Shown here: piece after piece, positions 1 to 64,000 of the stretch
Layout of the letters: every line of letters starts with the position of its first letter
Position numbering within the stretch: position 1 is the first letter of the stretch
Source of the DNA: Comamonas testosteroni
GTDB taxonomy: Bacteria > Pseudomonadota > Gammaproteobacteria > Burkholderiales > Burkholderiaceae_C
Length of the DNA: 64,000 bases
Assembly: GCF_030505195.1 (NCBI RefSeq)
Contig: NZ_CP129672.1
Location: 3,444,501 to 3,508,500, forward strand
Direction: 5' to 3'
Program-made: the position numbers and the translations under genes
Notes under the pieces: model-generated
What the model saw: only the letters and a program-made list of their open reading frames with translations
What the model was told of the DNA's origin: nothing
Database searches by the model: none

Positions 1-1266
1 GGCTTGCAGCGTATGCGTGATTTCGCCCTCTGTGCCTTGTCCGGTAAGCGTGATGCGCTCTCCGTCCTGTAGCGTCACCTCGGGTCTGAAGCGACTGTTG
101 GCACGTGCCGTGGGCGCTGAAGGCAGGCCCATGATAGGCGGCCTGGCGTGGCCGGAGAGCAGGACCATGGCCTGCAGCGGCGCAGCACCCGGCGAGTGAT
201 CGGGGTGGGAATGGGTGCAGACGATGAAACGGATATCGCCGCCAGCTGCATCGTGCAGGCGCTGCAGATGCTCGGCATCGTCCGGGCCGGGGTCGATGGC
301 GATATAGCCGGTATGCGCATCGCCGACCAGATAGCTGTTGGTGCCGGGGCCGGTCATCATGCCGGGGTTGGGGGCCGTCAGGCGCAGCAGGTTCTTGCGC
401 AGCGGCACCGCTTTTTCAGGCTGCCAGTCCAGATGGTGAATGCCGTGGCCGTCGGGCAGCACCATTTCCAGCTCGCCATAGGCCATATCGGTTTCGGTAT
501 GGCGCGTGTCTTTGCCTTTCAGGTGGCCGCCACGGGGACAGGCCCGCCATAGCGGCTTCTCGTTGATCAGGGTCTGGATCACGGCCTGGGTATCGGGCAG
601 GTGAGCGATGCGCTGCAATGTACGCTGGGTGGGAAAGAGGATGAACAGCTTTTTCTCTTCAACGCGTGCAATCGCATCCTGCGCAGAGATCCAGGTGGGC
701 TCGAACTGCTCGGTTTCGTCCGCCACCGCCGTCTGGCCCTCGGGCATGCGGGCCACAAAGAACGGCACGTCAAAGCGCTTGGGCAGGTCCAGTGGTGCGG
801 TCCAGTGGGCCAGATACCAGAGCTGGTCCACGGCCAGCGTCCAGCCGCGCGCGCGGCATTGTTCATACAGCGATGCCTTGCGGTCCAGTTGCTGAACCTG
901 GGCAGGTGGAACGGGTTGGCCGGCCTGGTCATAGGCCAGCAGGATGCCCAGCTCCTCAAAAGTCTCGCGAATGCCTGCCAGGGCCTGGGTGATGCGTTCA
1001 TCTCCCGCCTCGGCAATCATGCTGGGGCGCACGCGCGCCAGCGCATGACTGGCTGGGGCGGCATCTTCATCTTCCTGGCCGCCACCGGGGAAAACATAGG
1101 CATTGGCAAAGATGCCTTGATCGGCACGCCTTGTCATCAGCACTTCAAAACCGTTGCCGTCGGCGCAGTCGCGCAGCAACAGCAAGGTCGAGGCGTCACG
1201 CGTGGGCACCGGTTCGCGCTGGGGCAGAAGGAGCTGACTGGGACGGGGCTGGCTGGTTGATGTCAT
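1..1266 (-). CDS. Nudix hydrolase / metallo-beta-lactamase-fold fusion protein, 3' end cut off by window edge
   Basis: Reading leftward from an ATG at 1266, 422 codons stay open to the edge, so the C-terminus is missing. The N-terminal part carries a Nudix-like signature: a GGGQE segment at residues 61-65 and RETFEELG at 100-107, matching the REXXEEXG core, although the spacing between the two is longer than in a canonical Nudix box. The second part is an MBL-fold hydrolase with the metal-binding motif THSHPDH at 351-357. Nudix enzymes hydrolyse nucleoside-diphosphate-linked compounds and MBL enzymes hydrolyse esters or thioesters; the substrate here cannot be told. Single proteins joining both modules are known as uncharacterised MBL-fold hydrolases. 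The gene is divergent from the catabolic cluster at 1425. The architecture is clear, the function is not. Confidence 0.85.
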   Translation of the reverse strand, partial: MTSTSQPRPSQLLLPQREPVPTRDASTLLLLRDCADGNGFEVLMTRRADQGIFANAYVFPGGGQEDEDAAPASHALARVRPSMIAEAGDERITQALAGIRETFEELGILLAYDQAGQPVPPAQVQQLDRKASLYEQCRARGWTLAVDQLWYLAHWTAPLDLPKRFDVPFFVARMPEGQTAVADETEQFEPTWISAQDAIARVEEKKLFILFPTQRTLQRIAHLPDTQAVIQTLINEKPLWRACPRGGHLKGKDTRHTETDMAYGELEMVLPDGHGIHHLDWQPEKAVPLRKNLLRLTAPNPGMMTGPGTNSYLVGDAHTGYIAIDPGPDDAEHLQRLHDAAGGDIRFIVCTHSHPDHSPGAAPLQAMVLLSGHARPPIMGLPSAPTARANSRFRPEVTLQDGERITLTGQGTEGEITHTLQA

Positions 1267-1385
1267 GAGGTCACATTATGCGAAGTCGCAGGCTTCGTGC
1301 CTGTCACGCCCGGACTAGTTGTGCGCTACAGCACCCGAATCGGGGAAAGCACTGAGAGCAAATGTCCGGGGATGTCTTGCATTTA

Positions 1386-1400
1386 GTTATTTGAAATAAC
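1386..1400. promoter_or_regulatory. Perfect 15-bp palindrome, probable MarR-type operator
   Basis: GTTATTT and AAATAAC flank a single central G, giving a perfect 7-1-7 inverted repeat. It lies between a weak -35-like TTGCAT (1377-1382) and a good -10-like AATAAT (1401-1406), so a bound repressor would block RNA polymerase. The first gene starts 25 bases downstream. The cluster ends with a MarR-family gene, and MarR proteins that sense hydroxycinnamoyl-CoAs (FerC, FerR, CouR, HcaR) are known to repress such clusters. That this MarR binds here is inference. Confidence 0.6.
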
Positions 1401-1406
1401 AATAAT
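1401..1406 (+). promoter_or_regulatory. Candidate -10 element of the catabolic cluster
   Basis: AATAAT matches the -10 consensus at 5 of 6 positions and follows TTGCAT (1377-1382) at 18 bp. The -35 is poor, as expected of a regulated promoter. The start point would fall near 1413, leaving a very short leader that holds the AAAGGA ribosome-binding site (1413-1418). Confidence 0.4.
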
Positions 1407-1424
1407 GTGGCAAAAGGAATGGTT

Positions 1425-2207
1425 ATGACTCATAAAGAAATTGCAGTTGAGTTCCGTGGCGAAGCCGAACAGGTTGCCGTCATTCGCCTGATGCGTGCCG
1501 CAAAGCGCAACGCCTTGTCCGATGGCCTGGTGCTGGGTCTGCGCGATGTATTCATGAATCTGCCCGCCAGTGTGCGCGCGGCCGTGGTGGATGGCGATGG
1601 ACCGCATTTCTGCGCCGGCCTGGATCTGAGCGAGCTCAGCGAGCGCGATGCGGCCCAGGGCGTTTTGCATTCGCGCATGTGGCATGAGGCGCTGCGCCAG
1701 GTGCAGTTCGGCCCGGTGCCCGTTGTCGCTGCCCTGCATGGTGCCGTGGTGGGCGGCGGCCTGGAGCTGGCCAGCGCCTGCCATATCCGTGTGGCCGACA
1801 GCAGCACCTTCTATGCCTTGCCCGAAGGTTCGCGCGGCATTTTCGTGGGTGGCGGCGGCTCGGTGCGCATCCCGCGCCTGATCGGAGCCGCACGCATGGC
1901 CGACATGATGTTCACCGGCCGTGTGTACAAGGCCGAAGAGGGTGAGCGCATTGGCCTGTCGCAATATCTGGTGCCCGAAGGACATGCATTGGACAAGGCC
2001 GTGGAGCTGGCGCTGCGCATTGCCGAAAACGCCCCCATGACCAATTACGCGCTGATGCACGCGTTGCCCCGGATTGCCGATCAGCCCGCCGATCAGGGGC
2101 TGATGACAGAAGCTCTGATGGCCGCCGTGGCGCAGAGTGCGCCGGAAGCCAAGTTCCGTTTGCAGGAATTCCTGTCCGGGCGGGCAGCCAAGGTCAGCAA
2201 GGACTGA
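1425..2207 (+). CDS. Crotonase-family enoyl-CoA hydratase
   Basis: A 260-residue crotonase-fold protein. The oxyanion-hole regions are visible at CAGLDL (63-68) and VGGGLE (109-114). Both acidic residues used by true enoyl-CoA hydratases are present, Glu114 in GGGLE and Glu134 in LPEG, so hydration of a trans-2-enoyl-CoA is plausible. I chose the ATG at 1425 because AAAGGA (1413-1418) lies 6 bases upstream; a GTG at 1407 and an ATG at 1419 are in frame but badly placed. It is the first gene of the cluster and stops 38 bases before the ligase gene. Context suggests hydration of feruloyl-CoA or a similar phenylpropenoyl-CoA. It could instead act as a hydratase-lyase releasing a benzaldehyde, as in the ferulate Ech enzymes, but no vanillin dehydrogenase is nearby. 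Confidence 0.85.
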   Translation: MTHKEIAVEFRGEAEQVAVIRLMRAAKRNALSDGLVLGLRDVFMNLPASVRAAVVDGDGPHFCAGLDLSELSERDAAQGVLHSRMWHEALRQVQFGPVPVVAALHGAVVGGGLELASACHIRVADSSTFYALPEGSRGIFVGGGGSVRIPRLIGAARMADMMFTGRVYKAEEGERIGLSQYLVPEGHALDKAVELALRIAENAPMTNYALMHALPRIADQPADQGLMTEALMAAVAQSAPEAKFRLQEFLSGRAAKVSKD

Positions 2208-2245
2208 AAGCAACCTCAAAAAACAACGCTGTGGAGACAAAGACA

Positions 2246-4150
2246 ATGCAGGAGACAGACACAGCCATGCAGGCCCTGGGCCAGGTGGCAGAGGGGGGCA
2301 GACCCCGCTACCGCAAGCTGGAGTTCGGCGTGCGTAGCATCCGCGTCGCTGAAGCGGGCAACGGCACGTTCTACGTGCGCTCCGACCAGGAGCTGGCAGG
2401 GCATGCGGCGCGCATGACCGACAAGCTGGTGCACTGGGCGCAGACCACGCCGCAGCAGACCTTCATCGCCCAGCGCGAGCGACTGGCCGACGGCAGCACG
2501 GCAGACTGGCAACGCATCAGCTATGCCCAGACGCTGGCAGCGGCGCGGGCCATTGCGCAGGCACTGGTGGACAGAAAGCTCTCGGCAGAGCGTCCCGTCA
2601 TCATCCTCAGCGAGAACGACCTGGACCATGCCATGCTGGCCATGGGCTGCCTGTATGCGGGCGTTCCCTATTGCTCGGTCTCCACGGCCTATTCGCTGGT
2701 CAGCACCGATTACGCCAAGCTGCGCCATGTGGTCGAGACGCTCACGCCCGGTCTGATCTTCGCGGCCGATGCGGTGCGCTATGACAAGGCGGTACGCGCC
2801 GTGCTGCCCGAGGGCTGTGAGGTGGTGTACCGCAAGCCGGCCGTCGATGCCCAGAGCTGCACCTTGTTTGCCGACTTGCTGGCGACCGAGCCCACCGCTG
2901 CGGTGGATGCCGCCATGCAGGCCACCGGACCCGACACCATCACCAAGTTCCTGTTCACCTCGGGCTCGACCAAGCTGCCCAAGGCCGTGATCAACAACCA
3001 CAAAATGTGGTGCGCCAACCAGCAGCAAATTGCCCAGACCATGCCCGATATGGTCAAAGGCCCGCCCGTGCTGGTGGACTGGCTGCCCTGGAATCACACT
3101 TTTGGCGGCAACAAGAACATCGGCCTCGCGCTCTATCACGGCGGCACGGTCTATATCGATGAAGGCAAGCCTACGGCGACGGGCATTGCCGAGACGCTGC
3201 GCAATCTGCGGGAGATCTCTCCCACCGTGTATTTCAACGTTCCCACGGGCTTTGAATACATTGCCCGCGCCATGGAGAGCGATGCGCAACTGCGCAGCAC
3301 GCTGCTCAAGCGCGTCAAGATGTTCTTCTATGCGGGCGCCTCTTTGGCCCAGCCCGTCTGGGATAGCCTGCACCGCACGCAGGAGTCCGAGTGCGGCGAG
3401 CGCATCGTGATGGGAACCGGCCTGGGCATGACCGAATCCTCGCCTTCAGCGCTGTTCATCAATCGTCCCGATGTGCGCTCCGGAGACCTGGGTGTACCGG
3501 TGCCGGGTCTGGAGCTCAAGCTGGCGCCTGTGGACGGCAAGCTGGAGGTTCGCTACCGAGGCCCGAACGTCACGCCCGGTTACTGGCGTGCGCCCGAGGC
3601 GACGGCCGAGGCGTTCGACGAGGAGGGGTTTTTCCGCACCGGCGACGCCGTGCAGTGGCGCGACCCGCAGGATAGAAACCAGGGCCTTCGCTTTGATGGC
3701 CGCATTGCCGAAGACTTCAAGCTGGCTACCGGCACTTTCGTCAATGTGGGGCCGCTGCGCGCCAAGATCATCCATGCAGGTGCGCCCTATATCCAGGACG
3801 TGGTGCTGACCGGCCTGGATCGCAAGGAGGTCGGTGCCATCGTTTTCGGAACCCCTGCCTGTGCAGCCTTAAGCGGCCTGGAAGCGGGAGCGACGCTGGA
3901 GCAGATCATGCACAGCGAACCCGTGCAGCAGCATTTGCAGACGGTTCTGAATCAGCTGGCACAGACGGCGACCGGCAGTGCCACCCGCATTGCGCGGGCG
4001 GTGGCGGCGATCAAGCCGCCTTCGCTGGATCTGGGTGAAGTCACGGACAAGGGCTCCATCAACCAGCGTGCCGTGCTACAGCATCGCGCCGATGTGGTGA
4101 GCGGCCTGTATGACGAGACGCTGGCCCTGATCCTGAAGCCCAAACTCTGA
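2246..4150 (+). CDS. fcs: Feruloyl-CoA synthase-type acyl-CoA ligase (ANL superfamily)
   Basis: A 634-residue adenylate-forming ligase. It would activate a hydroxycinnamate with ATP and CoA. The phosphate-binding loop FTSGSTKLPK begins near residue 237. GMTESSP (A5-type motif) and a YRGPNVTPGYW ... FFRTGDA stretch carrying the adenylate-binding Asp follow. The N-terminal YRKLEFGVRSIRV region and the overall length resemble feruloyl-CoA synthases (Fcs/FerA) more than shorter 4-coumarate ligases. The start at 2246 has GGAG at 2233-2236; a GTG at 2231 is an in-frame alternative. It sits between the hydratase and the dehydrogenase, in the same direction. The exact acid (ferulate, coumarate, caffeate or a dihydro form) cannot be read from sequence. 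Confidence 0.85.
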   Translation: MQETDTAMQALGQVAEGGRPRYRKLEFGVRSIRVAEAGNGTFYVRSDQELAGHAARMTDKLVHWAQTTPQQTFIAQRERLADGSTADWQRISYAQTLAAARAIAQALVDRKLSAERPVIILSENDLDHAMLAMGCLYAGVPYCSVSTAYSLVSTDYAKLRHVVETLTPGLIFAADAVRYDKAVRAVLPEGCEVVYRKPAVDAQSCTLFADLLATEPTAAVDAAMQATGPDTITKFLFTSGSTKLPKAVINNHKMWCANQQQIAQTMPDMVKGPPVLVDWLPWNHTFGGNKNIGLALYHGGTVYIDEGKPTATGIAETLRNLREISPTVYFNVPTGFEYIARAMESDAQLRSTLLKRVKMFFYAGASLAQPVWDSLHRTQESECGERIVMGTGLGMTESSPSALFINRPDVRSGDLGVPVPGLELKLAPVDGKLEVRYRGPNVTPGYWRAPEATAEAFDEEGFFRTGDAVQWRDPQDRNQGLRFDGRIAEDFKLATGTFVNVGPLRAKIIHAGAPYIQDVVLTGLDRKEVGAIVFGTPACAALSGLEAGATLEQIMHSEPVQQHLQTVLNQLAQTATGSATRIARAVAAIKPPSLDLGEVTDKGSINQRAVLQHRADVVSGLYDETLALILKPKL

Positions 4151-4210
4151 GCCGCAAAAGGCTTGGGCCTGATAACAGACAGCGCAAGCAGCTTTGAAAA
4201 GGATAGTGAT

Positions 4211-4978
4211 ATGCAAGTTCAGGATCAGATTGCCATCGTGACCGGAGGAGCCTCCGGCCTCGGCGAAGCCACGGCGCGTGCGCTGGCTGCCGCAGGGGCC
4301 AGGGTTGCCGTGCTGGATCGCCAGATCGACAAGGCCCGTGCAGTGGCCGCCGAGATTGGCGCACTGGCGCAGGAGTGCGATATCTGCGATGAGGCCAGCG
4401 TCACGGCGGCGCTCGATGCGGTTCGCGAGCAATGGGGATCGGATGCGCGCATTCTCATGAACGTCGCCGGTATCGGCACGGCCAAGCGCGTGATCGGCCG
4501 CGACGGCGAGCCTGCGCCGCTGCAAGACTTTGAGCGCGTGATCCGCGTCAACCTTGTCGGCAGCTACAACATGACGCGGCTGTTTGCCGCACGCTGCGCC
4601 AGGCTGGAGGCGCTGGAGGATGGCGCGCGCGGCGTGATTCTCTATACGGCCTCGGTGGCCGCCTTCGATGGCCAGGTGGGGCAGCAGGCCTACAGCGCAT
4701 CCAAGGGCGGACTGGTCGGCATGACGCTGCCCATGGCGCGTGATCTGGCCCAGCACGGCATTCGTGTCTGCACCGTGGCACCAGGCCTGTTCGCCACACC
4801 GTTGATGAAGGAGCTGCCCGAGCCCGTGCAGCAATCGCTGGCGGCCTCCATTCCCTTTCCTTCGCGCCTGGGCAAGCCTTCGGAGTTTGCCGATCTGGCC
4901 GTGCATATCGTGCACAACGATCATCTCAATGGCGAGGTGATTCGCCTGGATGGAGCGCTGCGCATGGCGCCTAGGTAA
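4211..4978 (+). CDS. Short-chain dehydrogenase, 3-hydroxyacyl-CoA dehydrogenase (type II) like
   Basis: A 255-residue classical SDR. The NAD-binding GGASGLG motif lies at residues 12-18, a VAVLDRQ segment fits the Asp that selects NAD, and the catalytic YSASK motif occurs in the second half. The TVAPGLFATPL segment and the overall pattern resemble 17-beta-HSD10 / type II 3-hydroxyacyl-CoA dehydrogenases, which oxidise 3-hydroxyacyl-CoA to 3-ketoacyl-CoA. The start at 4211 follows AAAAGGA (4197-4203) at 7 bases. Next to a CoA ligase and an enoyl-CoA hydratase it would supply the third step of a beta-oxidative side-chain route. No thiolase follows in this window. Confidence 0.82.
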   Translation: MQVQDQIAIVTGGASGLGEATARALAAAGARVAVLDRQIDKARAVAAEIGALAQECDICDEASVTAALDAVREQWGSDARILMNVAGIGTAKRVIGRDGEPAPLQDFERVIRVNLVGSYNMTRLFAARCARLEALEDGARGVILYTASVAAFDGQVGQQAYSASKGGLVGMTLPMARDLAQHGIRVCTVAPGLFATPLMKELPEPVQQSLAASIPFPSRLGKPSEFADLAVHIVHNDHLNGEVIRLDGALRMAPR

Positions 4979-4984
4979 GTGTTA

Positions 4985-5072
4985 CCCCCCTGAGGCACTT
5001 TGCGCCTTCCCCCAAGGGGGACGACACCATCGCTGCGGGGCTGCCCTTGCTCGATGTCTCTGGCTTGGAGAG
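4985..5072 (+). repeat. Dispersed GC-rich intergenic repeat, copy 1 (family B)
   Basis: The stretch begins CCCCTGAGGC, then has CTTCCCCCAAGGGGGACGAC, ATCGCTGCGGGG and CTTGCTCG-TCTCTGGCTTGG in that order. The same order of blocks recurs at 7267, 36759 and 54103 on the plus strand and in reverse at 42424; a diverged relative is at 44168. Each copy starts right after a stop codon. It contains internal hairpins such as CCCCCAAGGGGG. I see no gene in it. Confidence 0.75.
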
Positions 5073-5158
5073 TGCCAGAGCCAGCTCAGTGCCAAAGATT
5101 GAGACAGGTATTGATTCCACAGGACCGAAGAGTCCGTATTTCAAGCAGGAGACAAGTC

Positions 5159-6166
5159 ATGCAAGGTCGTCGCAATTTCGTCAAAGGTCTGGGCGCTGGT
5201 GCCGCGCTGGCCGCATTCGGTGGCATCGCCGGTCGCAGTGCTTATGCTCAGGGCAGTGGCCCGCTGGAGCAGGTGCGCATTCTTTACGGCTTCCCCGCAG
5301 GCAGCGCCGGGGACTCGGTGGCTCGCCGGGTGGCCGAAAAAATGGGCAGCAGCAGCTACACCAAAAATATGGGGGTGGTGGAAAACAAGCCCGGCGCTGG
5401 TGGCCGCATCGCGCTGGAGAGCCTGCGCAACTCCGTGGGGGATGGCTCGGTGATTGCGCTTTCCCAGGTTTCGGCCTTCTCCATCTACCCGCATATCTAT
5501 AGCAAGCTGACCTATCAGGCCAAGGATTTCGAGCCGATCTCCATCGGCGCCATCATGCACCACGGACTGGCGGTCGGCCCCGCCGTGCCGACCGAGGTCA
5601 AGACGCTCAAGGACTTTCTGGCCTGGTGCAAGAACAACCCCGACAAGGCCAGCTTCGGCAGCCCCGGTGCCGGCAGCCAGCCGCATCTGCTGGGGGCATT
5701 GCTGAGCCTGCGTTCGGGCATCAAGCTCAGCCATGCGCCTTATCGCGGCATGGCGCCCGGTGTCTCGGATGTGGTGGGCGGACAGATCGCCGCCATCATG
5801 GGGCCTTGCGGCGACTATCTGAGCTATTACAAGGCCGGCAAGCTGCGCGTGCTGGCCACCAGCGGCCCCCAGCGCAATCCCTATCTGCCCAATGTTCCGA
5901 CGTTTGCCGAGCAGGGCTTTGCCGATCTGACGGCCGAGGAGTGGTTCGGCTTCTACGCCAATGCCAGGACACCGGCCGAGGTGCGTGCACGCGCCCATGC
6001 GGCGATTACGGCGGCGCTCAAGAGCGAGGCACTCAAGGAAAGCCTGGGTGTGGTGGGCCTGATTGCCACCAGCTCCACGCCCGAAGAGATGGCCCGTTCG
6101 CAGCAGGCCGAGTTCGAGCGCTGGGGGCCTCTGGTCAAGCAGATCGGTTTTACGGGCGACTCCTGA
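5159..6166 (+). CDS. Bug-family tripartite tricarboxylate receptor, first tandem copy
   Basis: A 335-residue periplasmic solute-binding protein. The N-terminus has a twin-arginine motif (RRNFVKG at 4-10), an Ala/Gly-rich hydrophobic core and a SAYAQ cleavage region near 31, so it is probably Tat-exported. The mature part has Bug-family features: LYGFPAGSAGD near the ligand site, VVENKPGAGG, and YPHIYSKLTY. The start at 5159 follows AGGAG (5147-5151). Bug proteins bind carboxylates and are often orphans without their TTT permease genes, as here. Its place in the cluster suggests it binds an aromatic acid or a product; this is inference. By my count it differs from the next gene at only about 24 of 335 residues. 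Confidence 0.88.
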   Translation: MQGRRNFVKGLGAGAALAAFGGIAGRSAYAQGSGPLEQVRILYGFPAGSAGDSVARRVAEKMGSSSYTKNMGVVENKPGAGGRIALESLRNSVGDGSVIALSQVSAFSIYPHIYSKLTYQAKDFEPISIGAIMHHGLAVGPAVPTEVKTLKDFLAWCKNNPDKASFGSPGAGSQPHLLGALLSLRSGIKLSHAPYRGMAPGVSDVVGGQIAAIMGPCGDYLSYYKAGKLRVLATSGPQRNPYLPNVPTFAEQGFADLTAEEWFGFYANARTPAEVRARAHAAITAALKSEALKESLGVVGLIATSSTPEEMARSQQAEFERWGPLVKQIGFTGDS

Positions 6167-6256
6167 TGACCCCTTGGTATCGAATAGCATTCGAGCTGGG
6201 ATTTTTCAGACAGGCTCAAGCCTGCACATAGCGATCGAACAATAAAGGAGACAAAC

Positions 6257-7264
6257 ATGCAAGATCGTCGCAATTTCGTCAAAGGCCTGGGCGCTGGCGC
6301 AGCGCTGGCCGCCTTCGGCGGCATCGCCGGCCGCAGTGCTTATGCCCAGGGCAGCGGGCCGCTGGAGCAGGTGCGCATTCTGTACGGCTTTCCTGCAGGC
6401 AGCGCCGGGGACTCGGTGGCGCGCCGCGTGGCCGAAAAGATCGGTGGCACCAGCTACTCCAAGAACATGGGCGTGGTGGAAAACAAGCCTGGTGCCGGTG
6501 GCCGCATCGCGCTGGAGAATCTGCGCAACTCCGTGGGGGACGGCTCGGTCATCGTGCTGTCGCAGGTCTCGGCCTTCTCCATCTATCCCCATATCTATAG
6601 CAAGCTGACCTATCAGGCCAAGGATTTCGAGCCAATTTCGATTGGGGCCATCATGCACCACGGGCTGGCGGTCGGCCCTGCCGTGCCGGCCGAGGTCAAG
6701 ACGCTCAAGGACTTTCTGGCCTGGTGCAAGAACAACCCCGATAAGGCCAGCTTCGGCAGCCCGGGAGCAGGCACCCAGCCGCATCTGATCGGCTCCTTGC
6801 TCAGCCTGCGTTCGGGCATCAAGCTCAGCCATGTGCCTTATCGCGGCACGGCGCCTGCCGTGTCCGACCTGGCCGGTGGTCAGATTGCTGCCGTGATGGG
6901 CCCCAGCGGCGACTTCCTGAGCTACTACAAGGCCGGCAAGCTGCGCGTGCTGGCCACCAGCGGCCCCCAGCGCAATCCCTATCTGCCCAATGTGCCCACG
7001 TTTGCCGAGCAGGGCTTTGCCGATCTGACGGCCGAGGAGTGGTTTGGCTTCTATGCCAATGCCAAGACGCCCGCCGAGGTGCGTGCACGCGCCCATGCGG
7101 CCATCGCGGCAGCGCTCAAGAGCGAGGCTCTCAAGGAAAGCGTGGGTGTGGTCGGCCTGATTGCCACCAGCTCCACGCCCGAGGAGATGGCCCGTTCGCA
7201 GCAGGCCGAGTTCGAGCGCTGGGGGCCGCTGGTCAAGCAGATCGGCTTTACGGCTGATACCTGA
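6257..7264 (+). CDS. Bug-family tripartite tricarboxylate receptor, second tandem copy
   Basis: A 335-residue paralogue of the preceding gene, same length, about 93% identical by my count, with the same twin-arginine signal (RRNFVKG) and Bug motifs. The start follows AAGGAGACAAAC. Differences are mostly conservative but cluster in a few places: EKIGGTSYSK against EKMGSSSYTK, and the RGTAPAVSDLAGG region against RGMAPGVSDVVGG. The second cluster lies in the ligand-domain half, so the two copies may differ in ligand range. They look like a recent tandem duplication, perhaps kept alike by gene conversion. The 90-base spacer carries two perfect inverted repeats (6180-6194 and 6211-6224). Confidence 0.88.
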   Translation: MQDRRNFVKGLGAGAALAAFGGIAGRSAYAQGSGPLEQVRILYGFPAGSAGDSVARRVAEKIGGTSYSKNMGVVENKPGAGGRIALENLRNSVGDGSVIVLSQVSAFSIYPHIYSKLTYQAKDFEPISIGAIMHHGLAVGPAVPAEVKTLKDFLAWCKNNPDKASFGSPGAGTQPHLIGSLLSLRSGIKLSHVPYRGTAPAVSDLAGGQIAAVMGPSGDFLSYYKAGKLRVLATSGPQRNPYLPNVPTFAEQGFADLTAEEWFGFYANAKTPAEVRARAHAAIAAALKSEALKESVGVVGLIATSSTPEEMARSQQAEFERWGPLVKQIGFTADT

Positions 7265-7266
7265 TC

Positions 7267-7372
7267 ACCCCCTGAGCCGCTTTGCGGCTTGCCCCTCTCT
7301 CGCTGCGCGGGAGGGGGACGATGCCCTCGCTGCGGGGCGGCCCTGGCTTGGCATCGCTGGCTTGGGCCGCGC
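7267..7372 (+). repeat. Dispersed GC-rich intergenic repeat, copy 2 (family B)
   Basis: It has the full block order seen in family B: CCCCCTGAGCCGCTTTGCGGC, CCCTCTCTCGCTGCGCGGGAGGGGG (hairpin), ACGATGCCCTCGCTGCGGGG, then GGCTTGGCATCGCTGGCTTGG. It begins two bases after the stop codon of the second Bug gene and ends before the acyl-CoA dehydrogenase start. Confidence 0.8.
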
Positions 7373-7432
7373 TTCGGCATGAATGGGGCAGCCTTTAGAG
7401 ATTTTCATTTGCTGCTTGGCAGCCGGTTTTGT

Positions 7433-9196
7433 ATGTCCTATTTGCCCGCCAGCGCCGATAACGCTTTTCTTCTTTTCGATGTGCTCAAGGCCGATGAGCA
7501 GTTGCAGCGCCTGCCGGCGCATGCGGCAACGGACCGGGGGCTGATGCAGCAAGTGCTGGAGGAGTCCGGCAAGTGGGTGGGCGAGGTGGTGGCGCCGCTG
7601 TCGCGCGAAGGCGATGAGGTCGGCGTGCAGTTTGCAGCGGGCAAGGTCACCACGCCGCCTGGATTTGCCCAGGCATATCAGGACTTCTGGCAGGCCGGCT
7701 GGCCTGCGCTGGCCTGTGCCGAGGAGGACGGCGGCCAGGGCCTGCCCTGGGTGCTGGAAGGCGTGCTCTATGAATGGCTGAGCGCCGCCAACCATGGGTG
7801 GACCATGGCTCCGGGCTTGCTGCACGGCGCTTATGAGTGCCTCAAGCACCATGGCAGCGAGGCCTTGAAGAGTGCCTATCTGCCCAAGGTGGCCAGCGGC
7901 GAATGGCTGGCAACCATGTGCCTGACGGAGGCCCATGCGGGCAGCGACCTGGGGCAGGTGCGCACGCAGGCCGTGCCGGCGGGCGAATCCGAGCTGGGCG
8001 AGCGCTTCGAGATCAGCGGCAGCAAGATTTTCATTTCGGGCGGCGAGCATGATCTGACCGACAACATCGTGCATCTGGTGCTGGCGCGTCTGCCGGGGGC
8101 TCCTGCAGGGCCCAAGGGTTTGTCGCTTTTTCTTGTGCCCAAGCTATTGCCAGATGGCGAGCGCAACAGCGTGGTCTGCGAGCGCATCGAGGAAAAAATG
8201 GGCCTGCATGGCAGCCCTACCTGCGTGATGCGTTTTGATGCGGCTGCCGGCTGGCTGATCGGTCAGCCCGGAGCGGGCCTGAACGCCATGTTCGTCATGA
8301 TGAATGCCGCGCGCCTGCACGTGGCGCTGCAGGGCATAGGTTTGCTGGATGCGGCGTGGCAGAAGGCCCATGCCTATGCGCTGGAACGCCGCCAGATGCG
8401 CGCGCCAGGGACGGTGCCTGCCTCGCGTGGCGCTGGCGATGCAGCAGATTTGATCATCGAGCATCCGGCCATTCGCCGCACGCTCGATCTCCAGCGTGCC
8501 TGGGTGGATGGCGGGCGTGTGCTCGCCTACCAGACCGGTATTTATCTCGATATGACGCGACATGCCGAAAGCGCCCGTGAGCGTGATCTGGCCCAGCAGT
8601 GGTGCAGTCTGATCACGCCCGTGCTCAAGGCGGCCTGGACCCAGCAGGCGTTCGAGGGCTCCAGCGCCTGCCTGCAGGTATTCGGCGGCCACGGCTATAT
8701 CCGCGAGTGGGGCATAGAGCAGATCGTGCGTGATTCGCGCGTGGCCATGATTTACGAAGGCACGAATGAAATTCAGGCCATTGACCTGCTGGTGCGCAAG
8801 GTGCTGCCGGACGGGGGGCAGGCCATGGGGCAATGGCTGCTGACGTTGCGCAGCAGCCTTGATGCCGGGCGGGCTTTGGATGCAGAAGTGCTGCGCTGCC
8901 TGGCCCAACTGCGCTACTTCACCACGGTGCTGGCGCAGGCCTGGAAGGAAGATGACACCCTGGCCTGGCGCGTGGCCGACGACTATCTGCGCTGCGTGGC
9001 CGTGGTGCTGCTGGGCTGGGCGTGGGCGCGTATTGCTGCCACAGCAGGGGGGGATAGTGAGCGCTGGCGAGGCCCCTGCAAGCAGGTGCAGCAGCGCATA
9101 TTGCCTGAAATGGACTGGCGTCTGACTCTGATGAAGGCGCAGTGGGCGCAGGCTTCCGTCGTGCACGGCAACCAGCTGTTCACCTCCGCGCATTGA
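7433..9196 (+). CDS. Acyl-CoA dehydrogenase with extra C-terminal domain
   Basis: A 587-residue flavoprotein of the acyl-CoA dehydrogenase superfamily, in the longer class (about 590-600 residues) that includes DmdC-like and FadE-like enzymes. Visible landmarks are MCLTEAHAGSDLG (FAD and substrate binding), EKMGLHGSPTCVM, FGGHGYIREWGIEQIVRD, and the segment IYEGTNEIQAID containing the expected catalytic Glu. The start at 7433 gives the N-terminus MSYLPAS typical of this class; the ribosome-binding site is weak, and a longer frame extends upstream into a dispersed repeat. In context it could form the alpha-beta double bond of dihydroferuloyl- or hydrocinnamoyl-CoA before the crotonase acts. 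The precise substrate is unknown. Confidence 0.85.
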   Translation: MSYLPASADNAFLLFDVLKADEQLQRLPAHAATDRGLMQQVLEESGKWVGEVVAPLSREGDEVGVQFAAGKVTTPPGFAQAYQDFWQAGWPALACAEEDGGQGLPWVLEGVLYEWLSAANHGWTMAPGLLHGAYECLKHHGSEALKSAYLPKVASGEWLATMCLTEAHAGSDLGQVRTQAVPAGESELGERFEISGSKIFISGGEHDLTDNIVHLVLARLPGAPAGPKGLSLFLVPKLLPDGERNSVVCERIEEKMGLHGSPTCVMRFDAAAGWLIGQPGAGLNAMFVMMNAARLHVALQGIGLLDAAWQKAHAYALERRQMRAPGTVPASRGAGDAADLIIEHPAIRRTLDLQRAWVDGGRVLAYQTGIYLDMTRHAESARERDLAQQWCSLITPVLKAAWTQQAFEGSSACLQVFGGHGYIREWGIEQIVRDSRVAMIYEGTNEIQAIDLLVRKVLPDGGQAMGQWLLTLRSSLDAGRALDAEVLRCLAQLRYFTTVLAQAWKEDDTLAWRVADDYLRCVAVVLLGWAWARIAATAGGDSERWRGPCKQVQQRILPEMDWRLTLMKAQWAQASVVHGNQLFTSAH

Positions 9197-9292
9197 TCTA
9201 AATGGCTGCAAGATGCGAGCAATACCGGCACAATTGCAGTCTTTTCATCGCGCTCCTGGATTGCTCTTTTGCCTTCGAAGTTGACATCGCCA

Positions 9293-9853
9293 ATGCTCGC
9301 TCACAAGACTGCTGAACCAGATTCCAAACCTGCACGCTCTTTGCGCGGAACGCGCTCCAAAGAGGCCGGCTCGGACCTCCCGGGCTCGGGGCAGGAGCCC
9401 AGGGACAGTGCCGAAGTTTTTGCCGTCGATCAGGTCAATGCCAGCTTTCTGGAGTCGCTGCTGGGCTACAACGCCAGGCGCGCCTCGCTCGCTCTGGTGG
9501 GGGTTTTCATGAGCTGCATGGAACGTTATGACCTCAAGATTGTCGAGTTTTCCGTGCTGTCGCTGGTGGGCAGCAATCCGGGCATCACCTCGCGTCAGCT
9601 CTGTCAGCAACTGGCCGTGCTGCCACCAAATATGGTGGGCATGATCGATGCGCTGGGCAAGCGCGGCTTTGTGGAGCGGCGTCCGCACCCGCGAGACGGC
9701 CGCGCCACGGGTCTGTACCTGACCGCCGCAGGGGGCGATCTGGTGGAGACGGCCGAGCCCGAACTCAAGAGCAGCGAGGCCCGCTCCATCGCGCATCTGA
9801 GTGCTGCCGAGCAGGTGCAGCTCATGGCGTTGTTGCAAAAGCTGTACCGCTGA
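9293..9853 (+). CDS. MarR-family transcriptional regulator
   Basis: A 186-residue protein with a long disordered N-terminus of about 50 residues and then a winged-helix MarR domain. The recognition-helix region is [27 protein letters not shown], and the wing carries the typical [18 protein letters not shown], matching the DxR signature of the family. I preferred the ATG at 9293; a TTG at 9269 is an alternative. MarR proteins linked to hydroxycinnamate clusters usually repress until the acyl-CoA thioester accumulates. It closes this cluster and probably acts at the palindrome at 1386-1400. No copy of that palindrome is visible before this gene itself. Confidence 0.85.
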
Positions 9854-9903
9854 TCCCATGGCATGGCGCAGATCCTGCGCCCGGCGCGATAATGTGCGGC
9901 ATC

Positions 9904-10782
9904 ATGCAGATTCGCTTTACCAAGATGCAAGGCGCGGGCAACGACTTTGTCGTGCTCGACGAAACCCAGGCTCGTCTGGGCTTGAGCGCCGCCCAGTACC
10001 GCTACCTGGCCAATCGTCACTTTGGCGTGGGCGCCGACCAGATCCTGACGGTGCGCCCGGCACCCGCAGAGGGCGTTGACTTTGAATATGTCATCCACAA
10101 CGCCGATGGTGGCGAGGTCGAGCAGTGCGGAAACGGCGCACGCTGTTTTGCGCGCTATGTGCATGACAAGGGGCTGACCGACAAGAGCGTGATCCGAGTA
10201 CAGACCCTCTCGGGCGTCATCGCCCCCGAAATTCATGGCAATGGCCGCGTCACGGTCGATATGGGTGCGCCTCAGCGGGATCCGGCCAAGGTGCCGTTCA
10301 CGACCGACGGTCTGGAGCCAGAAGCCTTGGGGTCAGCACAAAAATGGCCTCTGACGATTGATACACCTTTGCAGCCAGCTACAGTCTGGATAGCGCCCGT
10401 TTCCATGGGCAACCCGCATGCGGTGCAACTGGTGGACGATGTGAATGCCGCTTTGGTGGAGTTGCACGGCCCGTTGATCGAGAACCATGCCCGTTTTCCT
10501 CAGCGTGTGAACGCCGGCTTCATGCAGATCCTCAACCGTGGTGAAGTCCGCTTGCGCGTCTATGAGCGCGGTGCTGGCGAGACCCTGGCCTGCGGCACGG
10601 GGGCCTGCGCCGCCGTAGTGGCCGGCATTGGCTGGGGCCTGCTCGACCAGCGCGTCGATGTGCATACCCGTGGCGGTCTGCTGACCATTGAATGGGCTGG
10701 CGGTGCGCAGGATCGCGTGCGCATGACAGGCCCTGCCGAATTTGTTTTTGAAGGCCAGATCGACATACCTGATACCTTATGA
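9904..10782 (+). CDS. dapF: Diaminopimelate epimerase
   Basis: A 292-residue enzyme converting LL- to meso-diaminopimelate for peptidoglycan and lysine. The start [19 protein letters not shown] is the family N-terminus. Both catalytic cysteines are present, in [13 protein letters not shown] and [13 protein letters not shown]. The region between the two halves (around residues 138-165) is longer than usual and coincides with a stretch resembling a dispersed Comamonadaceae repeat (10341-10392). The stop overlaps the start of the next gene in TTATGA. The dapF - DUF484 - xerC order is conserved in many proteobacteria. Confidence 0.97.
10341..10392 (-). repeat. Probable family A repeat absorbed into dapF
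   Basis: AAAAATGGCCTCTGACG followed by TTTGCAGCCAGCTACAG lines up with the reverse complement of the hslV-hslU gap repeat (GCCTCTAGCGC ... AGCAGCTATCAA) at roughly 22 of 38 core positions by eye. The reading frame stays open through it and it encodes an extra loop just before the conserved VSMGNPHAV segment. Similarity is moderate, so origin from the repeat is inference. Confidence 0.45.
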
Positions 10783-11492
10783 ACAGCTTGACCGATACCG
10801 CCATGACCGAAGAGTCGATTACCGACTACCTCCAGGAAAACCCCGATTTCTTCGAGCGCCACGCCGAGATGCTGACGGGCGTGCGTTTGATCAGCGGCCA
10901 TGGCCCACGTGCCGTCAGCCTGCAGGAACGTCAGGCCGAGATGCTGCGCGAAAAGATCAAGGGTCTGGAGCATCGCATCATGGACATGGTGCGCCATGGC
11001 AGCGAGAACGCCTCCATCGCCAACAAGATTCACCAGTGGACCCATGCCTTGGTCAAGGTGCAGGACCTGCGCGAGCTGCCCCATGCGCTCACCGCCAGCC
11101 TGCAGCACACGTTTGATGTACCCCAGGTCGCGCTGCGTCTTTGGAATGTGGCGGGCGCGCACAGCGGCACCGTCTACACCATGGGCGTGAGCGATGATGC
11201 CAAGGCCTTCGCCTCGTCGCTGACCATGCCGTTCTGCGGCCCCAATATGGGTTTCGAGCCCGTGACCTGGCTGCCAAACCCCAATGCGGTGCAGTCGGTG
11301 GCGCTGCTGACCCTGCATGACGGTGCCATGGACAGCACTTCCAACGCCTTTGGCATGCTGGTGCTGGGCTCGCCCGACCCGCTGCGCTTCGATGCCACCA
11401 TGGGTCTTGAATTCCTTTCACGCATCTCCGAGCTGGCCAGTGCCTCGCTCTCGCGCATGCGCGCTCCTGCGCTGACGCTGGCGCACGGCTGA
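10779..11492 (+). CDS. DUF484 family protein
   Basis: A 237-residue protein. The N-terminus [19 protein letters not shown] is the DUF484 signature. A helical segment ([28 protein letters not shown]) and a GAF-like domain that contains [10 protein letters not shown] and [28 protein letters not shown] follow. Its role is not established; the family is found between dapF and xerC in many genomes. It overlaps dapF by 4 bases and is followed 24 bases later by xerC, so translational coupling is likely. Confidence 0.88.
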
Positions 11493-11516
11493 AGCTGCAA
11501 AAGGGTGTAGAGATTG

Positions 11517-12563
11517 ATGCAAGAGCGCGAGCAGCCCTCTTTTGAGGAGCAGTACGCGCAGCTTCCGGAAGTTGTCCACAGCTATCTGGAGCATGTGCGT
11601 GTGCAAAAGCGCCTGGCCGAGCGCACGCATACGCTGTATGCGCTGGACCTGATCAAGCTGCAGAGCTTTGCGCAGGCGGCAGCCCAGGAGCTTTTGACGC
11701 TGCAACCCTCGCATATCCGCCGCTTTGCTGCGCAAATGCATGGCGCGGGCCGCAGTGCACGCGGCATCGCGCTGATTCTTTCGGGCTGGCGCAGCTTCTT
11801 TCGCTGGGCGGCCCAGCGCGAGCTGGTACCTTTCAACCCCGTGGAGGGCGTGCGCGGCCCCAAGGCTGCCAAGCCTCTTCCCAAGGCTCTGGCAGTGGAC
11901 GACGCCGTGCAATTGGCCAGTTTTCAGAACCCCGAGGCCGATCCGTGGATAGAGGCGCGTGACGTCGCCATGACCGAGCTGCTCTACAGCTGTGGCCTGC
12001 GTGTGGCCGAGCTGGTGGGGCTGGATCTGCGCCCCGACCAGCATAGCCGGCATGAAGGCCGGGGCTGGATTGATCTGGCGGCGGGCGATGCCCATGTTCA
12101 AGGCAAGGGCAGCAAGCGCCGCATCGTGCCCGTGGGGCGCATGGCGACCCAGGCCTTGCAGCGCTGGCTGGCGCTGCGCAGCAGCGCGCTGACCGGCGCT
12201 GCACAGCTCAAGGCACAGGACGAAGCGGCCTTGTTCGTCGGCCGCCGGGGCGAGCGGCTCAGCGCCCAGTCGGTCTGGTCACGTCTCAAGCAGCGAGGCC
12301 AGCAAGCGGGGCTTGCGACTGGCGTGCACCCGCATGTGCTGCGTCACTCCTTTGCCAGCCATATGCTGCAGTCCAGTGGCGATCTGCGTGCCGTGCAGGA
12401 GCTGCTCGGCCATTCCAGCATTGCCACTACACAGATATATACGCGGCTGGATTTTCAGCATCTGGCCCAGGCTTATGAAAAATCCCATCCGCGTGCGCAG
12501 CGCCGCAGTGTCGGCGAGATGCCCGCTCCCTTGGGCACGCCGGACGACGAAGAGCAAGACTGA
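11517..12563 (+). CDS. xerC: Tyrosine recombinase XerC
   Basis: A 348-residue site-specific recombinase which, with XerD, resolves chromosome dimers at dif. The N-terminal SAM-like DNA-binding domain spans about residues 15-115. The catalytic set is complete: Arg in SCGLRVAEL, Lys in GKGSKRRIVP, HxxR in HVLRHSFASH, His in LLGHSSIATTQ, and the nucleophile Tyr in QIYTRLD. Between the first Arg and the Lys there is a longer-than-usual loop (DLRPDQHSRHEGRGW). The ATG at 11517 is used; a TTG at 11514 precedes it directly. Position after dapF and DUF484 supports XerC rather than XerD or a phage integrase. Confidence 0.93.
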   Translation: MQEREQPSFEEQYAQLPEVVHSYLEHVRVQKRLAERTHTLYALDLIKLQSFAQAAAQELLTLQPSHIRRFAAQMHGAGRSARGIALILSGWRSFFRWAAQRELVPFNPVEGVRGPKAAKPLPKALAVDDAVQLASFQNPEADPWIEARDVAMTELLYSCGLRVAELVGLDLRPDQHSRHEGRGWIDLAAGDAHVQGKGSKRRIVPVGRMATQALQRWLALRSSALTGAAQLKAQDEAALFVGRRGERLSAQSVWSRLKQRGQQAGLATGVHPHVLRHSFASHMLQSSGDLRAVQELLGHSSIATTQIYTRLDFQHLAQAYEKSHPRAQRRSVGEMPAPLGTPDDEEQD

Positions 12564-12773
12564 AGAGTCCTGATTTGATAGCGTGAAGTGATTGTTGAAT
12601 ATGTGATGGCGAAGGATTTTTGCTGAAATTTCTACCGTCCCTGCTGTCCATGCGCGCTTGAAAGCGCCGCTACACTCCCCAGCTGTCATCACCGGAGCGC
12701 GCATAGGGATGCGCTGCCCGTGTTTTTTGGACAGCCGCATGTGGCGGCTGGCCGCAGCAAGAGGTTTTAACGC

Positions 12774-13895
12774 ATGGCTCTCATTCCAGTCACCATCCTC
12801 ACGGGCTTTCTGGGCTCGGGCAAAACCACGCTGCTCAAGCGCGTGCTGCACGAATCCCACGGCATGAAGATTGCCGTGATCGAGAACGAGTTCGGCGAGG
12901 AGAACATCGACACCGACATTCTCAAGACCGAATCCAAAGAACAGATTCTGCAGATGAGCAACGGCTGCATCTGCTGCACCATCCGCGAAGACCTGCGTGA
13001 GGCTTTGCAGTTGCTGGCCGCCAAGCGCCGCAAGGGACAGGTGGACTTCGACCGTATCGTCATCGAGACCACCGGCCTGGCAGACCCCGGCCCCGTGGCC
13101 CAGACCTTCTTCATGGATGACGAGATCGCCGAGACCTATCTGATCGACTCCATCATCACATTGGTGGATGCCAAGCATGCCAATCAACAACTCGACGACC
13201 GCCAGGAAGCGCGCCGTCAGGTGGGCTTTGCCGACCAGATGTTCCTGTCCAAGACCGACCTGGTAACGGATGCGGAAAAGGAGGCGCTGATCCATCGCCT
13301 CAAGCACATGAACCCTCGTGCGCCCATCCGTGCCGTTCATTTTGGCGATGTGCCCCTGTCCGAAGTGCTCGATCTGCGTGGCTTCAACCTGAACGCCAAG
13401 CTGGACATCGACCCCGATTTCCTCAAGGAAGATGATCACGACCACGATCATCACGACCACAGCGCTTGCGACCATGACCATGGCCAATGCGAACACGATC
13501 ATGACCATGGACACCAGCATGACGAGCATTGTGGCCACGACCACCATGACCACGAGCACGGCGAGCACTGCAATCACCCACATCACCATCATCACGACGA
13601 TGATGTGAAGAGCTTTGTCTACCGGGCCGATCGCGCGTTCGACCCGGCCAAGCTGGAAGACTTCCTGGGCGCCATCGTCAATATCTACGGCCCCAAGATG
13701 CTGCGCTACAAGGGCGTGCTCGACATGAAGGGCACCAGCCGCAAGGTCATCTTCCAGGGCGTGCACCAGCTCATGGGCAGCGATCTGGGCCCCGAGTGGG
13801 AAGCCGATGAAAAGCGAGTCAGCAAAATGGTCTTCATCGGTATCGATCTGCCGCAGGACATTCTTCGCCAGGGACTGGATCAATGCCTGGTGTAA
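12774..13895 (+). CDS. CobW/COG0523-family GTP-binding metallochaperone with His-rich insert
   Basis: A 373-residue G3E GTPase. The P-loop GFLGSGKTTL is at residues 11-20, the metal-binding CICC motif at 65-68, ETTGLADPGP near 100 and SKTDLV near 160. Between about residues 221 and 278 lies a region made mostly of His and Asp with several Cys, typical of members that handle zinc, nickel or cobalt. The CobW C-terminal domain follows (SFVYRADRAFDPAKLEDFL). It is followed by a strong terminator and then dksA. COG0523 proteins deliver metal ions, mostly zinc when Zur-regulated; I see no clear Zur palindrome upstream, so the metal is unassigned. Confidence 0.88.
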   Translation: MALIPVTILTGFLGSGKTTLLKRVLHESHGMKIAVIENEFGEENIDTDILKTESKEQILQMSNGCICCTIREDLREALQLLAAKRRKGQVDFDRIVIETTGLADPGPVAQTFFMDDEIAETYLIDSIITLVDAKHANQQLDDRQEARRQVGFADQMFLSKTDLVTDAEKEALIHRLKHMNPRAPIRAVHFGDVPLSEVLDLRGFNLNAKLDIDPDFLKEDDHDHDHHDHSACDHDHGQCEHDHDHGHQHDEHCGHDHHDHEHGEHCNHPHHHHHDDDVKSFVYRADRAFDPAKLEDFLGAIVNIYGPKMLRYKGVLDMKGTSRKVIFQGVHQLMGSDLGPEWEADEKRVSKMVFIGIDLPQDILRQGLDQCLV

Positions 13896-13951
13896 ACCCT
13901 GGCTTTGGCAGCTGTTTCGGCGAAAGCTAACGGTTTGCTGACAATGACTGA

Positions 13952-13978
13952 CGGCCTGCCAAGCAGGCCGTTTTGTTT
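13952..13978 (+). terminator. Intrinsic terminator after the CobW gene
   Basis: CGGCCTGC (13952-13959), loop CAA, GCAGGCCG (13963-13970), then TTTTGTTT. A perfect 8-bp stem with a T-tract, 57 bases after the stop codon. Confidence 0.85.
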
Positions 13979-14149
13979 GTCTGTTATTTCTCGCAAACTG
14001 ACTGAAACAGGCGCAGGCTTTGTTGCAAATTGTGGGGTATGTGCAACGGAGTCGGGCTGGGGCGACTGGCGTGGCTACAATGCCGGCCCTAAAGAGGGTG
14101 TTGGAGCAATCCGGCCCTGCAAGGGCTCTGTACTGTAAGGAGACAGGAC

Positions 14150-14893
14150 GTGACTGCTGTGAAAAGTAATCTGCCCAAGGCTGCAGCCAACGCTGCGGCA
14201 GCGGCTGTGCACCCCCGCAGCGTCGAGACCTCTTTGGTGGACGCTGCGTTGGACAACCCGGTGCTGGTATCTGCAGCAGCGGGGGAATCTTCCAAATCGT
14301 CCAGATCCAAGCGTTCTGCATCGCCTCCAGCGCGGCAGCCTGAAACAGATGTTCCGCCCCTGGCAGCTTCGGCAGTCAAGGCTGCGGCAACCATGAGAGA
14401 TACGAAAGCAATGACCAACACAAAGCAAGCTGTGCCCAAGAAAGATCCCAAGCTGGCCAACGCCTGGAAGACCAAGTCGGTAGAGGAGCTGACCGATGCT
14501 GAAGTGCTGGCCATGTCTGATGACGATTACATGAACGACGCCCAGCTGGCCTATTTCCGTCGCAAGCTGGTCGCGCTCAAGAACGATATGCATGTGAATG
14601 CGGGCGAGACTGCGGAAAACCTGCGTGAAGACACCGTCGTGGTGCCCGATCCTGCCGATCGTGCCACCATAGAGGAAGAGCACGCTCTCGAGCTGCGCAC
14701 CCGCGACCGTGAGCGCAAGCTGCTCAAGAAGATCGATCAGTCCATTGCCCGCATTGATGCCGGTGACTACGGCTACTGCGACGAAACCGGTGAGCCCATC
14801 GGTGTGGGACGGCTGTTGGCTCGCCCGACGGCTACACTGTCGCTGGAAGCTCAGCAGCGTCGTGAGCTCAAGCAGAAGATGTACGGCGATTGA
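14150..14893 (+). CDS. dksA: RNA polymerase-binding factor DksA, zinc-finger cysteines degenerate
   Basis: A 247-residue protein. The C-terminal 120 residues are DksA: a coiled coil with the tip motif DPADRAT, and a globular end. DksA binds the RNA polymerase secondary channel and works with ppGpp on stringent promoters. Of the four zinc-finger cysteines only Cys210 remains; the others are Thr213, Ser231 and Ala234. This C-T-S-A pattern resembles zinc-independent DksA2 of Pseudomonas aeruginosa (C-T-T-A). The N-terminal ~110 residues are an Ala/Ser/Lys-rich, probably disordered extension. The GTG start is supported by AAGGAG (14137-14142) 7 bases upstream; an internal start at the MTNTKQ segment would give a protein of usual size and cannot be excluded. 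Confidence 0.9.
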   Translation: MTAVKSNLPKAAANAAAAAVHPRSVETSLVDAALDNPVLVSAAAGESSKSSRSKRSASPPARQPETDVPPLAASAVKAAATMRDTKAMTNTKQAVPKKDPKLANAWKTKSVEELTDAEVLAMSDDDYMNDAQLAYFRRKLVALKNDMHVNAGETAENLREDTVVVPDPADRATIEEEHALELRTRDRERKLLKKIDQSIARIDAGDYGYCDETGEPIGVGRLLARPTATLSLEAQQRRELKQKMYGD

Positions 14894-14939
14894 TCTGCGT
14901 CAGGCGTTGGCGGGGCTGCAGGCGGCAAAGTAGAGGATC

Positions 14940-16667
14940 ATGGCAAAAGAAGAAAACAAGTCGGGAGGGTTGCTGTCCAAGGTGGTGCGTTTTGTGCGCC
15001 ACCCGACGGTGAATTGGTCCGATTTGGAGAATCTCAACCAGGAAAGCGAAGAAAGCCAGTACAGCAAGCAGGCGCTCAAGGACATGCTGGAGCGCAAGCG
15101 CCAGAACGACTTTGTGCGAAAGCGCGAGTTTGACCAGTTGCGCAAGCTGCGTCAGGCTCAGTTTTCCAAGACCGCGGTGACTGCCAGGGCTCCACTCGAG
15201 ACTCCGACCCCACTAGCGCCTTCCTCTTTTTTGCACACTGCCCAAAGCTCCGTGCCGGGCGAGCGCGCAGAAACCATCAAGAAGATCGACGAGATCGAAG
15301 CGCAGATGGCCCAGCAATGGTGGCGCGGCAAGCAGGCCGCCGATGCCGCCACCATGCCGCTGCCGCTGCCCGAGGGCGGTGGCAGCATGCCTTCGGGTTT
15401 TAAAAACCAGCCACTTTCGATCAGCACGCTGCCTTTGCTTCAGGATGTGTTGCCAAGCGATCTGGAGCTGCCGCAATCGGGTCGGCAGGGCAATCCTGTT
15501 GCTTTGCCGGGCCTGCGTGGCGAGACAGACTTTTCGCCGGCGTTTGCCACAACCGAGGTCTCTGCTCCCACCGATATCAACATGGTTCCGCCGTCCTTTG
15601 CGCGCTTCGAGCATGATGCCGCGCTGGAGGATGCAGCGATTGTCTTTGCCAGCGGTGACAGCGTCGCCGCCGAGAGCAGTCTCAAGGCCTTGATTGCCGA
15701 GCGTGCTCAGGATACGCCGGCACAGCTGCAGGTCTGGCTGGCACTGCTGGACATGTACCGCGCAGCAGGCATGCAGGCTCAGTTTGAAGACGCTGCCATG
15801 GACTTTGTGGCGCGCTTCGGTCGTTCGGCCCCGCAATGGTTTGTGATGCCGCAGCAGGCGGGCAGGCTCAGCGAAACCGCACCGGATGCCGCAGCAGTGC
15901 AGACCGGCTTTCGCTGGCAGGCTCCTGTGCATTTGGATGAGGCTGGTTTCAAGGCCCTGCTGGCCAGCAAGGCGCGCAGCGCCGGCAGCTCGGTCATGGA
16001 CTGGAGTGCTCTGGAAAGCCTCGACCCCGGCGTGAAGAAGCCGCTGCTGGATGCGGCACAGCGATGGGCCGACGAAAAGGGATCACTGGTTTTTGCCGGT
16101 CATGAAAGATTGCAGGCCGTGCTCAGCAAGCACACCCCTTCCGGTGATCGCGCCGTCGATCAGGACTGGTGGTACTTGCGTCTGGCCATACAGCGCCTGA
16201 TGCGTATGCAGGACGAATTTGAGTTGACGGCGCTGGACTATTGCGTGACCTACGAGCTGTCGCCACCCTCGTGGGATGATCCGGTCTGTGCGTATTCGAA
16301 TGAAGGGCAGGCACAGAACCTGCGTGCCCAAGATAGCCGGCTGCTGGGGCCGGATACGATTCAGCCCGGCATGCTCTGGAAGGAGCATCAGCCGCGCTTT
16401 GCGCTGCAAGGCGTGATCGACGGCGATGCATTGCCCTGGCTTTCCGAGGTTCAGGAAAAGGCCAAGCTTGGCGAAGCCATTGCCATTGACTGCTCGCGCC
16501 TGGCGCGCATGGACTTTGCTGCCGCAGGCTCGGTGCTGAACTGGGCTGCGCAGATGCAGGAGCGGGGTCACGTGTTGCAGTTCAGTCAGTTGCACCAGTT
16601 GCTGGCGGTGTTCTTCAATGTTGTGGGCATTCAGGAACATGCCCAGGTGATTCCAAGGCGGGACTAG
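14940..16667 (+). CDS. STAS-domain protein of unknown role
   Basis: A 575-residue cytoplasmic protein with no signal peptide. It begins with a charged helical region (SKQALKDMLERKRQNDFVRKREFDQLRKLR), then a low-complexity stretch with Pro and Ser, a tetratricopeptide-like region around residues 240-310 (ALEDAAIVFASGDSVAAESSLKALI), and a C-terminal STAS-like domain from about 490 (LQGVIDGDALPWLSEV ... IAIDCSRLARMDFAAAGSVLNWAAQMQERGH), the fold used for switch-type protein interactions. The gene follows dksA by 46 bases and precedes hslV, an order I associate with Burkholderiales. What it partners with is not known. Confidence 0.75.
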   Translation: MAKEENKSGGLLSKVVRFVRHPTVNWSDLENLNQESEESQYSKQALKDMLERKRQNDFVRKREFDQLRKLRQAQFSKTAVTARAPLETPTPLAPSSFLHTAQSSVPGERAETIKKIDEIEAQMAQQWWRGKQAADAATMPLPLPEGGGSMPSGFKNQPLSISTLPLLQDVLPSDLELPQSGRQGNPVALPGLRGETDFSPAFATTEVSAPTDINMVPPSFARFEHDAALEDAAIVFASGDSVAAESSLKALIAERAQDTPAQLQVWLALLDMYRAAGMQAQFEDAAMDFVARFGRSAPQWFVMPQQAGRLSETAPDAAAVQTGFRWQAPVHLDEAGFKALLASKARSAGSSVMDWSALESLDPGVKKPLLDAAQRWADEKGSLVFAGHERLQAVLSKHTPSGDRAVDQDWWYLRLAIQRLMRMQDEFELTALDYCVTYELSPPSWDDPVCAYSNEGQAQNLRAQDSRLLGPDTIQPGMLWKEHQPRFALQGVIDGDALPWLSEVQEKAKLGEAIAIDCSRLARMDFAAAGSVLNWAAQMQERGHVLQFSQLHQLLAVFFNVVGIQEHAQVIPRRD

Positions 16668-16813
16668 CTCCCAGAGTGGCCATGTCGCCTCCGCTAAGGG
16701 GCTGTGTCGCTGATGGGCGTCGGGCCGCTTGAGGCCTTATCCACAGCAAGCGCTGCAAATTTAATTTTTCAGGGCCCCTTGAGGTCGATGTTGCCTGCCC
16801 CCATCTGCTCCGG

Positions 16814-17359
16814 ATGGAACAGTTTCACGGCACCACCATTTTGAGCGTGCGCCGCCAGACTCCCGAGGGCGTACAAGTCGCCATCGGCGGTGATGGTCAG
16901 GTCACATTGGGCAATATCGTCATCAAGGGCACGGCGCGCAAGGTGCGCAAGATCTATCACGGCAAGGTGCTGGCGGGCTTTGCGGGGGCAACAGCAGATG
17001 CCTTCACGCTGTTCGAGCGCTTCGAGGCCAAGCTGGAAAAACACCAGGGCAACCTGACCCGCGCCGCGATCGAGCTGACCAAGGAGTGGCGTACCGACCG
17101 TGTGCTGCGCAAGCTCGAAGCCATGCTGGCCGTGGCCGATGCGACGACCTCGCTCATCATCACCGGCAATGGCGACGTTCTGGAGCCCGAGCAGGGCATC
17201 GTGGCCATCGGCTCCGGCGGCGCCTATGCGCATTCCGCAGCCAAGGCCTTGCTCAACCATACCGAGCTGTCGGCCGAGGATGTGGTGCGCAAGTCTCTGG
17301 CGATTGCCGGCGAGCTGTGCATCTACACCAATATGAATCACACGATCGAGACGCTGTAA
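16814..17359 (+). CDS. hslV: ATP-dependent protease HslVU, peptidase subunit HslV
   Basis: A 181-residue proteasome-like threonine peptidase. The short propeptide ends at HG and the mature chain would begin at Thr7 (TTILSVRR), the catalytic nucleophile. [10 protein letters not shown] and [14 protein letters not shown] are family motifs. It forms a double hexamer capped by HslU and degrades unfolded and regulatory proteins in the cytoplasm. It is separated from hslU by a 77-base gap almost filled by a dispersed repeat. Confidence 0.97.
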
Positions 17360-17375
17360 GCACCTCGTCTATCCG

Positions 17376-17434
17376 AATTGATAGCTGCTGGCGCTTTATG
17401 GATGGGCGCTAGAGGCATATTTGACTGAGAATTC
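17376..17434 (+). repeat. Dispersed AT-richer repeat, best copy (family A)
   Basis: The stretch reads TTGATAGCTGCTGGCGCTTT, ATGGATGG, GCGCTAGAGGCATATTTGACT. This layout (ATAGCTGC - GCGCT - spacer - GCGCTAGAGGC - TTTGACT) is what I recall as a common intergenic repeat of Comamonas, Acidovorax and Delftia genomes. It occupies nearly all of the hslV-hslU gap and ends 2 bases before the hslU start codon. Related stretches occur in this window at 10341, 26784, 43548 and 55763. Confidence 0.7.
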
Positions 17435-17436
17435 AC

Positions 17437-18756
17437 ATGTCTTCTGCCATGACTCCCCAGGAGATCGTCTCCGAGCTGGACAAGCACATCGTCGGCCAGC
17501 ATGGTGCCAAGCGCGCGGTGTCGATTGCCTTGCGCAATCGCTGGCGCCGCCAGCAGGTGCCCGATGGCCTGCGCCAGGAAATCACACCGAAGAACATTCT
17601 GATGATCGGCCCCACGGGTGTGGGCAAGACGGAGATCGCCCGCCGCCTGGCCAAACTTGCCGATGCTCCCTTCATCAAGGTCGAGGCGACCAAGTTCACC
17701 GAAGTGGGCTATGTGGGCAAGGATGTGGACGCCATCATCCGCGATCTGGCCGAAGTTGCCGTCAAGCAGACGCGCGAGTCGGACATGAAGAAGATGCGCG
17801 CCCGCGCCGAAGATGCTGCCGAGGAGCGCATTCTCGATGTGCTGATCCCGCAGGCCCGCACCGGCGAAGTACCGGCGGACAACACGGCGCGTCAGGTTTT
17901 CCGCAAGAAGTTGCGCGAAGGTCAGCTTGACGACAAGGAGATCGAGATCGATATCGCCGAGCAGATGCCTCAGGTGCAGATCATGGGCCCCCAGGGCATG
18001 GAAGAGATGGCCGAGCAGCTGCGCGGCATGTTCAGCCATATGGGCCAGGAAAAGCGCAAGACGCGCAAGCTCAAGATCGCCGAGGCCCTGAAGCTGCTGA
18101 CCGATGAGGAAGCGGCAAAGATGGTCAATGAGGAGGACGTCAAGACACGCGCCATTGCCAATGCCGAGCAAAACGGCATTGTCTTCATCGACGAAATCGA
18201 CAAGGTGGCGACGCGCCAGGAAACCAGTGGCTCCGATGTATCGCGTCAGGGTGTGCAGCGCGACCTGCTGCCCTTGGTCGAAGGCACCAGCGTCTCGACC
18301 AAGTACGGTGTGGTCAAGACAGACCACATTCTGTTCATCGCTTCGGGTGCTTTCCATCTGTCCAAGCCAAGCGATCTGATTCCCGAGCTGCAGGGGCGCT
18401 TTCCCATTCGCGTGGAACTGGAATCGCTGTCGGTACAGGACTTCGAGGCGATTCTGATGCAGACTCACGCCTCCCTGGTCAAGCAATATCAGGCGCTGCT
18501 GGCGACCGAAGGCGTGACTCTGGAGTTCAAGTCAGAGGGCATCACGCGTCTGGCTACGATTGCCTTTGATGTCAACGAGAGTACCGAAAACATCGGTGCA
18601 CGGCGTCTGTCCACAGTGATGGAGCGTCTGCTTGATGAGGTCAGCTTCGATGCGGCCAAGCTTTCGGGTCAGACCGTGGTGATCGATGCAGCCTATGTGG
18701 ATCAGCGCCTGCAGGTGCTGAGCAAGGATGAGGATCTGTCGCGCTTCATTCTTTGA
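17437..18756 (+). CDS. hslU: ATP-dependent protease HslVU, ATPase subunit HslU
   Basis: A 439-residue AAA+ unfoldase. Walker A is [14 protein letters not shown] near residue 65, the pore loop is [18 protein letters not shown], Walker B is [10 protein letters not shown] near 250, and the sensor/arginine region is [11 protein letters not shown]. The intermediate I-domain (about 110-230) is present. The C-terminus DLSRFIL is the tail that docks into HslV. It is cotranscribed with hslV by position and followed by a clear terminator. Confidence 0.97.
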
Positions 18757-18778
18757 AGAACCGAGCGCTTGAAGCGAG

Positions 18779-18807
18779 CTGCCCGCCTGTGCGGGCAGTT
18801 TGCATTT
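18779..18807 (+). terminator. Intrinsic terminator after hslU
   Basis: CTGCCCGC (18779-18786), loop CTGT, GCGGGCAG (18791-18798), then TTTGCATTTG. The stem is perfect and strong; the T-run is imperfect. Confidence 0.75.
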
Positions 18808-19021
18808 GTAGGAGAAGGTCGAGACTTCAATCAGTTCTTTCCATTGAATTGAATGGTTGCAATTGACGCCTACTAATGAGAGTCCACTTGCATTGACTTT
18901 GCTAAGTGCTTGTAAAGGAAAGATATTTTCAAAATAGGGCTTTTCTTTTTCTCTCTAAGTGCTTGATTTCATTGCAAATAATTGTCCCGTCGGGTTTGGA
19001 TTCACCTTAAATTGCTGATAC

Positions 19022-19046
19022 AGTGCAAAAAAGTGCAATTAAGTGG
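19022..19046 (+). promoter_or_regulatory. Candidate MraZ-box array upstream of mraZ
   Basis: AGTGC (19022-19026), AGTGC (19032-19036) and AGTGG (19042-19046) occur with an exact 10-base period, with A-rich flanks. Known MraZ operators are three or four short repeats at about 10-base spacing (TGGGN in Escherichia coli, AAAGTG-type in Mollicutes). The array sits 65 bases before the mraZ start and just after a weak promoter-like pair (TTGGAT 18996, TACAGT 19019), so it could mediate autorepression of the dcw operon. The rest of the 354-base hslU-mraZ gap is AT-rich and shows two exact copies of CTAAGTGCTTG at 18902 and 18955. Confidence 0.55.
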
Positions 19047-19110
19047 TGAAAGCTGCCCTCGCGCCCATTTTTGGGGAACGAGCGGCTCCAGATGACCGGA
19101 GTAACTTGCC

Positions 19111-19539
19111 GTGTTTCAAGGGGCGTCTTCGCTGAATCTCGATGGAAAGGGGCGGCTCTCAGTGCCGACCCGGCATCGTGACGCCCTTTTGTCCTTGGCG
19201 GAGGGGCAGGTCACTTTCACCAAGCATCCCGATGGCTGTCTGTTGCTGTTTCCGCGCCCCGAGTGGCTGCAGTTTCGCGAACGTGTCGCGCAACTGCCGA
19301 TCACGGCTCAGTGGTGGAAGCGGATTTTTCTGGGCAACGCCATGGATGCGGAGATGGATGCAACCGGTCGGCTGCTGATTTCGCCCGAGTTGCGTGAGGC
19401 TACAGGTCTGACCAAAGAGGTCTTGATGCTGGGCATGGGGGCGCATTTCGAGGTCTGGGACAAGGCCACTTATGAAATGCGCGAAGCGGAAGCGCGCCAG
19501 CAACCGATGCCGGCGGCTTTCCAGGATTTTGTTTTGTAG
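19111..19539 (+). CDS. mraZ: Transcriptional regulator MraZ
   Basis: A 142-residue AbrB-like DNA-binding protein made of two SpoVT/AbrB-type halves: [19 protein letters not shown] at the N-terminus and [21 protein letters not shown] in the middle, each carrying the DxKGR/DATGR motif. MraZ represses the first dcw promoter. The start is a GTG at 19111 preceded by CCGGAG. It is the first gene of the dcw run and leads into rsmH after 9 bases. Confidence 0.96.
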
Positions 19540-19548
19540 GAAGTGCTT

Positions 19549-20478
19549 GTGAATCAGCCGTTGCAACATATCACCGTCTTGCTGGACGAGGCCGTGGATG
19601 CCTTGCTGGGTGGTACCGCCGAGCCGCCAGCCGGCCAGTGGGTCGATGCGACGTTCGGTCGAGGCGGTCATTCCCGGCTCATTTTGCAAAGGCTGGGGCC
19701 GGACGGGCGCTTGATCGCGTTCGACAAAGACCCGGACGCAATTGCTGAGGCGGCGCGCATCACCGATGCGCGTTTTTCGATTCGGCATGAAGGATTTCGC
19801 CATCTGGGCGAACTGCCCGAAGGCAGTGTGCAGGGAGTGTTGATGGACCTGGGGGTGAGCTCGCCCCAGATCGACAACCCGGACCGGGGCTTCAGTTTTC
19901 GCTTTGACGGCCCCCTCGACATGCGCATGGACACCACGCGTGGCCAGAGCGTGGCCGAGTGGCTCGAAGATGCGGAAGTGCAGCAGATTGCGGAGGTGAT
20001 ACGTGACTACGGCGAAGAACGGTTTGCTGGCCCCATTGCAAAGGCGATTGTTGCTCGGCGCGAAAGCCAGGGCCCATTACGCACCACTGCCGAGCTGGCC
20101 CAACTCGTGGCTGGCGCGGTCAAGACCCGCGAGGCTGGGCAGAACCCGGCAACACGGACCTTCCAGGCTCTTCGGATTTTCATCAATGCCGAACTTCAGG
20201 AGCTTGAGCAAGCGCTAGAAGCCAGTCTGCGCGTGCTGGCCCCCGGCGGCCGTCTGGCCGTGATCAGCTTCCACTCGCTGGAAGATCGCATCGTCAAGCA
20301 GTTCATTGCCAAGCATTCCAAGGAGGTTTACGACCGCCGTGCACCGTTTGCGCCTCCCACGCCCATGCGTCTGAAGGCGCTAGAGCGCATCAAGCCCAGT
20401 GCTGCCGAGGTGGGTGCCAATCCCCGCTCGCGCTCCGCCGTGATGCGCGTCGCCGAGCGCACCGAGGTGCCTGCATGA
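19549..20478 (+). CDS. rsmH: 16S rRNA (cytosine1402-N4)-methyltransferase RsmH
   Basis: A 309-residue SAM-dependent methyltransferase. [10 protein letters not shown] and [15 protein letters not shown] (SAM site) are at the N-terminus, followed by [28 protein letters not shown], and [15 protein letters not shown] in the C-terminal part. The GTG at 19549 is 7 bases after AGGA (19538-19541); a GTG at 19543 is in frame. The enzyme modifies the ribosomal P site; its place in the dcw cluster is conserved for reasons not understood. Confidence 0.96.
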
Positions 20479-20521
20479 GGCATCGCCATGCCGCTCCGAG
20501 CATGGTTGCGGGAGGGCTGCC

Positions 20522-20803
20522 ATGCTGCGCATAAACCTGCTGCTGTTGCTGGCGGTCATGACCAGCGCCATTTTTCTGGTGCATACCCAGTATGAGTCGC
20601 GCCGCCTGTTCACCGAGCTGGACCGCGCCGAGGCAGAGGCGCGTCGGCTGGCGACGGATCAGCTGCGCCTGCAGGTGGAAAAACGCGCCCAGGCCACGCC
20701 TCAGCGCATCGAGACAGTGGCGCGAGAAAAGCTGCAGATGAAGCAGGCTTCTCAGGCGATTACGCAGTACGTGCATGAAACGGCTGCAGGAACTGCGCAA
20801 TGA
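20522..20803 (+). CDS. ftsL: Cell division protein FtsL
   Basis: A 93-residue bitopic membrane protein: a very short cytoplasmic tail, a transmembrane helix (INLLLLLAVMTSAIFLVHTQ) and a periplasmic coiled coil (TELDRAEAEARRLATDQLRLQVEKRAQ). FtsL joins FtsB and FtsQ to recruit and activate FtsWI at the septum. The stop overlaps the ftsI start by 4 bases. Sequence conservation is low in this family, so position plus topology decide the call. Confidence 0.92.
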   Translation: MLRINLLLLLAVMTSAIFLVHTQYESRRLFTELDRAEAEARRLATDQLRLQVEKRAQATPQRIETVAREKLQMKQASQAITQYVHETAAGTAQ

Positions 20804-22548
20804 CACGCAGTGTGCTCTATACCACCAGCCCTTTGCTGGCTTCGAAAACACCGCTGTGGCGCAGCAAGTTCATCGTGGCTGCGCTGGCCCTGGGCTTTGT
20901 GGGCCTGGGCGCGCGTGCAGCCTATGTGCAGGTCTTCGGCAACGACTTCTTCAAGCGCCAGGGTCTGGTGCGCTTTGCGCGTACCCTGGAGCTGCCGGCC
21001 AATCGTGGCCGTTTGCTGGATCGCAATGGACTGATTCTTGCGTCCAGCGTGCCGGCGGCCAGTATCTGGGCCATTCCCGAGGACGTGGATCTGAAGGATC
21101 CTGAAGTCCAGCAAAAGCTCAAGGAGGTGGCGCGCCTCATGGACATGCCGCTGCGCTCCCTGATGGAGAAGCTGGATGTCGAGGACAAGACCTTTGTCTG
21201 GGTCAAGCGTCAGCTGGACTGGGATGTGGGCCAGAAGATCGTGGCGCTCAACATCAAGGGCATCTACAACCGCAAGGAATACAAGCGCCAGTATCCCGAA
21301 GGGGAGTCTGCGGCGCACATCGTGGGTTTCACCAATGTGGAAGACCATGGTCAGGAAGGCATGGAGTTGGCGTTCGACAAGGAACTGGCCGGCAAGGCTG
21401 GCTCGCGCCGTGTGATCAAGGATCGTCTGGGCCGCGTGGTGGAGGGCGTGGGCGATGAAGTGCCGCCTCAGGACGGTCAGGACATTCAGCTGTCCATTGA
21501 CAGCAAGGTCCAGTACTACGCCTACCAGAAACTCAAGCAGCAGGTCGAGACCTTCAAGGCCAAGGCAGGCAGCGTGGTGGTCATGGATGCGCACACCGGC
21601 GAGTTGCTGGCCCTGGCGAACTATCCCAGCTATGACCCCGGCCACCGCAAGAACCTGACGGGCGAGCAGCTGCGCAATCGCGCGCTGACCGACACCTTCG
21701 AGCCGGGTTCGACCATGAAGCCCATCACGGTGGCCGCCGCCCTGGAGCTCAAGCGTGTCAAGCCGAGCACCATCATTGATACCGCACCCGGCCGCTACAC
21801 GGTGACGGGCTCCACCATCACCGACACGCACAACTACGGCGCGCTGACGGTGGAGGGCGTGATCCAGAAGTCCAGCAACGTGGGCGCGACCAAGGTGGCG
21901 CAAAGGCTGTCGCCCCAAGAGATGTGGGAGTACTTCAGTGCGCTGGGCTTCGGCCAGAAGCCGCAGATCCAGTTCCCGGGTGCGGTCTCGGGTCGTCTGC
22001 GTGCCTGGAAGACCTGGAAGCCTATCGAGCAGGCCACCATGTCCTATGGCTATGGCCTGTCGGCCTCGCTGTTCCAGATGGCACGTTCCTACACCGTGTT
22101 CTCCAACGACGGCAACGTCATTCCCTCGACGATTCTGAAAACAAGCGAGCCTCCCGTGGGCGTGCGTGTGATCTCCAAGGAAAACGCCGAGGCGGTGCTG
22201 CACATGCTGCGTCTTGCTGCCGGCCCGGGCGGTACCGGCCAGAAGGCCCAGGCCGAGGGCTACACCATTGGCGGCAAGTCGGGCACTGCCCGCAAGCAGG
22301 TGGGCAAGAGCTATGCCGCGGGCAAGTACCGAGCCTGGTTCACGGGCATTGCTCCCATCGACAAGCCGCGCATTATCGTGGCCGTGATGGTGGACGAGCC
22401 TACGACAGGTTCCTACTACGGCGGCACGGTGGCCGGCCCGGTGTTTGCGGACGTGGTCCAGCAGACATTGCGTTTCATGGGCGTTCAGCCCGACAAGGAA
22501 GTCAAGCCTCAGATCGTGGCTGCACCCGCTGAGGAGCCTGTGCTATGA
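20800..22548 (+). CDS. ftsI: Septal peptidoglycan transpeptidase FtsI (PBP3)
   Basis: A 582-residue class B penicillin-binding protein. It has an N-terminal membrane anchor (FIVAALALGFVGLGARAAYVQV), a PBP dimerisation domain with RGRLLDRNG-type start (ANRGRLLDRNGLILA), and a transpeptidase domain. The active-site motifs are all visible: STMK (nucleophile Ser near residue 304, in FEPGSTMKPITV), SSN in KSSNVGATK, and KSGT in GGKSGTARK. It cross-links septal peptidoglycan in complex with FtsW. Both ends overlap neighbours by 4 bases. Confidence 0.97.
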   Translation: MTRSVLYTTSPLLASKTPLWRSKFIVAALALGFVGLGARAAYVQVFGNDFFKRQGLVRFARTLELPANRGRLLDRNGLILASSVPAASIWAIPEDVDLKDPEVQQKLKEVARLMDMPLRSLMEKLDVEDKTFVWVKRQLDWDVGQKIVALNIKGIYNRKEYKRQYPEGESAAHIVGFTNVEDHGQEGMELAFDKELAGKAGSRRVIKDRLGRVVEGVGDEVPPQDGQDIQLSIDSKVQYYAYQKLKQQVETFKAKAGSVVVMDAHTGELLALANYPSYDPGHRKNLTGEQLRNRALTDTFEPGSTMKPITVAAALELKRVKPSTIIDTAPGRYTVTGSTITDTHNYGALTVEGVIQKSSNVGATKVAQRLSPQEMWEYFSALGFGQKPQIQFPGAVSGRLRAWKTWKPIEQATMSYGYGLSASLFQMARSYTVFSNDGNVIPSTILKTSEPPVGVRVISKENAEAVLHMLRLAAGPGGTGQKAQAEGYTIGGKSGTARKQVGKSYAAGKYRAWFTGIAPIDKPRIIVAVMVDEPTTGSYYGGTVAGPVFADVVQQTLRFMGVQPDKEVKPQIVAAPAEEPVL

Positions 22549-24050
22549 GCACCCCCATTCAAATCCTGAACAATGCAGCCGAGGCCGTTGCCTGGCTGCG
22601 CAGCCGCGTGCAGGGTGATCTGCACACCGATAGTCGCAAGGTCAAGGCAGGCGATGCCTTTGTCGCCTGGCCCGGAGCTGCCACTGACGGCCGGGCCTAT
22701 GTGGGCAAGGCACTGGAGCAGGGCGCCGCTGCCGTGCTGGTGGAGGCCGAAGGCCTGCAGGCCTTCGATCTGAGCGGCGGCCGTATTGCTGCTCTCAAGG
22801 GTCTGAAGGCCGCGACGGGGCTGATTGCCGATCAATGGTTTGCACATCCCAGTGGCGAGCTCGACGTGCTGGCCGTGACCGGCACCAACGGCAAGACCAC
22901 CACCGCCTGGTGGCTGGCCCATGCGCTCTCTAAAGTGACGCTGAGCGCGCGCACCGGCTGTGCGCTGGTGGGCACCCTGGGCGTGGGCGTGCCGCCTGCG
23001 CTGGAGTCGACGGGCATGACCACCCCGGACCCGGTGCTGCTGCAGCGCGTGTTCCGCAGCTACGCCGACCAGGGCCTCGCGGCCTGCGCCATCGAGGCTT
23101 CGTCCATCGGCATCGTCGAGCACCGTCTGGACGGCAGCAAGATTCGCGTGGCCCTGTTCACCAATTTCACGCAGGACCATCTGGACTACCACGGCAGCAT
23201 GGATGCCTACTGGCAGGCCAAGGCCCAGTTGTTCGACTGGCCCGGCCTGCCGGCGGCTGTGGTCAATATCGATGACGCACACGGCGCCAGGCTCTGGGCC
23301 AGGCTGCAGGGCCGTGCGATGGATGTCTGGAGTGTTTCCATTCAAGGACCGGCGCGCCTGCAGGCCAAGGACATCGGACTGGGCGACGAAGGCCTGAGCT
23401 TTACCGTGCTCGAAGCCGGTCACAGCCTGCGCATGAACACGCGTCTGGTCGGCCAGTACAACGTCTCCAATCTGCTGGGGGTGCTGGCCACGCTGCGCTG
23501 CCTGGGACTGACGCTGGAGCAGGCCGTGCAGGCCTGTGCCGATCTGGAGCCCGTGCCCGGTCGCATGCAGCAGATCGTCAAGCCCGGCTTGCCTCTGGTG
23601 GCCGTGGACTATGCCCATACCCCCGATGCGCTGGAAAAAGCCCTGCGCGCCTTGCAGCCTGCAGCGCGCCAGCGCCAGGGCAAGCTGTGGTGCGTGTTTG
23701 GCTGCGGCGGTGACAGGGACAACAGCAAGCGCCCGTTGATGGGACAGGCCGCACAGGCGAATGCCGACGGCGTTTTCGTCACCAGCGACAACCCGCGCAG
23801 TGAGGTGCCCGAAAGCATCATCGACCAGATTCTGGCCGGCATGCAGGCGGGCGAGACATTGCATGTTCAGGCCGACCGCGCGGCGGCCATTGCCCAAGCC
23901 ATTGCCCGTGCCGATGCGCGCGACGTGGTGCTGATTGCCGGCAAGGGACATGAGGACTATCAGGAGACGAAGGGCGTGCGCCATCCGTTCTCCGACATGG
24001 CTGAGGCGCACAAGGCGCTCGCAGCCCGCGAAGGAAAGATTCGGTCATGA
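22545..24050 (+). CDS. murE: UDP-MurNAc-L-Ala-D-Glu:meso-DAP ligase MurE
   Basis: A 501-residue Mur ligase. The ATP loop is GTNGKTTTAWW near residue 112, the carbamylated Lys is in YHGSMDAYWQAKAQLF, and the DNPR motif (TSDNPRSEVPESI) marks specificity for meso-diaminopimelate rather than lysine. It adds the third stem residue in the cytoplasm. This fits dapF upstream and a Gram-negative wall. It overlaps ftsI and murF by 4 bases each. Confidence 0.97.
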   Translation: MSTPIQILNNAAEAVAWLRSRVQGDLHTDSRKVKAGDAFVAWPGAATDGRAYVGKALEQGAAAVLVEAEGLQAFDLSGGRIAALKGLKAATGLIADQWFAHPSGELDVLAVTGTNGKTTTAWWLAHALSKVTLSARTGCALVGTLGVGVPPALESTGMTTPDPVLLQRVFRSYADQGLAACAIEASSIGIVEHRLDGSKIRVALFTNFTQDHLDYHGSMDAYWQAKAQLFDWPGLPAAVVNIDDAHGARLWARLQGRAMDVWSVSIQGPARLQAKDIGLGDEGLSFTVLEAGHSLRMNTRLVGQYNVSNLLGVLATLRCLGLTLEQAVQACADLEPVPGRMQQIVKPGLPLVAVDYAHTPDALEKALRALQPAARQRQGKLWCVFGCGGDRDNSKRPLMGQAAQANADGVFVTSDNPRSEVPESIIDQILAGMQAGETLHVQADRAAAIAQAIARADARDVVLIAGKGHEDYQETKGVRHPFSDMAEAHKALAAREGKIRS

Positions 24051-25474
24051 TGACCCTGGCAAAAGCGCTGGAGCTGATCCAGACGCATATCCCCCAAGCC
24101 CGCCTGGTCGGCAACGGCCAGCTGGAGCTGGCACGCGTGCACACCGATACGCGCACGCTGCAGAACGGGGACTTGTTCGTGGCCCTGAAGGGCGAGCGTT
24201 TTGACGCCCATGAGTTTCTGCCTCAGGCGCAGGCCGCCGGTGCCGTAGCGGCCATTGCCAGCCACGGGCTGGAAGCGGCAGGCATGGCCGGCATCGAAGT
24301 GCCGGATACGCTGCTGGCGCTGGGTGCGCTGGCGCGGGCCTGGCGTGCGCAGTTCGATCTGCCCTTGATTGCCGTAACCGGCAGCAATGGCAAGACCACG
24401 GTCACGCAGATGGTTGCGTCCATCCTGCGCGCGCACGTGGGCGGGCAGGGCGAGGCAGCACTGGCCACGCGCGGCAATTTCAACAACTCCATCGGCATGC
24501 CGCTGAACCTGCTGCGCATGACGGGCTCGCATCGTATTGCGGTGCTGGAGATGGGCATGAACCACCCCGGCGAGATTGCCGAGCTGGCCGCCATCGGCCA
24601 GCCCACGGTGGCGCTGGTCAACAACGCCCAGCGCGAACACCAGGAGTTCATGGGCACGGTGGAAGCCGTGGCGCGTGAAAACGGCTCGGTGCTGGACTTT
24701 CTGCCCAAGGACGGCGTGGCCATCTTCCCCGCAGGAGATGAATACACGCCGCTGTGGACGGAGCTGAGCGCCGGTCGCTCAAATCTGATGTTTGGCGAGG
24801 CCGCTGATGGGGCCCAGGTTTTTGCCGGCGATGTGGTCTGGGCCAATGGAGCCTGGAGCTTTGCACTGAACACGCCGCAAGGCGTGGCTGCCGTGCAGCT
24901 GCATATTGCGGGCCGCCACAATGTGCGCAACGCACTGGCCTCGGCTGCCTGTGCCCATGCCGCCGGTGTGTCTCTGGCGGCCATTGCGAAGGGGCTGTCC
25001 GGCTTCGAGCCCGTGACCGGCCGCTCGCGCGCGCTGGCCGTGCAGATCAAGGGTCAAGGCGTGACGGTGGTCGATGACACCTATAACGCCAATCCCGATT
25101 CCGTGGCTGCTGCCATTGCCGTGCTGGCCGAGCTGCCCGCACCGCAGTTGCTGGTGCTGGGCGACATGGGGGAGGTGGGCGATAACGGCCCGCAGTTCCA
25201 TGCCGAGGCCGGCGTGCTGGCACAGCAGGCAGGTATTGCCCATTTCTTTGCTCTGGGTGACCAGAGCGCGTTTGCTGCCTCTGCCTTCGGCAGTGGTGCT
25301 CAGTATTTTGATAGCATGGCCGCCCTTCAGCAGGCGGTGTGCGCAGTTTTACCCAAAGTAGGTAGTGTTTTGGTCAAGGGTTCGCGGTTCATGAAGATGG
25401 AGCAAGTGGTGCAGAGCATTGAGGCCTGCGCAGACAAGAAGCAGGGCAACTGCGAGGAGGCCGCATGCTGCTGA
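24047..25474 (+). CDS. murF: UDP-MurNAc-tripeptide:D-Ala-D-Ala ligase MurF
   Basis: A 475-residue Mur ligase with the ATP loop [13 protein letters not shown] near residue 108, [21 protein letters not shown] and [11 protein letters not shown]. It adds D-Ala-D-Ala to complete the pentapeptide. The start at 24047 has AAGGAAAG 11 bases upstream; a second ATG follows immediately at 24050. The end runs 10 bases into mraY and finishes with an unusual Cys-rich tail (CEEAACC) created by the overlap. Confidence 0.96.
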
Positions 25475-26643
25475 TGCTGGCTCAATGGCTGCAGGGTATC
25501 TCGCCGGAGTTCGGCTTCCTGCGCGTCTTCCAGTACCTGACGCTGCGCGCCGTGCTGGCCGCCGTCACCGCCTTGCTGATCGGTCTGTGGATCGGCCCCA
25601 AGGCCATCCGCATGCTGACCGCGCTCAAGATCGGCCAGCCCGTGCGTGGCTATGCCATGGAAACCCATCTGGTCAAGAGCGGCACGCCGACCATGGGTGG
25701 GGTGCTGATTCTGTTCTCGATTGCCGTGTCCACCTTGCTGTGGTTTGACCTGTCCAACCGCTTTGTCTGGATCGTGCTGCTGGTCACGCTGGGCTTCGGT
25801 GCGATTGGCTGGGTGGACGACTGGCGCAAGGTCGTCAACAAGGACCCCGAGGGCATGCGCTCGGGCGAGAAGTATTTCTGGCAGTCCGTCATCGGTCTGC
25901 TGGCCGCCCTGTATCTGGTGTTCTGCATCTCCGAGAACAGTAATGCCGAGGTCTTCGGGCTGTTCGTCTCCTGGGTGCAGTCGGGCTTTTCCATGGATCT
26001 GCCGCCCAAGGCCGGCCTGATGGTGCCCTTCTTCAAGGAAGTCAGCTACCCGCTGGGCGTGCTGGGCTTCATCGTCATGACCTATCTGGTCATCGTGGGT
26101 GCCAGCAATGCCGTGAACCTGACCGACGGTCTCGACGGCCTGGCCATCATGCCCGTCATCATGGTGGGCACGGCGCTGGGCATCTTCGCCTATGTGACCG
26201 GCAACGCCACCTATGCGCGCTATCTGCTGTTTCCCAGCATCCCCGGCACGGGCGAGCTGATGGTGTTCTGCGGCGCCATGGCAGGCGCAGGTCTGGCCTT
26301 TCTCTGGTTCAACGCGCACCCCGCCCAGGTCTTCATGGGCGATGTGGGCGCGCTGGCGCTGGGCGCCGCTCTGGGCACGATTGCCGTGATCGTGCGCCAG
26401 GAAATCGTGCTGGCCGTGATGGGCGGCATCTTTGTGGCGGAAGCCATCTCGGTGATGCTGCAGGTGACTTACTTCAAGTACACCAAGAAGCGCTATGGAG
26501 AGGGCCGCCGCCTGCTGAAGATGGCGCCGCTGCACCACCACTTTGAGAAGAGCGGCTGGAAGGAGACCCAGGTCGTGATCCGCTTCTGGATCATCACCAT
26601 GCTGCTGTGCCTGCTGGGCCTGTCCACCCTGAAGCTGAGGTAA
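25465..26643 (+). CDS. mraY: Phospho-MurNAc-pentapeptide translocase MraY
   Basis: A 392-residue integral membrane enzyme with about ten transmembrane helices. It transfers phospho-MurNAc-pentapeptide to undecaprenyl phosphate, making lipid I. Active-site signatures are present: [28 protein letters not shown], the [16 protein letters not shown] loop, and [11 protein letters not shown] near the C-terminus. It begins inside murF. Confidence 0.97.
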
Positions 26644-26648
26644 TCGCC

Positions 26649-28553
26649 ATGCAAGACGAAGATCTCAAGCTCGACGATCAGGTTCTGCAGCCGGATGCGG
26701 AATCGGGTGCTATGCATATGCAAGCGCCTTCCGCTGATCCACAAAGCATTTCAGATGGAATTATGTCTGAAATTATTCAGGAGCAAGCGCAAGAGGCTAC
26801 TGAATTTGTAGCACCTGTGATCATCGCCAAGGCGTTGGACGCCGAGCCGGTGCCCGATATCTCCACCTTGACGGCGGCCAGGGACGCAGCCGCCTTTGTG
26901 GCACAGATCTTTGCCGACCCCAGCATCTCCGATGCGGCCGATGCCGAAGTGACCGAAGTCGAGTCGCAGCCCGAAGCCGAGCCGCAGGAGGTGGTGGAGC
27001 TGCCGCCTGTCCCCGTGCATTGGCCGCAAGGCGCGGCCCAGCACCTGCAGGGTCAGCGTGTGCTGATTCTGGGTCTGGGCATCTCGGGCATTGCAATGGC
27101 CCGCTGGTGCGTGCGTGCCGGTGCCGAGGTTACGGTGGCCGACACCCGTGAAGCCCCTCCCTATCTGTCCGCGCTGCAGACCGAGCTGCCCGGCGTGCGC
27201 TTTGTCGCAGGCGAGTTCACGGCGGCTCTGGTCGACGGCCAGAGCCTGAGCTCTGTCTATCGCTCGCCGGGCCTGAGCCCGGCCAGCGTGGCACCGGTCT
27301 TCAATGCCGCGCGCAGCATCGGCCTGCCCACGGGGGGCGAGCTGGACCTGTTTGCCTTTGCGCTCAAGGGCCTGCGCGAAGCCCATGGCTATGCGCCCAA
27401 GGTGCTGGGCATCACCGGCACCAATGGCAAGACCACGGTCACCTCGCTGACCGGTCAGCTGCTGGAGCATGGCGGACTGAGCGTGGGCGTGGCCGGCAAT
27501 ATCGGTCCCACGCTGCTCGACACCCTGTCCGGGCGCATCGATGCCGAGACCCTGCCCCAGGCCTGGGTGCTGGAGCTGTCCAGCTTTCAGCTCGACGACT
27601 GCCACGGCTTCGAGCCCACGGCAGCCACGGTGCTCAATATCACCCAGGACCATCTGGACTGGCATGGCGGCATGCAGGCCTATGCCGATGCCAAGGCCCA
27701 TGTCTTTGGCGAGCAGGCTCTGATGGTGCTCAACCGCGAAGACCCCGTCGTCATGGCCATGCTGCCCGCGCCCGTGGCGGTGCCCGGCAAGCGTGGCAAG
27801 ACTTTCCAGCGGGCCCATGTCACCTTTGGCGGTGACATGCCGCGCCGCCCCGGAGACTTTGGTCTGGAGGTGGTCAACGGCATGACCTGGCTGGTGCGCG
27901 CCCATGAGGCTGACGAAACCAGCAAGGGCAAGAACGTCGACGATCTGCACATCGTGCGCCTGATGCCCGCCGATGCGCTGCGCATCCGCGGCCGCCACAA
28001 CGCCATCAATGCGCTGTCGGCCCTGGCGCTGGCGACCGGTGCGGGATGCACGCTGGCACCGCTTCTATACGGCCTGCGCGAATACCGGGGCGAGCCGCAC
28101 CGCGTGCAGCCCGTGGGCCGGGTGGGCGATGTCGAATACTTTGACGACAGCAAGGGCACGAATGTGGGCGCCACCGTGGCCGCCCTCATGGGCCTGGGGC
28201 AGGACCACCGCATCGTGGTGATCCTGGGCGGACTGGGCAAGGGCCAGGACTTCACGCCGCTGGCCGCACCCGTCTCGCGTTATGCGCGCGCGGCCGTGCT
28301 GATCGGCCAGGATGCGCCGCAGATCCGCGAGGCACTGGGCGACACCGGCGTGAGCCTGGTCGATGCCGCCACCATGCAGGACGCCGTGCAGCAGGCCGCG
28401 CGCCTGGCCCATGCCAATGATGCGGTGCTGCTCTCGCCCGCTTGCGCGAGCATGGACATGTTCAAGGACTATGCGGACCGCGCCCACCAGTTTGTGGAAG
28501 CGGTGCGCGAGCTGGCGCTTGACGCCGGCCAGCAACTGGAGGACGGCGCATGA
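26649..28553 (+). CDS. murD: UDP-MurNAc-L-Ala:D-Glu ligase MurD with long N-terminal extension
   Basis: The C-terminal ~500 residues are Mur[21 protein letters not shown] (Rossmann-like N domain), the ATP loop [36 protein letters not shown] with the carbamylated Lys, and [20 protein letters not shown]. It adds D-Glu to UDP-MurNAc-L-Ala. With the ATG at 26649, five bases after mraY, the protein has 634 residues, against about 450-500 for the family. The first ~135 residues are acidic, probably disordered, and part of their coding sequence resembles a dispersed repeat (26784-26808). There is no good in-frame Met closer to the domain, so the extension appears genuine. Confidence 0.93.
26784..26808 (-). 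repeat. Probable family A repeat inside the murD 5' extension
   Basis: CAAGCGCAAG-AGGCTA-CTGAATTTG matches the reverse complement of the family A left arm (CAAGCGCAAG-CAGCTA-TCAAATTTG, as I recall the consensus) at about 20 of 25 bases. The reading frame is uninterrupted. A second weaker stretch (GCTATGCATATGCAAGCGC) lies at 26709-26727. Confidence 0.45.
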
Positions 28554-29821
28554 CAGCCGCCTTCCTGACCAGCCTCTCCGGCCGCATGCGCTCGTGGTTC
28601 CGCAGCGCAGAGGAAAGGCCCATCGATGTGCTGCCTGTGCGCGTAGGCGGGCCGCTGTACGACCGTCCCACCCGTACTCCGGCGAGCGTGCTGGGGCTGG
28701 ATCAGGCATTGATCTGGGTCGTCATCGCCTTGCTGTCCTGGAGTCTGGTCATGGTGTATTCGGCATCGATTGCGATGCCCGACAACCCGCGCTTCGGCAA
28801 GATCGAGCCCTATCACTTTTTGCTGCGCCACACCATGTCGATAGGCATGGCCTTTGTGGCCGCGCTGCTGGCCTTCCAGGTGCCCATGAATGTCTGGGAG
28901 AAGGTGGCGCGCAAGCTGTTTCTGATCTCCATCGTGTTGCTGATGGCGGTGCTGATCCCGCATGTGGGCACGGTGGTCAACGGCGCGCGTCGCTGGCTGT
29001 CGCTGGGCATCATGAACTTCCAGCCTTCCGAGCTGGCCAAGTTCTCCATCCTGATCTACGCGGCCGACTACATGGTGCGCAAGATGGAGGTCAAGGAGCG
29101 CTTCTTCCGCGCCGTGCTGCCCATGGGCCTGGCCGTGGTCGTGGTGGGCGTGCTGCTGCTGGCCGAGCCCGACATGGGGGCCTTCATGGTGATCGTCGTG
29201 ATCTCCATGGGCATTTTGTTCCTGGGCGGCGTGAACGCGCGCATGTTCTTCATCATCGCACTGCTGGTGGTGGCGGCCTTCGGCATGATCATCGCCACCT
29301 CGGAGTGGCGCCGCGAACGTATTTTTGCCTACCTCGATCCCTGGGATGAGAAGCATGCGCTGGGCAAGGGCTACCAGCTCTCGCATGCGCTGATTGCCAT
29401 CGGGCGGGGCGAGATCTTTGGCGTGGGTCTGGGCCGCAGCGTGGAAAAGCTGCACTGGCTGCCTGAGGCGCATACCGACTTTCTGCTGGCTGTGATCGGC
29501 GAAGAATTTGGTCTGGTCGGCCTGCTGCTGATTGCTGCCGTCTTCTTCTGGTTGACCCGCCGCATCATGCTGATCGGCCGTCAGGCCATCGCGCTGGATC
29601 GTGTCTTTGCCGGACTGGTGGCCGAGGGCGTGGCGATCTGGATGGGCTTCCAGGCCTTTATCAACATGGGTGTGAATCTGGGCGCCTTGCCAACCAAAGG
29701 CCTGACTCTGCCGTTAATGAGCTTTGGCGGTTCGGCCATTTTGATGAATTTGATTGCGATAGCTGTGGTGCTCAGAGTCGATTACGAAAACAAGCTGCTG
29801 ATGAAGGGGGGCCACGCATGA
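28550..29821 (+). CDS. ftsW: Lipid II polymerase FtsW (SEDS family)
   Basis: A 423-residue SEDS glycosyltransferase with a cytoplasmic N-terminal tail of about 55 residues and then roughly ten membrane helices. [18 protein letters not shown] ([22 protein letters not shown]), GEEFGLVG and the C-terminal [18 protein letters not shown] are SEDS hallmarks. Position inside the dcw cluster identifies it as the septal FtsW; the elongation paralogue rodA is at 48150. It polymerises septal glycan with FtsI. Overlaps are 4 bases at both ends. Confidence 0.96.
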
Positions 29822-30903
29822 GCCGTCTCATCAAGCCAAACAAGCCACGCACGGCACTGGTCATGGCCGGTGGTACCGGCGGTCATATCTTCCCCGGTCT
29901 GGCCGTGGCACAGGAGCTGCGCTCGCGCGGCTGGAATGTGCACTGGCTGGGCGCGCCCGGCTCCATGGAGTCGCGCATCGTGCCGCCCCAGGGCTTTGCA
30001 CTGGAGCTGATCGAGTTTGGCGGCGTGCGCGGCAAGGGGCTCAAGACCCTGGTGCAACTGCCGTTCAGGCTGGCGAAGGCCTTCTCGCAGGCGCGTGCCG
30101 TGATCAAGCGCGTGCAGCCCGATGTGGTCATCGGCCTGGGCGGTTACCTCACCGTGCCAGGTGGCCTGATGGCTGCGGCTTCGGGCGTTCCCGTGGTGCT
30201 GCACGAGCAGAACTCCGTGGCCGGCATGGCCAACAAGGTCGTGGCCAAGGTGGCCAAGCGCGTGTTCACGGCTTTCCCCAAGGTGTTTTCCCAGGGTGAA
30301 TGGGTGGGCAATCCGCTGCGTCAGGCGTTTCTGGAGCAGGCCGAGCCCGCCCAGCGCTTTGCCGGGCGCAGCGGCCCGCTCAGGCTGCTGGTGGTGGGCG
30401 GTAGCCTGGGAGCCAGGGCGCTCAATGAGATCGTGCCCAGGGCTCTGGCCCTGATACCCGTCGATCAGCGCCCCTTGGTGCTGCACCAAAGCGGCACGGC
30501 CCAGATCGATGCGCTGCGTGCCAACTATCAGGCCGCTGGCGTGCAGGCCGAGCTGACCCCCTTCATCGACGACACGGCCAAGGCCTTTGCCGATGCCGAC
30601 CTCATCGTCTGCCGTGCCGGTGCCAGCACCGTGACCGAGATTGCCGCCGTTGGGGCGGCAGCGGTCTATGTGCCCTTCCCGGCGGCGGTGGACGACCACC
30701 AGAGCAGCAATGCCCGATTCCTGGTGGACGCCGGTGGCGGCTGGTTACAGCCTCAAAGTACTTTGAGCGCCCAAGGGTTGGCGGAAATGCTACAAAATAT
30801 GCAGCGTGCGACGCTGTTGGAGCGCGCTGAACTCGCGAAGAAAATGCAAAAGACTGATGCCACCGCGAAGGTGGTCGCCGCTTGTGAGGAGTTGGCAGCA
30901 TGA
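29818..30903 (+). CDS. murG: UDP-GlcNAc:lipid I N-acetylglucosaminyltransferase MurG
   Basis: A 361-residue GT-B (GT28) enzyme converting lipid I to lipid II at the inner membrane face. The N-terminal [15 protein letters not shown] loop, [27 protein letters not shown], and the donor-binding [24 protein letters not shown] ... DDHQ motifs are intact. A perfect 16-bp palindrome (CTCAAAGT-ACTTTGAG, 30752-30767) lies in the 3' part of the gene. Confidence 0.96.
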
Positions 30904-32333
30904 AACACGCCATTCATCACATTCACTTTGTCGGTATTGGCGGCGCCGGCATGAGCGGTATTGCAGAGGTTCTGCATAACCTGGGTTACGCCATTTCAGG
31001 CTCCGACCTGGCTGACAGCGCCACGCTGCGCCGCCTGGCGGGCCTGGGCATCAAGACCTTTGTCGGTCACGCGGCCGAGAACGTTGTTGGCAGCGATGCC
31101 GTGGTGACATCCACGGCTGTGCAGGGCGACAACCCCGAGGTCCTGGCTGCGCGCGAGAAAAAGATTCCTGTGGTTCCTCGTGCACTGATGCTGGCCGAGC
31201 TGATGCGTTTCAAGCAGGGCATCGCCATTGCCGGCGCGCATGGCAAGACCACCACCACCAGCCTGGTGACCAGTGTGCTGGCCGAGGCCGGTCTGGATCC
31301 CACCTTCGTGATCGGCGGCAAGCTCAACAGCGCCGGCGCGAATGCCAAGCTGGGTCAGGGCGACTACATCGTGGTCGAGGCTGACGAGTCCGATGCCTCC
31401 TTCCTGAACCTGCTGCCTGTGATGGCAGTCGTCACCAATATCGACGCCGATCACATGGAAACCTACGGCCATGACTTCGGCCGTCTCAAGCAGGCCTTTG
31501 TCGACTTCCTGCATCGCATGCCGTTTTACGGTCGTGCCATTCTCTGCGTCGACAGCCCTGCCGTGCGCGAGATCCTGCCCAAGCTGGCGCGTCCGGTCAC
31601 GACCTACGGCTTTGCCGAAGATGCCCAGGTGCGCGCCGTGAACGTGCGTGCCGAAGCCGGTCGCATGCGCTTTACCGTGCGCCGCCAGAACGGCCAGAGC
31701 TACCCCGATCTGGAAGTCGTGCTGAGCCTGCCCGGCGAGCACAACGTGCTCAACGCCCTGTCTGCCGTGGCGGTGGCCATGGAACTCGAGATTTCTGACG
31801 AGGCGCTGCTGCGCGCATTGGAAGGCTTCAAGGGTGTAGGACGGCGCTTCCAGCGCTATGGCGAGCTGCCGGCTGCCAATGGCGGCACTTTCACCGTCAT
31901 CGACGACTACGGACATCACCCCGTGGAAATGGCAGCCACGCTGGCTGCGGCGCGCGGTGCCTTTCCGGGGCAGCGCCTGGTGCTGGCCTTCCAGCCACAC
32001 CGCTACAGCCGCACGCGCGACTGTTTCGAGGACTTTGTGAAGGTCATCGGCAGCGCCGACTCGGTACTGCTGGCCGAGGTCTATGCCGCAGGCGAGGCCC
32101 CCATCGTGGCCGCCGACGGTCGATCCCTGGCTCGCGCCTTGCGTGTGGCCGGCAAGGTCGAGCCTGTATTTGTGGAAAACATTGCCGATATGCCGGCAGC
32201 CATCGCTGCCAATGCGCAAGCGGGCGATGTATTGCTGTGCATGGGTGCCGGGTCAATTGGCGCCGTGCCTGGGAAATTGGTTGAAATGCTTCAGAAACAA
32301 GAGCTGGCTGCGCCCGCAGGGAGCGCGCAATGA
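30900..32333 (+). CDS. murC: UDP-MurNAc:L-alanine ligase MurC
   Basis: A 477-residue Mur ligase adding the first stem amino acid. The N-terminus has the nucleotide-binding [21 protein letters not shown], the ATP loop is [12 protein letters not shown], and [21 protein letters not shown] and [10 protein letters not shown] are family motifs. A 4-base overlap joins it to murG and to ddlB. Confidence 0.97.
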
Positions 32334-33301
32334 GCATGTTTGGTACAAATATCGACGTGAAGGCACTGGGCAAGGTCGCCGTGCTCATGGGGGGGCGCTC
32401 GTCCGAGCGCGAGGTCTCTCTGATGTCCGGCGCTGGCGTGCTGGCCGCATTGCTGTCCAAGGGTGTTGACGCCCACAAGTTCGACCCTGCCGAACAGGGG
32501 CTGGACCAGCTCAAGGTACAAGGCTTTGACCGCTGCTTCATAGCGCTGCATGGCCGCTACGGCGAGGACGGCACGGTGCAGGGCGCGCTGGAGTTGCTGG
32601 ACATCCCCTATACGGGTTCGGGCGTGATGGCTTCCAGCATCGCCATGGACAAGATCATGACCAAGCGCATCTGGCGCTTTGAGGGCCTGCCCACACCGGA
32701 CTGGCGCATGGTCGATTCGGCCGAAGCCACCCGTGATGCATTGCAGGCCCTGGGCGCTCCCATGATCGTCAAGCCCGCACGCGACGGCTCCAGCATTGGC
32801 CTGACCAAGGTGATGAATGCCGACGAATGCGCCAAGGCCTACGAGCTGGCGGCCCAGTACGACGCAGAAGTGCTGTGCGAGCAGTTCATTGCCGGTGACG
32901 AGACCACCTGCCCCGTGCTGGGCACGGGAGCCAAGGCCGCTGCGCTGCCGGTGATCCGAATCGTTGCGCCTGAAGGCAACTACGACTACCAGAACAAGTA
33001 CTTCACAGATACCACGCAGTATCACTGCCCTAGCGGCCTGCCGGCTGCCGAGGAAGCCGAGATCCAGCGCATTGTGGAGAAAGCCTTCCGCACCCTGGGC
33101 TGCCGTGGCTGGGCGCGTGCCGACATCATGATTCGCGCCAGCGACCGCAAGCCTTTCTTGCTGGAGATCAACACCTCTCCTGGCATGACGGGGCATTCTC
33201 TCGTCCCCATGGCTGCGCGCGCCTCCGGCGTGAGCTACGAAAACCTGTGCCTTGGCATTCTGGCCATGAGCACGCTGGATGGAGAAGCGGAGCAGCCATG
33301 A
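32330..33301 (+). CDS. ddlB: D-alanine:D-alanine ligase
   Basis: A 323-residue ATP-grasp enzyme making the D-Ala-D-Ala used by MurF. The [15 protein letters not shown]-terminus, the [14 protein letters not shown] loop, [11 protein letters not shown], and [18 protein letters not shown] at the C-terminal metal site are all present. The stop is contained in the ATGA that starts ftsQ. Confidence 0.97.
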
Positions 33302-34107
33302 ACCGCAACCAGCCCACAGCCGCCGTCCCGTTCGACGTCAAGCTCATGAACATCACTGCCACGGTGATGTTCATGGGTTGCTTGACGGCGTGCGTGATGG
33401 CCGTGGGTTGGTGGTTGATGCGAACTCCGGCCTTCAATATTGGCCGTATCGTGGTGGAAGGCGAGTTGGTGCATAACAACGCTGTGACGCTGCGTGCCAA
33501 TGTGGCGCCAGTGCTCAAAGGCAACTTCTTCACGGTGGACCTGAAGGCGGCTCAGCACGCATTCGAGCAAGTGCCCTGGGTGCAGGAGGCGCGGGTGCGC
33601 CGCGAATATCCGAACGGCTTGCGCGTTGCGCTCAAGGAGCATGTGGCCGAGGCCTTCTGGGGGGCTGAGACCGGTGCCGGTCTGGTCAACAAGGCCGGCG
33701 AAGTGTTTGAAGCCAATCTGGGCGAACTGGACCGCGAAGGTCTGCCGCGTCTGCAAGGCCCCGAGGGCTCGGCCCCGCGTGTTCTGCAGATGTATCGAGC
33801 GCTGGAGCCGGCCTTGAAGCCGCTTGATGTGGCGCTGGACAGCCTGACTCTGGATGCGCGTGGCAGTTGGACTCTGGTGCTGGACAACGATGCGCTGCTG
33901 GAGCTGGGCGGCGGCACGACTGAAGACATATTGCGGCGCGTGCAGCGCTTTGTACGCACGCTGCCTCAGGTCACCTCTCAATACAAGCGCTCGGCTGCGG
34001 CACTGGAGTCTGCAGACCTGCGTTACGAAGACGGCTATGCCTTGCGACTCAAGGGCGTGACCACTGGAACCTCCGCGCCGGCAACTGCTGCCAGGGCCAG
34101 ACGATAA
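33298..34107 (+). CDS. ftsQ: Cell division protein FtsQ
   Basis: A 269-residue bitopic protein. A short cytoplasmic tail is followed by a transmembrane helix ([21 protein letters not shown]), a POTRA domain beginning [16 protein letters not shown], with [39 protein letters not shown], and a beta domain. FtsQ is the scaffold for FtsB and FtsL. The ATG at 33298 overlaps ddlB by 4 bases, as elsewhere in this operon. Confidence 0.95.
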
Positions 34108-34179
34108 GCGGGAGCAGGGGAGCAGACATGCAAGGCGCACACAAAGACAAGACAGAACCTACCGGGGGCGGAAGCTGAT

Positions 34180-35409
34180 ATGGCAAGAGAATACAAGGAT
34201 GTGATTGTTGGGCTGGATATCGGCACGGCCAAGGTCATGGCGGTGGTGGCCGAGGTCATGTCCAATGGCGAGCTCAAGCTGGCAGGTCTGGGCGTAGCCC
34301 CCAGCAATGGCTTGAAGCGCGGCGTGGTCGTGAACATCGATGCGACCGTGCAAAGCATCCAGCAGGCGCTCAAAGAGGCCGAGCTGATGGCGGATTGCAA
34401 GATTCAGCGAGTGTGCACCGGCATTACGGGCAGTCATATCCGCGGCCTCAATTCCAGCGGCATGGTGGCCATCAAGGACAAGGAAGTCTCGTCCACCGAT
34501 ATGGCCCGCGTGATGGAAACCGCCAAGGCCATCAATATCTCGTCCGACCAGCGTCTGCTGCTGGTCGAGGCGCAGGAGTTCGTCATCGACGGCCACGAGG
34601 TGCGCGAGCCCATCGGCATGAGTGGTATTCGTCTTGAAGCCAAGATCCATATCGTGACCGGCGCCCAGAGCGCGGCCGAGAACATCATCAAATGCGTGCG
34701 CCGCTGCGGCCTGGAAGTCGAGCAGCTGCTGCTCAACCCGCTGGCATCGGCCCAGGCCGTGCTGACCGACGACGAGCGCGAGCTGGGCGTGGCCGTGGTG
34801 GATATCGGCGCGGGTGCGACCGATGTGGCCATCTTCACCGGTGGTGCGATTCGCCATACGGCCGTGATCCCGATTGCCGGTGACCTGATCACCAGCGACA
34901 TCGCCATGGCCCTGCGCACTCCCACCAAGGATGCCGAGGACATCAAGGTCGAGAGCGGCTACGCCAAGCAGTTGCTGGCCGACCCCGATGCCCAGGTCGA
35001 AGTGCCTGGTCTGGGTGACCGCAGCCCGCGCATGATCAGCAAGCAGGCCCTGGCCGGCGTGATCGAGCCCCGTGTGGAGGAGATCTTCTCGCTGGTGCAG
35101 CAGGTCATCCGCGAGTCGGGCTACGAAGAAGTACTGTCCTCGGGCATCGTGCTCACGGGCGGCAGCGCCGTCATGCCCGGGATGATCGAGTTGGGCGAAG
35201 ACATCTTCCTCAAGCCCGTGCGTCGCGGGCTTCCCAAATATTCCGGTGCGCTGGCCGACATGGTCGCCCAGCCCCGTGCCGCCACGGTGATGGGCCTGCT
35301 CGATGAAGCACGCCTGGCACGTTTGCGTGGCTACAAGGTGGCCCAGAAGAGCGGTTCCATGAAGACCGCTTTTGGCCGGTTCAAAGACTTCATCGTGGGG
35401 AACTTCTGA
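34180..35409 (+). CDS. ftsA: Cell division protein FtsA
   Basis: A 409-residue actin-fold ATPase that anchors FtsZ to the membrane. VGLDIGTAKVMAVVAEV is the phosphate-1 motif, VVDIGAGATDVAIFTGGAIRHT the phosphate-2 motif, and VLTGGSAVMPGM the adenosine motif. The C-terminal end FGRFKDFIVGNF is the amphipathic membrane-targeting helix. It starts 72 bases after ftsQ, so it may have its own start signals; GGAAG precedes the ATG. Confidence 0.97.
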   Translation: MAREYKDVIVGLDIGTAKVMAVVAEVMSNGELKLAGLGVAPSNGLKRGVVVNIDATVQSIQQALKEAELMADCKIQRVCTGITGSHIRGLNSSGMVAIKDKEVSSTDMARVMETAKAINISSDQRLLLVEAQEFVIDGHEVREPIGMSGIRLEAKIHIVTGAQSAAENIIKCVRRCGLEVEQLLLNPLASAQAVLTDDERELGVAVVDIGAGATDVAIFTGGAIRHTAVIPIAGDLITSDIAMALRTPTKDAEDIKVESGYAKQLLADPDAQVEVPGLGDRSPRMISKQALAGVIEPRVEEIFSLVQQVIRESGYEEVLSSGIVLTGGSAVMPGMIELGEDIFLKPVRRGLPKYSGALADMVAQPRAATVMGLLDEARLARLRGYKVAQKSGSMKTAFGRFKDFIVGNF

Positions 35410-35555
35410 TATGAGCACTTATCGCATGTTCATCACCGGACCACCACAGATGGATTTTTCGCGGTATCGACGACGAAGACCGCGAAGACTTCAAGAGTTC
35501 GAAATTTCTTTTCCACAGCAGCGACAAACCACCACTAGAGAACAGGAGCACCACC

Positions 35556-36749
35556 ATGCCTATCGACATGATTGAAACCGAAGAATTCAACCAAGGCACG
35601 CAGATCAAGGTGATCGGCGTCGGCGGCGGCGGCGGCAACGCCGTCGACCACATGATTGAACGCAGCGTTCAGGGCGTCGAATTCATTACGGCCAATACCG
35701 ATGCTCAAGCTCTTTTGCGCAGCCGCGCTCACCGCACCATCCATCTGGGTGGCAGCGGCCTGGGTGCCGGCAGCAAGCCCGACAAGGGCCGCGATGCTGC
35801 GGAAGCTGCTGTGGAAGATATTCGCGCTGCCATCGAAGGCGCGCACATGCTCTTCATTACGGCAGGCATGGGTGGTGGTACGGGTACCGGTGCATCGCCT
35901 GTGATTGCACGAGTGGCCAAGGAAATGGGCATTCTGACGGTGGGTGTGGTGACCAAGCCTTTCGAGTGGGAAGGTGGTCGCCGCATGCAGAACGCTGACG
36001 CCGGCCTGGCCGAGTTGGAAGCGAATGTGGACTCGCTGATCGTTGTGCTCAACGAAAAGCTGCTCGATGTGCTGGGTGACGATATCTCCCAGGACGAGGC
36101 TTTTGCCCATGCCAACGATGTTCTGAAGAACGCCGTGGGCGGCATTGCCGAAATCATCAACGAGTACGGCCATGTGAACGTCGACTTCGAAGACGTGCGC
36201 ACCGTGATGGGCGAGCCCGGCAAGGCCATGATGGGTACGGCCAAGGCCGCCGGTCCCGATCGTGCCCGTATCGCCGCCGAGCAGGCCGTGGCCTGCCCGC
36301 TGCTGGAAGGCATCGATCTGTCCGGCGCCAAGGGCGTGCTGGTGCTGGTGACGGCCGCCAAGGGCAGCCTGAAGCTGTCCGAGTCGCGTCTGGCCATGTC
36401 CACCATCAACGCCTATGCGTCTCCCGATGCGCATGTGATCTATGGCGCCGCCTACGATGACTCGCTGGGCGACGAGATCCGCGTGACCGTGGTGGCCACC
36501 GGCCTGTCGCGTCCCAATGTGCGTCGCCAGAACATCCAGGTGGTGCAGGGCGGTCTGCGTACCGGTACCGACAACGTGGCTGTGGGCCTGCCTCCCCTGG
36601 GCGGCATGGAATACGGCACGGCCAACACCAATGTGCCCAGCGTCTGGCGCACCAACCGCACCCAGGCTTCGGAGCGCGTGAGCGCTCTGGCCTCTGGCGG
36701 CATGGACGATGTGGAGATCCCGGCCTTCCTGCGCAAGCAGGCGGACTGA
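35556..36749 (+). CDS. ftsZ: Cell division GTPase FtsZ
   Basis: A 397-residue tubulin homologue that forms the Z-ring. The GTP loop is MGGGTGTGASPVIA near residue 107 and the N-terminal IKVIGVGGGGGNAVDHM and NTDAQAL motifs are present. NADAGLAELEANVDSLIVVLN is the T5 region. The C-terminal peptide DDVEIPAFLRKQAD is the conserved binding site for FtsA and other partners. The 146-base gap from ftsA may hold an additional promoter, but I see no convincing -35/-10 pair. A family B repeat follows. Confidence 0.98.
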   Translation: MPIDMIETEEFNQGTQIKVIGVGGGGGNAVDHMIERSVQGVEFITANTDAQALLRSRAHRTIHLGGSGLGAGSKPDKGRDAAEAAVEDIRAAIEGAHMLFITAGMGGGTGTGASPVIARVAKEMGILTVGVVTKPFEWEGGRRMQNADAGLAELEANVDSLIVVLNEKLLDVLGDDISQDEAFAHANDVLKNAVGGIAEIINEYGHVNVDFEDVRTVMGEPGKAMMGTAKAAGPDRARIAAEQAVACPLLEGIDLSGAKGVLVLVTAAKGSLKLSESRLAMSTINAYASPDAHVIYGAAYDDSLGDEIRVTVVATGLSRPNVRRQNIQVVQGGLRTGTDNVAVGLPPLGGMEYGTANTNVPSVWRTNRTQASERVSALASGGMDDVEIPAFLRKQAD

Positions 36750-36758
36750 CAGCCCGAC

Positions 36759-36858
36759 ACCCCCTGAGCGGCTGCGCCGCTTCCCCCTCTCTCGCTTCGC
36801 AGGAGGGGGACGACGCCATCGCTGCGGGGGCGGCCCTTGCTCGGCATCTCTGAGTTGG
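36759..36858 (+). repeat. Dispersed GC-rich intergenic repeat, copy 3 (family B)
   Basis: CCCCCTGAGCGGCTGCGCCGCTTC, CCCTCTCTCGCTTCGCAGGAGGGGG and ACGACGCCATCGCTGCGGGG, then CTTGCTCGGCATCTCTGAG, follow the family order. It begins 10 bases after the ftsZ stop codon. Confidence 0.8.
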
Positions 36859-36947
36859 TGCTCGCCAGTATTTGAGAGGTCAGCCGCAAAGGCCTTTGGT
36901 TCGTTAAGGACTGAAGACCCATCAGTTCGCTGTATCGCAGCGATTAA

Positions 36948-36985
36948 GACAACCCTGGGTCGGCGTAAGCCGGCTCGGGGTTGTC
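36948..36985 (+). terminator. Long hairpin just before lpxC, possible terminator or leader structure
   Basis: GACAACCC (36948-36955) pairs with GGGTTGTC (36978-36985); an inner CGGC/GCCG pair closes a GTAA-type loop. It ends 17 bases before the lpxC start and is followed by CATTTAAAAT rather than a clean T-tract. It could end ftsZ transcription or shape the lpxC leader. Confidence 0.5.
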
Positions 36986-37002
36986 CCATTTAAAATACCA
37001 GC

Positions 37003-37926
37003 ATGCTTCAGCAACGTACCATCAAGACCATTTCCCGTGCCGTAGGCGTGGGCCTGCACAGCGGCCAGCGTGTCGAGTTGACGCTGCGCCCTGCCCAGCC
37101 TGATACCGGCATCGTGTTTCGTCGCGTGGACTTGCCCGAGCCTGTGGATATCCCCATTTCCGCCGAGGCAGTGACCGATACGCGCATGGCCTCGACCATC
37201 GGCAGCGGCGGTGCCAAGGTGCATACGGTAGAGCACCTGATGTCGGCCATCGCAGGTCTGGGAATCGACAACCTCTATGTGGACATCACTGCCGAAGAAG
37301 TGCCGATTCTCGATGGTTCCTCGTCCTCATTCGTGTTTCTGCTGCAAAGCGCCGGAATCGAGCTGCAGAAGGCGCCCAAGCGTTTCATCCGCATCAAGAG
37401 CCCGATCGAAGTGCGTGAAGGTGAAGGCCAGAACCTCAAGTGGGCGCGCTTCGATCCCTACCATGGCTTCAAGCTGCGCTTCGAGATCGACTTCGCTCAC
37501 CCCGCAGTGGACTCCACGGGGCAGTGCGTGGAGTTCGACATGGGTCTGGACAACTACACCCGCGATATCGCCCGCGCGCGCACCTTCGGCTTCACCAAGG
37601 ATGTGGAAATGCTGCGCAACAACGGCTTGGCACTGGGCGGCGGGCTGGACAACACCATCGTCATGGACGACTACAAGGTCCTGAACAGCGACGGCCTGCG
37701 CTATGACGACGAGTTTGCCAAGCACAAGATCCTTGATGCGATTGGTGACCTGTATCTGATCGGCAAGCCCATTCTCGGTGCCTACAGCGCCTTTCGCTCG
37801 GGTCACGGCCTCAACAACAAGCTGCTGCGCGCCATGATCGCTCAGCCGGAGACCTGGGAGATGGCGACCTTTGAGAGCGAGCGGCAGGCTCCCCAGGGCT
37901 TTGCCATGCCCGCCCAGGCCTGGTGA
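37003..37926 (+). CDS. lpxC: UDP-3-O-acyl-N-acetylglucosamine deacetylase LpxC
   Basis: A 307-residue zinc amidase for the committed step of lipid A synthesis. [18 protein letters not shown] is the typical N-terminus, [22 protein letters not shown] carries the first zinc ligand, and [14 protein letters not shown] with a downstream [12 protein letters not shown] supply the others. It follows ftsZ as in Escherichia coli and most Burkholderiales, though a repeat and a hairpin separate the two here. Confidence 0.97.
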
Positions 37927-37937
37927 GCGAGACCTCC

Positions 37938-38114
37938 ATGCTGATCTTTCGCTGGCTGGCCACCTTGCTGATTCTGGCTTCGGCACTGAGCTTTGCCTTC
38001 TACATGGGAACCGGCAAGGTGCACTACAAGCGCCTGGGCTTCTTGCTGTTCAAGTGGACGGTGATCGCCGGTCTGGCCTTTTTTGCCGTGATGTTTGTCG
38101 GGCGCATCATCTGA
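37938..38114 (+). CDS. Small conserved-looking two-helix membrane protein
   Basis: A 58-residue hydrophobic protein with two predicted transmembrane helices (WLATLLILASALSFAFYMG and WTVIAGLAFFAVMFVGRII) joined by a basic loop (KVHYKRLGFLLFK). The ATG at 37938 is my choice; a GTG at 37923 overlapping the lpxC stop is also in frame. Similar small proteins sit after lpxC in related genomes as far as I recall, but no function is known. Confidence 0.6.
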   Translation: MLIFRWLATLLILASALSFAFYMGTGKVHYKRLGFLLFKWTVIAGLAFFAVMFVGRII

Positions 38115-38316
38115 GAGCTGATGAATATTGATAGCGGCTTGCCAAATCCGGCTCGGCGCTTCATGGGTTTCTGTTCTGTAAACGGCGCGCAAAAAGTGGT
38201 AAATCGGCAGTTGCTCATTTCTTGCGGTGCCGAAATTAGGTAAAGATGGATCTGCTGCGGCCGCCATGACTGGCCGCACACCTTGTTGACCGAAACGACT
38301 CGACAAAGGAGTACCC

Positions 38317-38745
38317 ATGTCCCGTTTGACTACCCGCATTCTTTCTGTCTCCATTGCCGCCTGCCTGGGGCTGGGCAGTCTGGCCGCCCAGGCGCAGCCC
38401 GGCCCGCCGCCCGGTCGCGGCAATGGACATGGTGCGCACGACATGCGCCATGACGGTCGCCATGATGATCGTGGCCGGCATGAGCAGCGCTATGACAGGC
38501 GCGACGACCGACGTGCCGATCGTCACGACAATGGTCGCCGTGGCGGTGGTCCCGACCATAACTGGTACAAGGGCAGTCGCGTGCCGCCGCAATACCGCAG
38601 CCATCACTATGTGGTGAATGACTGGCGCGGCCATCATCTGTCGGCACCGCCACGCGGCTATCACTGGATTCAGAACGGCGGCGACTATCTGCTGGTTGCC
38701 ATTGCCACAGGCGTGATCGCCTCCATGGTGCTGGGCAATTACTAA
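38317..38745 (+). CDS. RcnB-family periplasmic protein
   Basis: A 142-residue secreted protein with a signal peptide cleaved after AAQAQ near residue 28. A linker very rich in His, Arg, Asp and Gly (residues about 30-85) could bind metal or be disordered. The C-terminal RcnB-like domain runs from WYKGSRVPPQYR to WIQNGGDYLLVAIATGVI. Escherichia coli RcnB tunes nickel and cobalt export, but family members are diverse and no rcnA is nearby, so the metal role is only suggested. The start has AAGGAG 6-7 bases upstream. A good terminator follows. Confidence 0.8.
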   Translation: MSRLTTRILSVSIAACLGLGSLAAQAQPGPPPGRGNGHGAHDMRHDGRHDDRGRHEQRYDRRDDRRADRHDNGRRGGGPDHNWYKGSRVPPQYRSHHYVVNDWRGHHLSAPPRGYHWIQNGGDYLLVAIATGVIASMVLGNY

Positions 38746-38761
38746 ACCGTGACACCTCTCG

Positions 38762-38788
38762 AAAAGCCGTGGCATGCCGCGGCTTTTT
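38762..38788 (+). terminator. Intrinsic terminator after the RcnB-like gene
   Basis: AAAAGCCGTGG, loop CATG, CCGCGGCTTTT with one G-T pairing in the stem, then further T residues. It can work in both directions. Confidence 0.85.
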
Positions 38789-39474
38789 TGCATTAGGGGA
38801 TGCGTGTAAGCAAGTTCGGTTCAGTTTTTGGGCGCCAGACAGGAATCCGTGCGGGCCTGGCACACCTTGGCGATGATATGAGTCCGCAACAGGCGCTGCC
38901 AGCTTGCATTTCAATAGGGAGTAAGACTTGGCAGCAACCATATGGCGTAAGTGTTGGCGAGTCCTGGTGCATTTGTTTTATTGGCGTCGGGCACTTGCAG
39001 CAGGCGTTTAGCCATCCTGGACTTTGCAGGACAGTAGGTGCGGCTCGACATAGGAAGTTGGACAACTGCAGACACGATATCGCTTTGGCCCTACCAACGT
39101 GGAAATGCCGCGTAGTCACCATTTGCCACGTGGCGGCGGGCTGCATCTGGCTTCGGCGCTGAGCTTCACTAGGTAGTCAGCAAGGCGATCAGTAGGTGCA
39201 TTTGGTTTCTTGCAGTTTAGGCGACCAGATATCGCCAGCCTGGTCTGATGTCTGCCAACAATGTCGGTGGTAGTCCTGAGCACTTTCTCAGTTGAGCTAC
39301 TCGACATATTTTTTAACCTGCATGCAAGCCATAGTGTTTGAAGGGGTCGGTGAAGTGGAGGAAACCTGATCGTCCACTTCATTTTCAGAAAATTCTTATT
39401 TTTTTTCTCTTTATGAATGTTTTAGTGTTTTGATACCCGCTAGGTGCTTACGGTGGGCATCAGATAGGCTGAAG
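38789..39474. other. Region of about 690 bases with no recognisable gene
   Basis: Short open frames exist on both strands (for example about 120 codons plus-strand from 38800 and about 88 codons minus-strand from 39382), but none has a good ribosome-binding site, a familiar motif or codon use like the neighbours. GC content falls along it, and the last 100 bases (39380-39470) are strongly AT-rich. It may be decayed sequence at the edge of an acquired segment that starts with the radical SAM locus. Confidence 0.5.
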
Positions 39475-39558
39475 ATGATAAAGGAGAATTCATGGAGAAA
39501 AATTGCATCTCGCGAGCAAGCCCGTCAGTTCATCGAAGAAGAAATGAGGCGTCCTTAG
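39475..39558 (+). CDS. Possible 27-residue peptide upstream of the radical SAM gene
   Basis: An ATG at 39475, 6 bases after AGG (39466-39468), opens 27 codons that end at TAG 39556-39558, 12 bases before the radical SAM start. The peptide would be charged and helical, with the segment SREQARQFIEEEMRRP at its C-terminus. In another frame, an ATG at 39492 with a strong AAGGAG (39481-39486) opens a 23-codon peptide ending at 39563; only one of the two is likely to be real. Either could be a leader, a coupling peptide or a substrate. Evidence is limited to start signals and position. Confidence 0.3.
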   Translation: MIKENSWRKIASREQARQFIEEEMRRP

Positions 39559-39570
39559 AGTAATAAGGTT

Positions 39571-40974
39571 TTGCATGCCCACCCGAGTCCTATGTATTGG
39601 TCGGAGTCAGATGGAAATGAAAGTGCTCTTTGGAATGCTCGCTGTGAAATAAGTCATGAGAGACCAATAAATACTAATTTTTATATCGGAATACCTTATT
39701 GTCTTCCGACGAAACCTAGTCATTGTGGGTTCTGTATTTTTCCAACCCAAGACTATGGCGGAAATGGTGAAATGCTGAAGTACTTGGATTATTTGGAGAA
39801 AGAAGCCAGGCTGATGGAGCATCATCTTCGTTACGACAGAATTTCATCTGTTTATGTAGGAGGGGGAACTCCAAATTTGCTGCGCTGCGAGGACTATATT
39901 CGTTTGAATAATATCATTAAACGGATTTTCGGTGAACCGTCTAAAAATATAGAGCAAACGCTTGAAGGTATACCTCAACTCTTCAATCGCGACAAGGTAC
40001 AAGCCATAAAAGAGGCCGGATTCAATAGAGTCAGTATGGGTGTGCAGCAGATGAGCGACAAGCTAATTCGCTACAGTGGCCGAAAGCAGGCCCATGAGCA
40101 GGTGATTAGTGCCTTGGAAGAGTTCAATGCAGCTTGTCTTTCTGTCAACGTCGATCTTATTTATGGTTGGCCTGAACAGACGATGCAAGACTTGATCCAA
40201 GATCTTCTTGATGTGTGTGATCTCGGTGTTCGTCATATCACACTTTATCAGCTAAATATTGCGGGTCGCAGTGATTTCAGCCGACAGCAGAGAAAATATC
40301 TTCCATCTTTCGAGGATACTTACGAGATGTACCAAGCTGCTTGCAATTATCTCAGGTTGCGTGGATTTCGTCAGGAAACACTTTACGATTGGGGAAAAAT
40401 AGAGGTTGAAAATGAGGTGTTCTCACATGAAAATGCGGGTGGCTATTATTATGAACAGCAGCTCCGAGAATTCATTAATAAAAACTCAGATGGTGTGACG
40501 GGGGGTGTCTCCAATATGGTTGGAATAGGCTGTGCGGCCATCAGTGGCTGCATGACATGGCCATATAAGGGTGGGCCCAACTGGACTCAGATGAACAAAC
40601 GCTCGCTGGAAGAATATTTCAGGTGCATTGATATGGGAGCTCTCCCTGTTGAAAAGAAGTTTGAGCATACGCTGGAGGATATTCGTCTGGTTTATATATT
40701 CCAGCAGTTGCAGGCGATGAAGCTGGATGTGCATAGTTATGCGCAAGCATTCGGTTCTGACGTAGTGGAAGACTACGAGCCAATCTGGGAGGAGTTGGAT
40801 GCCCGGCAATGGATAGAGAAATCCGCTGATGCCATCCACATAGTAGGTGTGGGGCAGTTTTTGATCCCTATGATTCAGGCACTGTTCTCTCATGCTCGCT
40901 TGCAAGCAATGCGGGCGAGCCGTTCTTCGATGCACACTGAAGGCAAGAGCGTTATCCGGATCACGGAGGGTTGA
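39571..40974 (+). CDS. HemN/HemW-like radical SAM enzyme with unusual cysteine spacing
   Basis: A protein of about 467 residues, coproporphyrinogen-oxidase-like. The iron-sulfur motif is Cys44-x7-Cys52-x2-Cys55 in IPYCLPTKPSHCGFCIFP, not the usual Cys-x3-Cys-x2-Cys. YVGGGTPNLL, FNRVSMGVQQMSDKLIRYSGR and VNVDLIYGWPEQTMQDLIQDL are typical of HemN/HemW-type barrels. The C-terminal part has a winged-helix-like end (ADAIHIVGVGQFLIPMIQALF), but the HemW heme region is not obvious. The start is uncertain: TTG at 39571 or ATG at 39592. The gene is clearly AT-richer than its neighbours, suggesting transfer. It is 6 bases from an alpha/beta hydrolase gene. True coproporphyrinogen dehydrogenase activity is doubtful. 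Confidence 0.78.
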   Translation: MHAHPSPMYWSESDGNESALWNARCEISHERPINTNFYIGIPYCLPTKPSHCGFCIFPTQDYGGNGEMLKYLDYLEKEARLMEHHLRYDRISSVYVGGGTPNLLRCEDYIRLNNIIKRIFGEPSKNIEQTLEGIPQLFNRDKVQAIKEAGFNRVSMGVQQMSDKLIRYSGRKQAHEQVISALEEFNAACLSVNVDLIYGWPEQTMQDLIQDLLDVCDLGVRHITLYQLNIAGRSDFSRQQRKYLPSFEDTYEMYQAACNYLRLRGFRQETLYDWGKIEVENEVFSHENAGGYYYEQQLREFINKNSDGVTGGVSNMVGIGCAAISGCMTWPYKGGPNWTQMNKRSLEEYFRCIDMGALPVEKKFEHTLEDIRLVYIFQQLQAMKLDVHSYAQAFGSDVVEDYEPIWEELDARQWIEKSADAIHIVGVGQFLIPMIQALFSHARLQAMRASRSSMHTEGKSVIRITEG

Positions 40975-40980
40975 CCTTAT

Positions 40981-41832
40981 ATGCGAAGAGTCGATGTAAC
41001 GACCGGGGATGGGCATTCCATCGTGCTGACACGCATCGGCCCCGCGCGGGGGGCGGTGGTGGTCGTGACGCACGGCACGTTTTCCAGCGCCTCCTCATGC
41101 CAGAGGCTGGGTCGATTCCTCGCTGCGCAGGGTTTTGGCGTCTGGCTTTTCGATTGGCGAGGACATGGGCTGAATCAGTCAGTCAGCCACGATTACGACC
41201 TGGAAACTGTGGCCGAGCAGGACGTTGACAGCGCTCTTCAAGAGATTCTCCGCCAGGAGCAAGGTCGGTCCATGGTATTCATCGGGCATAGTGGTGGGGG
41301 CATTGCAGCAGCCATCTGGGCAGCGCGCCAGCCCGAGCGTGCGCAGGCGCATCTGGCCGGTCTCGTGTTGCTGGCCGCCCAGACGACCCATGCAGCTGCA
41401 ATCTTTTCAGCGCGGATCGCCATCCACGGGTACAGGGCCTGGATAGGCCGTAGGCAATGGCTGACCGCAAGCTCAATGGTGGGCCCCGAGAGGGAAAGCG
41501 CTCGCCTGATGCGGCAGTGGTGCCATTGGAACCTGCGCCGCAGCTTTGTCGGGAAGGACGGCATGGATTATCTGAGCAGCCTGGCCCAGGTTCGGATTCC
41601 CGTTCTGGCACTGGCAGGATCTGCGGACCGTGTGATCGCTCCCTGGCGGGGCTGCGAAGCCCTTGCCAGGGCCTTCGGAGGGCCTGATGTGGAGTTTCTG
41701 CTATGCAGCAAGGCCGCAGGCTTTGCGGAGGACTACAGCCACAGTCGGTTGCTGATGTCCGGCAATGCGCAATCCGATGTGTTTCCCTGGATCGCGCAGT
41801 GGATCAGACTCAGGTCCGCACTGGCTCAATAG
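40981..41832 (+). CDS. Alpha/beta hydrolase (serine hydrolase / lysophospholipase-like)
   Basis: A 283-residue alpha/beta-fold hydrolase. HGTFSSASS is the oxyanion region, [11 protein letters not shown] the typical second motif, the nucleophile is Ser104 in GHSGGG, the acid is Asp in GSADRVIAP, and the base is probably His in EDYSHSRLL. No signal peptide, so it is cytoplasmic. It follows the radical SAM gene by 6 bases and both are probably cotranscribed, which hints that it hydrolyses an ester, amide or thioester in the same pathway. Its base composition is closer to the host average than that of its partner. It converges on ruvC with a 7-base overlap. Confidence 0.82.
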
Positions 41833-42374
41833 ACCCGTCCGCCCCGGTACATGGCATGTTGCTTGCGGCGCAGATCGGTGGACTTGGCCATCAGCCCCAT
41901 GGCGGCAGCCGCATGGGCATGGGTGATGGCCAGTCCCAGCGCATCGGCAGCATCGGTACCAGGCAGGCCGGGCAGTTGCAGCAGCCGTTTGACCATTTCC
42001 TGAATCTGGCTCTTGGCTGCGCGACCATGACCGACCACGGCTTTTTTCATCTGCAGGGCGGTGTATTCGGAAACCGCGAGATTGGCGTTGACCAGCGCCG
42101 TCAGCGCCGCGCCGCGTGCCTGGCCCAGCAGCAGCGTGGACTGCGGGTTGACGTTGACGAAAACGATTTCCACGGAGGCTACCTCAGGCTGGTAGCGGGC
42201 AGCAACCTCGGAGATGCCGTCAAACAGCACCTTGAGGCGACCCGGCAGGTCGCCGAGCTCCATCTTGTTGGTGCGTATGGTGCCGCTGGCCACATAGGAC
42301 AGGCGCTGGCCTTCCATGTCGATGACGCCAAAGCCCGTGGTCTGCAGGCCGGGGTCGATTCCTAGAATTCGCAT
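41826..42374 (-). CDS. ruvC: Holliday junction endonuclease RuvC
   Basis: A 182-residue resolvase. The first catalytic Asp is in [16 protein letters not shown], the Glu in [24 protein letters not shown], and the last Asp pair in [17 protein letters not shown]. It cuts Holliday junctions in complex with RuvAB; ruvA and ruvB are not in this window. The 3' end overlaps the convergent hydrolase gene. Confidence 0.96.
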
Positions 42375-42423
42375 GGCTGTCGATTATCCACGTACAAAAC
42401 CTTCACGCTCCATGCGGGTAGGC

Positions 42424-42513
42424 AGCAAGCAAGAGCCGCCTTGCGGCGATGCTACCGTTCCCCTTGGGGGAAGGCGCGGGGCCGCCCAGACGAAGCGCCT
42501 CAGGGGGGCGTCA
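42424..42513 (-). repeat. Dispersed GC-rich intergenic repeat, copy 4, reverse (family B)
   Basis: Read on the minus strand it begins GCCCCCTGAGGCGCTTCG, then CGCCTTCCCCCAAGGGG, CATCGCCGCAAGGCGGC and CTTGCTTGCTG. The order agrees with the plus-strand copies, with the CTTCCCCCAAGGGG block nearest to copy 1. Its first bases supply the TGA stop codon of mtgA. Confidence 0.7.
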
Positions 42514-43228
42514 CCATCGGTATATAGCGCGCAATCGTGCGGCTGCGCTGCGCCAGATAGCGCGATTGCGGCATTTTCTCGAAGCGCTTGGGCGCCGGAA
42601 GCATGGCGGCAAGTCGTGCTGCCTCAGCCGCATTGAGCTGGGCGGCACTCTTGCGGAAGTAATGCCGGGCGGCGGCCTCGGCGCCGAACACGCCCTGGCC
42701 CCATTCCACATTGTTGAGGTAGATCTCCAGAATGCGCTGTTTGCTCAGCATCAGCTCCAGCAATTGCGCCAGCACCAGCTCCTGCCCCTTGCGCAGAAAA
42801 TTGCGTTCGCCCGACAGCAGCAGGTTCTTGGCCAGCTGCTGGGTGATGGTGGAGCCGCCATAGACCTTGACTGGCTTGCTGTTGCTTCCGGCTTTTTCTG
42901 CCTGCATGGCCCTGGCCTCGGCTTGTGCGTTGCGCTGCCATGCCCTCTGAACGGCATCCCATTCCACGCCGTGGTGCTCCATGAAGCCGGCGTCCTCGGA
43001 GGCAATCACCGCGCGCTTGAGGTTGCCGGAGATCTGGTCGTAGTCCACCCATTGCTGGCGCCAGCGCAGGCCCTCGCTGCTGTGCGCAAGCTGCCAGGCT
43101 TCGGAGCGCTGATAGCTGGTGGACTCCGGGTCCAGCCAGGCCATGACTGCGATGCGTGCCACAAAAAACAATTGCAGCAGCAAGGCCGAGCAAAGTATCA
43201 GCAGCAACAGTCGGCCCAGAGCTTTCAT
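42500..43228 (-). CDS. mtgA: Monofunctional peptidoglycan glycosyltransferase MtgA
   Basis: A 242-residue GT51 enzyme with one N-terminal transmembrane helix (LLLLILCSALLLQLFFVARIAV). The catalytic Glu is in IASEDAGFMEHHGVEWDA, and KVYGGSTITQQLAKNLLLSGER and LEIYLNNVEWGQGVFGAEAAARHYF are the other GT51 motifs. It polymerises lipid II without a transpeptidase domain. Its stop codon and final residues (VTPP) lie within the edge of a family B repeat, so the C-terminus may have been reset by the repeat. It starts 12 bases after aroE on the same strand. Confidence 0.96.
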   Translation of the reverse strand: MKALGRLLLLILCSALLLQLFFVARIAVMAWLDPESTSYQRSEAWQLAHSSEGLRWRQQWVDYDQISGNLKRAVIASEDAGFMEHHGVEWDAVQRAWQRNAQAEARAMQAEKAGSNSKPVKVYGGSTITQQLAKNLLLSGERNFLRKGQELVLAQLLELMLSKQRILEIYLNNVEWGQGVFGAEAAARHYFRKSAAQLNAAEAARLAAMLPAPKRFEKMPQSRYLAQRSRTIARYIPMVTPP

Positions 43229-43240
43229 GATCTGCCCGCC

Positions 43241-44107
43241 TCAGTGGGCCGCTTCGGTCAGCAGCAGTGCACGCAGCTCGGCCAGCACCTGTGCCGACGG
43301 CGGACGCACGCCGCGCCAGAGCGCAAAGGACTCGGCGGCCTGCTCCACCAGCATGCCCAGGCCATCACGCGCCAGTGCGCCATGGCTGCTGGCCCAGTTC
43401 AGAAAATTATGGGCGGCGGGGCCATACATCATGTCGTAGGCCAGACTGCGTGCGTGCAGCACGCTGGCGGGCGCGGGCACATCGGCCCCGGCCAGGCTGC
43501 TGGCCGTGGCGTTGATGATGATGTCGAAGTTTTGGGCTAAATCTGTCTCAAGCACTTGCCTTTCAAGTGCTACCAGCTCTACTTGATGTAGTGCGGCAAT
43601 GGCCGCGTGCTGCTCAACCAGCGCCACCGCCTTGGCCTGTGTGCGGTTGGTGACGACGATGCGGTGGGGCTGTTGCTCGATCAGCGAACCCAGTGAGCCG
43701 GCTGCAGCGCCACCCGCACCCAGCAGCAGCACATCGCGCCCGGTGATGGCCACGCCGGCATTGCGGGTGATGTCGGCCACGATGCCCAGGCCATCGGTGT
43801 TATCTGCATGAATGCCGTTGGCGCTAAATACCAGAGTGTTGGCGGCACCCGCCAGGCGCACGCGCTCGCTGGCGCTGGTGGCCAGCTCGGCCGCCTGCAG
43901 CTTGAAAGGAACGGTCACATTGCAGCCCTTGCCGCCACGCGCGGCAAAGTCGCGCACAAAGTGGGCAAAGCCATCCAGCGGTACCAGGGCGCGGTCGTAG
44001 CTGAGGGGCTGGCCGGTCAGTTCGGCAAAGCGGGCATGAATCCAGGGGGAGCGGCTATGGGCAACGGGGTTGCCCACGACGCAGTAGGCATCGAGCGTAT
44101 TTGTCAT
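43241..44107 (-). CDS. aroE: Shikimate dehydrogenase AroE
   Basis: A 288-residue NADP-dependent enzyme reducing 3-dehydroshikimate. VVGNPVAHSRSPWIHARFAE is the substrate-binding N-terminus, GGKGCNVTVPFKLQA carries the catalytic Lys, and LLLGAGGAAAGSLG is the nucleotide loop. The loop between the NADP-binding VVTNRTQAKAVALVEQH and FDIIINATASSL is longer than usual and is encoded by a stretch resembling a dispersed repeat (43548-43587). Confidence 0.95.
   Translation of the reverse strand: MTNTLDAYCVVGNPVAHSRSPWIHARFAELTGQPLSYDRALVPLDGFAHFVRDFAARGGKGCNVTVPFKLQAAELATSASERVRLAGAANTLVFSANGIHADNTDGLGIVADITRNAGVAITGRDVLLLGAGGAAAGSLGSLIEQQPHRIVVTNRTQAKAVALVEQHAAIAALHQVELVALERQVLETDLAQNFDIIINATASSLAGADVPAPASVLHARSLAYDMMYGPAAHNFLNWASSHGALARDGLGMLVEQAAESFALWRGVRPPSAQVLAELRALLLTEAAH
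43548..43587 (+). repeat. Probable family A repeat absorbed into aroE
   Basis: On the plus strand, TCAAGCACTTG, CCTTT, CAAGTGCTACCAGCTCTACTTGAT. AGCACTTG (43551-43558) and CAAGTGCT (43564-43571) form a perfect 8-bp inverted repeat. The arrangement follows the reverse-oriented family A layout (CTCTAGCGCTTG - spacer - CAAGCGC - AGCAGCTAT). The aroE frame continues through it. Confidence 0.5.
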
Positions 44108-44167
44108 AAAAGGGCCGAAATAAATCGCTGAGCTGAGTTGGGTACGCGTTGGGACGGTGGCCGGCGA

Positions 44168-44262
44168 AACCGGCCAAGCCTAAGCCAAGGCCGCCGCGCT
44201 GGCTGCGTTCCCCGCTCGCAAGCGAAGCGATGCGAGAGCGGGGGAAGGCGGCACGGGGTCAC
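44168..44262 (-). repeat. Diverged GC-rich intergenic repeat, copy 5 (family B-like)
   Basis: Read on the minus strand: TGACCCCGTGCCGCCTTCC, CCCGCTCTCGCATCGCTTCGCTTGCGAGCGGGG (hairpin), AACGCAGCCAGCGCGGCGGCCTTGGCTT. It keeps the family's place directly after a stop codon and its central hairpin, but the blocks differ more. The relationship to the other copies is probable, not certain. Confidence 0.5.
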
Positions 44263-45119
44263 CTTATGTCGGTTTCCAGTGTCTGCTCGCGCGTGAACCT
44301 GAAGCGCGAGACGACGGCAATCTGATCGGCCTTGGTACGCATGGCCGGGCCGAAGTGGCCGTAGGGGCCGGCGGCCCGGGCGATGGCCTCGGCACGGGTA
44401 TCGAGCATGCGGTTGCCCGAGCCCTGCACGATCTCGGTAGAGAGCACGCGGCCGTCATGATTCACAGTCAGCATCATGACCAACTCGCCATACAGCTTCT
44501 TGCCCTTGTTTTCGGGGAAATTTTCCGTTCCCTTGTCCTCGACCTTGCGGCGCAGCGCATCGTAGTAGACCGCATACACGGCCTCCTTGGTGGCGGGGCT
44601 GATATAGCGCTTCTTGGGGCGGGCGTTTTCTTCGTTGATGCGCTTTTCAATCTCGGCCAGCAGCTTGATGAGCTGCAGGCGCTTTTCTTCCTGGGCTTCC
44701 AGGGCCTTGCTGTCGGCGCTCAGGCGCGGGTCTATGGGGGGCAGCGCGGCCACCTGCTGGCGCAGCTGGGTCAGCAACTGGTTCTGCTGCTCCTGCATGG
44801 CATCGAGCTGGCGCTGCTTTTCCTCGAAGTCATCGCCCACCGTCGTCAGGGCCGAGTAGGGCATGGGGCTGGTGGCGCGGCCCTGGTCGGCATCGCCGCC
44901 GCCGGCCAGCGAGGTCTGGGCAATGGCCTGGGCCTTGTCCGGCGTCTCGTTGGCGCGGGCGTTGACCAGAATCACTTCCAGCGGCGTGTCCTGAAAAACG
45001 CGCTCGAAGCGTTCCGGGTCCACGAAACGGATGGTCAGCAACACGGCATGGACGGCGATGGACACGCTCAGCGCCAGCTGCAGCGTACTCAGTCGTCGAA
45101 GAGAGGTGGGCAGTTTCAC
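44259..45119 (-). CDS. TonB C-terminal-domain periplasmic protein
   Basis: A 286-residue membrane-anchored protein: an N-terminal helix (LQLALSVSIAVHAVLLTIRFV), a linker predicted as coiled coil (EKQRQLDAMQEQQNQLLTQLRQQ ... EEKRLQLIKLLAEIEKRINEENARPKKRYISP), and a C-terminal TonB-like domain (LYGELVMMLTVNHDGRVLSTEIVQGSGNRMLDTRAEAIARAAGPYGHF). The usual Pro-rich TonB linker is absent and no exbB/exbD genes are adjacent, so it is more likely a TonB-like envelope protein (TolA/TonB family) than the main energy transducer. It sits between aroE and the RNase gene, all on the minus strand. Confidence 0.8.
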   Translation of the reverse strand: MKLPTSLRRLSTLQLALSVSIAVHAVLLTIRFVDPERFERVFQDTPLEVILVNARANETPDKAQAIAQTSLAGGGDADQGRATSPMPYSALTTVGDDFEEKQRQLDAMQEQQNQLLTQLRQQVAALPPIDPRLSADSKALEAQEEKRLQLIKLLAEIEKRINEENARPKKRYISPATKEAVYAVYYDALRRKVEDKGTENFPENKGKKLYGELVMMLTVNHDGRVLSTEIVQGSGNRMLDTRAEAIARAAGPYGHFGPAMRTKADQIAVVSRFRFTREQTLETDIR

Positions 45120-45148
45120 GGCAGCGTCAGGGCGATGAGGAGTGGAGG

Positions 45149-47218
45149 TCAGGACTTGGGCTGGTCTGCAGCGGGATCGGCGTCGTTCATGTCCACTGCA
45201 ATGGAGATGGGGCCGGCCACGGTGTCGTCATCGTCCTCGCCGCTGTCCTCACCTTCGCTCTCGGCCTGGGCTCCTGCATCCAGGTGCTCAATCAGCGTGC
45301 CCGAGATGTCCAGCGAGATCTCGTCGATCTCGCCCAGCTTGACGCGTACATGGGCGCCGCGAGGCAGGTTCTGCGCACCCAGCACGGGCAGCACCAGCGG
45401 CAGATTGTCGGCGCGTACCAGGAAGGAACCGTTGGGGCCTTCCTTGAACACGCTGGCCGTCAGTTCGCTGATGCCGTTCTGCTCCAGATACTTGAGCGTC
45501 CAGAAGCGCTCCATGCCGGCCTGATAGCCGTTGTAGGCGCTGTAGGCACCGTCAAAGCTGCTGATGATGCCGAACAGCTCGGCGTCCTTGGGCTTGAAGG
45601 GCGCGGCCAGAGCGGCCGTCTTGCCGTGGCGGGCGCAGGCAATGATCTGCCATTGATTGACCAGATCCACATAGCGGCGCAGCGGGGAGGTGGCCCAGGA
45701 GTAGGCTTTCACGCCGATGCCGGCATGCGGCAAGGCCTTGGTGCTCATGCGCACCTTGACGCCGGGTGCCAGGCTGGCCTGGCTGCGGTAGATGCCGGGC
45801 ACACCGTGCTCGGCCAGCATCAGTCCCCAGGTGCTGTTGGCCACGATGGCTGCCTCGGCCACGATCAGGTCCAGCGGCGCGCCGCGCTTGCGCACGGTGA
45901 TCTGCACCTGCTCGCTGCCGTTGGGCTCGGCGCCGTCGTTGCCGACGAGACGGAAGTTGTAGTCCGGGCGGTTGAAGTTTTCGGGCTTGCCGCGCACCAC
46001 TTCGCGATTGGCCTTGAGGAACTTGGACCAGCGCTGCAAAAAGGTGAGCTCCTTGCGCTTTCCCAGCAATGAATCAGGCGTATTTTCAACCTCGATTGAG
46101 GAGTCGGTCAGCCATTCCTCGGTGACGATGTGATCGAGCTTGTCGTAGCGGAAGTTGACTTCCACGGGCACGCGTTCGAGACGGGTTTCGCTGGAGATGG
46201 TCTCCAGCGTCTCCTCGTTGATCTGCACATACAGCGAAACGGCGGGGTTGGAGCGGCCCTCGTCCAGCGTGTAGATATGCACCACGTCGTCGGGCAGCAT
46301 GGTGATCTTGTAGCCGGGCATGTAGACGGTGGACAGGCGGGCGCGGCCCAGCTTGTCCAGCTCGCCGCCGGGCGTGATGGCCAGACCGGGAGCGGCAATG
46401 TGGATGCCCACGGTGACGGTGCCCGTGCCCAGGCCGGTGACGGACAGCGCATCGTCGATTTCGGTGGTGGCCGAGTCGTCGATGGAGAAGGCCTGTACAT
46501 CGGCCACGGGCAGGTCGGACGGCGGCTGGGGTGCCTGCACGGCAGGAAAGCCCGTGCCCTTGGGGAAGTTGTCGAACAGGAAGCGCTTCCAGTGGAACTG
46601 GTAGGACGAGTCGATGGCACCAGCGCGATGCAGCAGCTCCAGCGGGGCCAGCTTGGTGGCGCGGCTGGCGTCGACCACGGCCTTGTATTCGGGGGCGTTC
46701 TTGTCGGGCTTGAACAGAATCTTGTAGAGCTGCTCGCGGATTGCCTGCGGGCACTCGCCGCGGCCCAATTCCTCGGCCCAGGCGTCGATCTGTGCCTGAA
46801 TCTGTTTTTTCTTCTCGATGGCGGCAAGGGCTTGCTGCAGGATTTCTGCAGGGGCCTTCTTGAAGCGGCCTTTGCCTGCACGACGGAAATAGTGCGGTGC
46901 GTCGTACAGGCAGAACAGCGCACCGGCCTGCTGGGCCAGCGTCGCGGATTCGGAAAAATAGTCACGCGCCAGGTCGGCAAAGCCGAACTCTTCCTCGGGC
47001 GCAAATTCCCAGGCCAGATCCAGATCGATCTCGGCGGCCTGGGCCTGGCCCTGGGCGATCAACTCGGCAGGAGCCGGCTTCTCGAACTTGAGCAGGATAT
47101 TGGCGGCCTTGACCTTGACCCGCTTGCCCGAGTCCAGCTCGACTTGGGCAGAGGATTCGGCTTCGGAGAGGATGCGTCCGGCCAGAAATTTGCCGGCTTC
47201 TTCAAACAGTGCGTGCAT
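45149..47218 (-). CDS. RNase II/RNase R family 3'-5' exoribonuclease (RNB domain)
   Basis: A protein of 689 residues from the ATG at 47218, giving an N-terminus MHALFEEAGKFLAG. The catalytic RNB domain starts near residue 240 with AFSIDDSATTEIDDALSV, which holds the four metal-binding Asp residues, and continues with VGIHIAAPGLAI, YKITMLPDDV and the TSPLRRYVDLVNQWQI motif. An S1-like C-terminal region follows (GAHVRVKLGEIDEISLDISG) and then an acidic tail. The N-terminal cold-shock domains of RNase R are not evident, so it resembles the shorter VacB-like/RNase II-type proteins of Burkholderiales. It degrades RNA from the 3' end. Confidence 0.88.
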   Translation of the reverse strand: MHALFEEAGKFLAGRILSEAESSAQVELDSGKRVKVKAANILLKFEKPAPAELIAQGQAQAAEIDLDLAWEFAPEEEFGFADLARDYFSESATLAQQAGALFCLYDAPHYFRRAGKGRFKKAPAEILQQALAAIEKKKQIQAQIDAWAEELGRGECPQAIREQLYKILFKPDKNAPEYKAVVDASRATKLAPLELLHRAGAIDSSYQFHWKRFLFDNFPKGTGFPAVQAPQPPSDLPVADVQAFSIDDSATTEIDDALSVTGLGTGTVTVGIHIAAPGLAITPGGELDKLGRARLSTVYMPGYKITMLPDDVVHIYTLDEGRSNPAVSLYVQINEETLETISSETRLERVPVEVNFRYDKLDHIVTEEWLTDSSIEVENTPDSLLGKRKELTFLQRWSKFLKANREVVRGKPENFNRPDYNFRLVGNDGAEPNGSEQVQITVRKRGAPLDLIVAEAAIVANSTWGLMLAEHGVPGIYRSQASLAPGVKVRMSTKALPHAGIGVKAYSWATSPLRRYVDLVNQWQIIACARHGKTAALAAPFKPKDAELFGIISSFDGAYSAYNGYQAGMERFWTLKYLEQNGISELTASVFKEGPNGSFLVRADNLPLVLPVLGAQNLPRGAHVRVKLGEIDEISLDISGTLIEHLDAGAQAESEGEDSGEDDDDTVAGPISIAVDMNDADPAADQPKS

Positions 47219-47387
47219 AACCGCGCATTTTCCCACGAGCCGAACATTCGGCGCTCGGAAGTGATTCAGTTCATGCTTGAGATCGGTCAATATCAGGCGC
47301 GGCCCCGCGCGATCAGGGTAGCGAACAGGGGGCACGTTGCAGCAATACAGCCGTTCCTCGGGGCGGCGCATGGAGTCGCCGAGGGGA

Positions 47388-47972
47388 TCAGGCCAAGGCC
47401 AGAAACTCGTCGATCCGGCCCAGATACTCGGCAAAGTTGCTCAGGGCGTGGTCGCCGCCTTCTTGCACCAGTTGAAGGGCGTGAGGGTAGCGCTCGCTCA
47501 TCTCGTTCCAGTCCAGCACCTCGTCGCCCTGGGCGATCAACACCATCTCGGGTGCTGCCGGCGTCATGGTGCGGGTGTCGAGTTGGCGTAATTCCTCAAT
47601 GTATTCGGGGCGAAAGAAAAACTTTTCCTCGGGGTCATGCCAGCTGGACTGCTCGCCAATGTATTTTTCCAGGTCGCGGGCCGGGTTGACGGCGGGGTTG
47701 ATCATCACGCTCTTGCAGCGTGCCAGCTGGGCCACCCAACTGGCGTAATAGCCGCCCAGCGACGAGCCCATGACGGCCATGTTCTGGCGTGGCCAGTTGG
47801 CGATGCCCTCGGCGATCACGGCCGCCGCTTCGCGCGGCGAGGGCGGCAGTTGAGGGCACCACCAGCGTACCTTGGAATGCCTGGCACCCACGTAGTCCGC
47901 CATGATGCGTGCCTTGTTGGACTGAGGGGAGGAGCGAAAGCCATGCAGATACAGCAGGTGGGTGGTCGTCAT
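47388..47972 (-). CDS. YqiA/YcfP-family alpha/beta hydrolase (esterase)
   Basis: A 194-residue compact alpha/beta hydrolase. HLLYLHGFRSSPQSNKARIM is the family N-terminus, the nucleophile Ser is in MGSSLGGYYASWVAQ, INPAVNPARDL follows, and an Asp/His pair is in IAQGDEVLDW and EGGDHALSNF. Escherichia coli YqiA is an esterase acting on palmitoyl-CoA and small esters in vitro; the physiological substrate is unknown. The gene diverges from rodA across a 177-base gap. Confidence 0.87.
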   Translation of the reverse strand: MTTTHLLYLHGFRSSPQSNKARIMADYVGARHSKVRWWCPQLPPSPREAAAVIAEGIANWPRQNMAVMGSSLGGYYASWVAQLARCKSVMINPAVNPARDLEKYIGEQSSWHDPEEKFFFRPEYIEELRQLDTRTMTPAAPEMVLIAQGDEVLDWNEMSERYPHALQLVQEGGDHALSNFAEYLGRIDEFLALA

Positions 47973-48149
47973 AGCGGCAATCTCCTCTGGTGAAAAACAC
48001 TTCTGTCTCGGTCATTGTGGACTGTCTGTCCCAAGACTATCAGGGGAGAAGGCCTAAAGCGGTGGAATGAGCGTAGGCCGACTTGAGTCGTCAGCAAAGC
48101 TCAACCCTGCAAGCTGCACGGCAGTCGGCTCCCCCGATAATTGCGGCCC

Positions 48150-49331
48150 ATGTCCGCCATCGAATTCGATAAGCCCTCGCTGCTGCAACGCATTGTTCCG
48201 CTGTTTCGCGGCTTTGATTTCCTGCTGCTTCTCTTTATCGCCATGTTGGCGGGTGCGGGGCTGCTGGCCATGTACTCGGCGGGCTTCGACCACGGCACGC
48301 GCTTTGTGGACCACGGCCGCAATATGCTGATTGCGGCAGGTCTGCTGTTCGTGCTGGCCCAGATATCCCCCCAGCAGCTGATGAAGGTGGCCGTGCCGCT
48401 CTACACCCTGGGCGTGGTGTTGCTGGTGGCAGTGGCGCTGTTCGGCATCACCAAGAAGGGAGCCACGCGCTGGGTGAATGTGGGTGTGGTGATTCAGCCC
48501 TCCGAGCTTTTGAAGATCGCCACGCCGCTGATGCTGGCCTGGTGGTTCCAGCGCCGCGAGGGCAATCTGCGCGCATCGGACTTTGCCATCGCCTTTGTGC
48601 TGCTGATGGTGCCCGTGGGGCTGATCATGAAGCAGCCCGATCTGGGTACCTCGCTGCTGGTGATGGCTGCCGGCCTGTCTGTGATCTTTTTTGCCGGCCT
48701 GCCCTGGAAACTCATCGTGCCGCCCGTGCTGCTGGCCCTGGTCGGCGTTTTCCTCATTGTCTGGTTTGAACCCCAGCTCTGCGCCGATGGCGTGAGCTGG
48801 TATTTTTTGCATGACTATCAACGTACACGCGTCTGCACCTTGCTGGACCCCACGCGCGACCCGCTGGGCAAGGGCTTTCACATCATTCAGGGCATGATCG
48901 CCATCGGTTCGGGCGGTGTCTGGGGCAAGGGTTTTATGGCAGGCACGCAGACCCACCTGGAATTCATTCCGGAGCGCACCACCGACTTCATCTTTGCCGC
49001 CTATTCCGAGGAATTCGGCCTCATAGGCAATCTCTTCATCATCGTCGGCTTTCTGCTGCTGGTCTGGCGGGGGCTGGCCATTTCCATGAATGCCAACTCG
49101 CTGTTCGGCCGACTGATGGCAGCGGCCGTGGCCATGATCTTCTTCACCTATGCGTTCGTGAACATGGGCATGGTCAGCGGCATCCTGCCGGTGGTGGGTG
49201 TGCCTCTACCTTTCATCAGCTATGGCGGCACGGCCATGGTCACGCTGGGTCTGGCGCTGGGCGTGTTGATGTCGGTGTCGCGGGCGCAGCGGCAACTACC
49301 CGGCAGTGATGGGCATATTCCCCATGCGTGA
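48150..49331 (+). CDS. rodA: Rod-shape peptidoglycan polymerase RodA (SEDS family)
   Basis: A 393-residue membrane protein with about ten helices. ATRWVNVGVVIQPSELLKIATPL, the extracytoplasmic loop with DPTRDPLGKGFHIIQGMIAIGSGGVWGKGFMAGTQTHLEFIPERTTDFIFAAYSEEFGL, and LPVVGVPLPFISYGGTAM are SEDS motifs, and the first two distinguish RodA from FtsW. It polymerises lipid II in the lateral wall, normally with PBP2; mrdA, mreBCD and the rest of that cluster may lie elsewhere, not in this window. A TTG at 48141 is in frame before the chosen ATG. Confidence 0.95.
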   Translation: MSAIEFDKPSLLQRIVPLFRGFDFLLLLFIAMLAGAGLLAMYSAGFDHGTRFVDHGRNMLIAAGLLFVLAQISPQQLMKVAVPLYTLGVVLLVAVALFGITKKGATRWVNVGVVIQPSELLKIATPLMLAWWFQRREGNLRASDFAIAFVLLMVPVGLIMKQPDLGTSLLVMAAGLSVIFFAGLPWKLIVPPVLLALVGVFLIVWFEPQLCADGVSWYFLHDYQRTRVCTLLDPTRDPLGKGFHIIQGMIAIGSGGVWGKGFMAGTQTHLEFIPERTTDFIFAAYSEEFGLIGNLFIIVGFLLLVWRGLAISMNANSLFGRLMAAAVAMIFFTYAFVNMGMVSGILPVVGVPLPFISYGGTAMVTLGLALGVLMSVSRAQRQLPGSDGHIPHA

Positions 49332-49715
49332 AGACCCGTGATTGGGATTGAATGCTCTTAAAAGGAGAGCTGCTATCCCATGCTTTGCAAGCTTTGGGTA
49401 ATGTTTTTATGTGAAACTGCATGCCGGGGCGACGGGCTTAGATCGTTGAAAAATGTCAGTAGTTCCGTCCAAGGTCTTGCTTCGACTGTAAACAGCGTTT
49501 ACAAACGGTTCTGGGGGGTCAGAAGACCGATCAAGCGGGAGCGGCAAAGACCCAGGTGGGGTTTTGTCATGCAAAGCGGGCAGGGCGGAACCCGGCAAGT
49601 GCGAAGCTAAGTGAATGGAGCGGAATGTTGTTCAGCCTGGTGGGGCAGCATTCCGCTCTTTTTTATGCGCAGCCCGAGACAAGTCAGGGCTTGCAGCTAT
49701 CTCTACAATGCACTC
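49332..49715 (+). ncRNA. 384-base gap with hairpins and a terminator: possible small RNA or tldD leader
   Basis: No gene is visible. The gap holds a small hairpin near the rodA end (GCTCT ... AGAGC, 49350-49368), a perfect 7-3-7 inverted repeat TGTAAAC-AGC-GTTTACA (49487-49503), several G-rich segments, and a strong terminator at 49618-49664. The terminator lies 287 bases after rodA and 52 bases before the tldD start. This could be a separately transcribed RNA of up to about 200 bases, a long rodA 3' end, or a regulated leader. I cannot match it to 6S RNA, RNase P RNA, tmRNA, SRP RNA or a riboswitch class. Confidence 0.35.
49618..49664 (+). terminator. Strong intrinsic terminator upstream of tldD
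   Basis: GAGCGGAATG (49618-49627) pairs perfectly with CATTCCGCTC (49649-49658) across a 21-base loop, followed by TTTTTT. No annotated gene ends just before it. Confidence 0.85.
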
Positions 49716-51176
49716 ATGATTTCCCGCGAACCCACCATCGAACGCTTGGCCACGGCCCGTCAGTTGCTGCTTGAGCCCTTCGGCCTGGACGAAACCCATC
49801 TTGCGCGTGCGCTTGCCGAAATTCGCTCGCACCAGGTGGATGACGCCGATCTCTACTTCCAGTACACCCGCGCGGAAGGCTGGAGTCTGGAGGAAGGCAT
49901 CGTCAAGACCGGCTCCTTCTCCATCGACCAGGGAGTAGGTGTTCGGGCGGTCAGCGGCGAGAAGACGGCTTTTGCCTATTCCGACGATATTTCCGAAGCC
50001 TCGCTGCTGGATGCCGCACGTACCGTGCGCTCCATCTCCAGCGCCACCCAGACGCGCCGCGTCAAGGCGGGTGCGCAGAAGATTGCGCCAAGCCGCTCTC
50101 TGTACCCTGAACTGGACCCCATCAGCACGCTGGACAGCACGGCCAAGGTCGAGCTGCTGGGCAAGGTGGAAAAGCTGGCCCGCGCCAAGGACCCGCGCGT
50201 GGTACAGGTCATGGCCGGTCTTGCCAGTGAATACGATGTGGTGCTGGTGGCCCGTGCAGACGGCACGCTGGCGGCCGACGTGCGCCCGCTGGTGCGCCTG
50301 TCGGTGACTGTGATCGCCGAGCAGAAGGGCCGCCGCGAGGTGGGTTCCTCCGGTGGTGGTGGTCGCTTCGGTCTGGCCTATTTCAGTGACGAGCAGATCA
50401 GCCAGTATGTGGACGAGGCCGTGCATGCAGCCCTGGTCAACCTCGAATCGCGTCCCGCGCCTGCAGGCGTGATGACCGTGGTGCTGGGCTCGGGCTGGCC
50501 CGGCGTGCTGTTCCACGAGGCCGTGGGCCATGGTCTTGAAGGCGACTTCAACCGCAAGGGCTCCAGCGCCTTCAGCGGCCGCATCGGCCAGCGTGTGGCT
50601 GCCAAGGGCGTGACCGTGCTGGATGACGGCACGATTGCCGATCGTCGTGGCTCTCTGAACGTGGACGACGAAGGCCATGTCAGCCAGAGCAATGTGCTGA
50701 TCGAGGACGGCATTCTCAAGGGCTATATCCAGGACTCGATGAATGCGCGCCTGATGGGCGTCAAGCCCACGGGCAATGGCCGTCGCGAAAGCTACGCCCA
50801 CATCCCCATGCCGCGCATGACCAACACCTATATGCTGGGTGGCGACAAGGATCCGCAGGAGATCATTGGCTCCATCAAGAAGGGCCTGTACGCCACCAAC
50901 TTCGGCGGCGGTCAGGTGGACATCACCAGCGGCAAGTTCGTGTTCTCTGCCAGCGAAGCCTATTGGGTGGAAAACGGCAAGATCCAGTACCCCGTCAAGG
51001 GCGCGACCATCATCGGCAGCGGCCCGGAGTCGCTCAAGCACATCAGCATGATAGGCAACGACATGCGCCTGGACTCGGGTGTGGGCACCTGCGGCAAGGA
51101 AGGCCAGAGCGTGCCTGTGGGCGTGGGTCAGCCTACGCTGCGCATTGACGGCCTGACGGTTGGCGGCACGGCCTGA
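49716..51176 (+). CDS. tldD: Metalloprotease TldD
   Basis: A 486-residue zinc protease that with TldE (PmbA) trims peptides such as microcins and CcdA. The HExxxH motif is at residue 267 ([15 protein letters not shown]), and the [36 protein letters not shown] and SAEAYW-type ([28 protein letters not shown]) regions are conserved. The start [11 protein letters not shown] at 49716 is preferred; the frame is open further upstream through the terminator, which is unlikely to be translated. tldE is not in this window. Confidence 0.95.
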
Positions 51177-51213
51177 TAGAGATTTCATGGCGGGTCGGCC
51201 CGCCGCGAGCACC

Positions 51214-51248
51214 AAACCCCGCTTTGCATGACAGAGCGGGGTTTTTCA
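51214..51248 (+). terminator. Intrinsic terminator after tldD
   Basis: AAACCCCGCT (51214-51223) pairs with AGCGGGGTTT (51235-51244), followed by TT and CATTTC. A perfect 10-bp stem. Confidence 0.85.
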
Positions 51249-51576
51249 TTTCAGCGTGCTGCAAACCGTTCGCCACCGACCGTTAGCGGCAACAAGGCTT
51301 GTGGCAGAGCGCTTTGTATCGCCTGGCAGCAGGGTTTTTCATGGTTTTTCATGGGCTGATGCTGAATATTGCTGATTCGCTGAAAAATTGCACTGATACT
51401 TGATAAATGGAAATTTATATCAATAAAATTCTGAAAAATAAGAAAAAACGCAAAAATACTGCGTTGGATTAAATATTAAAAAATGCGTCATTTCAGAGGG
51501 GGAACCTGTTTTTGACAGAACAGCAGTGCGAGCTGCTGATGTTGCAATGCAAAAGAGCTGTGCTACATTGAAAGAC
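51249..51576 (+). promoter_or_regulatory. Upstream region of the DAHP synthase leader, with a candidate promoter
   Basis: The first part is featureless; 51360-51490 is very AT-rich with runs of A and T that could act as an UP element or H-NS-type site. TTGACA at 51512-51517 is a perfect -35 box, though the matching -10 at 17 bp (GCTGAT, 51535-51540) is poor. TTGCAA (51542) with TACATT (51564-51569) is an alternative but would leave almost no leader before the ATG at 51577. No gene is seen. Confidence 0.45.
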
Positions 51577-51639
51577 ATGCAAACGCAACGCGCCTATTTC
51601 TTTTACTTTTGGTTCTCGCCCCCGGCGGCTGAGAGGTAA
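51577..51639 (+). CDS. Aromatic amino acid leader peptide of the DAHP synthase gene
   Basis: A 20-residue frame: MQTQRAYFFYFWFSPPAAER. Seven consecutive residues, YFFYFWF, are Phe (four), Tyr (two) and Trp (one). The peptide's last codons overlap one arm of the antiterminator, and the terminator begins 31 bases after its stop. This is the layout of ribosome-mediated attenuation: stalling at Phe/Tyr/Trp codons when charged tRNA is scarce should favour read-through into the DAHP synthase gene. A ribosome-binding site is weak (GAAAG, 51570-51574). Confidence 0.85.
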   Translation: MQTQRAYFFYFWFSPPAAER

Positions 51640-51703
51640 TAGCGCGCACCCTGCAAACACCTCCCAAAGAACCGCCGAAGCTGCAAAGCCCGGCGGTTTT
51701 TTT
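51624..51703 (+). promoter_or_regulatory. Attenuator: antiterminator and intrinsic terminator before the DAHP synthase gene
   Basis: Terminator: AACCGCCG (51670-51677) pairs with CGGCGGTT (51691-51698), followed by TTTTT. Antiterminator: GGCGG (51624-51628) inside the leader peptide can pair with CCGCC (51672-51676), and GAGG (51633-51636) with CCTC (51660-51663), which breaks the terminator. The two structures share the same bases, so they exclude each other. The DAHP synthase start codon is 58 bases after the T-tract. Confidence 0.85.
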
Positions 51704-51760
51704 ATTTCCACGTTCCAGCTCCCCGGTTTTCAAAGATTCAAGACCTCACGAAAGATTGCC

Positions 51761-52921
51761 ATGACTGCTCTGAACACTTCCGCCACCGATTCCTGGTATC
51801 GCGCCGGCTCCCCCAAGACAGGCCAGACCGACGACGCACGTATCAAGGACATCACAGTGTTACCCCCTCCAGAGCACCTCATTCGCTTCTTCCCAATCTG
51901 CGGTACAGCCGTGGAAACGCTGATCAGCGACACTCGCCGCAGCATCCACAACATCATGCGTGCGCAGGATGACCGTCTGCTGGTCATCGTCGGTCCTTGC
52001 TCCATTCACGATCCGGCTGCTGCCCTGGACTACGCCCGCCGCCTGGCCGTGGTGCGTGAGCAGTACAAGGACACGCTGGAAGTGGTGATGCGCGTCTACT
52101 TCGAGAAGCCCCGCACCACCGTGGGCTGGAAGGGGCTGATCAACGATCCCTACCTGGATCAGAGCTATCGCATCGACGAAGGCCTGCGCATTGCGCGCCA
52201 GCTCCTGATCGACATCAACCGCCTCGGGGTGCCTGCGGCCAGCGAGTTCCTGGACGTGATCTCGCCCCAGTACATTGGTGATCTGATCAGCTGGGGCGCC
52301 ATCGGTGCCCGCACCACGGAAAGCCAGGTGCATCGTGAACTGGCTTCGGGTATTTCGGCGCCTATTGGCTTCAAGAACGGCACGGACGGCAATATCCGCA
52401 TTGCCACCGACGCGATTCAGTCGGCCAGCCGCGGCCACCATTTCCTGTCGGTACACAAGAACGGCCAGGTCGCCATCGTGCACACGGGAGGCAATCAGGA
52501 CTGTCACGTGATTCTGCGCGGTGGCAAGACGCCCAACTACGATGCCGCTCATGTGGCGGCCGCCTGCCGGGATCTGGAGGCAGCGGGCCTGACGCCTTCG
52601 CTGATGGTGGACTGCAGCCACGCCAACAGCAACAAGCAGCATGAGCGCCAGAAGGATGTGGCCCGCGATATTGCGGCTCAGATCGCCGGTGGCTCCAGTA
52701 GCGTGTTCGGCGTGATGATCGAAGGCCATCTGGTCGGCGGTGCGCAGAAGTTCACACCCGGCAAGGACGAGGTCTGCGATCTGACCTATGGCCAGAGCAT
52801 TACCGATGCCTGCCTGGGCTGGGATGATTCCCTGGCAACGCTGCAAGAGCTGTCGCAGGCCGTGAGCCAGCGCCGCGCTTCTGCGCTTGCCAGCAAGCAG
52901 GAAGCCGAAGTGCTCGCCTGA
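51761..52921 (+). CDS. aroG: Class I 3-deoxy-7-phosphoheptulonate (DAHP) synthase
   Basis: A 386-residue type I-alpha enzyme of the AroF/AroG/AroH kind, which condenses phosphoenolpyruvate and erythrose 4-phosphate at the entry of the shikimate pathway. LVIVGPCSIHDPAAALDYA, MRVYFEKPRTTVGWKGLINDP, GARTTESQVHRELASG, GFKNGTDGN and MVDCSHANSNK contain the metal and substrate residues. Whether feedback is by Phe or Tyr cannot be decided by eye, so aroG is used loosely. Expression is probably set by the Phe/Tyr/Trp attenuator directly upstream. A long terminator follows. Confidence 0.93.
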   Translation: MTALNTSATDSWYRAGSPKTGQTDDARIKDITVLPPPEHLIRFFPICGTAVETLISDTRRSIHNIMRAQDDRLLVIVGPCSIHDPAAALDYARRLAVVREQYKDTLEVVMRVYFEKPRTTVGWKGLINDPYLDQSYRIDEGLRIARQLLIDINRLGVPAASEFLDVISPQYIGDLISWGAIGARTTESQVHRELASGISAPIGFKNGTDGNIRIATDAIQSASRGHHFLSVHKNGQVAIVHTGGNQDCHVILRGGKTPNYDAAHVAAACRDLEAAGLTPSLMVDCSHANSNKQHERQKDVARDIAAQIAGGSSSVFGVMIEGHLVGGAQKFTPGKDEVCDLTYGQSITDACLGWDDSLATLQELSQAVSQRRASALASKQEAEVLA

Positions 52922-52942
52922 TCGATGATGCGGGCGTGAACG

Positions 52943-52985
52943 AAACAGGCCACAGGGAGTATTTCCTGTGGCCTGTTTGTTTTTA
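52943..52985 (+). terminator. Intrinsic terminator after the DAHP synthase gene
   Basis: AAACAGGCCACAGG (52943-52956) pairs perfectly with CCTGTGGCCTGTTT (52965-52978) around GAGTATTT, then GTTTTTAT. A 14-bp stem, likely also useful for the convergent yqcC gene. Confidence 0.9.
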
Positions 52986-53017
52986 TATGGGAATGGGGCT
53001 GCTGCTTGCCTGCTCGA

Positions 53018-53389
53018 TCAGTGTTTGGTGTCCGGCGTTGATGCCGGTGTCATCTCGCAGCCATTGAGTGTGGCATCGATGCGGTTGAGCAGGCGCAGCA
53101 GATGCTGCTTGTCAAAGTCGGTGCGCTGCTGCCACTCGTGGTCGGCCAGCGGATAGACATGGCTTTGGTGAGGGAGGCTGCCCTTGGCATCAATCACGGC
53201 GTGCAGGCGCGGGATGAACACCCATTGCAGCCACTCGTGCAGCTTGAGAGTGTCGTACATGAAAGGCGTTGTGGATTCCAGTGCCTTGGGGTCTGGGGCT
53301 GCGGCGGACCAGAGCTTCTGGACCTGCAGTTCGGCCTCCAGCTGTTGCAGATGCTCGCGTATTTCTTGGTGGATGTTTTCAGCGGTCAT
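53018..53389 (-). CDS. YqcC-family (DUF446) protein
   Basis: A 123-residue soluble protein. The helical N-terminus IREHLQQLEAELQVQKLW and PFMYDTLKLHEWLQWVFIPRLHAVID match YqcC-type proteins, which have an all-helical fold and no established function. It is convergent with the DAHP synthase gene. The 394 bases upstream of it (53390-53783) hold no recognisable gene. Confidence 0.82.
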   Translation of the reverse strand: MTAENIHQEIREHLQQLEAELQVQKLWSAAAPDPKALESTTPFMYDTLKLHEWLQWVFIPRLHAVIDAKGSLPHQSHVYPLADHEWQQRTDFDKQHLLRLLNRIDATLNGCEMTPASTPDTKH

Positions 53390-53783
53390 GGTGATGGTTC
53401 CTGAAGGCGTTGCAAGGCCTGCAAACTGGTATTCGTCAAAAATCTATCCAGTATGTAAGTCCTCTCATCACATTTTCAAGGCAGGAGCCCGGATGGAGAT
53501 AACTGACGGGTTACGAGTCCGTAATGACTCTTGAAAAAGACGGTTTTGCCCTTATATTGATGCCAAGTATGTGAGTGATGCTATCAAATTTAATGTTTTT
53601 GCATTGCTTTGCACACCATGTTCCCGTAACCGCTGTGATGCATGAGGCGCGCTTTCAGGCCTTGCAGTGGTTGCCGCAGCTGTTTGCAAGCCGTCAGCTT
53701 GCAGCGTCTTCAGCACCGCGGTCACCATTAAGCTGTGGCCACGACAACGAATGGTGCAAGAGTCACCAGGTCAGAGGAGATTT
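53390..53783. other. 394-base divergent intergenic region
   Basis: It separates yqcC (minus) from the small gene at 53784 (plus) and so should hold two promoters. Short open frames here lack ribosome-binding sites and motifs. AT-rich segments at 53440-53480 and 53520-53610 are the likely promoter regions. I see no repeat or hairpin of note. Confidence 0.5.
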
Positions 53784-54101
53784 ATGCGTAGTGAAGTAAT
53801 CGTGGTTTTGGATGGCGACCGTGAATATCGGGTCGATACCCAGTCGCTGTCCCCTATCAGTTCGGACGAAGGCCGGCGCTGGCTGGACCAGCAGTTTGTC
53901 TCGCTCGAATGCGAGCCTTTGCGGGCTACCGGCAAGGTGTTGCTGGCCGACAAGCTGGTGGTGGTGGCGCGTGAGGCGCGCAATCGCCCCGAGCTGTTTG
54001 ACAACCAGGACTGGCGCAACAGCTATGCCCTGGCAGCGCATGCTGTGCTGGGCAAGCCCTTGATCCGGGTGGATGTGCCGGCGATGTCGATAAGTTATTG
54101 A
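53784..54101 (+). CDS. Hypothetical protein of 105 residues
   Basis: The start at 53784 follows GAGGAGA at 5-6 bases, a strong signal. The product MRSEVIVVLDGDREYRV... looks like a small soluble alpha/beta protein, with SSDEGRRWLDQQFVSLECEPLRATGKVLLADKLVVVAREA in the middle and a short C-terminus ending SISY. No motif, signal peptide or membrane segment. I do not recognise it; similar short proteins exist in related genomes as far as I recall. A family B repeat begins 2 bases after its stop. Confidence 0.65.
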   Translation: MRSEVIVVLDGDREYRVDTQSLSPISSDEGRRWLDQQFVSLECEPLRATGKVLLADKLVVVAREARNRPELFDNQDWRNSYALAAHAVLGKPLIRVDVPAMSISY

Positions 54102-54102
54102 C

Positions 54103-54185
54103 ACCCCTGAGCCGCTTTGCGGCTTCCCCCTCTCTGCTACGTGGAGGGGGCGACAGCTTCGCTGCGAGACGGCTCTTGCTTGCTG
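54103..54185 (+). repeat. Dispersed GC-rich intergenic repeat, copy 6 (family B)
   Basis: ACCCCTGAGCCGCTTTGCGGC, TTCCCCCTCTCTGCTACGTGGAGGGGG, CGACAGCTTCGCTGCGAGACGGCTCTTGCTTGCTGTCCCTG. Block order is the same as in copies 2 and 3, and it again begins directly at a stop codon. Confidence 0.75.
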
Positions 54186-54231
54186 TCCCTGTGTTCAGGC
54201 ATGCCAGTTTTGAAGATCGCCGATGAAAATG

Positions 54232-54246
54232 CCCGCGTTTGGCGGG
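54232..54246. terminator. Possible bidirectional terminator between the hypothetical gene and mpl
   Basis: CCCGC (54232-54236), loop GTTTG, GCGGG (54242-54246). On the minus strand it is followed by CATTTTC and on the plus strand by TATTTGCTTTTTTC. The stem is short, so this is a modest candidate. Confidence 0.45.
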
Positions 54247-54265
54247 TATTTGCTTTTTTCGGGGC

Positions 54266-55684
54266 TTATTTCAGCGCTTGCAGCAGCTTGGCGTGGATGC
54301 CGCCAAAGCCGCCGTTGCTCATGCAGACGATATGGTCACCGGGTCGGACGACGGCACTGATCTGCGCTATCAAGGTCTCTATATCACCCGCTACCTGAGC
54401 GCGCTGGCCGGCGCCTACGCCCATGGATTCCAGTGCTTCGGCGGCATCCCAGTCCAGACCCGCAGTGTGGCAGAAGACCAGATCGGCGCTTTCCAGCGAC
54501 CAGGGTAACTGGCTTTTCATGGTGCCCAGCTTCATGGTGTTGCTGCGCGGCTCGAACACCGCCAGGATGCGGGCCTGCGCACCCAGCTTGCGGCGCAGGC
54601 CGTCCAGGGTGGTGCGGATAGCTGTGGGGTGGTGGGCGAAGTCGTCATAGACCTCAATGCCGTTCACGGTGCCGCGCAGCTCCATGCGACGCTTGACGTT
54701 CTGAAAGCGCGACAGGGCTTCGCAAGCCACTTCGGCGCTGACACCCAGGTGGTCAGCGGCGGCAATGGCCGCCAGCGCGTTGAGTTGGTTGTGCACGCCG
54801 GTCAGCGACCAGGTTAGCTGACCCACCTTTTTGCCGCGGTGCAGCACGGCAAAGTCGCTGGGATCGCCATCGGCGCTGAAATCGCTGACAGCCGAGCCGA
54901 AGCTGCGCACTTCGCTCCAGCAGCCCTGGGTCAGCACGCGGGTCAGGCTCTCTTCCAGGCCGTTGCTCACCACACGGCCGCTCGACGGCACGGTGCGTAT
55001 CAGGTGGTGGAACTGGCGCTCGATGGCAGCCAGATCGTCAAAGATGTCGGCATGATCGAATTCCAGGTTGTTGAGCACGGCCGTGCGGGGGCGGTAGTGC
55101 ACAAACTTGCTGCGCTTGTCGAAGAAGGCCGTGTCGTACTCATCGGCCTCGATCACAAACACGGGTTCGTCACCGACGGGGCCAGGGCCCGCTACGGGGC
55201 GCTGTGCCGCACCGAGGCGGGCGGAGACGCCAAAGTCCAGCGGCACGCCGCCGACCAGGAAACCGGGCTGCAGTCCCGCGCACTCCAGCACCCAGGTCAG
55301 CATGGATGTGGTGGTGGTCTTGCCGTGGGTGCCGGCCACGGCCAGCACATGGCGACCGCGCAGCACATGCTCTGCCAGCCATTGCGGGCCGCTGGTATAG
55401 GCGGCGCCGGTGTCCAGAATCGCTTCCATCAGAGGGAATTTGGGCGATCCGTCGGGCAGGCGTTTGCGGCTGACGACGTTGCCGACCACATACATATCGG
55501 GTTTGAGCGCAATCTGGTCGGCGCCATAGCCCTCGATCAGCTCGATGCCCAGCTGGCGCAACTGATCGCTCATCGGCGGGTAAACGCCGGAATCGCAGCC
55601 CGTCACCTTGTGACCGGCTTCTCGTGCCAAGGCGGCCAGGCCCCCCATGAAGGTGCCGCAAATGCCCAGAATATGTATGTGCAT
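54266..55684 (-). CDS. mpl: UDP-MurNAc:tripeptide (L-Ala-gamma-D-Glu-meso-DAP) ligase Mpl
   Basis: A 472-residue Mur ligase paralogue used in peptidoglycan recycling: it attaches recovered tripeptide to UDP-MurNAc. MHIHILGICGTFMGGLAALAREAGHKVTGCD is the family N-terminus, and its CGTFMGG loop differs from MurC's GGAGMSG. The ATP loop is [14 protein letters not shown], followed by EADEYDTAFFDKRSKFVHYRPRTAVLNNLEFDHADIF and DDFAHHPTAI. The start at 55684 is chosen over an upstream in-frame ATG because it gives the conserved N-terminus. Confidence 0.94.
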   Translation of the reverse strand: MHIHILGICGTFMGGLAALAREAGHKVTGCDSGVYPPMSDQLRQLGIELIEGYGADQIALKPDMYVVGNVVSRKRLPDGSPKFPLMEAILDTGAAYTSGPQWLAEHVLRGRHVLAVAGTHGKTTTTSMLTWVLECAGLQPGFLVGGVPLDFGVSARLGAAQRPVAGPGPVGDEPVFVIEADEYDTAFFDKRSKFVHYRPRTAVLNNLEFDHADIFDDLAAIERQFHHLIRTVPSSGRVVSNGLEESLTRVLTQGCWSEVRSFGSAVSDFSADGDPSDFAVLHRGKKVGQLTWSLTGVHNQLNALAAIAAADHLGVSAEVACEALSRFQNVKRRMELRGTVNGIEVYDDFAHHPTAIRTTLDGLRRKLGAQARILAVFEPRSNTMKLGTMKSQLPWSLESADLVFCHTAGLDWDAAEALESMGVGAGQRAQVAGDIETLIAQISAVVRPGDHIVCMSNGGFGGIHAKLLQALK

Positions 55685-55762
55685 GGCCGAGGATTCTACG
55701 TTTGCCTGTGTGACCTTAATTCGAGTCACGGAGCGCCTGAGCAGGCGCGGTAACCTTTCTTA

Positions 55763-55857
55763 TCAAATTGATAGCTGGTTGCGCTTGAACTATATAGATA
55801 TAAATGTGTTTTTACTTTCTGTTCCCTATGAGGCCGTCACTCATAGCTATCAAAACA
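55763..55857 (+). repeat. Family A-like repeat pair between mpl and the next gene
   Basis: The left part reads TATCAAATTGATAGCTGGTTGCGCTTGAA, close to the family A left arm. The right part ends CATAGCTATCAAAACATG, an inverted AGCTATCAAA end. Between them is AT-rich DNA. It may be two facing half-copies or one expanded copy. It lies in the 272-base divergent gap between mpl and the gene at 55957. Confidence 0.55.
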
Positions 55858-55956
55858 TGGGGTGATGCGGCTAGGCCGAGGAGCGGTCATTCATCTGGGT
55901 CACAATGCTGGGATGATCTGCCGCGCCTGCTGCGGCGGGCGTGATGGAATTGCGCT

Positions 55957-56559
55957 ATGAGTTTGGATAACGTGACTGCTGAAATTGCTCAGGTGGCGGC
56001 CCGCATCGTGGTGGAGGAAGGCCTTGAATGGGGTCCTGCCAAGCAGCGAGCCGTGCGTCAGCTTGGTCTGCCCGGTCGCACGGCGCTGCCCGACAACGAC
56101 CAGCTTGAAGAAGCGGTGCGTGAATATATAGAGCTGTTCTGCGGCGACACCCAGCCCCAGGAGTTACAGGCACTGCGCGAACTGGCCCTGCTCTGGATGG
56201 ACAGGCTGCAGGAGTTTCGCCCGCATCTGGCCGGGGCGGTCTGGCGCGGCACGGCCACGCGGCTGTCGGATGTCTACCTGCAACTGTTCTGTGATGATCC
56301 CAAGTCAGCCGAAATAGCGCTCATCAACAACCAGGTGCAATACGAGCCAAGCACGGTCACAGGCTTTCAGGGCAAGCCGGTGGAGGCACTTTCCATTCAC
56401 GCACTGTGCAAGCCGATCAATGAAACCGTGGGCGTGCATCTTCTGGTCTACGACCATGATGACATGCGCGGTGCCATGAAGCCCGATGGCCGTGGCCAAA
56501 GTCCGCGAGGCGATGCCAAGGCCTTGCGCAAGCTGCTTCAGGAGAGCCTCGATGAGTGA
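55957..56559 (+). CDS. Conserved-looking hypothetical protein
   Basis: A 200-residue soluble protein. The N-terminal half is helical (AEIAQVAARIVVEEGLEWGPAKQRAVRQLGLP) and the C-terminal half contains AVWRGTATRLSDVYLQLFCDDPKSAEIALIN and HLLVYDHDDMRGAM, which is loosely reminiscent of a nucleotidyltransferase-like fold but lacks a clear GS-x-AR-x-DxD motif. No membrane segment. It overlaps the thioredoxin-like gene by 8 bases, so the two are translationally coupled. Function unknown. Confidence 0.72.
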   Translation: MSLDNVTAEIAQVAARIVVEEGLEWGPAKQRAVRQLGLPGRTALPDNDQLEEAVREYIELFCGDTQPQELQALRELALLWMDRLQEFRPHLAGAVWRGTATRLSDVYLQLFCDDPKSAEIALINNQVQYEPSTVTGFQGKPVEALSIHALCKPINETVGVHLLVYDHDDMRGAMKPDGRGQSPRGDAKALRKLLQESLDE

Positions 56560-57103
56560 AAACACCTCTGAGAACCAGTCGACCAATGGCTCGCGCCGTC
56601 TATGGCTGACCGGCTCGGTCGCCGTCGCGGCGGCAGTGGCCGGTGGGGCAGTGGCCTGGTGGCGCAACCAGCCTCAGGCCATGGGCCCTGGCGCCGAGGC
56701 GCAGCTGTGGAGCCAGACCTTCGAAACGCCCGATGGCAAGCCTTTTGCCATGGCCGGCTTCCAGGGGCGCCCCTTGCTGGTCAACTTCTGGGCCACCTGG
56801 TGCCCGCCCTGTGTCAAGGAGCTGCCCATGCTCAGCGAATTTGCGGCGCAGCAAGGTGCGAAAGGTATTCAGGTTGTCGGCCTTGCGGTTGACAAATCCG
56901 ACGCCGTGCTGCGTTTTTTGCAGCGGCAGCCCGTGCAATTCCCGGTAGCCGTCGCAATGCAAGGGGGATTGGGGCTGAGCAGAAGCCTGGGGAACTTGCA
57001 GGGGGGCTTGCCATTCACGGTTCTTTTTGATGCCAAGGGACAAGTGCGGCAACGTAAAATAGGCGAGCTTTCCAGCGAAGATCTGACAGATTGGAGCAAA
57101 TAG
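56552..57103 (+). CDS. TlpA-family membrane-anchored thiol-disulfide oxidoreductase
   Basis: A 183-residue protein with an N-terminal RR-containing signal or anchor (SRRLWLTGSVAVAAAVAGGAVAWW) and a periplasmic thioredoxin fold. The redox motif is Cys84-Pro-Pro-Cys87 in VNFWATWCPPCVKELPML, and the cis-Pro is in GGLPFTVLFD. TlpA/ResA-type proteins reduce disulfides, for example in cytochrome c or oxidase assembly; the partner is unknown. It overlaps the upstream gene by 8 bases and precedes accB by 147 bases. Confidence 0.88.
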   Translation: MSENTSENQSTNGSRRLWLTGSVAVAAAVAGGAVAWWRNQPQAMGPGAEAQLWSQTFETPDGKPFAMAGFQGRPLLVNFWATWCPPCVKELPMLSEFAAQQGAKGIQVVGLAVDKSDAVLRFLQRQPVQFPVAVAMQGGLGLSRSLGNLQGGLPFTVLFDAKGQVRQRKIGELSSEDLTDWSK

Positions 57104-57250
57104 AGCGAATGAACATTGCTCTTGTCGTCAGAAAAGTGTAGGTAACTAAATTCCATGGCGACGTTAGTGAAAAATATCTGCCAATGCACGCAGAAGGCCG
57201 AATTTGAGGTAAATTCGCGCCCTGTTTAGAAATACGTCGCTGGAGCTCCC

Positions 57251-57712
57251 ATGGATTTGCGAAAACTCAAGACCCTTATTGATCTGGTGTCCGAATCGAA
57301 TGTGTCGGAACTGGAGATCACTGAAGCAGAGGGCAAGGTCCGTATCGTCAAGAGCGAAGGTGTGGTTCACCAATACGTTGCTGCCCCCGTGCAAGCGGCT
57401 CCTGTGATGGCTGCTCCCTTGGCTGCCGCTCCCGCTGCCGCCGCTCCCGTGGCGGCCGCAGCCCCTGCTGCTGTAGAAGGTCATGTGGTCAAGTCTCCCA
57501 TGGTCGGTACCTTCTACCGTGCCTCCAGCCCTGGCGCCAAGGCCTTTGTGGATGTGGGCAGCCAGGTCAAGGAAGGCGAAACCATCTGCATCATCGAAGC
57601 CATGAAGATCCTCAACGAGATCGAGGCCGACAAGAGCGGCACCATTGTTCGTGTTCTGGGTGAAAACGGCCAGGCTGTGGAATACGGCCAGCCTCTGTTC
57701 GTGATCGAGTGA
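57251..57712 (+). CDS. accB: Biotin carboxyl carrier protein of acetyl-CoA carboxylase
   Basis: A 153-residue carrier. The N-terminal [31 protein letters not shown] region, an Ala/Pro-rich flexible linker (about residues 44-78) and the biotinyl domain follow in order. Biotin is attached to Lys119 in [17 protein letters not shown]. It shuttles carboxyl groups from AccC to the AccAD transferase in fatty acid synthesis. Upstream, GAATTT and AAATTC form an inverted repeat at 57200-57216. Confidence 0.96.
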
Positions 57713-57836
57713 TAGATCATGAGGCGTTGCATGCAGTTCGCATTGCAGCGCCGAGGTGCGCTAGCCACTGGCTGCGCGACTGAGTCATTGGCAGTGGTCT
57801 GTGCTGCGGCGCAGGCACCAAGCTGCGAGGAACTTC

Positions 57837-59195
57837 ATGTTTAAGAAAATTTTGGTTGCCAACCGGGGCGAGATTGCCCTGCGCATCCAGCGCGCTTGCC
57901 GTGAGCTGGGTATCAAGGCGGTGATGGTGTACTCCGAAGCCGACCGTGATGCCAAGTACGTCAAGCTGGCCGATGAGGCCGTGTGTATTGGTCCGGCTCC
58001 TTCTCCGCTGTCCTACCTCAACATGCCGGCCATCATCTCGGCTGCCGAGGTGACCGATGCGGAAGCCATCCACCCCGGTTACGGCTTCCTGTCCGAGAAC
58101 GCCGACTTTGCCGAGCGCGTGGAAAAGAGCGGCTTCACCTTTATCGGTCCGACGCCCGAGAACATCCGCACCATGGGTGACAAGGTTTCGGCCAAGCAAG
58201 CCATGATCAAGGCCGGCGTGCCTTGCGTGCCCGGCTCGGACGGCGAACTGCCCGACGATCCTGCACTCATCAAACGCATTGCAAAGACCATCGGCTACCC
58301 CGTGATCATCAAGGCCTCGGGCGGTGGCGGCGGTCGCGGCATGCGTGTGGTGCATACCGAAGCTGCGCTGATCAATGCCGTGCAGATGACCAAGGCCGAA
58401 GCCGGCGCTGCTTTCGGCAATCCTGCCGTCTACATGGAAAAGTACCTGCAGAACCCACGTCACGTGGAAATCCAGGTGCTGGCCGATACGCACAAGAGTG
58501 CCGTGTATCTGGGCGAGCGCGACTGCTCCATGCAGCGTCGCCACCAGAAGGTGATCGAGGAAGCTCCGGCTCCCGGCATTCCCCGCCGTCTGATCGAGAA
58601 GATCGGCGAGCGCTGCGCTGCAGCCTGCAAGAAGATCGGCTATCGCGGCGCGGGTACCTTCGAGTTCTTGTACGAGAACGGCGAGTTCTACTTCATCGAG
58701 ATGAACACCCGCGTGCAGGTGGAGCACCCCATCACCGAGCTGATCACGGGCATCGACATCGTGCGCACCCAGATCATGATCGCTGCCGGCGAGAAGCTGC
58801 CTTTCACCCAGCGCCAGATCGAGTTCAAGGGGCACGCCATCGAGTGCCGTGTGAACGCCGAAGATCCGTACAAGTTCATCCCTTCGCCAGGCCGCATCTC
58901 CACGTGGCATGCTCCCGGCGGCCCTGGCGTACGTGTTGACACCCATGTGTACAACAATTACTTCGTGCCGCCCAACTACGACTCCATGATCGGCAAGATC
59001 ATTACCTATGGCGATACCCGCGAGCAGGCCATGGCCCGCATGCGCACGGCCTTGCTGGAGACCGTGGTGGAAGGCATCAAAACCAATATTCCGCTGCACC
59101 AGGATCTGATGGTCGACTCCAAGTTCATGGAAGGCGGCACCAACATCCACTATCTGGAAGAGTGGCTGACGCATCGCACGCCCAGCAAGCGATGA
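57837..59195 (+). CDS. accC: Biotin carboxylase of acetyl-CoA carboxylase
   Basis: A 452-residue ATP-grasp enzyme carboxylating AccB-bound biotin. [26 protein letters not shown] is the standard N-terminus; [29 protein letters not shown] (glycine-rich ATP loop), [20 protein letters not shown] and [20 protein letters not shown] are conserved. It follows accB after 124 bases and is closed by a strong terminator. Confidence 0.97.
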
Positions 59196-59224
59196 GATCA
59201 GGAGCCTTGCTGCTCTGAGTTCCC

Positions 59225-59264
59225 ATGCTGGCCTCTGGTAACGGAGGCCAGCATTTTCGTTTTT
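59225..59264 (+). terminator. Intrinsic terminator after accC
   Basis: ATGCTGGCCTC (59225-59235) pairs with GAGGCCAGCAT (59244-59254) across TGGTAACG, then TTTCGTTTTT. Confidence 0.9.
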
Positions 59265-59339
59265 CAGGAAAGTGCAACTTGCGCTGTCTCTGTCGGCTCC
59301 GGCCTGACATGAGTGACGCGGTTGCTAGAAAGGATGGCC

Positions 59340-60230
59340 ATGTTTGAGCTGAGCCTGCTGTGCCCCGAAGACCGGGTCGAAACCATTAGCGATGCGCTGG
59401 ATGCCCTCGATGCATTGAGCGTGTCCGTCGAAGATGCCGATGCGCAGACCGAAGCCGAGCAGGCGCTGTTCGGCGAGCCTGGCATGCCCGCACCCAAGGA
59501 AGGCTGGAGCCGTAGTCGCGTGATCGCTCTCTACCCCAGCGAGGCTGCGGCCACCGAGGCGCGCGAGCTGCTGCAGCTGCAGGACTTCTTCGAAGGCTGC
59601 AAGATTTTGGCCGTCAAGCCCGTGCCCGAGCAGGACTGGGTGCGTCTGACGCAGTCGCAGTTCGAGCCTGTGGACATCACGCCTGAGTTCTGGATCGTGC
59701 CCACCTGGCATGAATTGCCCGAGCAGGCCAAGGTCAGCATTCGCCTGGACCCCGGTCTGGCTTTCGGCACCGGCACCCATCCCACCACCCGCATGTGCCT
59801 GCGCTGGATTGCACGCCAGCCCAAGGAAAATCTGGGACGCACGCTGGACTATGGCTGCGGCTCGGGCATCTTGGCCATCGGTGCAGCCAAGTTCGGCGCG
59901 ACCGATGTCGATGCAGTGGACATCGATCCCGCCGCCGTGGAATCGACCAACTACAACAGCAGCGCCAACCATGTGGAGATCAAGGCCGGTCTGCCCGATG
60001 CGGCCGACGGCGAGTACCAGACCGTGCTGGCCAATATCCTGGCCACGCCGCTCAAGGTGCTGGCTCCGCTGCTGTGCGGCCGTGTGCAGGCCGGTGGCAA
60101 TCTGGTGCTGGCCGGCATTCTGGAGCGTCAGGCCGATGAGCTGAAAGAGGCTTATGCGCCCCACCTCAAGCTCGAAGTGGCCGATAGCGAGGACGGCTGG
60201 ATTCTCATGACCGCCCGGCGCGCGGCCTGA
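59340..60230 (+). CDS. prmA: Ribosomal protein L11 methyltransferase PrmA
   Basis: A 296-residue SAM-dependent enzyme that trimethylates ribosomal protein L11. The N-terminal substrate domain (MFELSLLCPEDRVE...) is followed by PGLAFGTGTHPTTRMCLRWI, the SAM loop LDYGCGSGILAIGAAKFGA, and NILATPLKVLAPLL (the NPPY-like position). The ATG at 59340 has AAAGG 7-8 bases upstream; the ATG at 59334 sits too close to it. An accBC-prmA order is common in Burkholderiales. Confidence 0.95.
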   Translation: MFELSLLCPEDRVETISDALDALDALSVSVEDADAQTEAEQALFGEPGMPAPKEGWSRSRVIALYPSEAAATEARELLQLQDFFEGCKILAVKPVPEQDWVRLTQSQFEPVDITPEFWIVPTWHELPEQAKVSIRLDPGLAFGTGTHPTTRMCLRWIARQPKENLGRTLDYGCGSGILAIGAAKFGATDVDAVDIDPAAVESTNYNSSANHVEIKAGLPDAADGEYQTVLANILATPLKVLAPLLCGRVQAGGNLVLAGILERQADELKEAYAPHLKLEVADSEDGWILMTARRAA

Positions 60231-60291
60231 TTGCGAGACAGACCCGCCGCCAGCAGGTGTGTGGGTGGTTGCTGCCTACAATGACATCTTG

Positions 60292-61668
60292 ATGAGCCAA
60301 GTCACCCGTTGCCCTTCCTGTGGAACCCGCTTCAAAGTGGTTGCCGACCAGCTGCGTATCTCGCAGGGCTGGGTGCGCTGCGGGATGTGCCAAAGCGTCT
60401 TTGATGCCTCGCAGGATTTGCAGTCCGTGCCCGACGAGCTGCTGCAGCCGGAAGCAGCTGATGTGCCGCAGAAGCCGCCCGTGCCGGAAATACAGCCGAC
60501 GCAGGCTGGCGAACGGGCGCCGGCCTGGCCGCAGCAGGATGCCGCAGATTCTGCGCCGGCCGCTCCCGCCTTCGATGCGCACAAGGCTGAGGCCTTGCTG
60601 GATTCGGATTCGGATTCGGATTCGGATTCGGATTCGGATTCGGATTCGGATTCGGTGGACGCTGCGCCGACTGTGGCTCAGGCCGCAGAAGCCGCACCGG
60701 CAGCAGAGCCTGCCGATGTGGTTTCCGAACCCGAGCTGTCCGGGTCCATGCCCGGGATGGTGGATGCACAGCCGTCGTTTGTCGATCAGGCGCGTTCTCT
60801 GGCTGAAGAGGGTGCAGCGGCGCTCCGGCAAGATCCTCATCCGGATGCAAGGCAGTCCGAAGGCGGGCTGGAAGCTGGTGATAGTCCCGCGCCCGCCGAG
60901 CCGGCGCTGGAGCCAGAGCTGCGGGCTTTGCCGCCGCCTGGCGAGGCCCTGATGCCCGAGGCGGCGCAGGACGTCGAGGATGAGGCCCGGGTCGAGGCCG
61001 TCTCGAAAGAGGCGCTGCTGCACGCCGATATCGGCGCTATACAACCTGCCAGGGACCGGGCGCAAGCTGTCACGGATACGGATACGGATACGGATACGGA
61101 TACGGATACGGATACGGATCAGGATGAGGCTGCTGCTGCCCTTGCTGGCGATGAGCCGGGCTTTGTGCGCCAGGCCCGTCGCCAGGCCTTCTGGCACTCG
61201 GCAGGCATGCGTGTGGCGCTGGTGCTGGGTTCGCTGGCGGCCGTAGCCGGTGTCGTCGGACAGCATGCCTGGCAGCAGCGCGATGTGCTGGCTGCGCAGT
61301 ATCCGGCGCTGGCTCCCTTGCTGGCCAAGACCTGCGCTCTGGCAGGCTGCGAGCTGCAGGCCCGCCGCGCGATTGCCGATGTGGTGATCAGCGGCTCGGG
61401 CTTCAAGCAGCTTGCCGATGCCCATCAGTACCAGTGGAGCCTGACCCTGGAGAATCGCTCCGATGTGCCGGTGGCCATGCCCATGGCCGAGCTGACCTTG
61501 ACCGATGCACAGGACAGGCCTTTGCTGCGCCGAGTGATCGACCTCAAGCCTCTGGGGGCCCCGCAGCAGCTGCAAGCCCGCCAGGAGTGGAGCGTCAATG
61601 TGCCTGTGCAAGTGCAGGATCTTGGCGCTGCCGTGGCGGGTTATCGGGCCCTGGTTTTCTATCCCTAA
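60292..61668 (+). CDS. Zinc-ribbon (MJ0042) / DUF3426 membrane protein with Ser-Asp and Thr-Asp repeats
   Basis: A 458-residue protein. The N-terminal zinc ribbon has CPSCGTRFKV and a WVRCGMC pair (residues about 6-42). A long acidic, disordered linker includes nine Asp-Ser repeats and eight Thr-Asp repeats, each encoded by a perfect hexanucleotide array. A transmembrane helix (MRVALVLGSLAAVAGVVGQHAW, about 305-326) and a C-terminal DUF3426 domain (LAGCELQARRAIADVVISGSGF ... LENRSDVPVAMPMAELTLTD) follow. So the ribbon is cytoplasmic and DUF3426 periplasmic. Proteins of this architecture commonly follow prmA in betaproteobacteria; the function is unknown. Confidence 0.88.
   Translation: MSQVTRCPSCGTRFKVVADQLRISQGWVRCGMCQSVFDASQDLQSVPDELLQPEAADVPQKPPVPEIQPTQAGERAPAWPQQDAADSAPAAPAFDAHKAEALLDSDSDSDSDSDSDSDSDSVDAAPTVAQAAEAAPAAEPADVVSEPELSGSMPGMVDAQPSFVDQARSLAEEGAAALRQDPHPDARQSEGGLEAGDSPAPAEPALEPELRALPPPGEALMPEAAQDVEDEARVEAVSKEALLHADIGAIQPARDRAQAVTDTDTDTDTDTDTDTDQDEAAAALAGDEPGFVRQARRQAFWHSAGMRVALVLGSLAAVAGVVGQHAWQQRDVLAAQYPALAPLLAKTCALAGCELQARRAIADVVISGSGFKQLADAHQYQWSLTLENRSDVPVAMPMAELTLTDAQDRPLLRRVIDLKPLGAPQQLQARQEWSVNVPVQVQDLGAAVAGYRALVFYP
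60601..60654 (+). repeat. Hexanucleotide microsatellite (GATTCG) x9 in the DUF3426 gene
   Basis: Nine perfect copies of GATTCG encode Asp-Ser repeats in the linker. Copy number changes keep the frame, so they change linker length rather than switch the gene off. Confidence 0.97.
61072..61119 (+). repeat. Hexanucleotide microsatellite (ACGGAT) x8 in the DUF3426 gene
   Basis: Eight perfect copies of ACGGAT encode Thr-Asp repeats in the same linker, about 420 bases after the first array. Unit sequence differs from the first (GATTCG against GATACG in phase) by one base. Confidence 0.97.
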
Positions 61669-61779
61669 TACGGCTTGCGCAAATTCGGATTAGGCGGGGC
61701 GTCTTGTTAATAGAAATGCCCGTTGTACATCCTTGTTGGCGCAAGTCACCCTTCATTCATTTCTGAAAGAGAACGCATC

Positions 61780-62679
61780 ATGGCCGCTTTGATCTGTGGG
61801 TCGCTGGCATTCGACAACATCATGACCTTTGAAGGTCGTTTTGCCGACCAGATTCTTCCCGATCAGCTGCACATCCTCAATGTGTCGTTTCTGGTGCCCA
61901 CGCTGCGCCGCGATTTTGGTGGCTGCGCCGGTAATATTGCCTACAGCCTGAAGCTGCTCGGTGGCGATGCTCATCCCATGGCCATGGTGGGCAGCGACGG
62001 TGCGGACTATGTGCAGCGCTTCAAGGATCTGGGTATTGAGACCCGTCATGTGGGTCAGCTGCAGAGCACGCATACGGCGCAGTGCATGATCATGACCGAT
62101 CGTGACAACAACCAGATCACGGCTTTCCACCCAGGCGCCATGATGCAGGCGCACGAGAACCGCATCACGGCCGACATGGCTGCCGATATCAAGATCGGCA
62201 TTGTTGCTCCCGATGGCCGTCAAGCCATGATGGAGCACGCCGCCCAGTTCAAGGCTGCAGGCATTCCTTTTGTGTTCGATCCCGGTCAGGGCCTGCCCAT
62301 GTTCAATGGTGACGAGCTCAAGGCCTTTATCGAGCAGGCCGACTGGGTGGCAGTGAACGACTATGAAGGCAAGATGCTCAGCGAGCGCACAGGCCTGAGC
62401 TTTGAGGAGATTTCGCGCAAGGTGCGCGGCCTGGTCGTGACACTGGGCGCCGAAGGCTGCGAAGTCTGGCAGCAGGGTGAAAAGACACTGGTTGCTTCGG
62501 TGAAGCCCGCTGCCGTGGTCGATCCCACAGGTTGCGGCGATGCCTGGCGTGGCGCGTTCCTGTTTGGCCTGGAGCGTGGTTGGGATCTGCTGCGTTGCGC
62601 CGAACTGGGAAACCGCATGGGGGCGCTCAAGGTGGCGCATCGCGGCCCGCAGAACTATCAGCTGGACTTCCAGCCCTGA
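61780..62679 (+). CDS. PfkB-family carbohydrate/nucleoside kinase (adenosine kinase-like)
   Basis: A 299-residue ribokinase-fold kinase. LICGSLAFDNIMTFEGRF and FGGCAGNIAYSLKLLGGDAHPMAMVGSD are the N-terminal substrate motifs; VDPTGCGDAWRGAFLFGLERGWDL contains the anion hole and catalytic Asp. The GNIAYSL-type sequence is closest to adenosine kinase-like or PfkB proteins of unknown substrate. It has its own region upstream (111 bases) and a terminator downstream shared with the convergent H1-like gene. Confidence 0.87.
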   Translation: MAALICGSLAFDNIMTFEGRFADQILPDQLHILNVSFLVPTLRRDFGGCAGNIAYSLKLLGGDAHPMAMVGSDGADYVQRFKDLGIETRHVGQLQSTHTAQCMIMTDRDNNQITAFHPGAMMQAHENRITADMAADIKIGIVAPDGRQAMMEHAAQFKAAGIPFVFDPGQGLPMFNGDELKAFIEQADWVAVNDYEGKMLSERTGLSFEEISRKVRGLVVTLGAEGCEVWQQGEKTLVASVKPAAVVDPTGCGDAWRGAFLFGLERGWDLLRCAELGNRMGALKVAHRGPQNYQLDFQP

Positions 62680-62730
62680 TGAGGTGCCAGTGCCTTGAGG
62701 GCACTGATATCGGCACTGAATCAGGCATGT

Positions 62731-62769
62731 AAAAAAGCCCGACTCTCGTAAGAGAGTTCGGGCTTTTTT
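62731..62769. terminator. Bidirectional terminator between the PfkB kinase and the H1-like gene
   Basis: AAAAAAGCCCGA-CTCTC, loop GTAA, GAGAG-T-TCGGGCTTTTTT: a long stem with one bulged T, with A-run and T-run on the two sides. It serves both convergent genes. Confidence 0.93.
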
Positions 62770-62793
62770 ATGGCGTGCAGGTCAGCGAACCGA

Positions 62794-63867
62794 TCAGGGC
62801 TTGTTACCTGTGGGGAAGGGCCAGGCGGCTTGAGGTGCCAGGCGGGTCTGTGCCACGGGTGCGGTGGTTTCGGTGACGGCGGCAGGGGCAGGTGCAGGTG
62901 CGGCAGCTTTCTTGGGGGCAGCCTTCTTGGGTGCAGCCTTTGCAGGAGCAGCGGTCTTTGCAGGAGCAGCAGCGGCCTTGGCAGCAGTTGCAGTCTTCTT
63001 GGGTGCAGCGGCCTTGGCAGCAGTTGCAGCCTTCTTGGGTGCAGCGGCCTTGGCAGCAGTTGCAGCCTTCTTGGGTGCAGCGGCCTTGGCAGCAGTTGCA
63101 GCCTTCTTGGGCGCAGCAGCCTTGGCAGCAGTTGCAGCCTTCTTGGGAGCGGCGGCCTTGGCAGCAGTTGCAGCCTTCTTGGGTGCAGCAGCCTTGGCAG
63201 CAGTTGCAGCCTTCTTGGGGGCGGCGGCCTTGGCAGCAGTTGCAGCCTTCTTGGGGGCAGCAGCCTTGGCAGTCGTTGCAGCCTTCTTGGGGGCAGCAGC
63301 CTTGGCAGCGGTTGCAGCCTTTGCAGGAGCAGCGGCCTTGGCAGCAGTTGCAGCTTTCTTAGTTGCAGCCTTTGCAGGAGCAGCGGCCTTGGCAGCGGTT
63401 GCAGCCTTCTTGGGTGCAGCCTTTGCAGGAGCAGCGGCCTTGGCAGCAGTTGCAGCCTTCTTGGGTGCAGCCTTTGCAGGAGCAGCGGCCTTGGCAGCGG
63501 TTGCAGCCTTCTTGGGGGCAGCCTTTGCAGGAGCAGCGGCCTTGGCAGCGGTTGCAGCCTTCTTGGGTGCAGCCTTTGCAGGAGCAGCCTTGGCAGCGGT
63601 TGCAGCCTTCTTGGGTGCAGCCTTTGCAGGAGCAGCAGCCTTGGCAGCGGTTGCAGCCTTCTTGGGTGCAGCCTTTGCAGGAGCAGCAGCCTTGGCAGCA
63701 GTTGCAGCCTTCTTGGGTGCAGCCTTTGCAGGAGCAGCGGCCTTGGGGGCGGCAGTCTTGGTTGCAGCTGTTTTCTTCACAGCTTCAGCCTTGGGCGCGG
63801 CCGCCTTCTTGGCAGGGGTCTTTTTTTCGGTTGTGGCCTTGGCGGCCGTCTTCTTCGCAGTTGCCAT
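62794..63867 (-). CDS. Histone H1-like Lys/Ala/Pro-repeat nucleoid protein
   Basis: A 357-residue, strongly basic, low-complexity protein made of KKAATAAKAAAP-type repeats, similar to AlgP and the H1-like proteins of Bordetella and Ralstonia. Two unit types are seen: a 17-residue unit (KAAPKKAATAAKAAAPA) in the N-terminal half and a 12-residue unit (KKAATAAKAAAP) in the C-terminal half. The last ~35 residues are different (TETTAPVAQTRLAPQAAWPFPTGNKP at the end). It probably binds DNA non-specifically. The ATG at 63867 lies 6 bases after GGAG; another ATG at 63870 is too close. Repeat number is likely to vary between strains. Confidence 0.93.
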   Translation of the reverse strand: MATAKKTAAKATTEKKTPAKKAAAPKAEAVKKTAATKTAAPKAAAPAKAAPKKAATAAKAAAPAKAAPKKAATAAKAAAPAKAAPKKAATAAKAAPAKAAPKKAATAAKAAAPAKAAPKKAATAAKAAAPAKAAPKKAATAAKAAAPAKAAPKKAATAAKAAAPAKAATKKAATAAKAAAPAKAATAAKAAAPKKAATTAKAAAPKKAATAAKAAAPKKAATAAKAAAPKKAATAAKAAAPKKAATAAKAAAPKKAATAAKAAAPKKAATAAKAAAPKKAATAAKAAAPKKTATAAKAAAAPAKTAAPAKAAPKKAAPKKAAAPAPAPAAVTETTAPVAQTRLAPQAAWPFPTGNKP

Positions 63868-63896
63868 CATTTTCTCCTTCGTTGATTTGCATAAGA

Positions 63897-63952
63897 CGTC
63901 CGGCTCTTTGCAGTGCCGGACGATTCAAAGCGATGTGGAGTTACGCATCGCT
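63897..63952 (-). promoter_or_regulatory. Two hairpins in the upstream region of the H1-like gene
   Basis: CGTCCGGC (63897-63904) pairs with GCCGGACG (63915-63922), and AGCGATG (63929-63935) with CATCGCT (63946-63952). They lie 30-85 bases before the start codon and lack T-tracts, so they may be leader structures of the mRNA or protein-binding sites. Confidence 0.4.
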
Positions 63953-64000
63953 AGGAACACAAATTTGCTTCACGCCAAAAATCTCAGTTTTTTGTAGCAA

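Follow-up and report, generated by a model that had tools for sequence, protein, structure and literature searches.

A predicted ribosome-mediated attenuator with an aromatic leader peptide precedes a DAHP synthase gene in Comamonas testosteroni and many other Burkholderiales

A short element upstream of a class-I DAHP synthase gene of Comamonas testosteroni is very probably a ribosome-mediated transcription attenuator of that gene (probability about 0.88). It lies in the window, the whole stretch of 64,000 nucleotides that was analyzed, and is made up of a leader peptide with a run of seven aromatic codons, an antiterminator, and an intrinsic terminator. DAHP synthase is the first enzyme of aromatic amino acid synthesis, and the entry of carbon into every aromatic amino acid is under its control. 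The reading draws on the anatomy of the element, its conservation, the coevolution of its pairing regions, and computed folding, in which the stall window fits the aromatic run.

The controlled gene is aroG-like and occupies positions 51761..52921 of the + strand, as do all features below. Against TIGR00034 its product reaches 532.6 bits, where the cut-off is 173.2; against the AroG equivalog NF006723 it reaches 552.7, slightly under the cut-off of 568. There are 57 nt between the end of the T-tract of the leader terminator and the start of the gene's frame at 51761. The preceding + strand frame ends at 51176 and has a terminator-like hairpin behind it (51214-51244), so the leader is probably a separate transcription unit. 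The same genome encodes a second DAHP synthase gene (L002), which is 57 percent identical, and no aromatic leader is present in the roughly 450-500 nt scanned upstream of it. This suggests that attenuation is limited to one of the two isozymes in this genome.

The leader peptide frame, MQTQRAYFFYFWFSPPAAER, spans 51577..51639 and is composed of 20 codons and a stop, with the ATG at 51577 and TAA at 51637-51639. Codons 7-13 (51595..51615) encode the aromatic run YFFYFWF, and GGCGG (51624-51628) follows inside the frame. The initial annotation had placed this 20-codon frame, an antiterminator using the GGCGG, and a terminator at 51670-51698 with a T-tract before a DAHP synthase gene. Sequence reading confirms the leader frame, GGCGG, and terminator, in that order, upstream of the gene. 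The YFFYFWF frame is the sole ATG frame with at least six of seven aromatic residues on either strand of the window. Dinucleotide shuffling of the 300-nt upstream region gave a fully aromatic heptapeptide (7/7) in an ATG frame once in 5000 trials. An in-frame ATG is also found at 51547, earlier than the leader ATG but upstream of the -10 box.

The intrinsic terminator (51670..51703) has arms at 51670-51677 and 51691-51698 and a T-tract at 51697-51703; CCGCC begins at 51672 and the T-run at 51697. Its hairpin has a computed energy of -17.9 kcal/mol (z -4.1), which was equaled by none of 200 shuffles. The 151-nt stretch overall has a stability slightly above that of its shuffles (z -1.8, 10/200). 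In the minimum-energy fold, a 1:2 hairpin (51606..51635) acts as an anti-antiterminator, where part of the FWF codons pairs with GCUGAGAG and GGCG is sequestered. Region 2 (51623..51637), placed by the fold with a ribosome at W12 and by the swap test below, is composed of CGGCGG (51623-51628) and GAGGU (51633-51637). Region 3 (51659..51677) is composed of ACCUC (51659-51663) and CCGCCG (51672-51677). Folding, the swap test, and covariation give region 3 two partners: region 2, forming the antiterminator, or region 4, forming the terminator. The 1:2 hairpin, the second antiterminator helix, and the placement of the promoter on the leader ATG are additions to the initial annotation.

Conservation was followed in two kinds of sample. 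The first is a named sample of DAHP-synthase-anchored loci from 80 genome records (Comamonas, Delftia, Acidovorax, Variovorax, Limnohabitans, Hydrogenophaga, Polaromonas, and others). A leader and terminator are present at 79 of these 80 loci; the 80th, L062, has 31 nt of upstream sequence, and both it and L002 are excluded from the leader table. The second relies on a covariance model, R1, built from 57 non-redundant sequences. The leader, its two alternative structures, and the DAHP synthase gene stay together across the home family: R1 matches 147 of 150 genomes of the home family (that of Comamonas, Acidovorax, and Limnohabitans) and 124 of 126 genera, and every match precedes a DAHP synthase. 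In 145 cases the match is on the same strand and ends between -14 and 121 nt ahead of the DAHP synthase match; the remaining two are located close to contig ends and likewise run into a DAHP synthase N-terminus. Two of the three genomes without an R1 match have no DAHP synthase match, and the third has a weak one only (E 2.6e-59).

Across the order, R1 at E 0.01 yields matches in 75 of 300 genomes; the home family supplies ten and the 290 other genomes supply 65. A DAHP synthase follows 64 of these 65. The 65th match (G434) is the weakest (E 0.006), has neither a leader nor a DAHP synthase, and was set aside as matching by chance. A broader model, R2, produced many short terminator-only matches (178/300 in the order at E 0.01, 87/232 in the class at E 0.05), and its counts were restricted to full-length 1-146 matches with E 2e-7 or better. 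Such R2 matches occur in 82 of 300 order genomes, ten from the home family as counted by eye; order hits from R2 only include G261 and G425. Among the 232 genomes sampled across the class, they occur in three home-family genomes and two of family f60 only, and both f60 matches precede DAHP synthase. Similar elements stand before DAHP synthase at L303 and L304, from one family outside the order, with the leaders SFYFWYYFPKPLAEEG and RFYRWYYFPKPPAEEG; these sequences hint at transfer or an older origin.

The putative leader promoter is an extended -10 element, TGCTACATT (51561..51569), that ends 7 nt before the leader ATG. A weak -35-like hexamer, TTGCAA (51542..51547), is located 16 nt before the -10 and falls below the promoter-scan threshold. 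A strict sigma-70 scan does not list the leader promoter because its -35 is poor. At 75 of the 79 named loci, 6-8 nt separate the end of the motif TGnTAnnnT from the leader ATG, compared with 0.06 per offset elsewhere. The remaining four (L051, L057, L058, L069) have an ATG 6 nt before the one chosen by the script, and this ATG is 6-8 nt from the box. Among the 147 home-family genomes, TGn precedes the -10 in 131, and no -35 consensus is seen. R1 contains the -10 columns and promoter counts on its hits are biased toward that box; therefore, the DAHP-synthase-anchored count (75/79) is the one that matters. The spacing between the -10 and the ATG is looser in other families.

The usual distance from a -10 element to the start site would place +1 at or beside the A of the leader ATG. 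A Shine-Dalgarno-like motif is found before the leader ATG at none of the 79 named loci and before the DAHP synthase match start at 40 of 79, a rough control since the gene may truly start elsewhere than the match does. The -10 spacing and the missing Shine-Dalgarno-like motif together suggest that the leader mRNA is probably leaderless.

An aromatic leader is present in 209 of the 212 elements (147 home-family and 65 order matches). The three elements without a detected leader are G434, G412, and G435. The latter two (L176, L181) belong to one f43 genus and have lost the run before DAHP synthase, with GGCGG and the terminator retained. Read in frame, the run positions are 89 percent aromatic; the two alternative frames give 29 and 18 percent. 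The run is kept as amino acids: TTT/TTC and TAT/TAC are exchanged, and whole codons are inserted, e.g., FYFYFWF, YFFGYFWF, and SYFYFTWFF.

Phe is found in all 209 leaders, Tyr in 200, and Trp in 162, with all three in 157. The three occur together in 134 of 147 home-family leaders versus 23 of 62 others, and Trp is present in 138 of 147 home-family leaders versus 24 of 62 from other families. Among the DAHP-synthase-anchored named leaders, 78 of 79 have Phe, Tyr, and Trp; the exception, L082, has YFFYFGF and no Trp. Phe is therefore the constant signal and Trp the one most readily lost. From its codons, the leader is predicted to sense all three of these amino acids. Leaders of families f4, f10, f31, and f43 (L126, L131, L134, L137, L138, L124, and others) are often without Trp, e.g., FYFYFYGF, FFFFFYF, and FFSFYFY. 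Their composition suggests that specificity changes through codon swaps inside one RNA framework.

Downstream of the run, the constraint differs in kind. GGCGG occurs in all three reading frames (frame 0, 102 cases; frame 2, 67; frame 1, 3); constant as nucleotides across differing frames, it is therefore kept as RNA. The distance from the start of the last aromatic codon to GGCGG is 11-15 nt in 174 of 201 leaders, a count that leaves out the 8 of 209 without a GGCGG-like motif. A distance of 11-15 nt is about the reach of a ribosome. The tails of the leader peptides bear on a very improbable alternative, that the leader is an arrest peptide like TnaC, which responds to free Trp; the nascent chain itself, and not a lack of charged tRNA, would then stall the ribosome. 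The tail FSVPGG does look conserved as a peptide in part of the home family, yet tail frames differ (PPAAER, VPGG, AVGGREF, KPLAEEG) while the nucleotides GGCGG stay constant. Moreover, inducing a biosynthetic gene needs stalling at low, not high, amino acid.

Attenuation by translation of the run also predicts two competing stems, and the initial annotation had suggested testing both for covariation. A Comamonadaceae-only alignment is little informative, with 5 of 12 terminator pairs invariant; the stem core barely varies in this family, and a broader alignment was therefore needed. In 96 diverse sequences, the terminator stem is paired in 96.4 percent of cells, and five of nine pairs have changed on both sides (0/500 shuffles). 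A T-run closes all 212 elements, which is partly by construction since the elements are model hits. In the Comamonadaceae-only alignment, the 1:2 helix, UUCUC:GAGAG, is paired in 95.8 percent of cells, and its pairs are mostly invariant.

The antiterminator combines two helices: GGCGG:CCGCC, its nearly invariant core, and a second one that varies (GAGGU:ACCUC in the window). Because it is nearly invariant, the core is hardly testable by covariation. In a swap test of the flanks of regions 2 and 3, native combinations have a mean of -7.15 kcal/mol versus -6.01 kcal/mol when swapped (z -7.4, 0/2000 permutations). The result is seen in the home family (0/2000) and in the other families (2/2000). 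Four control segments gave z values from -2.0 to 1.1, one of them mildly shifted (z -2.0, 50/2000). For this test and for the stall folding below, 8 of 209 elements with unplaceable regions and then near-duplicates were removed, leaving 161 of 201.

The base adjacent to the core covaries between families in all three regions, being mostly C-G-C here and U-A-U in f4, f10, f12, and f31. Its 2:3 signal is gone on within-family shuffling (719/2000) and rests on few events, and a second 2:3 extension pair has no covariation. The extension-pair test was performed on 106 elements, after removal of the 32 of 201 without exact cores and then of near-duplicates. Covariation is thus found as compensatory changes in the terminator and as coevolution of the 2/3 flanks, but the core varies too little to contribute. 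The proposed terminator and GGCGG antiterminator both hold up under these comparisons.

Known RNA and peptide families offer no match. Rfam holds amino acid leader families (Phe, Trp, and others), and none of its families reaches the gathering score in the window; the best score at the element is 24.8 bits versus 55, from an unrelated sRNA family. Four leader peptides searched against Pfam and NCBIfam matched no model. Riboswitches also have terminator and antiterminator pairs, and the alternative structures could in principle answer a ligand or an RNA-binding protein instead of translation. This explanation is extremely unlikely given that no Rfam family comes near its gathering score at the element, that no conserved structured domain is seen beyond the pairings described, and that the aromatic run is under coding constraint.

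Ribosome-mediated attenuation was modeled by folding the RNA before arm 4 is made, with a ribosome mask running from 18 nt upstream of the first A-site base to 12 nt from it. In the window, the probability of 2:3 pairing, P(2:3), is 0.37 with no ribosome, 0.21-0.44 at codons 1-6, 0.65-1.00 at codons 7-12 (YFFYFW), 0.29 at F13, and 0.00 from codon 14. In the model, then, a ribosome stalled at any of six out of the seven aromatic codons frees the antiterminator. Across the 161 non-redundant elements, mean P(2:3) is 0.41 with no ribosome, 0.85 at the first aromatic codon, 0.79 at the last, and 0.28 at the stop. It exceeds 0.5 in 143, 129, 65, and 50 of the 161 elements at the first aromatic codon, the last, with no ribosome, and at the stop, respectively. 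Pairing is not always abolished at the stop because many stops are more than 20 nt past GGCGG.

A broader measure counts any upstream pairing of arm 3, with Escherichia coli trpL and pheL as positive controls. For trpL it is 0.34-0.67 at W10-W11 versus 0.06 at the stop, and it also rises at codons 3-4. The pheL leader responds to the masked ribosome as well, with 0.74-0.84 at F6-F14 versus 0.16 at the stop. In the window, the stall positions (0.53-0.66) overlap the early codons (0.36-0.61), and codons 19-21 are high at 0.64-0.77. The GGUUC of the Trp-Phe codons (51611-51616) has its complement, GAACC (51669-51673), at the base of terminator arm 3. A possible extra 1:3 pairing, GGUUC:GAACC, might account for the upstream pairing that remains when the modeled ribosome is at the stop codon.

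When the full-length RNA is folded at equilibrium, the terminator dominates every state (means 0.96-0.98 for the 161 elements, 0.99-1.00 for the window); therefore, the antiterminator must act by kinetics. The computed equilibrium terminator is 0.96 for trpL and 0.00-0.10 for pheL at codons 6-11. Dominance in every state is also what a constitutive terminator would give, one that ends a short transcript or insulates the gene beside an accidental, unused aromatic frame, and G412 and G435 keep the terminator though their run is lost. That account is highly unlikely: the run is kept as amino acids despite varied codons and in-frame insertions, its spacing to GGCGG is narrow, the alternative pairing coevolves, and the element is almost universally positioned before one gene.

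In the proposed attenuation mechanism, the transcription start, the translation of the leader, the stalling, the termination, and the choice of which amino acid of the three is important are predictions. Transcription would start at or beside the A of the leader ATG, so that the ribosome would load on a leaderless message. With charged tRNA-Phe, tRNA-Tyr, and tRNA-Trp plentiful, the ribosome would pass the run and cover region 2 (GGCGG/GAGAGG), and the 3:4 terminator would end the transcript at about 125 nt. Should any one of these tRNAs run short, the ribosome would stall with its A-site on codons 7-12 and cover region 1. Region 2 would then be free, 2:3 would form before arm 4 is made, and RNA polymerase would continue into the DAHP synthase gene.

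Among the literature matches listed, the closest functional relative is aroR of Corynebacterium glutamicum, where, as described, a Phe-Tyr-Phe leader precedes aroF and read-through rises under Phe, not Tyr, limitation (PMC11802643; aroR also in PMC4046766). Both systems pair an aromatic leader peptide with attenuation of a DAHP synthase gene. Compared by description, aroR belongs to Actinobacteria and has Phe-Tyr-Phe, whereas the element here has a seven-residue run with Trp, a shared nucleotide framework, and an order-wide spread. The E. coli pheL/pheA and pheST attenuators share a Phe-rich leader, a terminator, and an antiterminator (PMC11802643). By the same account they differ in their target genes and in sensing Phe, and the window element matches no Rfam family.

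The trpL of Sinorhizobium meliloti is described as a leaderless leader mRNA that starts at the ATG and has an attenuator, but it is a Trp leader before trpE(G); trans roles are reported for its RNA and peptide (PMC7298713). The uORFC-13-1 motif of Acholeplasma, upstream of aroF, is likewise described as a predicted Phe-codon leader with a terminator before a DAHP synthase gene (PMC8632094). It differs in having its own ribosome-binding site and a U-run that codes for at least one Phe, and it is represented by 24 sequences from Acholeplasma and environmental DNA (PMC8632094).

None of the literature matches listed describes attenuation of a DAHP synthase gene in Comamonadaceae or elsewhere in Burkholderiales. 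The initial annotation had known of no description of this arrangement before aroG in Comamonadaceae; within those matches this stands for the family and order, but attenuation of DAHP synthase as such is already described for C. glutamicum aroR/aroF (PMC11802643). The predicted switch belongs to a well-known type of attenuator (trpL, pheL, C. glutamicum aroR), and the version with a seven-aromatic run seems to be unlisted. A more speculative and unlikely extension, by analogy, is a leaderless OR gate in which shortage of any of tRNA-Phe, tRNA-Tyr, or tRNA-Trp would open entry to the shikimate pathway. Codons swapped within a fixed six-codon window, with Trp dropped in several families, would tune specificity, and the terminated leaderless RNA and hydrophobic peptide might act in trans as in S. 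meliloti trpL.

For genome annotation, the element is a candidate for a new RNA family. Because some leaders have Trp or Tyr codons and others do not, they provide a natural series on how one leader integrates several amino acids. Nearly every sampled genome in the Comamonas/Acidovorax/Limnohabitans family carries the predicted switch before one DAHP synthase, and regulation of this enzyme is therefore predictable and directly testable across the family.
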